DNA from: a virus
Virus record (IMG/VR): IMGVR_UViG_3300044655_001194
Span: 1 to 29,349 of that record
Reading direction: 5' to 3' (one strand)
Length of the DNA stretch: 29,349 nt
The notes under the pieces were generated by a model. The model saw only the letters and a list, made by a program, of their open reading frames with translations. It did no database searches and had not been told where the DNA came from. Below are positions 1-29,349 of the stretch, in pieces; position 1 is the stretch's first letter, and each line of letters begins with the position of its first letter. The position numbers were made by a program, and so were the translations under genes.

Positions 1-334
1 TTTGATCACCGTAAATAGTTTCAAAACCTGCGCCATTGTTTACATGACGAATATCCTCACCAGTCCAAGGGATTTGTACACCACGGGATTTAGTGATAGA
101 CAATGTTTTGCTATCAACAGTTTGATCAGTACCCTCTGGGATTGTCATAGATGGTGCATTATCTACTGCACTAACTTGACGGGTAAAATGTGATCGAACT
201 ACATCATTTAAAGCAACACGCTCTGAACCATTACCGTTAATAGTTGATGATGAGATTACGCCAGTAAGTTCACGACCTACTGTATCTGCGGCTTTGTATA
301 AATCAGCCGCTAAGTTTGTTAAGACATTAGCCAT
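1..334 (-). CDS. Major capsid protein, P22 coat-like (N-terminal part)
   Basis: The minus strand is open from an ATG at 334 to the window edge, giving about 111 residues of a protein that continues outside. A good ribosome site (AAAGGAAATAAA) precedes the ATG. The translation begins MANVLTNLAADLYKAAD, followed by VGRELTG, a basic DVVRSHFTRQVSA stretch and SITKSRGVQIPWTGEDIRH. This pattern is typical of the P22 gp5-like coat family, where the N-arm is followed by a TITKSR..P..WTGE-like strand. It follows the scaffold gene, the usual scaffold-then-coat order. The role is formation of the icosahedral shell with the scaffold and portal. The family call rests on the N-terminus alone. The missing C-terminus prevents a length comparison; the P22 coat protein is about 430 residues. 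Confidence 0.8.
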   Translation of the reverse strand, partial: MANVLTNLAADLYKAADTVGRELTGVISSSTINGNGSERVALNDVVRSHFTRQVSAVDNAPSMTIPEGTDQTVDSKTLSITKSRGVQIPWTGEDIRHVNNGAGFETIYGDQ

Positions 335-348
335 TTTATTTCCTTTGT

Positions 349-963
349 TTAATCGACTACTTTAAATCCATCTTTAGCTAAAGTTGCTCTTTCATATTGC
401 GACTTAGCATCAAATTCAGACCTAGTAATAGTCTTAGATTGAGAATTGTTATTACCACCTTGAGCACCACCGCCAGAGTTGTTTTCGGCTGGTCTAAAAT
501 GCTTACCTGTTTCACTTATAGACCAATCTTTTACAGCCTCGCCTAGCACCCTATCACCAATCATAGCTTGGTAGTTTCCATTTTCAGCTTTGATTGTGGC
601 TTGCATTTTCAGCAACGCCTTTGCGGCATCCATCAGTTCTGGTTTAACTCCAGATTTCGCTAAAGCATCCGTTAAATTTGCATCAATAAGATAAGTTGTT
701 AGTGCGGTATCTTTTTCTTTTACAAGTCCAGACAACCGATCCAACTCTTTTTTGCTTAATTTACCGTCATTCTCTAACTTACTAGATAATTCAGCAACTT
801 GGTTTTGTAGATTTGCGTAATCCTCTGGATCTATATCTGCACCCTTGGCTTTCACCTTGAGTTTAACTAAATCAGACTTTAATCCTTTGTTACTTTCCTC
901 TAACGCTTCAAATTTACTTAACAAACTATCTAACTTATCTTGCGTTAATTCCTCGACTTTCAT
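349..963 (-). CDS. Capsid scaffolding protein
   Basis: This 204-residue protein is strongly charged and helical. Residues 1 to about 110 read as a coiled coil rich in K, E, L and S, for example LSKFEALEESNKGLKSDLVK. A Gly/Asn-rich linker lies near residue 165 (NNSGGGAQGGNNNSQSK), followed by a short C-terminal tail. That composition, and the position directly before the coat gene, fit a phage scaffolding protein that binds coat subunits and leaves before DNA fills the shell. P22 scaffold is about 303 residues, so this one is short. The start at 963 is preceded by AAGGGG. A run of small hairpins lies upstream, which matters because P22 scaffold represses its own synthesis after transcription. 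Sequence similarity was not tested; the call is from context and composition. Confidence 0.7.
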   Translation of the reverse strand: MKVEELTQDKLDSLLSKFEALEESNKGLKSDLVKLKVKAKGADIDPEDYANLQNQVAELSSKLENDGKLSKKELDRLSGLVKEKDTALTTYLIDANLTDALAKSGVKPELMDAAKALLKMQATIKAENGNYQAMIGDRVLGEAVKDWSISETGKHFRPAENNSGGGAQGGNNNSQSKTITRSEFDAKSQYERATLAKDGFKVVD

Positions 964-976
964 TTGATACCCCTTT

Positions 977-1054
977 ACGGCACTGCCGTCATTTAAGCCA
1001 CTGGCTCATTACTGTGTGGCACTGCCACGAAACAAAACCCATTAGCACGGCTAA
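977..1054 (-). promoter_or_regulatory. Four tandem mini-hairpins in the scaffold leader
   Basis: The only gap in the head operon contains four short perfect dyads within 78 bases: 977-989 (ACGGCACTGCCGT), 996-1006 (AGCCACTGGCT), 1016-1028 (GTGGCACTGCCAC) and 1042-1054 (TTAGCACGGCTAA). Each has a 5 or 6 bp stem around a 1 to 3 base loop, and the nine-base core GGCACTGCC occurs twice. They lie directly upstream of the scaffold ribosome site in the transcribed strand. Their role is unknown. A translational control element or an RNA-processing or stability element is plausible. Confidence 0.55.
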
Positions 1055-1069
1055 CAGATTCCAATAAAA

Positions 1070-1231
1070 CTATAAATTATTATACGCTTTTATTTTTTCT
1101 ATTGCATTATCATAATAATCATCATCTATTTTAAGCAAATCTTTATCTTTCAAAGTTTTATACATCTCTTTTTTTACTTTTTCAAAGTTATCTTGAAATT
1201 GCTTGTTTATAGTTTCAGCAAAGTTTTCCAT
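1070..1231 (-). CDS. 53-aa charged protein, candidate partner of the MuF-zeta protein
   Basis: An ATG at 1231 lies immediately after the stop codon of the MuF-zeta gene and opens 53 codons ending at 1070. The translation starts MENFAETINKQFQDNFEKV and ends DDDYYDNAIEKIKAYNNL. It is rich in Lys, Asp and Glu, with no membrane segment or cysteine, and looks all-helical. AAGG sits about 8 bases upstream of the start, inside the end of the previous gene, so the two are translationally coupled. No family is recognised. Small genes directly behind MuF proteins with C-terminal toxin domains are often immunity proteins, and zeta toxins are held by a small helical antitoxin, so an antitoxin role is the leading guess. 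It could equally be a minor head component. Confidence 0.6.
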   Translation of the reverse strand: MENFAETINKQFQDNFEKVKKEMYKTLKDKDLLKIDDDYYDNAIEKIKAYNNL

Positions 1232-3073
1232 TTATATTGCCTTATCAATTAAAAGGTCATATCTTGATTTGTTAATTTGATCTGATTCCAATAAATTAAG
1301 AGCAATAGCTTTTAATTCGTCTTTTGTTTTTCCATCATATTTATAGACATCAGCAACCTTACCAAGGTTTGTGCCATTTACAGTTCCATTGTTATTAATG
1401 ACTTGAATTGATACCCTTGGGTTATCCTTGTAATAATCAGCCAGTTCTCTAATGGTATTAGATGCGCCAGTGTGCGCTCTCAACAATACATCAATGCTAA
1501 CCGCCCGATCCCTTTTGGCATTAAATTCCAATGCTTTAGTAATTGGAGTGTTTGTATATACAATTGCTACTGGACTATTAGTTAATTCTAAAGCCTGTTC
1601 AATTTTTGCTTTAGCAGAATTAAAACTACCCAAGACTGAATCATAAATAAGCGGATCTTTACCTAAATTAAGAATCTCGCTTGCCATTCTAGTTGTTGTT
1701 GATTTTCCAGATCCACTGCCACCAGCAGTAAACAATGTTGGGCGCATATCTTTTGATTTTTCTTTTGCTTTTAAAGCATCGGCATATAACTCTTTTGCTA
1801 AATAAGAGCTAGGTTCATGCACAGCCGCAACTAAATCTCTGTTTCTGACAAAATCAAAACTTAGAGTTTTTGCTAAATCTGGATCAATTACATTGCCATA
1901 AAGTTCACGGTATTTATTCATCAATCCTTTTTTATCTGCTGTTATGGCATTATAGAATTTAGTTTCTACCGTTTTCTCTTGTTCAGTAAGATTTGGTGAT
2001 CTAATAAAATTATCTGGGGCAATTGCATCAAATGCTTTAGCGTTGCGGGTCTTTAACTCATTTAAAGTGTAAACATGACCAGTAGGGCTGACAAACTTAT
2101 CAATAGGTAATCCGCCATCTCTAAATAACTTGGCTTTAGTTACCCCAAGCACCTCGTTTTGCCTCTCTACGGACTGTTTTTTCAGCCACTCTTGATAAGT
2201 GGTCTTTGCTGGCACTTGTCCATCCATTGATGCTCTAGTGCTTTCTGGCAGATCTACATCCAATCCTAATTCTCTGAATGACTTGATCACAGCGACATAT
2301 CGACTGCGGCATCTAAAGTGGGCAGGGATTGATGGTTTAGGCTCACCAAGTGGGTAATAGTTGCCATCTCGGCTGGCGCATAACTCGGTAGTGCGTGTAT
2401 CTAGCGTTGCAGTATATCGATATCCCTTAATGATATCCTCATTGGCATCATATAAGGCTTGTTGGGCTACATTCGCAGTATGAGCAATAGCAGTCAATAC
2501 AACCGACTCTGCATTTGCTCTAGTGATGTTCATAATGCCGTCAGTGTAATTAAGAGCCTTAGTTCCTCTGATCTTATTCACTATCTCGCCAGTGGTTTGA
2601 CTTTCAATAAAACCGATACGCACCGCATCTCTAATTAAATTAGCTTTTTGCGTTTCCATTCCAGACAAAAACTCTTTTAAAAATTTACCTTGAAACGGAG
2701 TAGCGATAGCCGCCGCATAAACCGCCTCTGCTGAAATAGGCAAAACTTTTACTGGTTGAACGCTACCAATAAGTTTTTGCTGATAACTGACTTCCTCTTG
2801 CGAGAATTGCTTTAGATCGAGGTTTAACTGATCCGATACTTTTGTGTAGGCATTAGAATTAATATCATTGACTGATCTTAATAACGCTTTTATGCGACTG
2901 ATCTTTTCTGGGCTAGGAATAACTTTGTTTAATTCAAGAGTTAATCTATTAAATAAATCTACATCCGCTTTGTTAAGTATATTAATAATCTTTTTGGTAA
3001 TGGCATTACTATACCCAAGCACATCAATGGCATGAGATATTTCCTTGTTGAGTAGTTTTTCGTTTACATTCAT
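1232..3073 (-). CDS. MuF-type minor head protein fused to a zeta-toxin-like kinase domain
   Basis: This 613-residue protein has two recognisable parts. Residues about 110-265 carry the phage head morphogenesis (SPP1 gp7/MuF) signature: RANAESVVLTAIAHTA, LDTRTTELCASRDG at 224-237 and PAHFRCRSR near 250-258. Residues about 380-600 resemble zeta-toxin kinases, with the P-loop TAGGSGSGKSTTT (Walker A about 451-459), YDSVLGSFNSAK (Asp478 as a possible catalytic or substrate residue), then NAKRDRAVSIDVLLRAHTGA and RVSIQVINNNG. Zeta/PezT enzymes phosphorylate UDP-N-acetylglucosamine and poison wall synthesis. MuF proteins with variable C-terminal toxin domains are known in phages. The gene lies between the collagen-like gene and a 53-aa ORF. 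The domain calls are confident. That the kinase is active, or is delivered into cells with the DNA, is inference. Confidence 0.85.
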   Translation of the reverse strand: MNVNEKLLNKEISHAIDVLGYSNAITKKIINILNKADVDLFNRLTLELNKVIPSPEKISRIKALLRSVNDINSNAYTKVSDQLNLDLKQFSQEEVSYQQKLIGSVQPVKVLPISAEAVYAAAIATPFQGKFLKEFLSGMETQKANLIRDAVRIGFIESQTTGEIVNKIRGTKALNYTDGIMNITRANAESVVLTAIAHTANVAQQALYDANEDIIKGYRYTATLDTRTTELCASRDGNYYPLGEPKPSIPAHFRCRSRYVAVIKSFRELGLDVDLPESTRASMDGQVPAKTTYQEWLKKQSVERQNEVLGVTKAKLFRDGGLPIDKFVSPTGHVYTLNELKTRNAKAFDAIAPDNFIRSPNLTEQEKTVETKFYNAITADKKGLMNKYRELYGNVIDPDLAKTLSFDFVRNRDLVAAVHEPSSYLAKELYADALKAKEKSKDMRPTLFTAGGSGSGKSTTTRMASEILNLGKDPLIYDSVLGSFNSAKAKIEQALELTNSPVAIVYTNTPITKALEFNAKRDRAVSIDVLLRAHTGASNTIRELADYYKDNPRVSIQVINNNGTVNGTNLGKVADVYKYDGKTKDELKAIALNLLESDQINKSRYDLLIDKAI

Positions 3074-4233
3074 TATGCAATGCTTGTAATCAAGCCACCT
3101 AGTACAGTGATTGTTTTTCCATCAGCAGAGGTAAAGCTACCACTAGCCCCTTGATACTTTTCCCATAAGTTAGTTGAACTATTGAATTTTAGTAGATCAT
3201 TGTTTGCTGGGGATCGAGCAGATACATTGTGCAACTCATCCATCTCATAGCCATTCTGTATTCTTACCTCAATAGCCCCTTGGTTTTGATGGCTACGGGT
3301 AACAATGCCGACATAAACCAAATGCGCTGGGGCATATTGTTTAATATTTGTATAACTTCCTGCAACCGTACTACTTAGATATAACTGTGCGCCCTCTGCA
3401 AATGCAGATGTATTTAATCCGACTAACTGACCAAATACAGTAGCATAGCCATTTTGATTGTTTGAAATATTGGCAGTGATAATACCCATAGTTTGTGCGC
3501 TTGTTGCATCACCAGTGGCTATTGCCCTTGATACAACCGCTTTGTTACCTGCCGCACCACTAATATAGACAACTGTACCCTTAGTCATTACAGAGCCAGA
3601 TTCGTTACGCACTTGGGCTAATAAGGTAGATGCTGGGGATGCCTCTGATACTTGTACATTTGCAATATTGCCAGTCTGGGTTACGACTATACTGCCGTCA
3701 TCTGAAGTTATTTCAGTTATACCACCAGTGCCGCGCGGACCTTGCGCACCCGTAGCCCCTTGCGGACCACGTAAATCAACGGCTTTACCGTATTCACCAG
3801 GTTTAATTTCAAACTTTAAATAGGTGTCTTCCCATTTATGTTTTGGCATTGGGCCAATATCGCCCTTATCGCCCTTATCGCCTTTTGGGCCAGTTGCACC
3901 GGTTAAACCTTTATCTCCGCGTGAGCCAGTGTCACCCTTATCGCCTTTTTCACCACGGATACCAATATCACCTTGTTCCCCGCGATCACCTTTATCACCC
4001 TTCTCACCGCGTGGACCCATTGGGCCGACATCGCCTTGGTCACCTTTATCGCCTTTAGGGCCGGGTTCGCCTTGGATGCCTACTTCACCTATTAGGCCGC
4101 GTTCGCCTGTCTCACCTTGTAAACCGCGTTCACCAATACTACCTTGGATGCCTTGGTCACCTTTAGCCGCCTTCTTTTTTGCAAGAAGCGCGGCACCCAA
4201 GGTAATTGCAAGCAGTTTATTACTATCAACCAT
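3073..4233 (-). CDS. Collagen-like virion protein
   Basis: This 386-residue protein starts with a short hydrophobic, Lys-ending segment (LLAITLGAALLAKKK). Residues 25 to about 129 are an uninterrupted run of roughly 35 Gly-X-Y triplets, rich in GDKGD and GERG, and a second short triplet run lies at about 156-170. The C-terminal half contains VRNESGSVMTKGTVVYISGA, LVYVGIVTRSHQNQGAIEVR and GYEMDELHNVSARSP, a module I associate with tail-fibre and head-decoration proteins of aquatic phages. The gene overlaps the portal gene by 8 bases and the MuF gene by 1, so it is made with the head. It probably forms trimeric fibres on the particle. Whether it is a head fibre or a tail appendage cannot be read from the sequence. 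Confidence 0.8.
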   Translation of the reverse strand: MVDSNKLLAITLGAALLAKKKAAKGDQGIQGSIGERGLQGETGERGLIGEVGIQGEPGPKGDKGDQGDVGPMGPRGEKGDKGDRGEQGDIGIRGEKGDKGDTGSRGDKGLTGATGPKGDKGDKGDIGPMPKHKWEDTYLKFEIKPGEYGKAVDLRGPQGATGAQGPRGTGGITEITSDDGSIVVTQTGNIANVQVSEASPASTLLAQVRNESGSVMTKGTVVYISGAAGNKAVVSRAIATGDATSAQTMGIITANISNNQNGYATVFGQLVGLNTSAFAEGAQLYLSSTVAGSYTNIKQYAPAHLVYVGIVTRSHQNQGAIEVRIQNGYEMDELHNVSARSPANNDLLKFNSSTNLWEKYQGASGSFTSADGKTITVLGGLITSIA

Positions 4234-5743
4234 TTGATAAAGCTTCAGCCAAACTTCTTAAAGCAATGTCAGTCGCTTCATTGGCACCAGTTGTAGGCGC
4301 TGGTGTGGTTGATTGGTTAGAACCTTTATCGTTGACCTTACGAGCATCAATATCAAGGACAATCCCTAAAGCATCTAATTGTTTTAGGTCATCTGAGTAT
4401 TCAGTTAATAATTTGAATGGATCGTAGCCAAACATACGTTGAGCTTCTGATAAAGTCATTAAACCTGAACGAATACTGTCTTTAATTGCTTGAATTTCAG
4501 TTTTAGGGTCAATCATTTCACGGCGAGGTGGTGTCCACTCAGGGCGGACAGTAGCAAAGTTTTGACCAACTAAGTCTGCGCCGTTTACAAACCATTCCCA
4601 AACTGGATCGAGCATTTGAGGAACCAATAAGTTCCAACGCCATGATTCAATGTTACGATTCATTTCAATCCAGCCCATACGGCCACTTGAAAAGTTTACT
4701 TGGCTCATATCGCCAGTAAGTGACTCGTAAGTAATGCCAAAGCCAGCTGCGACTGAATGTAATACACTTGATACATAATCATTATAGCCAGCTACAGAAG
4801 GTGGGCTTGCAAAACGGATGTCACGACCTGGCGGCAAGATTTCAATTGCACCTGGTTCGATTTTCTCAGTGATTGAACTGTCTGTGTTGGTTAATGAGCC
4901 ATCCATGTCAACAACAAAGGCTGTATAACAAGCTGAAATCTTTTGACGAAGTAATTGAGCGTCTTCATAGTCATCTAATTCGCGCAAACGAATCATTGTT
5001 GAAGCACCCCAAGGCACACCGCGAATTTGACCTGGACGCTCTTCTTTATATACGTGAATTACACGATCCGCTGGAACACGAACAGAGATTAGGCTATCTT
5101 TAAAGCTAACCAATCTATCGCCTGGGTGTTCTTTAAATATCCAGTAAGCTACAACAATACCAGCTTCATTATATTCAATACCTTGGCGAATACGATTAGT
5201 ACCGCCATTAACTTGGCCATCGCGGGCGCGATCTAAGTGGTCTGGCTCACAAACACGTAGGCAGAATGGAATACTTGTATTACTTGTAGTCGTTTCACGA
5301 ATAATTAAGGCTTCGCCAGATTCAACAACCGTTCTCATGGCAAGATTTTGAATACCGTATAGATTATGTCTGCGTGACGCATCGCAATCGGTTGTTTCAG
5401 CCCATGAGCGCCATAAACGCATAGCCGCTTCATTACCGCGAGCGTTTTTAGACTTAGCACTCATCATAATGCCAGTGCCGATTGTATTCGATACGATTAC
5501 ATTGATTGCTTTAGATGCCCAAGGGTTATTACGCACCAATTCGCGCATACGGTCACGCAAGGTGATTGCAGCGGTCTCAACTTCAGCAGTCGATGATGTA
5601 CTAGGGGAATACCAACCAGATGTTCTGCGACTGTAGGCTGCACCATCGTATTTACGTGCATGGTCCATTGATAGACGGGCTAATTGGCGTTTTGAAGCCC
5701 ATGAAGGGCTGAATATTTCAATAATTTTATCTAAAGGATTCAT
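4226..5743 (-). CDS. Portal protein, lambda gpB family
   Basis: This 505-residue protein matches the lambda-type portal pattern. An N-terminal segment (RRTSGWYSPSTSSTAEVE) is followed by RDRMRELVRNNPWASKAINVIVSNTIGTGI, then YEDAQLLRQKISACYTAFV, PPGRDIRFASPP, the motif SLTGDMSQVNFSSGRMG and a C-terminal REMIDPKTEIQAIKDSIRSGLMTLSEAQR. Lambda gpB is 533 residues, so the length fits. Twelve copies form the DNA entry and exit channel at one vertex and dock the terminase. The start ATG overlaps the stop of the gpW-like gene by one base, and the end overlaps the collagen-like gene by eight. Assignment is confident from these conserved blocks and the position after the large terminase. Confidence 0.93.
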   Translation of the reverse strand: MNPLDKIIEIFSPSWASKRQLARLSMDHARKYDGAAYSRRTSGWYSPSTSSTAEVETAAITLRDRMRELVRNNPWASKAINVIVSNTIGTGIMMSAKSKNARGNEAAMRLWRSWAETTDCDASRRHNLYGIQNLAMRTVVESGEALIIRETTTSNTSIPFCLRVCEPDHLDRARDGQVNGGTNRIRQGIEYNEAGIVVAYWIFKEHPGDRLVSFKDSLISVRVPADRVIHVYKEERPGQIRGVPWGASTMIRLRELDDYEDAQLLRQKISACYTAFVVDMDGSLTNTDSSITEKIEPGAIEILPPGRDIRFASPPSVAGYNDYVSSVLHSVAAGFGITYESLTGDMSQVNFSSGRMGWIEMNRNIESWRWNLLVPQMLDPVWEWFVNGADLVGQNFATVRPEWTPPRREMIDPKTEIQAIKDSIRSGLMTLSEAQRMFGYDPFKLLTEYSDDLKQLDALGIVLDIDARKVNDKGSNQSTTPAPTTGANEATDIALRSLAEALSNG

Positions 5744-5961
5744 TATAGACCCTTGTCAAATTCATAATATTTACGTTTACCATTACCAATACTGCCATCG
5801 GTGGTACCAGTTAGACCTAAATCCTTACGAATCATGTCACGCAAACGCATCATGTCGGTTAAACTACGGTAAGTTACTGTACGATCTGAGTATTGAACCG
5901 TAGTTGCACCAAGTGCAATTGATTCTTCAAGAGTTGTTAGTTGTGTGGTGGTCCATGTCAT
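5743..5961 (-). CDS. gpW-like head-tail joining protein
   Basis: This 72-residue protein begins MTWTTTQLTTLEESIALG, with VQYSDRTVTYRSLTDMMRLRDMIRKDLG in the middle. Lambda gpW (68 residues) has the same plan: an N-terminal helix, a beta hairpin with a 'V...GR.V.+.S..DL...' pattern, then a second helix. The position between large terminase and portal is the classic gpW slot. The protein closes the filled head below the portal and prepares it for tail attachment. The start at 5961 follows a GGGAAA stretch. Identification is from pattern and position and is quite secure. Confidence 0.85.
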   Translation of the reverse strand: MTWTTTQLTTLEESIALGATTVQYSDRTVTYRSLTDMMRLRDMIRKDLGLTGTTDGSIGNGKRKYYEFDKGL

Positions 5962-6006
5962 AATGGTTTCCCAATTAGAAATTCGGCAACATATTGTAGC
6001 TTAAAA

Positions 6007-7893
6007 TCACTCCCAATAGCTACTTTTTTTACGTTTAATTGTTCCATTATTCGCCAAATCGTGTTTTTCTTCGTTTTTTGGCTTATTTTCCATTACTACT
6101 ATGTCCAATTGGCCTTGAACTGCCAGCCAATCGCGTTCTTGCCAGCGCTCTACGCCAACACTAGACAACGCGCACCTTGCATAGATACGGCAATCCAGCG
6201 GTTCGTTTCGATCAAAATACTTTTCCCACACATATTTTTGACGAGTGCCGATAACTTTAAGAACTAATTGCTCAGACGTTAAGCCTTTGAAATAGTTTTC
6301 ATCGTATTGCGGGAAATGCGACCAGCCAATAGGTAATTCCTCACCATCCACAGGTTCGTCTTGTTTCAGCCAGCCATAAAGCTCTTGTTTTGCTAGTGGA
6401 GTGCCCACTGCCCAGACTTTGACACCACGCTTGATGACTTTACCGCTAATCTTAATATCAACGGGCCTAGGTATCGCCAAAAGCGCGTGGAGGCTATCTG
6501 TACCCTTAACCGCCATTACTCTGTCAGGAGATTGTGTTCGCACCCAATCATAAACTCGCTGAGTGTTATAGCCAGAGTCTACCGCCATGCGTCTAACGCG
6601 CAGCGTTCCACCCAACTCATGTTGCCAGTCTTTATTGAGCACACGCTCTAGTTCGTTCCATACTTCGTTTGATGATGTATCGCCTGGGATTACAATATAG
6701 TCAACGGACCAGTTTTCCATTCTGCGGCCCCAGCCTACAACCTCAACCTCTAAACGGTCTTTTTGAACGTCCACACCCGCTGTGAGAACCAATGCTTTTT
6801 TATTTACAACGCCTAAGCTGTAGTCCTCACGTCTACGGTACAGTTTCATGTGGTCTGGCGCTTCGCCTTTGTCACGCCATGGTTCGCCAAGAATGGTATT
6901 CACAAATGACTTTAATGCCTCAATGTTTTTGCCAGCGTCCATAAATTGACGTGCAGCTTCCGCCCAACTGAACCAGCCAACGGGGGAGTAAAGCGAGGAT
7001 AGGTGAAATCCGCTAATGTGGGAGTCGGGATTTTGTGCTTCCCATTCCCCACCAGCTAACATTTGAGTTTTAAATCTCTCCTCAATGTAAGTGGCACATT
7101 CTTCGCACACTAGCGCGGCTTCTTCAGGTTTGTTTTCTGGCCATTTAATCCTGGGCCAGCTAATTTCTTGCTTATGGCCACAGTGGGGGCAGGGAACTTT
7201 AAATTTCCTTTGGTCCGAGCGCAACCATTCACGCCATATCCGGCTAGTGGCTTCGATGGTCGGAGTAGAAACCATGAAAATCTTACGCTTAGAGAAAGTT
7301 CGAGTACGGGCGCGAGCCAGTGCAATCGGATCACCCTCGCCTTCAATATCGCCTGGATAAGCATCAACCTCATCTAGGAACAAATACCTAGCTGGCATTG
7401 AGCGCAACCCTGCTGCCGAATTAGCTCCAGCTAAGACTAATACTCCGCCAGGGAAACTCTTTTGCAATACCGTGTTATCGCTGTCTTTACTTCTAGCCGG
7501 CGGCAACTTTTCACGCAGCCTAGGACACTCTTCAATTAACGGATCGAGCCTAGTTTTAGAGTTACGTTTAGCCATATCAACTGTAGGTTGAACAGCAAGC
7601 ATAGGGCCAGGGGCATAGTCAATGACATAACCCAACCAATTATTCCCACATTCAGTTCCGCCAACTTGTGCTCCTTTAACAAAAACAACCTCCTCGGTAG
7701 AGCGAGAAGGGCTAAGTTCGTCCATGATTTCTTTTAGATACGGAGTACGTTCCGTTCGCCAACGACCTGGCTCGGCAGAAGCTTTTTGACTCAGGAACCG
7801 ATATGCGTCAGCCCATTCGCTAACTGTCATTGGTGGGTCAGGAGCAAACCCATCAACAATAGCTTTTAAAAAATCAATCGAATTTGCCAACAT
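6007..7893 (-). CDS. Terminase large subunit, GpA family
   Basis: This 628-residue packaging motor and nuclease belongs to the lambda gpA family. Its N-terminus has the typical SEWADAYRFLSQKASAEPGRW block (about 24-45). The ATPase carries the degenerate Walker A KGAQVGGT (73-80) and Walker B LFLDEVDAYP (171-180). A zinc-finger-like quartet follows (C235, C238, C263, C266). The nuclease part begins near LTAGVDVQKDRLEVEVVGWG (369 onward, Asp375 likely catalytic) and continues through the conserved RRMAVDSGYNT. Lambda gpA is 641 residues, so this copy is full length. It overlaps the small subunit gene by 20 bases. The family cuts DNA at cos sites, which fits the GC-rich candidate site upstream at 9280-9335. 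Confidence 0.96.
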   Translation of the reverse strand: MLANSIDFLKAIVDGFAPDPPMTVSEWADAYRFLSQKASAEPGRWRTERTPYLKEIMDELSPSRSTEEVVFVKGAQVGGTECGNNWLGYVIDYAPGPMLAVQPTVDMAKRNSKTRLDPLIEECPRLREKLPPARSKDSDNTVLQKSFPGGVLVLAGANSAAGLRSMPARYLFLDEVDAYPGDIEGEGDPIALARARTRTFSKRKIFMVSTPTIEATSRIWREWLRSDQRKFKVPCPHCGHKQEISWPRIKWPENKPEEAALVCEECATYIEERFKTQMLAGGEWEAQNPDSHISGFHLSSLYSPVGWFSWAEAARQFMDAGKNIEALKSFVNTILGEPWRDKGEAPDHMKLYRRREDYSLGVVNKKALVLTAGVDVQKDRLEVEVVGWGRRMENWSVDYIVIPGDTSSNEVWNELERVLNKDWQHELGGTLRVRRMAVDSGYNTQRVYDWVRTQSPDRVMAVKGTDSLHALLAIPRPVDIKISGKVIKRGVKVWAVGTPLAKQELYGWLKQDEPVDGEELPIGWSHFPQYDENYFKGLTSEQLVLKVIGTRQKYVWEKYFDRNEPLDCRIYARCALSSVGVERWQERDWLAVQGQLDIVVMENKPKNEEKHDLANNGTIKRKKSSYWE

Positions 7894-8422
7894 TTTCGAT
7901 TCTTTCCAGTGAAGCTAAGGCTTCATAAATTTGGTTGGTAAGTAAACTATGGACCGCATCGCGGTCCGTTAAGCTTACAAGTTCATCTGCAATTCGATTG
8001 GGGATGTTGATTAACGAGTCTCTTGTTATTCGCGCTGCTTCAAAACCAGCTTTGCGGATTTCCTCTATTGAAACTAACTTTCCTTCTTTTTCGGCAAGTT
8101 CAATTTCCGCGATTTGAGCCATTGCCAATTCACGCCTACGCTTTGCCTCATGTAAGCTGACTTCATCTGACTCTGGTAAATCCTCTGGTAAATCATCATC
8201 TAACGCATTATCCTTATTGAGAATTGACATGTTATTTGCTTTGGTATTTTTCTTCCAAAGGGCTTTGGCATTTCTGATGTGAATATGCTTATAGCCATTA
8301 GGTAAAACTTTAACCGCGCCTTCGATGCGACCGGAACTAATTGCGTAATAGACGGTCTTAGGATTTACGCCTAATATCTTTGCAAACCCCGCAATTGTTG
8401 TCCATTCATTTGCCTCACTCAT
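7874..8422 (-). CDS. Terminase small subunit, Nu1-like
   Basis: This 182-residue protein has an N-terminal DNA-binding helix-turn-helix of excisionase/MerR type (TTIAGFAKILGVNPKTVYYAISSGRI, about 8-33) and an acidic linker (DDDLPEDLPESDEV). A long helix with the pattern LHEAKRRRELAMAQIAEIELAEKEGKLVS follows, then an ARITRDSLINIPNRIADEL segment. This is the same order as lambda gpNu1, which is 181 residues. It recognises the packaging site and recruits the large subunit, whose gene overlaps it by 20 bases. Its ATG overlaps the upstream gene's TGA. The assignment is strong by architecture and position. Confidence 0.9.
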   Translation of the reverse strand: MSEANEWTTIAGFAKILGVNPKTVYYAISSGRIEGAVKVLPNGYKHIHIRNAKALWKKNTKANNMSILNKDNALDDDLPEDLPESDEVSLHEAKRRRELAMAQIAEIELAEKEGKLVSIEEIRKAGFEAARITRDSLINIPNRIADELVSLTDRDAVHSLLTNQIYEALASLERIENVGKFD

Positions 8423-9183
8423 CGTGCGGTATCCATTGCCAGTTTAATAGATTTGACCAACTCATCTTGGAAGTTCTTTTGAACTGTCTTCTCAGCAATC
8501 CCAAAGAAATCCAATCGTTGTTTATAGTTTGCTTTATTTACGATATTAAACAATCGTTTGAAACTTGTAGTTTTGGTTGTTACCTTACGAGTTTTACCCC
8601 TGCCTGATCGAACAAAGTCCCTGACCACTTCATAGATTCCAGTTTTCTTAACGACATAAATTGTTTTAAGCGCCCGCCCTTTTGGACTCAATGGAGCTTT
8701 GCCTTTCATCGGAGCCATACCAGCAATAACTTTATTGTAGATTCCCCGCGTAGGATTTCCGTAACTATCAAGCGGGAGATTTTTTAGCACCGGCGTTATC
8801 AGTTTTCCAACCATAGCACTGTCAATACCAGCTAGTTTCCGTTCAATACCCTTTGTCGGCCTCATGCCAGAGTATACCTGTGGATTTAGGAATCTATTGG
8901 GTTGGTTTTTACCAGAGGCTTTGCCCTTAGTAACCAGGTCTTTAATCTTAACCGCAGCTTGTAGGTTTGATTTGCTGGCAGTCTGCACAAAAGTTGAGTT
9001 AAGTGTGTATGGGTTAGGTCGGTCAAAATTTGAAACCATTGCCTGTCGGATGGCTTCCTGAGCCAGTTTGGCTGATCTAGTCAAGGCAACAGCAACGGCA
9101 AACTTCTGGTTCTTTGGATCCAGTTGTTCCAGTCTGTTTTGCAAAGTTTTTAAGGCTGCGTTGTCAGCTTTTACGGTAATCAT
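8419..9183 (-). CDS. Minor tail protein Z-like protein
   Basis: This 254-residue basic protein contains VALTRSAKLAQEAIRQAMVSNFDRPNPYTLNSTFV. I associate this block (FDRP.PYTL.S..) with phage minor tail protein Z-like/tail completion families. A Lys/Gly-rich middle part and a basic C-terminus (RSGRGKTRKVTTKTTSF) follow. In lambda, gpZ completes the tail end that joins the head, and its gene lies well after the terminase. Here it is the first gene of the packaging operon, directly before the small terminase with a 4-base overlap, which is unusual. No classical ribosome site is visible; GGTGG lies 5 bases before the ATG. An HK97-gp10-like tail-joining protein is the main alternative. Confidence 0.65.
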   Translation of the reverse strand: MITVKADNAALKTLQNRLEQLDPKNQKFAVAVALTRSAKLAQEAIRQAMVSNFDRPNPYTLNSTFVQTASKSNLQAAVKIKDLVTKGKASGKNQPNRFLNPQVYSGMRPTKGIERKLAGIDSAMVGKLITPVLKNLPLDSYGNPTRGIYNKVIAGMAPMKGKAPLSPKGRALKTIYVVKKTGIYEVVRDFVRSGRGKTRKVTTKTTSFKRLFNIVNKANYKQRLDFFGIAEKTVQKNFQDELVKSIKLAMDTAR

Positions 9184-9191
9184 AGGCCACC

Positions 9192-9220
9192 ATTGTATAT
9201 ATAAATTAGTTTACAGGCAA
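9192..9220 (-). promoter_or_regulatory. Candidate sigma70 promoter of the packaging/head operon
   Basis: Read on the minus strand, TTGCCT and TACAAT are separated by 17 bases, a fair sigma70-type match. The -10 box ends only 8 bases before the ATG at 9183, so the transcript would be nearly leaderless. That, and the weak -35, keep the confidence low. Confidence 0.35.
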
Positions 9221-9279
9221 TAGCTATATTGTACTCTGAAAAATAACCAAGCAGGAAGCGGGGAAACTGTAAAACTAGC

Positions 9280-9335
9280 AAAATGTCGCGGCTCGAATCA
9301 CCCCCGTGGCGTTTTGAGTAGGAAGGACCCGGGAA
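9280..9335. other. GC-rich candidate cos/packaging site
   Basis: A compact GC-rich block (AAATGTCGCGGCTCGAATC, then ACCCCCGTGGCG and GGAAGGACCCGGG) stands out from AT-rich flanks. It lies just upstream of the first gene of the terminase operon, where cos sites lie in lambda-type genomes. GpA/Nu1 terminases cut such sites to leave cohesive ends. The exact nick positions cannot be read from one sequence. Confidence 0.45.
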
Positions 9336-9339
9336 TTTA

Positions 9340-9372
9340 TAATAAAATCAAGCACTTACAGCATTTTTTTAA
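9340..9372. repeat. 33-bp direct repeat, left copy
   Basis: These 33 bases, with core CAAGCACTTACAGC, are identical to 12538-12570 in the same orientation. The two copies bracket a 3.2-kb accessory cassette. No tRNA or coding sequence overlaps the repeat. Confidence 0.9.
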
Positions 9373-9438
9373 TGTTTAATAGGCAAGGCTTTAGCATATA
9401 CCCTATATAAATCAATGCTTTAAATAATTGTTTTAATG

Positions 9439-9812
9439 ATAGGCTGATAGGCTGATAGGCTGATAGGCTGATAGGCTGATAGGCTGATAGGCTGATAGGC
9501 TGATAGGCTGATAGGCTGATAGGCTGATAGGCTGATAGGTTGATAGGCTGATAGGCTGATAGGCTGATAGGCTGATAGGCTGATAGGCTGATAGGCTGAT
9601 AGGCTGATAGGCTGATAGGCTGATAGGCTGATAGGCTGATAGGCTGATAGGCTGATAGGCTGATAGGCTGCTAGGCTGATAGGCTGATAGGCTGATAGGC
9701 TGATAGGCTGATAGGCTGATAGGCTGATAGGCTGATAGGCTGATAGGCTGATAGGCTGATAGGCTGCTAGGCTGCTAGGCTGATAGGCTGATAGGCTGAT
9801 AGGCTGATAGGC
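9439..9812. repeat. Tandem array of the 8-bp unit ATAGGCTG (46.75 copies)
   Basis: The octamer ATAGGCTG is repeated head to tail over 374 bases with no insertion or deletion. Only four substitutions interrupt it: 9540 (C to T), and 9671, 9767 and 9775 (A to C). Each plus-strand frame meets TGA and TAG every 24 bases. All three minus-strand frames are open and would read as QPISLSAY repeats, but no start codon feeds them and a terminator lies just upstream. The array sits between the cassette terminator and the candidate cos site. Its function is unknown. Confidence 0.97.
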
Positions 9813-9814
9813 GT

Positions 9815-9838
9815 AAAAAAGCCCGCTATAAGCGGGCT
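9815..9838 (-). terminator. Rho-independent terminator of the accessory cassette
   Basis: On the minus strand AGCCCGC and GCGGGCT form a 7-bp GC-rich stem around a 5-base loop, followed by TTTTTT. It lies downstream of the cassette genes 9855-12349 and directly before the octamer array, so it should shield the array from cassette transcription. Confidence 0.88.
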
Positions 9839-9854
9839 AAGTGTTAAGGGGCTG

Positions 9855-9926
9855 CTAATCGCGCGGGGATCCCGCTTGCGATAACATACGTATAAATAAA
9901 ACAAGCCAAGCTAAAATTATAAGCAT
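9855..9926 (-). CDS. Possible 23-aa membrane peptide
   Basis: An ATG two bases after the stop of the 220-aa gene opens 23 codons, beginning MLIILAWLVLFIRML and ending QAGSPRD. This is one hydrophobic helix with a polar tail. It is the last possible gene before the cassette terminator. A GAG lies about 8 bases upstream as a weak ribosome site. Other tiny hydrophobic peptides occur in this phage, which makes it believable. The length is too short for certainty and no family is recognised. Confidence 0.3.
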   Translation of the reverse strand: MLIILAWLVLFIRMLSQAGSPRD

Positions 9927-9927
9927 T

Positions 9928-10590
9928 TTAATAACTCGGCTGAGAAGGCAAGGCCTTAATTAGCCAAGCCTTAGCATAGTCACTTATAGGCAAGCGGTCT
10001 ATATTCTCGCTTATGGCGTCAACGTCATACTTATAAAAATCATCGCCTAAAAAATTTTCTTCTGTATATTCTTCACCATTTATAGTGGCATATATGCTAA
10101 TAGGTGAAGCCCATAATACGTTATCTATATAGCGCCTTAGGCCTTTATCAATAGGCTTATCGATGCTAACAATATAAACAGAATCGCCTTGGCTATAACC
10201 TGAGCTAATATAATAATCATGGGCTATTTTTTCGTCTATATCATGCCAAGTGCTATTGGCTAATAAGTGCTTATAATGGCGCTCGATGCTTATGTTTAAT
10301 AATTCCATAATAATATCTTTTTTATTGTATAAATAAGCGTCACTATCATAGCCCAAATCATAATTAAGCCATAAAGCCCATAATTCAGATTTTTTCTTTT
10401 TATTTAATAACGATTTTTTATAGTATGGCGCTGATACGTCGCCTAGTATAAACATAGCAGAATCGCGGCCAAAATTAAGCCGTGTATTTTCGCTTTCAAA
10501 TTCATCATAATACATTTGAGCTAAGCCAGTGTCATAAAAAACATTAAGCTCGATATTTTCGCCAGTGCTGCTAGTGTCAAAATTATTCAT
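9928..10590 (-). CDS. Hypothetical cassette protein, 220 aa
   Basis: No family is recognised. The protein is acidic and rich in Tyr and Asp, with blocks such as NVFYDTGLAQMYYDEFESEN, LWALWLNYDLGYDSDAYLY and WASPISIYATINGEEYTEENF. It has no signal peptide, membrane segment or cysteine cluster, so it should be cytosolic. The gene overlaps the upstream 70-aa gene by 8 bases and is the largest near the 3' end of the cassette operon. Its base use, with frequent ATA, TTA, GGC and AGC codons, resembles the other cassette genes more than the head genes. A role in host takeover or superinfection defence would suit a cassette gene, but nothing in the sequence shows it. Confidence 0.75.
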   Translation of the reverse strand: MNNFDTSSTGENIELNVFYDTGLAQMYYDEFESENTRLNFGRDSAMFILGDVSAPYYKKSLLNKKKKSELWALWLNYDLGYDSDAYLYNKKDIIMELLNISIERHYKHLLANSTWHDIDEKIAHDYYISSGYSQGDSVYIVSIDKPIDKGLRRYIDNVLWASPISIYATINGEEYTEENFLGDDFYKYDVDAISENIDRLPISDYAKAWLIKALPSQPSY

Positions 10591-10795
10591 TATTTAACCC
10601 TTTCAATAAAAAATCATTTTTTATAATTAAATTCTTAATAGCGCATTTTTTACGCTCGTTTAATTCTTTAATTAAATAATCCATAAAATCTATATATTCA
10701 TTAAGCTCTAAGCCGGCTAATTCATCGGCTTGCTGAATTGTCTCTAATGTTTCGCCGATTATTTGCTTAGCTCTAAAACTGAATTCTTTATTCAT
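10583..10795 (-). CDS. Hypothetical cassette protein, 70 aa
   Basis: This 70-residue helical protein starts MNKEFSFRAKQIIGETLETI, with LAGLELNEYIDFMDYLIKEL in the middle and a Lys-rich C-terminus containing two cysteine-free helices after ERKKCAIKN. It overlaps the 220-aa gene by 8 bases and lies 3 bases after the preceding small gene. I recognise no family. The alternating charged and hydrophobic pattern suggests a small helical bundle. Confidence 0.65.
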   Translation of the reverse strand: MNKEFSFRAKQIIGETLETIQQADELAGLELNEYIDFMDYLIKELNERKKCAIKNLIIKNDFLLKGLNNE

Positions 10796-10798
10796 TTT

Positions 10799-10960
10799 TT
10801 AAGCCTCCCGCCATTCATTGCAAGCTCGGCTAGATAGATAATAAGAGGCCGAAAAATCAGCCGCTTCGTATTCTTTTAACATAGCCATTGCCTCTTTTAT
10901 CGTTTCGTATTGGTCTATTGTTTCGAGCTGATAAGCATCTTTTCTTTGTATATAAATCAT
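10799..10960 (-). CDS. Small conserved-looking protein, 53 aa
   Basis: An excellent ribosome site (GGAGG, 6 bases spacing) precedes the ATG at 10960. The 53 residues run MIYIQRKDAYQLETIDQYET, then IKEAMAMLKEYEAADFSASYY and LSSRACNEWREA. The pattern 'KEA..MLKEY......YY.SSR.C..W' is one I recall from small proteins of phages and other mobile elements, function unknown. The start overlaps the previous gene's stop (ATGA), so translation is coupled. Recognition from memory is weak; that it is a gene is likely. Confidence 0.7.
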   Translation of the reverse strand: MIYIQRKDAYQLETIDQYETIKEAMAMLKEYEAADFSASYYLSSRACNEWREA

Positions 10961-11127
10961 TTTAAAACCTCCAATTCTTCTTTTAATTCTTCGATAGTCA
11001 TCTTTTCTAAGCCTTTAAAGCCATAGCGTAATAAATCGTAAATAAATTCATCGTTGAAGGCGCTATCGTTATAACATAGCTCTAAATTGATTTTTAATAT
11101 CTTTTCTATCATTTTTTCTCGTTTCAT
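10957..11127 (-). CDS. Small helical protein, 56 aa
   Basis: The 56 residues begin MKREKMIEKILKINLELCYN and end GFKGLEKMTIEELKEELEVL plus K. The C-terminal block resembles short phage proteins ending in a 'MT.EEL.EEL' helix. An AGAGG ribosome site lies in the end of the upstream 75-aa gene, with which it shares an ATGA overlap. It also overlaps the next gene by 4 bases. No function is known. The paired overlaps and clean ribosome site support a real gene. Confidence 0.68.
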   Translation of the reverse strand: MKREKMIEKILKINLELCYNDSAFNDEFIYDLLRYGFKGLEKMTIEELKEELEVLK

Positions 11128-11351
11128 TTTTCTAACCTCTTAATTGAGCCAGTGAAAATATTAAATTCATAACTAGAAGAAAGGCCAAATTTAACGGGCT
11201 TTTTTCTGTATATTTTATAAGTATTAAAACATATTTTTTTTACGCCAAAATTAGCCAATGTATCGCCAAAAAATCGCATTGTATTGCGCGTAAAAAAATG
11301 TGAATTTGGCTCTTTTTCTAAGTGCATTGTTTTTAATTGGTAGATATTCAT
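11124..11351 (-). CDS. Hypothetical phage protein, 75 aa
   Basis: The 75 residues contain EPNSHFFTRNTMRFFGDTLAN followed by KKICFNTYKIYRKKPVKFGL and NIFTGSIKRLE. The 'HFF...T.RFFG..' stretch followed by a beta-rich basic half is a pattern I recall in phage proteins of unknown function. It lies 14 bases after the 288-aa gene, with AGGGGC before the ATG, and overlaps the following gene by 4 bases. It has no membrane segment. Confidence 0.65.
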   Translation of the reverse strand: MNIYQLKTMHLEKEPNSHFFTRNTMRFFGDTLANFGVKKICFNTYKIYRKKPVKFGLSSSYEFNIFTGSIKRLEK

Positions 11352-11365
11352 TTTTAAGCCCCTAT

Positions 11366-12232
11366 TTAGTTAAGATTTAAAGCGCTGGCCACGTTTAAGA
11401 CTTCGGCCATTGGTATGACGTGGCAGCCCACTATTAAAGCCTCGCGGCTAATGCTGCTAACTTGATAATAGCCTAAGCGCATATTCTCAGGCCTTAAGGC
11501 TTCGCCGCTTGTGGCTATTTTTTGCAATAACGGCCAAGCTCTTACGGCTTCAGATAGTGGAATTCTAGCGCCTCGGCTAGTCTGAACTTCATCGCCATGC
11601 ACTCGCAAGGCCGTAACCTCAAAATTGTGATATACATTTTCGCCCGCCCGCCATTGAATAAGCGCCTCGGCTTGCTCGGCTATTTTCTCGGCTTTTCTGA
11701 TTTTATCGAGCGCCTTCTGTTTTTTCTCGGCTTCGAGTGCATCGCTTCGCAAAATATCTATATCGCTTATGCTTGTTTCATAAGTTAAGCCAAATAAATC
11801 AGCGTATGCTTTTAAGCTGCTAAAAATGCTTAATGCTTGGCCGTTATACAATCCCGCGTATTTTTTAGAGCGCGAAGCCGTAACTAATAACTTGGCCGCC
11901 TTCGCTTCGTTATGCTTAACTATAAGCTCATTAAAATCACGTTGGCCAAAAATTAAAGTGCTAAGGTTATAACTGCTAACATCAAGGCTTATGCACTCGC
12001 GCCCATGAATAGCCGAGCGAGCGAGAGACTGATGCTTGCTAGTGCTAATGCTATAACCATGGTTATTCAAAATTACATGATTATCGCCATATAACTCAGC
12101 AATACAAGTGTTATAAGAAAAAAGCCTATCATATTGGCATGAAACAGAATTAGCTCTTTTATATACATCGAACTCGTTATTATTAGCCCATACGTGAATA
12201 AGCTCTGAATTGCTAGAAAATACTTTTTTCAT
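11366..12232 (-). CDS. Conserved phage protein of unknown function, 288 aa
   Basis: This is the longest cassette gene. The N-terminal half contains SSNSELIHVWANNN, DRLFSYNTCIAELYGDNHVIL and YSISTSKHQSLARSAI, a combination I recall from a widespread phage family of unknown function ('GD.IYSYG..F.IA', 'TTSKHQ'). Residues about 165-200 are a charged helix rich in Ala, Lys and Glu. The C-terminal part has VHGDEVQTSRGARIPLSEAVR and LIVGCHVIPMAEVLN. It has no catalytic motif or membrane segment. GGGGC precedes the ATG by 5 bases. It is the second gene behind the cassette promoter. In other phages such proteins lie in early accessory regions. Confidence 0.75.
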   Translation of the reverse strand: MKKVFSSNSELIHVWANNNEFDVYKRANSVSCQYDRLFSYNTCIAELYGDNHVILNNHGYSISTSKHQSLARSAIHGRECISLDVSSYNLSTLIFGQRDFNELIVKHNEAKAAKLLVTASRSKKYAGLYNGQALSIFSSLKAYADLFGLTYETSISDIDILRSDALEAEKKQKALDKIRKAEKIAEQAEALIQWRAGENVYHNFEVTALRVHGDEVQTSRGARIPLSEAVRAWPLLQKIATSGEALRPENMRLGYYQVSSISREALIVGCHVIPMAEVLNVASALNLN

Positions 12233-12241
12233 TTTTAGCCC

Positions 12242-12349
12242 CTATAAGATAATTAAAAAAATCATTATTAAAATAAAACTTACAGCGCCTATATATTCCC
12301 AAGCGCTTATTTTTTCTGCTGCTGGTTTACTATTTTTATAATCAATCAT
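12242..12349 (-). CDS. 35-aa single-span membrane peptide
   Basis: The first gene after the cassette promoter has a strong ribosome site (AGAGG, 7 bases before the ATG). It encodes a 35-residue peptide beginning MIDYKNSKPAAEKISAWEY and ending in the hydrophobic helix AVSFILIMIFLIIL. The topology is probably N-terminus in the cytoplasm with one inner-membrane span at the C-terminal end. It ends 9 bases before the 288-aa gene. The function is unknown. Tiny membrane proteins in phage cassettes often act in superinfection exclusion, which is only a guess here. Confidence 0.65.
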   Translation of the reverse strand: MIDYKNSKPAAEKISAWEYIGAVSFILIMIFLIIL

Positions 12350-12398
12350 TTTCTACACCTCTTAAAAAAAATAATTAAATGAACTTGTCACGCTTCAC

Positions 12399-12426
12399 AT
12401 TGTAGGCCGTTTTTTTAACGTGTCAA
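12399..12426 (-). promoter_or_regulatory. Strong sigma70-type promoter of the accessory cassette
   Basis: Minus-strand TTGACA (12421-12426) and TACAAT (12399-12404) are separated by 16 bases. The -35 is a perfect match and the -10 has one mismatch. It lies about 50 bases upstream of the first cassette gene, with no gene between, and inside the 33-bp repeats. This makes the cassette an independent transcription unit that could be expressed early or constitutively with host RNA polymerase. Confidence 0.8.
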
Positions 12427-12487
12427 CAAAAATGTAAAGAAAAGTGCATATATTTTTTTTGTTTATATATTTAAAAGGTATAGGCGC

Positions 12488-12515
12488 AAAAAATCCCGCT
12501 TTTTATGGCGGGATT
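12488..12515 (-). terminator. Rho-independent terminator upstream of the cassette promoter
   Basis: On the minus strand AATCCCGC and GCGGGATT form an 8-bp stem around an 8-base loop, followed by TTTTTTG. It would stop transcripts arriving from the nuclease gene at 12784-13155 and insulate the cassette promoter. Confidence 0.8.
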
Positions 12516-12537
12516 ATTTTATTAAAATTATGCTTTT

Positions 12538-12570
12538 TAATAAAATCAAGCACTTACAGCATTTTTTTAA
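12538..12570. repeat. 33-bp direct repeat, right copy
   Basis: Perfect copy of 9340-9372. It marks the right edge of the accessory cassette, just outside the insulating terminator at 12488-12515. Confidence 0.9.
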
Positions 12571-12783
12571 ATTTTTACATTAAAAAATTGATATAAAGCT
12601 TTGATTTTATATTTTTTTTACAAAATTTTATGTTTTTTTTAAAAAACTTCTCAAAAAATTCACTTTTTTTTACAAAAATCGCTTGAGTTCCTTATTTTGA
12701 AATCTAAAACAAAAACCGCTTGAGTTCTTTGCTTTAAAACCGCTTGAGTCGTTTATTTTGAAAACTAAAAGCGCTTGAGTCGT
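12571..12783. repeat. Gene-free AT-rich spacer with four CGCTTGAGT repeats
   Basis: No gene is seen here. The left part is made of long A and T runs. From 12680 the nonamer CGCTTGAGT occurs at 12680-12688, 12717-12725, 12741-12749 and 12772-12780, spaced 37, 24 and 31 bases. Some copies extend into a TTATTTTGAAA-CTAAAA tail. Regular spacing and a conserved core suggest a protein-binding array or a degenerate repeat expansion. The function is unknown. Confidence 0.75.
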
Positions 12784-13155
12784 TTAGTTTATATTGAAGT
12801 AAAACTTGAATTTGGAATAAGCATCATCGGCGCCATAAGCAAACTCGACTTTGTAGCCATTAGATTTAAGAAGCTTGGCAATTGCTTTTTGCTGCGGACT
12901 GATCACTCCACCCTTAACGCGTTTCATTTCTATGAACAGTCCATGCCAGCCGTCTGCTGCATGAGGGAAAAACATATCAGGTACGCCAGCTAACACACCT
13001 TCATCTTTTAATCTTTTCGCAGTTCGTATGTCTCGCTTTCCACCGTTCGGAATTGCGATTAGCATAATCTGCGGATGGAAAGCACGAACACGATTAACAA
13101 AAATAATCTGCTCAGTGGTTTCCAGTCTAACTTTGTCTTTTTCCATGGCGCGCAT
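12784..13155 (-). CDS. VRR-NUC domain nuclease
   Basis: The 123 residues carry the full VRR-NUC signature: an N-terminal helix, AIPNGGKRDIRTAKRLKDEG (about 34-53), GVLAGVPDMFFP with Asp60, LFIEMKRVKGGVISPQQ with Glu76 and Lys78, then a GYKVEFAYGADDA C-terminus. D/ExK-type metal binding is therefore intact. The family comprises PD-(D/E)XK nucleases, acting as Holliday-junction resolvase-like or structure-specific nucleases, and is common in phage replication modules next to SNF2 helicases and primases. Length matches the usual 90 to 130 residues. Two ATGs (codons 1 and 4) are possible; GAGATA precedes the first. It lies downstream of the primase gene across the candidate origin. Confidence 0.9.
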   Translation of the reverse strand: MRAMEKDKVRLETTEQIIFVNRVRAFHPQIMLIAIPNGGKRDIRTAKRLKDEGVLAGVPDMFFPHAADGWHGLFIEMKRVKGGVISPQQKAIAKLLKSNGYKVEFAYGADDAYSKFKFYFNIN

Positions 13156-13214
13156 TATCTCAAATTACACGCATATCACAAAGTAAATTAAACCGGGGGT
13201 AATTTTATGAACCA

Positions 13215-13551
13215 GGTTACAGGTTACAGTTACAACAGAGTCAAATCGATTCTCCAGCGGGAAGAACATATATTGCCTTATTTATATCCTTTTTTATATC
13301 TTTCCTTTTTTATATTTATGATTTTTTAACTTGTAACCTGTAACCAAAAAGAAGAAGAGTAAGGATAGATAAGGGTTTGAGCAGGTTACAAGTGAAGGTT
13401 ACAAGTTGAGGTACTTTTTTACACTTTTGTTTACAGAAAACAAAAAAAGGTTACAAGTTGAGCACTTTTTCAACTTGTAACCTCACTTGTAACCTTTTTG
13501 TATACACCCCTGGAACTAAATTAGAGGGGGTGTAATTTTTAAGTTGTAACC
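13215..13551. other. Inverted-repeat/iteron region, candidate replication origin
   Basis: This gene-free stretch holds ten exact copies of GGTTACA: forward at 13215, 13222, 13384, 13397 and 13449; reverse at 13332, 13339, 13476, 13488 and 13545. They pair symmetrically. GGTTACAGGTTACA (13215-13228) is the exact inverse of 13332-13345, and 13384-13408 is the inverse of 13471-13494 except for one extra base. The AT-rich run 13260-13327 between the first pair could melt easily. The primase-helicase gene is adjacent. The array fits initiator-binding iterons of a replication origin. A recombination or regulatory site is the alternative. Confidence 0.6.
13442..13482 (-). terminator. Possible terminator of the primase gene
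   Basis: On the minus strand GGTTACAAGTTG (complement of 13471-13482) and CAACTTGTAACC (complement of 13449-13460) form a perfect 12-bp stem with a 10-base loop, followed by TTTTTTT. It lies about 70 bases past the primase stop and is built from the same heptamers as the candidate origin, so it may have two roles. Confidence 0.6.
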
Positions 13552-13554
13552 TTT

Positions 13555-16008
13555 TTACTCCATAATATCCACTTCAGAATCAGTTAATGTAGCATCCAAC
13601 TTCTCACGAATTTGTTTAATTGCTTCATTTTTGTCCAGGTTATTCATGTGCAAGTCAGACTTAAACCATATCCGTCTAGTCTTACCCTGCCACTTAACAA
13701 CCCACTCAAGTTGGTCAAACCCTATCTTAGCAATTAACTTGTTGAGTCCCGAAGTCCGAATATTGAAACCATGTGTCATTGTGAGAACCAGTGACAAACT
13801 AGCAGAGTCCAACACTTCCTTGCTAACACCTGGGGCGCCGTTCTCAATAATGTCCCGCATCATCAATTCTTCATCGCTGATACTCATGTTGGTCATTATG
13901 CGTTTAGCGTCTGTGTAAGGCGCGTGGCCGTTCGGTTTGAATATCTCTGGTATATCCATTTCCAAGAACCAGCGCCGCAAAGCACCACCGTGGACATAGA
14001 TAGCATCGTGCAGCCGGTTAAAATACTGGTCATTAGCAACAGCAACCAGTTGTTCCTTAGTTCTAAATGGTGTAAACAGCACCAACCACCTACGATCCGA
14101 CTCTTCCAATGGCAAAGCATCCGAGTGGTTTGTAAAAGCAATGTAGTTCACTGTGTTAATGCTAGTGTACTCATCCACGCCCTTACGATGGATAGGAATA
14201 CGGTCATTGGATATATAAGGCTTGAGTCGGTCGGCAATGTCGTATCGGTTATGCCCGCTGATACGGATTTCATCCAATACGTTGACGCAGCTACCCTCGG
14301 CCCAACCATTAAAGTCAGTGGCAATGGCTTTAGGACTCACTTCACTAACATTGTCCGGACCCATTACTGAACTGATTATCTTACCTACGGTTGACTTACC
14401 ATCCCCTTGAATCCCTTTGATAAGTGGACTCCAGCGAATCTTAACGCCAGGGTGCTGCACATTGTGCGCAATCCAAAGCTTAAGCCAGTTGCAAGTCTCT
14501 TTATCGTTATCGCACAGCAGCATAAAATGGCGCTCAACAATCTGACAGGCTTCCTGAGACGCTTCATCCCACTCGGCCACAACAGCTGGTACGCTAGTGG
14601 GGCGATAAGTGTTCGCGTGAATCTGTCCATCAGAACTGTCGGTAAATATATCACCAGCCCAAGGGATGTACATCACGCGCGAAACAACAGGTATCTGCCA
14701 CAGTTCAAGAGCCGCCTTTGCTGAGTTCGCATCGTCTGCCTCGCCCATTTCACGGTTATACAGGGCGTTAAAACCTTGTATTGAGACACGGCGCTTGGTG
14801 CCTAGATGAAAAAACTTATCCTCATGGGTGACGTATACCCATTCATCTAGCCAGCCAGGTTTGCTTGAGTAGTCAAACCCACTGGTCCTGCTGCGCAACA
14901 TCTGACGAACCATATCAACAGGAATAGGGTAATCCAACGTCCTAAACTTGTTCTTAATGAGCTGGGCCAACACTTCACGACCAATGCTGTCCAACATAGC
15001 GTCATTAGCAATGCCAGTGCAAATATCATCGCGCAAGGTGTGTGAATCCATACACTCGGTTACTTGCTTAAACCACCGATCGGCGTTCTCTTTCTTTTCC
15101 CTGGCAACAACCTCGCCCACGCGTTTGATGATTGACGCTAAGGTAACCGGTCCATTGCCTTTATCGCGCTGCTGGGTAAAGCTTTCCCACTTATCCTCAC
15201 ACAAACCGCTCAGGTACTTCGAGCAAGGGTCGGTTAACCCTGCTGACCAAGCATCCCACAAATCAAGTGCTTGAGTCTCGCCATTAAACTGGTGAAACAA
15301 TGCCTGACCAACCTGCACCCATTCTGCATAAGAACACTCCGCATCGAGGTGAATAAGTAAATCATTGCGTACCCGGTTAATGTCCCAGTCCTGTAGCGGT
15401 GACTTATAAAGTGCCAACGCGTCCACTTCATTGATAACAATCTCTTGGTTAAAGTATTTGGTAATAAACCAGTCGAGTTGTTGGTTTGTTTCGGGGACTT
15501 CTTTGTAGCCGTTAATTACATGGCCAGTTACGGTAAAGTATCGGCCGTTTGGGTAGACTTCAATCCCAAGACTGTTATCCACATATTGCCGGCCTAACTT
15601 GGCGCGTGTGAACATCTTAATGCCGGTTCCTGAAGGTGATACCTCAGCATAACCTTTAACTCGTTCCAATAACTCCTGAGCGAGGTCGGTCATTGAACCA
15701 TCTGGTCGAATACAATCATCAAGGTCGATACCAACAATTCCATCGGAACCGTCAATAACCAACCCCATGCCATCGTACTCGCCCATCACTAAGGCATCGA
15801 AGGTCTCGTTATAGGTTGCCCATGATTCTGAACGGTTGGTGGACGCAGCATTGCCAGACAACTGGAACGGTATTTTTGCATAGGCTTCTAGCCCATTAGG
15901 TTTTTTCTTTAGTGCAAACTTCCATAGTACCCAGCGCGGTGTATCTTTTAATATTTTTGGTATGGCTACTGGGTTGAAAGCTAATGCAGAAGGCTTGTCG
16001 TTACTCAT
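13555..16008 (-). CDS. Primase-polymerase/helicase (PrimPol-like, PriCT-2, DUF5906)
   Basis: This 817-residue replication protein has three parts. Residues 20 to about 180 resemble archaeo-eukaryotic primase/PrimPol domains: RWVLWKFALKK, YDGMGLVIDG, the metal-binding IVGIDLDDCI (DxDD 95-98), SPSGTGIKMF (124-133) and VYPNGRYFTVTGH. Residues about 205-300 look like PriCT-2 (SYAEWVQVGQALFHQFNGE). Residues about 500-660 are a superfamily 3-like/DUF5906 helicase with Walker A GIQGDGKST (532-540), Walker B VNVLDEI (575-581) and the IAFTNHSDAL...SDRRW sensor (623-641). It should open the origin, prime synthesis and drive the fork with the phage DNA polymerase. The gene follows a YdaS/Cro-like regulator by 14 bases and ends beside the candidate origin. 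All motifs are intact. Confidence 0.9.
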   Translation of the reverse strand: MSNDKPSALAFNPVAIPKILKDTPRWVLWKFALKKKPNGLEAYAKIPFQLSGNAASTNRSESWATYNETFDALVMGEYDGMGLVIDGSDGIVGIDLDDCIRPDGSMTDLAQELLERVKGYAEVSPSGTGIKMFTRAKLGRQYVDNSLGIEVYPNGRYFTVTGHVINGYKEVPETNQQLDWFITKYFNQEIVINEVDALALYKSPLQDWDINRVRNDLLIHLDAECSYAEWVQVGQALFHQFNGETQALDLWDAWSAGLTDPCSKYLSGLCEDKWESFTQQRDKGNGPVTLASIIKRVGEVVAREKKENADRWFKQVTECMDSHTLRDDICTGIANDAMLDSIGREVLAQLIKNKFRTLDYPIPVDMVRQMLRSRTSGFDYSSKPGWLDEWVYVTHEDKFFHLGTKRRVSIQGFNALYNREMGEADDANSAKAALELWQIPVVSRVMYIPWAGDIFTDSSDGQIHANTYRPTSVPAVVAEWDEASQEACQIVERHFMLLCDNDKETCNWLKLWIAHNVQHPGVKIRWSPLIKGIQGDGKSTVGKIISSVMGPDNVSEVSPKAIATDFNGWAEGSCVNVLDEIRISGHNRYDIADRLKPYISNDRIPIHRKGVDEYTSINTVNYIAFTNHSDALPLEESDRRWLVLFTPFRTKEQLVAVANDQYFNRLHDAIYVHGGALRRWFLEMDIPEIFKPNGHAPYTDAKRIMTNMSISDEELMMRDIIENGAPGVSKEVLDSASLSLVLTMTHGFNIRTSGLNKLIAKIGFDQLEWVVKWQGKTRRIWFKSDLHMNNLDKNEAIKQIREKLDATLTDSEVDIME

Positions 16009-16022
16009 TATAAATCCTTATA

Positions 16023-16271
16023 TTAATCTGCGTAATTGTAGTGATCCCAAACTTTAATGTCTGGTCGTAGCTTCTCCTTACTAAATGGTAAATCCGTACG
16101 CTCGGTTATTTCGATGGCAATTTTCTTTCCGATATAACCACGGCGAAGCCAGTGATGCACAGCTGCGCGGGTTACATTTAAGTCACGGGCCATTTGACTC
16201 TTGTTGCCGTTGTAATACTCAAGAAGGCCCATGAGTGCTTCTTTTGCTGCAGCTAAATAATTATCGTTCAT
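16023..16271 (-). CDS. YdaS/Cro-like DNA-binding regulator
   Basis: The 82 residues contain a helix-turn-helix GNKSQMARDLNVTRAAVHHWLRRGYIGKK (about 18-46). It ends in the block ITERTDLPFSKEKLRPDIKVW, a hallmark of the YdaS/Cro-like family ('...G..(S/T)+E+LRPDI'). AAAGGA lies 6 bases before the ATG. It is transcribed with the primase-helicase gene and sits divergently from the plus-strand early operon. The 145-base gap between them holds promoters in both directions and a probable operator. In lambdoid prophages such proteins repress divergent promoters. Here it probably balances replication-gene and early-operon expression. A second family member lies at 18802-19005. Confidence 0.85.
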   Translation of the reverse strand: MNDNYLAAAKEALMGLLEYYNGNKSQMARDLNVTRAAVHHWLRRGYIGKKIAIEITERTDLPFSKEKLRPDIKVWDHYNYAD

Positions 16272-16298
16272 GGTATTCCTTTCAGTTAAAGAACTAGC

Positions 16299-16311
16299 AT
16301 TGTATAGTAAA
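16299..16311. promoter_or_regulatory. Putative operator ATTGTATAGTAAA (copy 1)
   Basis: This 13-mer is repeated in inverse orientation at 19014-19026, upstream of the other YdaS/Cro-like gene. ATTGTAT recurs 12 bases on at 16311-16317. It overlaps a likely minus-strand -10 (TACAAT) for the gene at 16023-16271, so a bound regulator could control its own promoter. Confidence 0.5.
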
Positions 16312-16349
16312 TTGTATGAAAGTAAATAACAAAACTATAAAAAAAAGTG

Positions 16350-16379
16350 TTGACAGAATCGTAAAGTAATATTTATACT
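16350..16379 (+). promoter_or_regulatory. Promoter of the plus-strand early operon
   Basis: TTGACA (16350-16355) and TATACT (16374-16379) are separated by 18 bases, a strong sigma70-type match 38 bases before the first gene of the operon. Transcription should run through the seven coupled genes to 18075. Confidence 0.8.
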
Positions 16380-16417
16380 TCAATCTCATTCATAAAACGT
16401 AACAGGAAAGGAACGAC

Positions 16418-16624
16418 ATGCCACATATTTGGGTTGCAGAATTAAAAGATGAAACTATTGTTGACGGGGGGTGTAAATTTTATGCCACTAGCGAGACAAA
16501 AGCTAGGGGGTTAATCAAAGAAAGATTCCCGGATCAATATCAAGCAAGAAAACCAACTTACAAACGAGTATTCATATCAACTAAACTTGAGGAGCTGTGC
16601 GAATGGATAAACCAACAACTTTAG
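16418..16624 (+). CDS. Hypothetical early protein, 68 aa
   Basis: First gene of the early operon, with the ribosome site GGAAAGGA before ATG. The 68 residues start MPHIWVAELKDETIVDGGCK and contain TSETKARGLIKERFP followed by a short C-terminal helix LEELCEWINQQL. It appears to be a small alpha/beta cytosolic protein. No family is recognised. It overlaps the next gene by 22 bases. Confidence 0.75.
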   Translation: MPHIWVAELKDETIVDGGCKFYATSETKARGLIKERFPDQYQARKPTYKRVFISTKLEELCEWINQQL

Positions 16625-16827
16625 GACAGTTAATTTTAGATTCAATGGCGTTATTTGTGGACAGAAACAAAGCCTCTGTAATGACTAAAATCTATTTGAC
16701 TGATGATGACGAAATGGTGAGTGCCCGCAAGAAGATGGAAAAACGCCGGCAGGAATTGATTAAACAGATGGGTCCTAAGTATTTGCTGCACCCATCAAAC
16801 TTTGTACAAAAGAAGGAGCAGAAATGA
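16603..16827 (+). CDS. Hypothetical early protein, 74 aa
   Basis: The ATG at 16603 is chosen over an upstream in-frame GTG at 16597, because GGAG at 16591-16594 is 8 bases from the ATG but only 2 from the GTG. The protein starts MDKPTTLGQLILDSMALFVD and has a basic helical second half (ARKKMEKRRQELIKQMGPKY). It overlaps both neighbours. No family is recognised; the charge could suit nucleic-acid or protein binding. Confidence 0.7.
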   Translation: MDKPTTLGQLILDSMALFVDRNKASVMTKIYLTDDDEMVSARKKMEKRRQELIKQMGPKYLLHPSNFVQKKEQK

Positions 16828-17132
16828 AACACAAATGGCATAAAGAAATAAAAGCATGGGCTGATGGTGCGGATATTGAAAGTAAATTTAGTTACCTTTC
16901 AGATAAAGATGACCCTGAATGGTATGTTGATAGGTTTCCAGATTGGAATAATGACGATATTAAGTTTCGCATTAAATCCCAAGCTAAAGAATCACCGCCT
17001 AAAACGTTCAAGTATTTATACGTCTTTAAAGAATTTGGCGATAAAATTGTTGTATCAGAGCAAAACTACGGATTTGAGAAAATAGGAATTCCTTTGGGCA
17101 AAATCAAATTGGAGAAATTTAATGCTAACTAA
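16824..17132 (+). CDS. Conserved-looking phage early protein, 102 aa
   Basis: AGGAG precedes the ATG by 5 bases. The protein begins MKHKWHKEIKAWADGADIES, with DDPEWYVDRFPDWNNDDIKF and RIKSQA following. The pattern 'H...I..WADGA.I......P.W......P.W......RIK' is one I recall from many small phage proteins of unknown function. The C-terminal half is beta-rich and ends with a basic strand. The end overlaps the DUF3310 gene by 11 bases. It is probably cytosolic. Confidence 0.78.
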   Translation: MKHKWHKEIKAWADGADIESKFSYLSDKDDPEWYVDRFPDWNNDDIKFRIKSQAKESPPKTFKYLYVFKEFGDKIVVSEQNYGFEKIGIPLGKIKLEKFNAN

Positions 17133-17382
17133 AAATGATTTAAACAACCGCGGTACAATTGCAATGGCAATCGATACATTAGCTAAACAAGTTGGTGGTA
17201 GCCATTACGCTTCCATGAAAATCCAGCCCGTTGAGTTTATTACTGCAAACGAACTAGGCTTTCTTGAAGGTAATGTAGTCAAATATGTTTGCCGTCATCA
17301 CGCTAAGAATGGGGCTGAGGATATTAAGAAGGCAATTCATTATTGCGAAATGTTGTTGCAAACTAAGTATGGAATAAAATAA
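17122..17382 (+). CDS. DUF3310 protein (T7 gp1.7-like)
   Basis: The 86 residues carry the DUF3310 signature: QVGGSHYASMKIQPVEFI (about 23-40) and NVVKYVCRHHAKNGAEDIKKAIHY (about 51-74). The family includes T7 gp1.7, reported as a nucleotide kinase acting on dTMP/dGMP and linked to T7 dideoxythymidine sensitivity. In other phages it often lies among early genes. A role in shifting host nucleotide pools toward phage DNA is therefore likely but not shown. GGAG lies 7 bases before the ATG. The stop overlaps the next ATG (TAATG). Confidence 0.9.
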   Translation: MLTKNDLNNRGTIAMAIDTLAKQVGGSHYASMKIQPVEFITANELGFLEGNVVKYVCRHHAKNGAEDIKKAIHYCEMLLQTKYGIK

Positions 17383-17744
17383 TGGCTAAAGAAGAAATAC
17401 CAGTTTTTATTTCTAATGCGGCTAAAGCTAGGACTGAGTTATACGCAGAGATATGTGAGGCAGATAGGACAGCAAAAAGTTTAATGGATCAAGGGTTCTC
17501 TAGGTCTGATGTTCGCTATAGTCTTAATATGTTAGTAAACGATGGCCTTATCTATAAATATGGCACAGGCACCAATACTTACTTTTCAATTAATAAATAC
17601 GATACAAATGACATGTCACCATATAAAAAGTTAAATCCAATAAAGATACCAGAGCAATATGTGGATAACTTTAAATTGGGTTTATTAATGGGCTACACAA
17701 ACATACCTGCTGCTAAAGGCAGAGTTATTAAGGAGATTTTATAA
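17382..17744 (+). CDS. Small winged-helix-like early protein, 120 aa
   Basis: The middle of this 120-residue protein reads KSLMDQGFSRSDVRYSLNML, then VNDGLIYKYGTGTNTYFSI. This is a helix-turn-helix followed by a wing ending in an 'LI.+.G.G..TY' strand pair, as in winged-helix regulators. The C-terminal part (YVDNFKLGLLMGYTNIPAAKG) is unassigned. It shares one-base TAATG overlaps with both neighbours. It may be an early transcription modulator; membership of a named family is not claimed. Confidence 0.65.
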   Translation: MAKEEIPVFISNAAKARTELYAEICEADRTAKSLMDQGFSRSDVRYSLNMLVNDGLIYKYGTGTNTYFSINKYDTNDMSPYKKLNPIKIPEQYVDNFKLGLLMGYTNIPAAKGRVIKEIL

Positions 17745-17962
17745 TGCCATGTAATCAGCAGTGTAACCAAGGCCGTACCTGTGACTGCGCTGATAGAAGC
17801 GTAGATAGAGCCACCGTAGTTGTAGCAACATTACTACTTATCTGTATTGTTTCTATGTGTTTTGGGTTTTATAAACTAATCAATGGAAACAAAGGGCAAG
17901 ACTGTGCTGTAGAAGTTCAGTTCAATGACAGCAAAGCTACCTACATTGGAAAGACTGTATGA
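17744..17962 (+). CDS. Small Cys-rich membrane protein, 72 aa
   Basis: AGGAG lies 8 bases before the ATG. The N-terminus MPCNQQCNQGRTCDCADR has five cysteines in a short polar stretch. One transmembrane segment follows (VVVATLLLICIVSMCFGFY, about 25-43), then a polar C-terminal tail. The N-terminal pattern 'CNQ.CNQGR.C.C' is one I recall in small phage membrane proteins. It is probably an inner-membrane protein; the cysteines could bind metal. It overlaps the next gene by 4 bases. Confidence 0.7.
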   Translation: MPCNQQCNQGRTCDCADRSVDRATVVVATLLLICIVSMCFGFYKLINGNKGQDCAVEVQFNDSKATYIGKTV

Positions 17963-18075
17963 CCAAAGCTGAAATGGATGAGCTTTATTACTTGCTTATA
18001 CTAGCTAAAATGAAAGAGAACGATAGAGTGGCGGATGTTTTGGCGGATGTTTATAAAATGACGAATAAAAAGTAA
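17959..18075 (+). CDS. 38-aa early peptide
   Basis: The ATG overlaps the preceding TGA (ATGA). The peptide starts MTKAEMDELYYLLILAKMKE and ends DVYKMTNKK. It is a charged amphipathic helix without a membrane segment. It is the last gene before an AT-rich palindrome that overlaps its stop and probably ends this transcription unit. No family is recognised. Confidence 0.55.
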   Translation: MTKAEMDELYYLLILAKMKENDRVADVLADVYKMTNKK

Positions 18076-18088
18076 TATATTACTTTTT
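18067..18088. terminator. Palindromic terminator ending the first early operon
   Basis: A perfect 22-base AT-rich palindrome (AAAAAGTAATA and its complement) overlaps the stop of the 38-aa gene and runs into TTTTTT on the plus strand. Because it is symmetric it could act in both directions. The stem is AU-rich and so relatively weak. Confidence 0.55.
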
Positions 18089-18102
18089 TGCGTAAAACTA
18101 AA

Positions 18103-18140
18103 CTCATAGTTTACAAACAGAACAAAATGTAAACTATGAG
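18103..18140 (-). terminator. Terminator downstream of pqqA
   Basis: CTCATAGTTTACA (18103-18115) and TGTAAACTATGAG (18128-18140) form a perfect 13-bp stem with a 12-base loop. On the minus strand it starts 24 bases after the pqqA stop and is followed by TTTAGTTTT. This makes pqqA a separate unit, shielded from the converging early operon. Confidence 0.65.
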
Positions 18141-18163
18141 CTATGTTTAAACAAATGTTTAGA

Positions 18164-18235
18164 CTATTTGTTCATAACGTACATTGTAACTTCAAAGCCA
18201 AAACGCATTTCGGTAGCTGCTGGTGATGTCCACAT
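18164..18235 (-). CDS. pqqA: PqqA, pyrroloquinoline quinone precursor peptide
   Basis: This minus-strand gene encodes exactly 23 residues, starting MWTSPAATEMRFG and ending FEVTMYVMNK. AGGAG lies 7 bases before the ATG. Bacterial PqqA peptides are about 23 residues, begin MW, carry Pro5, and share R.G.EVT.Y with Glu15 and Tyr19 as the two residues joined by the radical-SAM enzyme PqqE (with PqqD) to form PQQ; Klebsiella PqqA has them at the same positions. Both are present here at 15 and 19. PQQ is the cofactor of periplasmic methanol and glucose dehydrogenases. The gene lies opposite to the surrounding early genes, with its own terminator and a divergent control region. No other pqq gene is present, so it must rely on host PqqB-E. 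Boosting host methanol oxidation is inference. Confidence 0.92.
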   Translation of the reverse strand: MWTSPAATEMRFGFEVTMYVMNK

Positions 18236-18348
18236 GGTAGATCTCCTTAAGTCGATTGAGTGTACACATCAAGGTGTACGTGTACACATTCTCAGCTTTT
18301 GTATATACATTGTATATACGGATAACCATTATTTTAATTAGGAGATAT
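18236..18348. promoter_or_regulatory. Divergent control region with repeated dyads
   Basis: Between pqqA (minus) and the 63-aa gene (plus) lie two identical palindromes GTGTACAC (18260-18267 and 18280-18287, exactly 20 bases apart, with a half-site at 18274-18279). Two more, GTATATAC (18301-18308 and 18312-18319), are 11 bases apart. Spacing of one and two helical turns suggests cooperative operator sites. Both ribosome sites (AGGAG on each strand) lie at the edges. No textbook -35/-10 pair is clear. Confidence 0.6.
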
Positions 18349-18540
18349 ATGTCAGTACATAAATTATTTGGGAAAGCACAAGATTACTTTTCTCACATGG
18401 TTGGCAAAAAGATTGAAGAAGTGGCTGTATTCAACGATGAGTTGGTTATATTTTTAGATGACAAATCTGAGGTTTGTCTTTTTGATAGTGAGAATGGCCT
18501 AGCCATGCAAATCAATTTAAAACCTGAATTGGATGATTAA
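18349..18540 (+). CDS. Hypothetical protein, 63 aa
   Basis: The start at 18349 is preferred because AGGAG lies 4 bases upstream; the open frame extends to 18256, but that part crosses the dyad region. The protein starts MSVHKLFGKAQDYFSHMVGK and continues with VAVFNDELVIFLDDKSEVCLF, a compact beta-rich acidic fold. I recognise no family. It is first in a short plus-strand unit with the next gene directly adjacent. Confidence 0.7.
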   Translation: MSVHKLFGKAQDYFSHMVGKKIEEVAVFNDELVIFLDDKSEVCLFDSENGLAMQINLKPELDD

Positions 18541-18726
18541 ATGGATGATAAATTAAATGAGCGCCAGGTTACATTATTTGGTGCAAGGATAGCTAAATAC
18601 TTTAACTACAGCGTAAGAGACGATGATTATTTAATGGGTAGAAAAATAGAAGCGTTGTATCATACGTTTCTTTTAGAATCAGAACGAGACGAAAGAGACA
18701 AAAACAATGGGAAAAGTATTAAATAA
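18541..18726 (+). CDS. Hypothetical protein, 61 aa
   Basis: The ATG follows the previous stop with no gap. The 61 residues start MDDKLNERQVTLFGARIAKY, then NYSVRDDDYLMGRKIEALYH, and finish with a charged tail. It appears helical and cytosolic. No family is recognised. It overlaps a possible 32-aa gene at its end. Confidence 0.65.
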   Translation: MDDKLNERQVTLFGARIAKYFNYSVRDDDYLMGRKIEALYHTFLLESERDERDKNNGKSIK

Positions 18727-18805
18727 ATGGCAGGTCGCAATTCGTGTTGTTGAATTAATAACTTGTTTGCATATCATCGCCGGAGTATGGCGCCACTGGT
18801 ATTAA
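18707..18805 (+). CDS. Possible 32-aa membrane-associated peptide
   Basis: An ATG inside the end of the 61-aa gene opens 32 codons: MGKVLNKWQVAIRVVELITC, then LHIIAGVWRHWY. It has one amphipathic to hydrophobic helix. The ribosome site is only a weak AGAGA, and the stop overlaps the converging regulator gene by 4 bases. The overlap-rich style of the phage supports it modestly. Confidence 0.4.
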   Translation: MGKVLNKWQVAIRVVELITCLHIIAGVWRHWY

Positions 18806-19005
18806 AACAAATCGGGACGTAGTTGCTCTTTAGTAAAAGGAACGTTTGGATTAGCATCAATCATTAAAGCTGCTTTTTTACCCACCTGCCCGCGTTGTGT
18901 CCAGCCAATGACGGTCTGATAATGAACCCCAATGACCTTAGAGGCTTGGGTTTTATTATCGCCGAAATAAGCCAGCAGCTTTAATAGGTGTATAGTATTT
19001 GACAT
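18802..19005 (-). CDS. Second YdaS/Cro-like regulator
   Basis: The 67 residues have a helix-turn-helix GDNKTQASKVIGVHYQTVIGW (about 15-35) and end NVPFTKEQLRPDLF, the same family ending as the protein at 16023-16271. It is on the minus strand, convergent with the short plus-strand unit before it and divergent from the SNF2 helicase gene. The copy of the ATTGTATAGTAAA word lies 9 bases upstream of its ATG, and no ribosome site is seen, so the message may be nearly leaderless. It probably represses the divergent promoter of the replication module and its own. Confidence 0.83.
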   Translation of the reverse strand: MSNTIHLLKLLAYFGDNKTQASKVIGVHYQTVIGWTQRGQVGKKAALMIDANPNVPFTKEQLRPDLF

Positions 19006-19013
19006 AGCTATAT

Positions 19014-19026
19014 TTTACTATACAAT
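19014..19026. promoter_or_regulatory. Putative operator (copy 2, inverse orientation)
   Basis: TTTACTATACAAT is the exact reverse complement of 16299-16311. It lies between the second YdaS/Cro-like gene and the helicase gene, where a repressor would control both directions. A short palindrome ATAGCTAT is next to it. Confidence 0.5.
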
Positions 19027-19051
19027 AGGTAAAAATAAAACAGGAAATTTA

Positions 19052-19060
19052 ATGTCGTGA
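19052..19060 (+). other. Two-codon leader ORF (ATG-TCG-TGA) before the helicase
   Basis: The best ribosome site here (CAGGAA, 19041-19046) is correctly spaced for an ATG at 19052, which codes Met-Ser and stops at TGA. That TGA shares its A with the helicase ATG at 19060 (TGATG). Translation of the helicase may therefore depend on termination and re-initiation. An in-frame GTG at 19057 is another possible start. Confidence 0.4.
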
Positions 19061-20607
19061 TGGAGTTATTGCCGTATCAAGAGAAGTCGCTTACCTGGTT
19101 GAAGTCAAGACCAATGGCTTTTCTCGCCCTGGAACAGGGGTTAGGTAAAACAATCGTCTCTTCCCTAGACATCGAGCCTCCATTTAATATAGTCTGCCCA
19201 GCCACGTTAAAGTTCAACTGGTTAAAAGAATTAAGCATCTGGCGCCCTGATTTAAAAGTTCAAGTCATAAGAAAAGCCACCGATGCAATCGATCCAGCCA
19301 ATGACGGTTGGATAGTCAATTACGACATCCTACACAAAGTAATGCTGCCGTTTGCGGTTACGCTAATTGCAGACGAGTCCCACTACGCAAAGAATCATAA
19401 GGCCGGCAGAACAAAAGCCCTGGCTAAGTTAATCCGCAAAACGCCTAGGGTGCGGTTGTTGTCCGGTACACCAGCGAACAGGCCAATCGAGATGTGGGCA
19501 ATGATGTACGCCACCAAAATAACTAAACTCGGTTGGATGGAATTCGGCTTTAGGTATTGCGCAGGTTGGAAGACGCCCTGGAACACATACGACTTCACTG
19601 GTGCTTCGCGGTTAGATGAGTTGCAAAGCATACTGGCACCTGTAATGCTACGCCTTACAAAAGAAAAGGTGTTGCCGGAACTACCAGCCAAAGAATTTAA
19701 GGTCATTGAGCTTGATTTGCCAGTGGATAAGCGAGAGAAAAGTCTCGACATAGATGAGATTATGAAGTCAGATTACAACGTGGCTTTTGAGGCACTTGCT
19801 GACATTTTGCACATGAACGCACAACGCAAACTCCCACTAGCAATTCAGTACATCAAAGATATTTTAGAATCAGAGAATAAGGTTGTTGTGTTTGCCCACC
19901 ATGAGGATATTGTTGATGGGTTGTTGGAGGCACTAAAAGATTTTAAGCCAGTGTCAATCACTGGTAAGATTAAAAGCACTGGCACAGTCCGCCAAGAGAT
20001 TGTAGACCAGTTTCAGACTGACCCTGAGTGCCGAGTATTCATTGGGAATATTAAGGCAGCCGGAGTTGGTATTACCCTTACGGCAGCAAGTCGTGTAGTT
20101 TTTGTTGAGTCAAGTTGGTCCCCTTCGGACATTGACCAGTGCGCGGATCGCTGTCATCGAATTGGTCAAAAGGACAATGTTCTAGCTGAAATTTTGACCA
20201 TACATCAATCTGTGGATGCGCAAATGCTTCACAGTGTTATTAGTAAAATCAATGTTATTAAACAATTTATCAAGGAGTCCGACATGGATACAACACAAGA
20301 AAAATTAACACGATTAAACGTACTACTAACCGAAGCGCAGCAGATTGTTGCTGATTTAGGTTTGCCAGTTGAAGCCGGTTTGCCAAAATTAGTTTTGGTT
20401 GAGCCAGTTACTCCGTCACCGCAAATTGAACTTATTGAGGTTACCCTTGATGACATTAGAACGGGCATTGCTCAATTGCTTGCTGACGGTAATCGTGAAA
20501 AAGCAACCGGCATATTAGCTAAGTTCGGTGCTAAAAAATTAAGTGACATTTCTTCAGATAAGTTTGCCGATGTAATGGCTGAAATTAAGGGGACACAAAA
20601 TGAATAA
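19060..20607 (+). CDS. SNF2-family helicase with C-terminal extension
   Basis: This 515-residue ATP-dependent DNA translocase carries LALEQGLGKT (Walker A, about 22-31), ADESH (Walker B, about 104-108) and RVRLLSGTPANRP. Its second RecA domain has KVVVFAHHEDIVDGLLEAL, AAGVGITLTAASRVVF and the motif VI DQCADRCHRIGQ. These are complete SNF2 motifs. After about residue 405 a separate roughly 107-residue part follows, with helices KLTRLNVLLTEAQQIVADLG, a Pro-rich linker and a terminal block VTLDDIRTGIAQLLADGNRE...LAKFGAKKLSDI that I recall as a domain of small phage replication-associated proteins. An internal AAGGAG and in-frame ATG at 20284 could start this part alone. It probably acts with the nuclease, SSB and polymerase that follow. 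Confidence 0.92.
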   Translation: MELLPYQEKSLTWLKSRPMAFLALEQGLGKTIVSSLDIEPPFNIVCPATLKFNWLKELSIWRPDLKVQVIRKATDAIDPANDGWIVNYDILHKVMLPFAVTLIADESHYAKNHKAGRTKALAKLIRKTPRVRLLSGTPANRPIEMWAMMYATKITKLGWMEFGFRYCAGWKTPWNTYDFTGASRLDELQSILAPVMLRLTKEKVLPELPAKEFKVIELDLPVDKREKSLDIDEIMKSDYNVAFEALADILHMNAQRKLPLAIQYIKDILESENKVVVFAHHEDIVDGLLEALKDFKPVSITGKIKSTGTVRQEIVDQFQTDPECRVFIGNIKAAGVGITLTAASRVVFVESSWSPSDIDQCADRCHRIGQKDNVLAEILTIHQSVDAQMLHSVISKINVIKQFIKESDMDTTQEKLTRLNVLLTEAQQIVADLGLPVEAGLPKLVLVEPVTPSPQIELIEVTLDDIRTGIAQLLADGNREKATGILAKFGAKKLSDISSDKFADVMAEIKGTQNE

Positions 20608-20722
20608 GGTTTTGCAATGGCTTGCCAATTCAATTCTGACCATCGTTATTTTTCCATTAACAATTACTTTTTATATAGCAATTTGCGTTAAATATTTTAA
20701 CTTTTGGATAAAATTACTATGA
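20600..20722 (+). CDS. 40-aa membrane peptide
   Basis: The gene overlaps the helicase stop by 8 bases and the next ATG by 4, which supports translation in a coupled operon. The peptide starts MNKVLQWLANSILTIVIFPL and continues TITFYIAICVKYFNFWIKLL. It is almost wholly hydrophobic, with one or two inner-membrane helices. GGGG lies about 10 bases before the ATG. No family is recognised. Its place among replication genes might suggest membrane anchoring, but nothing proves it. Confidence 0.55.
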   Translation: MNKVLQWLANSILTIVIFPLTITFYIAICVKYFNFWIKLL

Positions 20723-21831
20723 GCACACATGCGAAATTATCTCCTTCCGGAGGTGACAAATGGATGACTTGCCCTGGCTCGATTCATTTAGAAGCCCTCG
20801 TCCCTTTTGAATCCTCCGGTTCCAGTCATGCTAATAGGGGTACCGCAATCCATGAAATATCCGAGAACGCATTAAAGAAAAACATCGATCCTTCATTTTA
20901 TTTAGGTAAGGAAGTGTTTGGAATTGAAATCACGCAAGATGACATTGATATTAGTAACGTATATGTTACTTATGTTCGCGATGCAGTCGGCACTAAATTA
21001 ATTGAGAAGCGCGTATCACTGGAATACTTAATTCCAGATTGCTTTGGCACGGTTGATGCGGTTGTTATGCGTGAAGGTCATCTAATTATTATCGACTTAA
21101 AAACCGGAGCAGGTATCCCAGTTTTTGCTGAAGAAAATAAGCAACTTCAAATCTATGCGCTAGGTGCATTTAATGAGTTTGATTGGGTATACGACTTCAA
21201 GAAAGTCACGCTTGTTATCGTACAACCACCACTGCAAAACATCAGCGTGTGGAGCATGGAGCCAGAGCAGTTGGTGGACTTTGGTAAAAAGTTGCAGGTC
21301 GCTTACCAGCTAATTCAAGACGAGCCGACTACTTACATAGTTAGCGAGAAAGGTTGCCGTTGGTGCCGTGGCAAAGCAATCTGCCCTGAACAAAAACGAA
21401 TCGCTAAAGAAGCGGCTGCAAAGGATTATGAAAATATGAGCGCACATGATGTTGCAGAGTCACTAGAACTGGTACCATTGTTAAAAAGTTTTATTGATGC
21501 TGTAGAAGGTTATGCGAAGGAAAGCATTATGTCAGGCAAAGAAATACCTGGCTATAAACTTGTCGAAGGCCGCCGAACACGCGACTGGAAAGACGAAACA
21601 CACTTTATCAAATGGGCTGAGAAATCACAGCTAACTGATAAGATTTATTCACAGCCTAAGTTATTGTCGGTTGCACAAGCCGAGAAAATCTTTAAGGGAT
21701 CGGAAGTGGATATTTCAGAATTCATCGAAGTTAAAACAGGCGCACCAACGCTTGCTAAAAACGATGATAAGCGGGAAGCACTTAATTCAGGTAATAAAGC
21801 AAAAAAAGACTTTGCAAATCTAAATGAATAG
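20719..21831 (+). CDS. DUF2800 PD-(D/E)XK nuclease, Cas4/RecB-like
   Basis: The ATG at 20719 is chosen because it overlaps the stop of the preceding gene; the frame is open a few codons further upstream from a TTG. The 370 residues match DUF2800: HAKLSPSGGDKWMTCPGSI, NRGTAIHEISE (about 40-49), DCFGTVDAVV with Asp113, LIIIDLKTGAG with Asp126 and Lys128, and QLQIYALGA. These form a complete PD-(D/E)XK site. Cys18 with Cys213, Cys216 and Cys222 (KGCRWCRGKAICPEQ) resembles the four-cysteine iron-sulphur cluster of Cas4/AddB-type exonucleases. It probably resects DNA ends for recombination together with the DUF2815 ssDNA-binding protein that follows. Confidence 0.9.
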   Translation: MSTHAKLSPSGGDKWMTCPGSIHLEALVPFESSGSSHANRGTAIHEISENALKKNIDPSFYLGKEVFGIEITQDDIDISNVYVTYVRDAVGTKLIEKRVSLEYLIPDCFGTVDAVVMREGHLIIIDLKTGAGIPVFAEENKQLQIYALGAFNEFDWVYDFKKVTLVIVQPPLQNISVWSMEPEQLVDFGKKLQVAYQLIQDEPTTYIVSEKGCRWCRGKAICPEQKRIAKEAAAKDYENMSAHDVAESLELVPLLKSFIDAVEGYAKESIMSGKEIPGYKLVEGRRTRDWKDETHFIKWAEKSQLTDKIYSQPKLLSVAQAEKIFKGSEVDISEFIEVKTGAPTLAKNDDKREALNSGNKAKKDFANLNE

Positions 21832-21846
21832 GTGTATATTAAAGTT

Positions 21847-21870
21847 TATGTGTCTTAGGCACATATTTTT
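21847..21870 (+). terminator. Weak terminator or attenuator
   Basis: TATGTG and CACATA form a 6-bp stem around a 7-base loop, followed by TTTTT, in the 71-base gap between the DUF2800 and DUF2815 genes. The stem is short, so partial termination is more likely than a full stop. Confidence 0.4.
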
Positions 21871-21902
21871 ATTAATGTTGAAAATGTTAAAAAGGAAATA
21901 AA

Positions 21903-22439
21903 ATGGCAGATAAATTAATCACCCCTGAGTTCCGTGGCTCTTTTGTTCACATCTTGGAACCACACGCACCTAAAGCAGCACCAGGTGAAGCACAACAAAA
22001 AGCACGTTATCAAATCACTATACCTATTTCTAAAAGCAATCCGTTTTGGGAAAAAGTTAAGACATTAGTTGAAGAAACGGCTACTGCTAAATGGGGTAAG
22101 ATTCCTCCAAAACTTAAACGTCCTGTTAAGGATGGCGATGAAGAAGGTCGCGCTGAATTGGTTGGAATGTTTACTATGCAAGCAACAAGTAACAACAAAC
22201 CTGATATTGTTGATAAGGCGTTAAACCCTATCATGGATGCAAACGAGATCTATTCTGGCGCATGGTATCGTGCCTCAATTCGTGCGTATGCTTGGTCTCA
22301 TCCTACTGGCGGCAATGGCGTATCAATTGCACTAGATAATGTGATGAAAACCCGTGATGATGAGGCTTATTCAGGCCGTTCATCCGCTGGTGATGACTTT
22401 GCTGATCTAGCAGATAAATCCGAGGACCTATTAGGTTAA
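21903..22439 (+). CDS. DUF2815 single-stranded DNA-binding protein
   Basis: The 178 residues match DUF2815, a phage ssDNA-binding family. Recognisable blocks are FRGSFVHILEPHAP, KARYQITIPISKSNPFW, IYSGAWYRASIRAYAWSHPTGG and GVSIALDNVMKTRDDE. The tail is acidic (DDFADLADKSEDLLG), as in single-strand-binding proteins that recruit partners through a negative C-terminus. AAAGGAA lies 6 bases before the ATG. It follows the DUF2800 nuclease, a pairing common in phage replication modules. A clear hairpin terminator follows the stop. Confidence 0.9.
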   Translation: MADKLITPEFRGSFVHILEPHAPKAAPGEAQQKARYQITIPISKSNPFWEKVKTLVEETATAKWGKIPPKLKRPVKDGDEEGRAELVGMFTMQATSNNKPDIVDKALNPIMDANEIYSGAWYRASIRAYAWSHPTGGNGVSIALDNVMKTRDDEAYSGRSSAGDDFADLADKSEDLLG

Positions 22440-22456
22440 GTTGTTAAGTTAAAAAC

Positions 22457-22480
22457 ATACCACCCTTCGGGGTGGTATTT
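22457..22480 (+). terminator. UUCG-loop terminator after the DUF2815 gene
   Basis: ATACCACCC and GGGTGGTAT form a 9-bp stem closed by a TTCG tetraloop, followed by a short TTTC. The stem is very stable although the T run is short. It separates the DUF2815 gene from the methyltransferase gene. Confidence 0.75.
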
Positions 22481-22496
22481 CATTGGAGTAATAGAT

Positions 22497-23432
22497 ATGA
22501 ATAAAATTATAGTTGGCGATTGTCGTGAAAGTTTAAAATCTTTAGATGAGAAAAGTGTTCAAATGTGTGTAACTAGCCCCCCTTATTACGGCTTAAGAGA
22601 TTATGGCGTAGAAGGTCAATTAGGTTTAGAACAAACGCCTGAAGAATATATACAAGCAATGGTTGAAGTATTTAGAGAAGTACATCGCGTATTAAAAGAC
22701 GATGGGACATTATGGTTAAATATTGGCGATAGTTATTATAATTATCGCCCTGGCAAAGGTCAGGCTTTAGTTAAACAAACTGTATCAAATAGCAAACAAG
22801 ATTTGCCAGATACTTGCGCTCGCCGAGCTAATAAATTAGAAGGTCTTAAAGAAAAAGATTTGATTGGTATTCCTTGGATGTTAGCTTTTGCTTTAAGGGC
22901 TGATGGTTGGTATTTACGTCAAGATATTATTTGGCACAAACCAAACCCAATGCCAGAATCAGTTAAAGATAGATGCACTAAAGCACACGAATATGTTTTT
23001 TTATTAACTAAGCAGCCAAAGTATTATTACGATGCAGATGCAATTAGAACACCTTTAAAAGAAGTAACTAAAAAGCGAGTTGAATCCTCATGGGATTGCG
23101 ATAGAGCAAATATGTCTGCTGAAGGTGCACAAGGTATTCATGTTGAAAAGATGGGTACTAGATTTGCCCCTGAAGCTGGAGCAAATAAAAGAAGTGTATG
23201 GTCTATCCCAACTCAATCATATAAAGGCGCTCATTTTGCTACATTTCCAGTTGGATTAGTTGAACCATGTATTTTGGCTGGTAGCAAAGAAAATGATATT
23301 ATTTTAGATCCGTTTATCGGCAGTGGAACTACTGCTCAAGTTTCTATTGCAAATAATAGGCAATATATTGGATGTGAACTTAATCCTGAGTATTCAATAT
23401 TACAATCTAAACGTATTAAGGAAACTAAATGA
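22497..23432 (+). CDS. DNA methyltransferase, N6-adenine/N4-cytosine type
   Basis: The 311 residues begin MNKIIVGDCRESLKSLDEKS and show motif IV TSPPYYGLRDYG (26-37) before motif I DPFIGSGTT (271-279). That order is typical of beta-class amino-methyltransferases. SPPY is shared by N6-adenine and N4-cytosine enzymes, so the base cannot be fixed. Conserved WLNIGDSYYN, DLIGIPWMLAFALR and GWYLRQDIIWHKPNPMPES blocks are present. It probably protects phage DNA from host restriction; no nuclease partner is adjacent. GGAG lies 9 bases before the ATG. The gene is visibly more AT-rich at third codon positions than the polymerase behind it and follows a terminator, which suggests separate acquisition. 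Confidence 0.93.
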   Translation: MNKIIVGDCRESLKSLDEKSVQMCVTSPPYYGLRDYGVEGQLGLEQTPEEYIQAMVEVFREVHRVLKDDGTLWLNIGDSYYNYRPGKGQALVKQTVSNSKQDLPDTCARRANKLEGLKEKDLIGIPWMLAFALRADGWYLRQDIIWHKPNPMPESVKDRCTKAHEYVFLLTKQPKYYYDADAIRTPLKEVTKKRVESSWDCDRANMSAEGAQGIHVEKMGTRFAPEAGANKRSVWSIPTQSYKGAHFATFPVGLVEPCILAGSKENDIILDPFIGSGTTAQVSIANNRQYIGCELNPEYSILQSKRIKETK

Positions 23433-23653
23433 ACGAAAAATTTGCCGATCAGATTGACCAAGCTTCGGCTCTTGAACAAATGGCGTCAGATGCCCGCATT
23501 AAACATGCTCAATCAAAGGCTAATACGCTTGAGTTTGAACCCGTAGGGCATTGCTTATTCTGCGAGGAGCCTTTTGAGGACGGTTCACCTAAACGGTTTT
23601 GCAATGCAGACTGCCGGGATGATTACGAACTATTAATGAAATTTAGAAAATGA
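23429..23653 (+). CDS. Small zinc-finger protein, 74 aa
   Basis: The ATG overlaps the methyltransferase stop (ATGA). The N-terminal half is a charged helix with DQASALEQMASDARIKHAQS. The C-terminal half carries HCLFCEEPFEDGSPKRFCNADCRDD, a C-x2-C...C-x3-C zinc-binding pattern ending in a short helix. I recall similar small proteins with a 'CE.PF..G..RFC...CRDD' ending in phage replication regions. It probably binds DNA or the polymerase. It overlaps the polymerase gene by 4 bases. Confidence 0.8.
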   Translation: MNEKFADQIDQASALEQMASDARIKHAQSKANTLEFEPVGHCLFCEEPFEDGSPKRFCNADCRDDYELLMKFRK

Positions 23654-25434
23654 GACCACTAGCTGTACTAGATATTGAGTGTTACAAAGATTACTTTTTA
23701 ATCGCACTCAAAAACATCGAGACCCGTAAATCCGTTTCATTTGAAATGGTCGAAGGTAAACCACTAGACACGGTTAATCTCGAAAGTATATTGCGCAAAT
23801 ATACAATCGTTACCTTTAATGGTAACAGCTATGATATTCCAGTGCTCAAGTTGGCAATGAAGGGCGTACACAATCAGGCGCTTAAAACCCTGGGCGATGA
23901 CATCATTATGAACGGCCTTAAGCCATGGCAAGCTGATGAGAAGTATGCGCTGCCGAAGTTACCTTACCTGGATCACATCGATTTGATTGAGGTTGCCCCT
24001 GGACAAGCCAGCTTAAAAATCTACGGTGGCCGGTTGCACTCACAACGGATGCAGGACCTGCCCATCGAGCACACTGCTAGTATCTCACCGGCAGACCGGT
24101 TAATCTTGGAGCCGTACTGCATAAACGACCTTGATACAACCATTGAGCTTTACCAAATACTTGCCCCTGGCATTAAACTACGTCAGGAGATGTCGGTTCA
24201 GTACGGCATGGACTTACGTTCTAAATCAGATGCGCAAATTGCTGAGGCGGTTATTCGATCCGAGATTGAGAAGCGTAAAGGCCGCAAAGTTTACAAGCCA
24301 GAGTATGCTGAAAATTACACATTTTTTTACACGATTCCACCCTTCGTTCAATTCAAAACAAAGCAGTTGAATGACGTACTTGAACTGATCCGTATCGCGG
24401 AATTTAAGTTGAGCGACAAAGGCGCGGTTGAGGCACCAAAAGAAATCGAGGAAGCCAAGTTCACAATCAACGGCACGACCTACCAGATGGGCATTGGTGG
24501 CTTGCACTCCTGCGAGAAAACAATCAACCACGTTGCCGATGCCAATACCCTGCTGATTGACCGGGACGTAACCAGTTATTACCCTAACATCATTTTGAAC
24601 CAGCGCCTGTACCCAAGCCATTTGGGCGAAGACTTCTTGGATGTGTATAAGACGATTGTTGACCGCCGCGTGGCTGCTAAACGCGCTGGCGATAAGGTAA
24701 CCGATGCTGCGCTTAAGATTACCATCAACGGTAGCTTCGGTAAATTCGGTTCCAAATGGTCGGTGCTGTTTGGTCCTAACCTACTTATTCAAACAACCAT
24801 CACTGGCCAACTGGCATTGTTGATGCTCATCGAGGCGCTTGAGCAAATTGGTATCCCAGTAGTCAGTGCAAATACCGATGGGATTGTAATTAAGTGCCCT
24901 ATTTCGCGTCAAAGTGAATTGGATGAGCAAATACATCAATGGGAAAAACAAACCGGTTTTGGGACCGAAGAAACGAGATACTCGGCGCTTTACTCACGCG
25001 ATGTAAATAACTATATTGCCTTGAAAGCAGACGGCAAGTTTAAGACCAAGGGCGTGTTTGCCAATCCCGGTTTAAGTAAGAATCCATCCAGCCAGATTTG
25101 CGTTAGGGCGGCCATCGATTACTTGCAGTTTGGTGTACCAGTAGAATTGACAATTCGCACTTGCAAAGACGTCCGTCAATTTATTACAATTAGGTCAGTA
25201 ACCGGAGGCGCGGTTAAGGATGATGAGTTTTTGGGCAAGGCAGTTCGTTGGTATTACGCCAAAGGCGAAACTGGTACAATTAACTATAAAAAGAATGGGA
25301 ACAAGGTACCCCGTAGTGACGGTGCCAAGCCTTTAATGGTTCTCACAGAGGCTGTGCCGAGCGATATTGATTATGCCTGGTACATTAAAGAAACGATAGA
25401 TATTTTAAAAGATGTGGGAATAAATTATGCTTGA
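23650..25434 (+). CDS. DNA polymerase, family B-like with 3'-5' exonuclease
   Basis: The 594-residue protein joins a proofreading exonuclease and a polymerase. Exonuclease motifs are LDIEC (Asp8, Glu10), FNGNSYD (56-62, Asp62) and YCINDLDTT (about 156-164). Palm motifs are DVTSYYPNI (306-314, motif A), KITINGSFGKFG (356-367, motif B) and SANTDGI (406-412, motif C). The usual family B motif C is DTD; here the first Asp is Asn and the second is kept. At 594 residues it is short for a family B enzyme and seems compact. The C-terminus contains KTKGVFANPG. It should copy the phage genome together with the primase-helicase and DUF2815 protein. It overlaps both neighbours. Confidence 0.9.
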   Translation: MRPLAVLDIECYKDYFLIALKNIETRKSVSFEMVEGKPLDTVNLESILRKYTIVTFNGNSYDIPVLKLAMKGVHNQALKTLGDDIIMNGLKPWQADEKYALPKLPYLDHIDLIEVAPGQASLKIYGGRLHSQRMQDLPIEHTASISPADRLILEPYCINDLDTTIELYQILAPGIKLRQEMSVQYGMDLRSKSDAQIAEAVIRSEIEKRKGRKVYKPEYAENYTFFYTIPPFVQFKTKQLNDVLELIRIAEFKLSDKGAVEAPKEIEEAKFTINGTTYQMGIGGLHSCEKTINHVADANTLLIDRDVTSYYPNIILNQRLYPSHLGEDFLDVYKTIVDRRVAAKRAGDKVTDAALKITINGSFGKFGSKWSVLFGPNLLIQTTITGQLALLMLIEALEQIGIPVVSANTDGIVIKCPISRQSELDEQIHQWEKQTGFGTEETRYSALYSRDVNNYIALKADGKFKTKGVFANPGLSKNPSSQICVRAAIDYLQFGVPVELTIRTCKDVRQFITIRSVTGGAVKDDEFLGKAVRWYYAKGETGTINYKKNGNKVPRSDGAKPLMVLTEAVPSDIDYAWYIKETIDILKDVGINYA

Positions 25435-25528
25435 ATACTACCTTTGTTATAAAGAAGCATTTATATTAGGTGCTGTTTTTGGATCGATAGCAAGTATGTT
25501 AATTATGGAGTTTAGATATGGCCGCTAA
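25427..25528 (+). CDS. 33-aa membrane peptide
   Basis: The ATG overlaps the polymerase stop by 8 bases, and the gene overlaps the next start by 11. The peptide is MLEYYLCYKEAFILGAVFGS, then IASMLIMEFRYGR, with one transmembrane helix in the middle and a basic end. It follows the same style as other tiny membrane peptides in this phage, such as 20600-20722. No family is recognised. Confidence 0.5.
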   Translation: MLEYYLCYKEAFILGAVFGSIASMLIMEFRYGR

Positions 25529-25706
25529 AAATGATATAACCGGAGATAGTATTAAAACTAAAACTATCTTTTCAAAAGAAGCAGAAGACAATTTTGAAAG
25601 AATATTTGGTAAGAAAGAAAAACCACCTAAATTAACCAAAGAAGAACTGGATGACTTAGGTGCCTTGGACCTACCTATTGATATGGATATGTGGGATTAC
25701 GAGTAA
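25518..25706 (+). CDS. Hypothetical acidic protein, 62 aa
   Basis: GGAG lies 7 bases before the ATG. The 62 residues contain FSKEAEDNFERIFGKKEKPP, then LTKEELDDLGALDLP and an acidic DMDMWDYE end. It lacks membrane segments and cysteines. It is the last plus-strand gene before the convergent terminator at 25708-25733. No family is recognised. A short acidic tail could bind another replication protein. Confidence 0.7.
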   Translation: MAAKNDITGDSIKTKTIFSKEAEDNFERIFGKKEKPPKLTKEELDDLGALDLPIDMDMWDYE

Positions 25707-25707
25707 T

Positions 25708-25733
25708 AAAAAATCCCCACCATTAAGGCGGGG
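25708..25733 (-). terminator. Terminator of the lysis/fibre operon
   Basis: On the minus strand CCCCGCC and GGTGGGG form a 7-bp stem with one G-U pair and a 5-base loop, followed by TTTTTT. It lies beyond the last lysis-operon gene and directly past the convergent replication operon's end. Confidence 0.82.
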
Positions 25734-25767
25734 TAATTAGCAACAACAAGGAGTTTTCATTATAACA

Positions 25768-26142
25768 TTATTTAAGATAAGCAATTGCTTTTAATAACAA
25801 TTCCTTATTATCTTTAAATAATCCAAGGGCTGAATTGCATTTAAAGCAAAGTAGGCCCCTTATTTTTCCAGTGGTATGGTCATGGTCAATAAAGTTTCTA
25901 CCTGACTCCGGCACATAGCCACAAATTTGACACGCTATTTTTGATAGTGTTTCTGATATTATTTCAGGCGAACTGTTATACCGCTTTGAAATAATTGACG
26001 CAATATTTACACGATGGTATTTCTTAAAACATTCTCGGCACATTGCCCTAAGCTTACCAGATTCTGATGATTTTTTGTAGAAGCTGCTCACTGGCTTTTC
26101 TATATTACATTTTGTACATGTAACGCTACTTTTGGTGTTCAT
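25768..26142 (-). CDS. Endonuclease VII-like (HNH, His-Me finger) nuclease
   Basis: The 124 residues show an N-terminal zinc site (CTKC at 9-12, CREC at 35-38) and then the recombination endonuclease VII signature: CQIC (71-74), FIDHDHTTGKIRGLLCFKCN (84-103) and SALGLFKDNKELLLKAIAYL. T4 gp49 cleaves branched DNA before packaging; this compact 124-residue version has the same catalytic core. The additional N-terminal C-x2-C pair site is common in phage HNH proteins with 'F.K......R..C+EC'. It lies at the very end of the lysis operon and overlaps the Rz gene by 17 bases. A free-standing homing-type HNH is the alternative; the family call is firm. Confidence 0.9.
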   Translation of the reverse strand: MNTKSSVTCTKCNIEKPVSSFYKKSSESGKLRAMCRECFKKYHRVNIASIISKRYNSSPEIISETLSKIACQICGYVPESGRNFIDHDHTTGKIRGLLCFKCNSALGLFKDNKELLLKAIAYLK

Positions 26143-26602
26143 ACCAGTCTATTAGGGCATTGAGTTGATCGCGAATTTGTTTAGCTTGCTCAAAGTTTTC
26201 TATTGCGTTGGTAATGACTTGCTCATCTGTAATAGCGGCACTGGTAGCGGTGGGCGTTTTAGCAGTTCCTGTGGTGGCTTTGGGCACGTCCCCTGTAAGA
26301 GCGCTGTTCCACAAGCTGAGAGCTGCACTGTCAGCAAAGCATATCCTATTATCCGTAACATTTGGCACCTTCCCTTTTAAAGTTCTGTATTTAACTACTT
26401 GCTCGGCTTGTTGGTTTTGAAATTTAGTAACCACTTCCCTGGCATAATCATCGTAGGCTTTTTGTAGTTCTATTTTCTCTTGAAGCGCAGCCTTTAAACT
26501 GGCATCGTGGCGCCAGCCGTTGACTGTCCAGCCAGCACTAAAAGCAATAAAGATAGTGCCAGCAATTAAAGCGTGTTTAAAATTAAACGTCAACGGTATC
26601 AT
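26126..26602 (-). CDS. Rz-like inner-membrane spanin
   Basis: The ATG at 26602 is preferred because GGGG lies 7 bases upstream; the frame extends five codons further to a TTG. The 158 residues begin with an N-terminal membrane anchor (FKHALIAGTIFIAFSAGWTV). A periplasmic coiled coil rich in Ala, Lys and Gln follows (LKAALQEKIELQKAYDDYAREVV), then a Thr/Ala-rich part and a C-terminal helix. This is the i-spanin plan; lambda Rz is 153 residues. A complete Rz1-like lipoprotein gene is embedded in another frame, which strongly supports the call. Together they fuse inner and outer membranes in the last step of lysis. Confidence 0.85.
   Translation of the reverse strand: MIPLTFNFKHALIAGTIFIAFSAGWTVNGWRHDASLKAALQEKIELQKAYDDYAREVVTKFQNQQAEQVVKYRTLKGKVPNVTDNRICFADSAALSLWNSALTGDVPKATTGTAKTPTATSAAITDEQVITNAIENFEQAKQIRDQLNALIDWYEHQK
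26200..26361 (-). CDS. Rz1-like outer-membrane lipoprotein (embedded)
   Basis: Fully inside the Rz-like gene, in another frame, an ATG at 26361 preceded by AAAAGGGAAGG opens 53 codons. The N-terminus MLRIIGYALLTVQLSAC is a short lipoprotein signal with lipobox LSAC (Cys17). The mature part is proline-rich (CPKPPQELLKRPPLPVPLL), the usual o-spanin composition. Lambda Rz1 is 60 residues and is likewise embedded in Rz. It should be lipid-anchored to the outer membrane and pair with the i-spanin. The combination of signal, lipobox, prolines, ribosome site and location is convincing. It points to a Gram-negative host. Confidence 0.87.
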   Translation of the reverse strand: MLRIIGYALLTVQLSACGTALLQGTCPKPPQELLKRPPLPVPLLQMSKSLPTQ

Positions 26603-26780
26603 TCTTTTTCCCCGCAAATTTGTCGGCTGTGTGCCCAGCTACTAGCGCAATAACATTAAAGTTTACAATGCTAGTGAAGTCACCACTGGTTAATTTGCCA
26701 ACGTATAACAACCAGGCAGATAAAAAGGTTAAGCCAATAGCAAATAAAAACCGTCTACCACCTAAACTATTAAAATTCAT
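26583..26780 (-). CDS. Small membrane protein, holin candidate
   Basis: The 65 residues have two hydrophobic segments: FLFAIGLTFLSAWLLYVGKL (about 11-30) and SIVNFNVIALVAGHTADKFA (about 37-56). A charged tail GKKNDTVDV follows. Size, two-span layout and position between endopeptidase and spanin genes suit a class II-type holin. It overlaps both neighbours (TAATG at the upstream side). The other candidate is the 80-aa membrane protein at 27218-27460. Confidence 0.65.
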   Translation of the reverse strand: MNFNSLGGRRFLFAIGLTFLSAWLLYVGKLTSGDFTSIVNFNVIALVAGHTADKFAGKKNDTVDV

Positions 26781-27217
26781 TATATGCCTTTTGTATACTT
26801 GGTCTTGCCTTTACTAAAGTGCGCAGTAAGTAATTCACGCCTATTGCGCGGATCGATGCTCAAGTGTATCCAGGTGCCTTCGTAAATTAGCTGGTCAAAC
26901 TTAATCGGTGACTCGGCTATTTTGTTAGCTACTTCTTTTGGTGTACCAAATCCCGGACACGTAAAATCAACGGCATAACCCAGTACGTGCGCAGATAAAT
27001 CACCGCTTCCAATAGCACGATTAAGAGCAAGGCAACGATAACCACTAGATATGCGAATGGAATTATTGCCCAATAAGCTACGAACTTGCTCCAGCGTAGC
27101 AGCCAGCATGCGCAACTTTTCAATAATAATCGGAGACGCTGTATTGTCGATGCCCTTACGCACCGCTGTATCTGACGCAGTAAATTCATCTAAGTTAAAG
27201 TGTTCCGAGAGTTTCAT
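26780..27217 (-). CDS. Endolysin, M15 family D,D-peptidase
   Basis: The 145 residues match Peptidase M15_3: an N-terminal LSEHFNLDEFTASDTAVRKG, then IRISSGYRCLALNRAIGS, the zinc motif SAHVLGYAVDF (His77, Asp84) and WIHLSI (His118). These are the three zinc ligands of M15 carboxypeptidases/endopeptidases, which cut peptide crosslinks of peptidoglycan. It lacks a signal peptide, so a holin is needed. Neighbours on both sides are candidate membrane proteins. The ATG follows the previous stop directly. The family is common among phages of Gram-negative hosts. Confidence 0.93.
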   Translation of the reverse strand: MKLSEHFNLDEFTASDTAVRKGIDNTASPIIIEKLRMLAATLEQVRSLLGNNSIRISSGYRCLALNRAIGSGDLSAHVLGYAVDFTCPGFGTPKEVANKIAESPIKFDQLIYEGTWIHLSIDPRNRRELLTAHFSKGKTKYTKGI

Positions 27218-27460
27218 TTAATTTATAATGATGATGCAAATACATCCAATAAACCAAAATAGCAAATCCGTTCTTGAACCAGCAGAGATTCTAAATGGGT
27301 GCTGTATCATTTCACGAATAAATGCTACTAACATAGTCAAACCAATTGCTTGCCACCATATAAAACCAATATACATAAACAACATGGTTAATAAAAAACC
27401 AGTCAAAGCATGGGCAAATTGGTCTAGGTATCCAGCTTGAGGGAATGGTTCAAAAATCAT
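27218..27460 (-). CDS. Small membrane protein, possible holin or regulator
   Basis: The 80 residues contain an N-terminal amphipathic part (MIFEPFPQAGYLDQFAHALT) and about three hydrophobic segments: FLLTMLFMYIGFIWW, AIGLTMLVAFIREMI and LLFWFIGCICIIIIN. The pattern 'DQ.AH...G' then 'A.IREM.QHP' and 'DL.FW..G' is one I recall in phage membrane proteins next to endolysins. It may be the holin, or an antiholin partner to the 65-aa protein. It overlaps the upstream gene by 4 bases. Confidence 0.65.
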   Translation of the reverse strand: MIFEPFPQAGYLDQFAHALTGFLLTMLFMYIGFIWWQAIGLTMLVAFIREMIQHPFRISAGSRTDLLFWFIGCICIIIIN

Positions 27461-27678
27461 ATTGAAATAGCTTTTAACTCATCAAGAGTTGTTAATGTAT
27501 CGACAGCTTTAGTAATATCACGCAAACGCTGTTTTTCGGCAACGATATCATCAGTATCAGCACCAGACTCTAAAGCACGCTGAAATGCCACATCTTGCGC
27601 TTGCAATAATGCCTCACGCTCTGCACGAAGTCTTGCCTTAGTAATCTCTTTAGCTTTGTCTATATTAATAGTAATCAT
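27457..27678 (-). CDS. Hypothetical tail-associated protein, 73 aa
   Basis: The ATG at 27678 is chosen because it overlaps the previous stop (ATGA) and GGGAG lies 8 bases upstream; the frame extends five codons further. The protein is helical: ITINIDKAKEITKARLRAER, LLQAQDVAFQRALESGADTD and a final TLTTLDELKAI. Such 'KAKEI....R.....L..QDV...RALE...D....KQ.LRDI' proteins often follow tail fibre genes and may be chaperone- or XkdW-like; this is from memory. It lies in the fibre-to-lysis part of the operon. Confidence 0.65.
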   Translation of the reverse strand: MITINIDKAKEITKARLRAEREALLQAQDVAFQRALESGADTDDIVAEKQRLRDITKAVDTLTTLDELKAISI

Positions 27679-27872
27679 TCTGCAAACTCCCACGCATCTC
27701 TAAATGTTCTGTCTGACGGAATATCAGATACATCCACAATCTTAAATTCAGCCCCAGCAGGTACATCTTTTTCGGCTAGTTCTTGAATGGTATGTGATTG
27801 TAACCACTCGGCAGTAGGGATTAATATTGCCACCCCACCATCTGTTGTTTTATATATAATTCGTTGATTCAT
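27675..27872 (-). CDS. Conserved-looking phage protein, 65 aa
   Basis: The 65 residues are MNQRIIYKTTDGGVAILIPT, then a helix and the block KDVPAGAEFKIVDVSDIPSD followed by RTFRDAWEFAE. The pattern 'YK.DGGV.++.P......I...A.KDVP.G....IVD..DIP.DR.FR.AW' is frequent in phages near fibre genes, function unknown. The protein is beta-rich at the start and cytosolic. AAGGAT lies upstream, and it overlaps the next gene by 4 bases. Confidence 0.75.
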   Translation of the reverse strand: MNQRIIYKTTDGGVAILIPTAEWLQSHTIQELAEKDVPAGAEFKIVDVSDIPSDRTFRDAWEFAE

Positions 27873-27884
27873 AAAATTTTATCC

Positions 27885-28283
27885 TTATCTGTGTAATGAA
27901 AAGAATACAGAGGCAGTATCTCTGTATGCACCCAAACCGCCACCAGCAATACCATAAGTGTAAACATCATAAGCAGATGAAGATACTATTGAAACAATCA
28001 TAGCATTTAATCCACCACTTGCATTAACATCGCTAGATACTATTGGGGATGAATTTACATCAGGCATTGCAGAAGTTAGATTTACTCTGTATGTCCCAAC
28101 ACCATTATCAGTAATAGAGCTAACATTACCACTAGCACGAATTGCCACAGTACCAGTACCATTAAAGTTTACCCAAGCCCTTGCTGAATAAGATGGCGCA
28201 GAGCCAGTAGCAGTAGTTAGTTTTGTGGTTAGCGTAGCATCTGCCGTAACCGTATTTGCACTTCCATCTATTGTAACTGCCAT
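27885..28283 (-). CDS. Virion fibre-like protein, paralogue A
   Basis: The 132 residues contain SARAWVNFNGTGTVAIRASGN followed by SSITDNGVGTYRVNLTSAMP. This beta-rich block is shared almost word for word with the protein at 28699-29124. The C-terminus ends in ASVFFSLHR. I recall such 'RAWVNF.GTGTVAIR.S.NVSSITDNG.G.Y.VNFT.AM' domains as C-terminal modules of phage tail fibres. Here it is a stand-alone gene with its own AAGGATAAAT site. It is probably a small adhesin or fibre tip that binds the host surface. Confidence 0.75.
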   Translation of the reverse strand: MAVTIDGSANTVTADATLTTKLTTATGSAPSYSARAWVNFNGTGTVAIRASGNVSSITDNGVGTYRVNLTSAMPDVNSSPIVSSDVNASGGLNAMIVSIVSSSAYDVYTYGIAGGGLGAYRDTASVFFSLHR

Positions 28284-28293
28284 AATTTATCCT

Positions 28294-28689
28294 TTAAATA
28301 CCTATTGCAATCCAACTAACTGCCGCCGCTGTGGCATTATCTCCGTTATAAACAGTAACAGTAGTATTAGTTGCAGATAAAATACCACTCCCACCATCTT
28401 GGGCGGCTATACCGCCAAATTTACCCCCAACAGCGCATAATAAAGTTGTAAATGCAATAGGAAATGTTATTACTGAGCTAGAATTTACAGCAATACTAGC
28501 AGTAGTCCCCCATTGAATTATTAATCCATTAGATAATTTAACATATCCATTAGCAGTTAATGACCTAGCTATATCAACTAAAGCATCGCCTGTTTGTGCT
28601 GGTAATAAGATTGTATTTGAACCAGCTACGGCTGGTGCGGATAATGTAACCGAACCGCTTGTATTGCCACTAATAACTACTGAAGCCAT
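28294..28689 (-). CDS. Tail fibre-like protein with gp53-like C-terminus
   Basis: The 131 residues start MASVVISGNTSGSVTLSAPA and carry NGYVKLSNGLIIQWGTTASI, a beta middle part with ITFPIAFTTLLCAVGG and a terminal AAAVSWIAIGI. The 'NGY.KL..GLIIQWG....V.FP.AF......  W.AIGI' order is the hallmark of the gp53-like tail-fibre C-terminal domain that often forms the host-binding tip. The N-terminal 40 residues resemble attachment segments of aquatic-phage fibres. It is flanked by the two paralogues. The start follows AAGGATAAATC. Confidence 0.8.
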   Translation of the reverse strand: MASVVISGNTSGSVTLSAPAVAGSNTILLPAQTGDALVDIARSLTANGYVKLSNGLIIQWGTTASIAVNSSSVITFPIAFTTLLCAVGGKFGGIAAQDGGSGILSATNTTVTVYNGDNATAAAVSWIAIGI

Positions 28690-28698
28690 GATTTATCC

Positions 28699-29124
28699 TT
28701 ATCTGAAAACTGCTACTGAAATCCACGCTTTATCGCCAAGTGTACCGCCACCATCCATAGTAGCAATTGCAATAGAGCCAACTGCATATAAGTAAGGTGA
28801 AACTTGCCCATCATTGGCAGTACCTACCCCAGTACCAGCAGTATTCATATTTCCAATAGCCGCATAATTTACGTCAAGCATAGCAGTTGTAAAATTGACC
28901 GCATATTGACCAGTACCATTGTCTGTAATAGAACTTACATTAAATGAAGCTCTTATCGCTACTGTGCCTGTTCCATTGAAGTTTACCCATGCACGGCAGA
29001 ATGTACCAATAGCAACACCATTGACATCAGCAATCGTAGGTGGAGTTAATGCTACGCCATTCCGAATAACAAGTTGGCTTGTTGAAGCCGCCTCTAATCT
29101 ATCTGCTATTACCGTTCCTGCCAT
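28699..29124 (-). CDS. Virion fibre-like protein, paralogue B
   Basis: The 141 residues begin MAGTVIADRLEAASTSQLVI, a short fibre attachment segment, followed by TIADVNGVAIGTFCRAWVNF and NGTGTVAIRASFNVSSITDN. The second block is nearly identical to the gene at 27885-28283. The C-terminus ends GGTLGDKAWISVAVFR. The two genes with the gp53-like gene between them form a fibre cluster. All share the AAGGAT(A/T)AATC-type ribosome site, so the cluster probably arose by gene duplication and domain shuffling. Confidence 0.75.
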   Translation of the reverse strand: MAGTVIADRLEAASTSQLVIRNGVALTPPTIADVNGVAIGTFCRAWVNFNGTGTVAIRASFNVSSITDNGTGQYAVNFTTAMLDVNYAAIGNMNTAGTGVGTANDGQVSPYLYAVGSIAIATMDGGGTLGDKAWISVAVFR

Positions 29125-29133
29125 GATTAATCC

Positions 29134-29349
29134 TTATAAAATAACCCAGCGTGAGCCAGTTGGTATTGTAACTGTTACGCCAGTATTAATCGTAATATTA
29201 CCAGTGGACATTGCCGATTTTCCAGATGTAATAGTATAACTTGTTGTAATGATCTGGCTGTTTTCAACAAAAACATCATCTGTACCAGCACCAGTAGCAC
29301 CACCGCCAACTGATCCCCAAGCAGTGCCATTATATCCCTCAAATTTAGT
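29134..29349 (-). CDS. Tail fibre protein, C-terminal 71 residues (partial)
   Basis: The minus strand is open from the window edge to a TAA at 29134, giving the C-terminal 71 residues of a longer protein. It reads KFEGYNGTAWGSVGGGATGA, then DDVFVENSQIITTSYTITSG, and finishes TINTGVTVTIPTGSRWVIL. The 'YNG.AWG.VGGGA.G...D.VF.EN...' ending is widespread in tail fibre or receptor-binding proteins of environmental phages. Its start lies outside the window. It is followed by the small fibre genes with a conserved ribosome-site spacer. Confidence 0.82.
   Translation of the reverse strand, partial: TKFEGYNGTAWGSVGGGATGAGTDDVFVENSQIITTSYTITSGKSAMSTGNITINTGVTVTIPTGSRWVIL

What the first reader, a model, noticed from the sequence alone, without database searches (positions are those of the whole stretch)
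18164..18235. A phage-encoded PqqA, the PQQ cofactor precursor peptide
Seen: a 23-codon gene with a good ribosome site whose product starts MW, has Pro5 and carries GFEVTMY with Glu15 and Tyr19 at the exact positions crosslinked in known PqqA. Known: PqqA is converted by PqqE/PqqD and others into PQQ, cofactor of methanol dehydrogenases and other quinoproteins. Inferred: this is an auxiliary metabolic gene that raises or sustains PQQ-dependent methanol oxidation in an infected methylotroph. Ordinary gene callers with a length cutoff would miss it.
Basis: partly seen in the sequence, partly recalled or inferred. Interest (0 to 1): 0.95.

Follow-up and report, generated by a model that had tools for sequence, protein, structure and literature searches.

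The report
Phage-borne pqqA gene with host-type promoter
A tiny 23-amino-acid gene in this virus is a genuine copy of the bacterial peptide from which the redox cofactor PQQ is made, and the same easily overlooked gene, often with a host-style on-switch, sits in many otherwise unrelated viruses of methanol-eating bacteria, which suggests these viruses keep their host's methanol oxidation supplied during infection.

Summary
The product, MWTSPAATEMRFGFEVTMYVMNK, passes Pfam PF08042 and NCBIfam TIGR02107 well above cut-off. It differs by one residue from the commonest Methylophilaceae PqqA. IMG/VR holds well over 120 viral records with such ORFs. Phage isolates P19250A, MEP301, Venkman, MEP401/402 and Melnitz carry it without being annotated as such. 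Viral copies are under strong purifying selection (pN/pS 0.10); with an N-terminal probe, 152/152 keep Glu15 and Tyr19. Only pqqA is carried: none of nine records tested has PqqE, and 2/32 large records have a methanol-dehydrogenase-like gene. New here: (i) it is widespread and missed in cultured methylophages; (ii) in this phage it is a ~190-bp promoter-pqqA cassette shared with unrelated phages; (iii) 160/217 viral pqqA upstreams carry a box where class II activators bind, matching a dyad upstream of host pqqA copies, pqqB and tldD. Best reading: the phage supplies the consumable precursor under host PQQ control; host enzymes finish PQQ. Expression, processing and benefit are untested.

The parts
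18164..18235 (-). pqqA CDS, MWTSPAATEMRFGFEVTMYVMNK
   Evidence: translation; PF08042 37.9 bits and TIGR02107 34.4 bits, both over cut-off
18243..18248 (-). ribosome-binding site AAGGAG, 7 nt before ATG
   Evidence: sequence; GGA-type RBS precedes nearly all viral pqqA ORFs
18314..18333 (-). predicted activator box AATAATGGTTATCCGTATAT
   Evidence: best match of the viral pqqA box on either strand of the window, 17.2 bits against 10.0 for the next
18288..18293 (-). predicted -10 hexamer GAGAAT, 36 nt after the box ATG
   Evidence: viral pqqA promoters peak at 35-36 nt from box to -10; the window hexamer itself is weak (4/6); position read
18260..18279 (-). 5'-UTR hairpin GUACAC/GUGUAC (TSS predicted near 18281)
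   Evidence: folds at -6.9 kcal/mol; weak alone (z -0.58) but hairpins recur in 91 distinct viral UTRs, mean z -2.6
18094..18142 (-). terminator-like hairpin (15 bp, 12-nt loop) and U-rich tail UUUAGUUUU
   Evidence: -18.3 kcal/mol, z -6.05; not listed by the consensus terminator scan, which allows loops of 3-8 nt
18141..18333 (-). ~190-bp cassette: box, promoter, 5'UTR, pqqA and the start of its 3' flank
   Evidence: 77-94% DNA identity over all or most of it to otherwise unrelated viral contigs L092, L065, L070, L050, L045 (L157 75%, L278 71%)
18349..18540 (+). divergent neighbour gene (63 aa, unknown), first of the + strand block that includes the helicase, exonuclease, SSB, methylase and DNA polymerase genes
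   Evidence: ORF list; no PHROG hit; downstream genes identified by PHROGs

Best explanation
It is a functional phage pqqA: a self-contained transcription unit (activator box, -10, 5' hairpin, RBS, 23-codon gene, terminator hairpin) that a methylotroph's phage carries to keep PQQ being made during infection. PqqA is the one consumable of the pathway: one peptide is destroyed per PQQ, while PqqB-E and the protease are catalysts already present in the cell. A phage therefore needs to bring only pqqA. The host's own PQQ-regulon activator would switch the gene on through a box centred near -41.5; host PqqD/PqqE would crosslink Glu15 to Tyr19, and host protease, PqqB and PqqC would finish PQQ for the methanol dehydrogenases that power phage production. 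Shown: identity, selection, mobility, box and its host counterpart, absence of PqqE in the records tested. Inferred: use of the host activator, processing, energetic benefit, and that this record's host is a Methylophilaceae member.
For: Family membership well over curated cut-offs. Same peptide as hosts bar one residue; four peptides identical between viruses and hosts. Strong selection: 152/152 keep E15, T17, Y19, N22 and the stop in the part left free by the search pattern; pN/pS 0.10 at pS 0.71 over codons 15-23. pqqA alone is carried: no PqqE in the 9 records tested, window included; a PQQ-enzyme-domain ORF in 2/32 large records, both of the methanol/ethanol dehydrogenase family. Hosts also multiply pqqA alone: 120/120 Methylophilaceae genomes have it, 1-12 copies each. 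Box in 160/217 viral upstreams against 2/524 control pieces, -10 at 35-36 nt; host counterpart is a dyad in 35/40 genomes with one reversed-control hit, found upstream of pqqA copies, pqqB and tldD; distal host box to -10 peaks at 58 nt. Box tracks Methylophilaceae-like peptides: 151/179 against 9/38 others, p 6e-13. Cassette shared with otherwise unrelated contigs.
Against: No expression or biochemical data. The window's -10 (GAGAAT) is weak and its box has one T-to-A change from consensus. The box is not universal: Venkman and ctXG6705 lack it; Melnitz has the box without a -10 at the usual spacing, and MEP402 only a weak match. The box model was trained on the set it was then counted in, although it also peaks in host upstreams it was not trained on. 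The host activator is unidentified. The host of this record rests on the PqqA type, the box and distant terminase relatives in 4/187 Methylophilaceae genomes. Published engineering shows only modest PQQ gain from pqqAB overexpression (29% in Acetobacter pasteurianus, PMC7936290), so PqqA is not always limiting.
Confidence: 0.8

Rival explanations
1. Phage PqqA works as a decoy: it occupies PqqD/PqqE and lowers host PQQ, shutting methanol metabolism down.
For: A precursor peptide alone could titrate the chaperone PqqD; no PqqE is carried by the records tested.
Against: A decoy has no need of the crosslinked pair, yet E15/Y19 never vary; many viral peptides are identical to host substrates; two large phages carry pqqA together with a methanol-dehydrogenase-family gene.
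Confidence: 0.06
2. The extra PQQ serves to exclude superinfection: PQQ loads a PqqU-type outer-membrane receptor and blocks rival phages.
For: PQQ blocks PqqU-targeting phage IsaakIselin in E. coli (PMC12124388); an unrelated set of prophages carrying pqqA sits inside pqqU.
Against: No evidence that methylophages use PqqU; widespread carriage across very different phages of one metabolic guild fits metabolism better.
Confidence: 0.07
3. The important element is the box: phages carry it to titrate or tap the host activator, and pqqA comes along.
For: Box is the most conserved part of the upstream region and sits in most viral upstreams.
Against: 57 of 217 viral copies score no box while keeping the ORF; the ORF is under strong codon-level selection.
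Confidence: 0.03
4. A passively transduced host gene without function.
For: Peptides are nearly identical to host ones.
Against: pN/pS 0.10 with near-saturated synonymous sites; no neighbour family is shared by more than 28 of 225 loci; phage-specific promoter spacing (35-36 nt against 58 in hosts).
Confidence: 0.02

Closest known systems
Host PqqA (PF08042 / TIGR02107), Methylophilaceae type
   Same: Length, W2, P5, G13, E15, V16, T17, Y19; 22/23 residues equal to MWTTPAATEMRFGFEVTMYVMNK; solitary extra copies also occur in hosts; related box upstream
   Different: Phage-borne, shorter upstream region with one box close to -10 instead of the host's distal dyad plus second TTCATGA site
PqqA of Lake Baikal virus VP_266 (PMC7678222, 2020)
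   Same: Viral PqqA in a predicted Methylophilaceae virus; same proposed role
   Different: There on a T4-like genome with a methanol dehydrogenase gene; here a ~29-kb record with GpA-type terminase and pqqA alone. That paper stated P19250A carries none of its AMGs, but P19250A does encode an unannotated PqqA
Cyanophage psbA and other auxiliary metabolic genes (own knowledge)
   Different: Here a 23-aa peptide precursor of a cofactor, not an enzyme subunit, with host-regulon-type control
Morons (lambdoid phages; own knowledge)
   Same: Single gene with its own promoter and terminator inserted between phage genes, in either orientation
   Different: In the window a ~190-bp unit with one 23-codon gene

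Membership tests
PqqA (PF08042 / TIGR02107) | Scores above curated cut-offs | tested here: met
   37.9 against 21.1 and 34.4 against 20 bits
PqqA (PF08042 / TIGR02107) | Conserved E-x3-Y pair that becomes PQQ, kept under selection in viral relatives | tested here: met
   E15/Y19 in window; 152/152 viral relatives found with a pattern ending at residue 14; pN/pS 0.10
PqqA (PF08042 / TIGR02107) | Bound by PqqD and crosslinked by PqqE | not testable with these tools
   needs biochemistry
Auxiliary metabolic gene | Lies on a genuine phage genome | tested here: met
   virus record with terminase, portal, polymerase, endolysin
Auxiliary metabolic gene | Host carries the pathway it feeds | tested here: inconclusive
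   pqqA in 120/120 Methylophilaceae genomes and pqqB seen, but the host of this record is inferred
Auxiliary metabolic gene | Expressed in infection and changes host metabolism | not testable with these tools
   no transcript or physiology data
Moron-like cassette | Own promoter and terminator, inserted among genes of other orientation, mobile between phages | tested here: met
   by prediction only: box and -10, hairpin z -6, minus-strand gene between + strand genes, cassette in unrelated contigs
Member of a PQQ-biosynthesis regulon | Same operator as host pqq genes | tested here: inconclusive
   sequence match and position only; regulator not identified

The most novel reading that the evidence does not exclude
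Phages of methylotrophs very generally carry a tiny pqqA cassette wired into the host's PQQ regulon by a captured activator box: a psbA-like rule for C1 metabolism that annotation overlooked, from ~35-kb phages to a 356-kb record.
Probability: 0.6. Interest if true: 0.82.

Novelty: new variant of a known kind. Interest (0 to 1): 0.72.

Why it matters
If right, cultured methylophages described without PQQ genes all along carry a 23-codon gene aimed at the cofactor of methanol oxidation, a major step in C1 cycling in fresh and sea water. It gives a directly testable case of a phage supplying the consumed substrate of a cofactor pathway and borrowing a host regulon to do so, and it shows that gene-length cut-offs hide auxiliary genes. 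The predicted PQQ box (pqqA, pqqB, tldD) would also be a handle on how methylotrophs control PQQ synthesis.

Tried and rejected
'Acinetobacter phage MD-2021a' hits rejected as phage PqqA: they lie in a bacterial pqqBCD-moaA operon. Escherichia phage ERS-1 hit rejected (E = 10). The sigma-70 scan of the window found nothing above shuffles. Grouping loci by shared neighbours with single linkage merged most into one group because phages share modules; neighbour-family counts were used instead. The GTGTACAC/GTATATAC palindromes upstream were first suspected as operators; they occur in only 5 viral upstreams each, and GTGTACAC is better read as part of the variable 5' hairpin. The two phage methanol-dehydrogenase genes have no box upstream. 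No paper describing such a box was found. PDB by sequence: no match for the 23-mer.

Full report
OBSERVATION. The ORF is real and at the stated coordinates, on the minus strand: ATG 18235-18233, TAG ending at 18164, AAGGAG 7 nt upstream. It encodes MWTSPAATEMRFGFEVTMYVMNK, with Pro5, Glu15 and Tyr19 as claimed. Pfam PqqA scores 37.9 bits (cut-off 21.1) and the NCBIfam equivalog TIGR02107 34.4 bits (cut-off 20). In a search of the record it is the only PqqA match, and 14 control genomes give none. The record is a virus record from IMG/VR of 29,349 bp with GpA-type terminase, portal, head morphogenesis, tail fibre, primase, DNA polymerase, exonuclease, SSB, methyltransferase and endolysin genes.

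IT IS NOT ALONE. A tblastn search of 50,697 phage records found PqqA at 73-96% identity in every one of nine Methylophilales/Methylophilaceae phage records it returned (P19250A, MEP301, Venkman, MEP401, MEP402, four Melnitz) and in metagenomic phage ctXG6705. In none is it annotated as PqqA: in P19250A, MEP301, Venkman and MEP401/402 no feature lies there; in ctXG6705 and Melnitz an opposite-strand hypothetical ORF is drawn over it. The papers on MEP401/402, MEP301 and Melnitz do not mention PQQ genes. Phages of these hosts without a hit could not be listed, so the true fraction is unknown. A second query of Pseudomonas-like type added no other phage group. The other hits are host DNA labelled as phage (Acinetobacter MD-2021a, a pqq operon) or chance (ERS-1, E = 10).

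Of 226 viral loci read, 225 carry a recognisable PqqA ORF, nearly all with a GGA-type RBS, in 86 distinct peptides. The one exception by my finder, L340, has the peptide without a nearby start codon. Carriers range from ~35-kb records to a 356-kb record.

SELECTION. The second scan used a pattern that ends at residue 14, so residues 15-23 are unconstrained by that search. All 152 viral sequences matching it (120 from that scan, the rest fetched by the others) keep Glu15, Thr17, Tyr19, Asn22 and a stop at codon 24. Over codons 15-23 of 126 distinct DNA sequences, pS is 0.71 and pN 0.07, ratio 0.10.

ONLY pqqA IS CARRIED. No PqqE equivalog is in the window or in eight large PqqA-bearing records tested; the radical-SAM genes in the larger records are not PqqE. 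Two of 32 large records have a PQQ-enzyme-domain ORF of ~620 aa, in both the methanol/ethanol dehydrogenase family. So the usual pattern is the precursor peptide by itself. Hosts do something similar: 120 of 120 Methylophilaceae genomes have PqqA, 1-12 copies each, and a methylotroph with five copies, three of them away from the pqq operons, is described in PMC9851590. From established knowledge, PqqA is consumed one per PQQ whereas PqqB-E are catalysts, so a phage that lets host synthesis fade would need to replace only the consumed part.

THE CASSETTE AND ITS BOX. In this window pqqA lies on the minus strand between + strand genes. Positions 18141-18333 (promoter region plus pqqA) match contigs L092 (94%), L070 (87%), L065 (83%) and, over most of the length, L050, L045, L157 and L278, whose remaining fetched sequence shows little or no similarity to the window. 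Across 225 viral loci the neighbours fall into 282 families, the largest shared by 28 loci. This is moron-like behaviour.

Upstream regions of viral pqqA share a box, consensus aTTaATGaTTTTccTTA. It occurs in 160 of 217 upstreams against 2 of 524 control pieces from the same contigs. A -10-like hexamer follows with a sharp preference for 35-36 nt from the box ATG, which centres the box near -41.5, the position of class II activators. The best match on either strand of this window is the one upstream of its pqqA (18333-18314, 17.2 bits; next 10.0). Its -10, GAGAAT at 18293-18288, is at 36 nt but is weak. Column information is high in the box and near zero beside it. A 5' hairpin of variable sequence follows in most phages (91 distinct UTRs, mean z -2.6, block shuffles); in the window alone it is not significant (z -0.58). 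A strong terminator-like hairpin follows pqqA (18142-18103 with a U-rich tail, z -6.05).

Host pqqA upstreams carry a related element, an inverted repeat CTMATGAWWWTCATKAG followed ~23 bp later by TTCATGA, with 58 nt from the first site to the -10; by spacing, the second host site falls where the phage box sits. The strict dyad is present in 35 of 40 Methylophilaceae genomes with one reversed-control hit. Of 56 fetched host box loci, 36 lie within 220 bp of a pqqA; others precede pqqB (L354, L395) and tldD (L372), whose product is linked to PQQ synthesis in Gluconobacter (own knowledge; tldD was co-expressed with pqqABCDE in work cited in PMC9851590), and glycine-zipper lipoprotein genes (L355, L363, L388, L402). 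Among viruses the box goes with Methylophilaceae-like peptides (151 of 179) rather than other PqqA types (9 of 38; p 6e-13; related contigs are not independent, so the p-value is indicative). The simplest reading is that phage pqqA is read by the host's own PQQ-regulon activator. That protein is unidentified, and the box model was trained on the phage set itself, though it also peaks in host upstreams it was not trained on. The box is not universal: Venkman and ctXG6705 lack it, MEP402 has only a weak match, and Melnitz has it without a -10 at the usual spacing.

HOST OF THIS RECORD. Inferred to be Methylophilaceae from the PqqA type, the box and terminase relatives (39-53% identity) in 4 of 187 Methylophilaceae genomes. 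This is suggestive, not proof.

PRIOR ART AND NOVELTY. Viral PqqA was reported in 2020 for Lake Baikal population VP_266, with methanol dehydrogenase, and the same role was proposed (PMC7678222). A 2026 reservoir study lists viral pqqA among P-cycling AMGs (PMC13188868). So the gene itself is a new member of a known kind. The overlooked presence in cultured methylophages, the stand-alone mobile cassette and the host-type box are, as far as the held papers show, new; hence 'new variant'.

MECHANISM, GRADED. Shown by sequence: identity, selection, mobility, box and spacing, absence of PqqE in tested records. Inferred: transcription by host activator, processing by host PqqB-E, sustained methanol dehydrogenase activity, benefit to the phage. 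Untested: all physiology.

Noticed in passing
L299:11040-11554, L317:1723-2420; also L284, L287, L293, L295, L296, L304, L321, L325, L332: Lambdoid-type prophage contigs whose end lies inside pqqU (yncD), the PQQ importer and phage receptor: PqqU is cut after ~88 residues, directly followed by a different pqqA (MWKKPAFIDMRLGLEVTLYISNR) with its own -10 and terminator, then phage genes. Host unknown; no match in E. coli genomes.
   Followed up: partly
L355, L363, L388, L402: Glycine-zipper lipoprotein genes carry the predicted PQQ box in four Methylophilaceae genomes.
   Followed up: partly
window 1232-3073 (-): Head-morphogenesis protein with an extra C-terminal part containing a P-loop (GGSGSGKST), like a kinase or zeta-type domain fused to a minor head protein.
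   Followed up: no
window 3073-4233 (-): Collagen-like Gly-X-Y repeats in a tail fibre protein.
   Followed up: no
window 22497-23432 (+): DNA methyltransferase gene 69-78% identical at DNA level, over part of its length, to cyanophage methylases, though the rest of the tested region is not cyanophage-like.
   Followed up: no
CAKLQF020000010.1 (L008): Record labelled 'Acinetobacter phage MD-2021a' carries a bacterial ppk and pqq operon: host DNA in a phage collection.
   Followed up: yes
L116, L283, L279, L302, L307: Other viral PqqA types (for example MWEKPTYLDLRLGFEVTLYVSIR) without the box, probably in phages of other PQQ producers.
   Followed up: no
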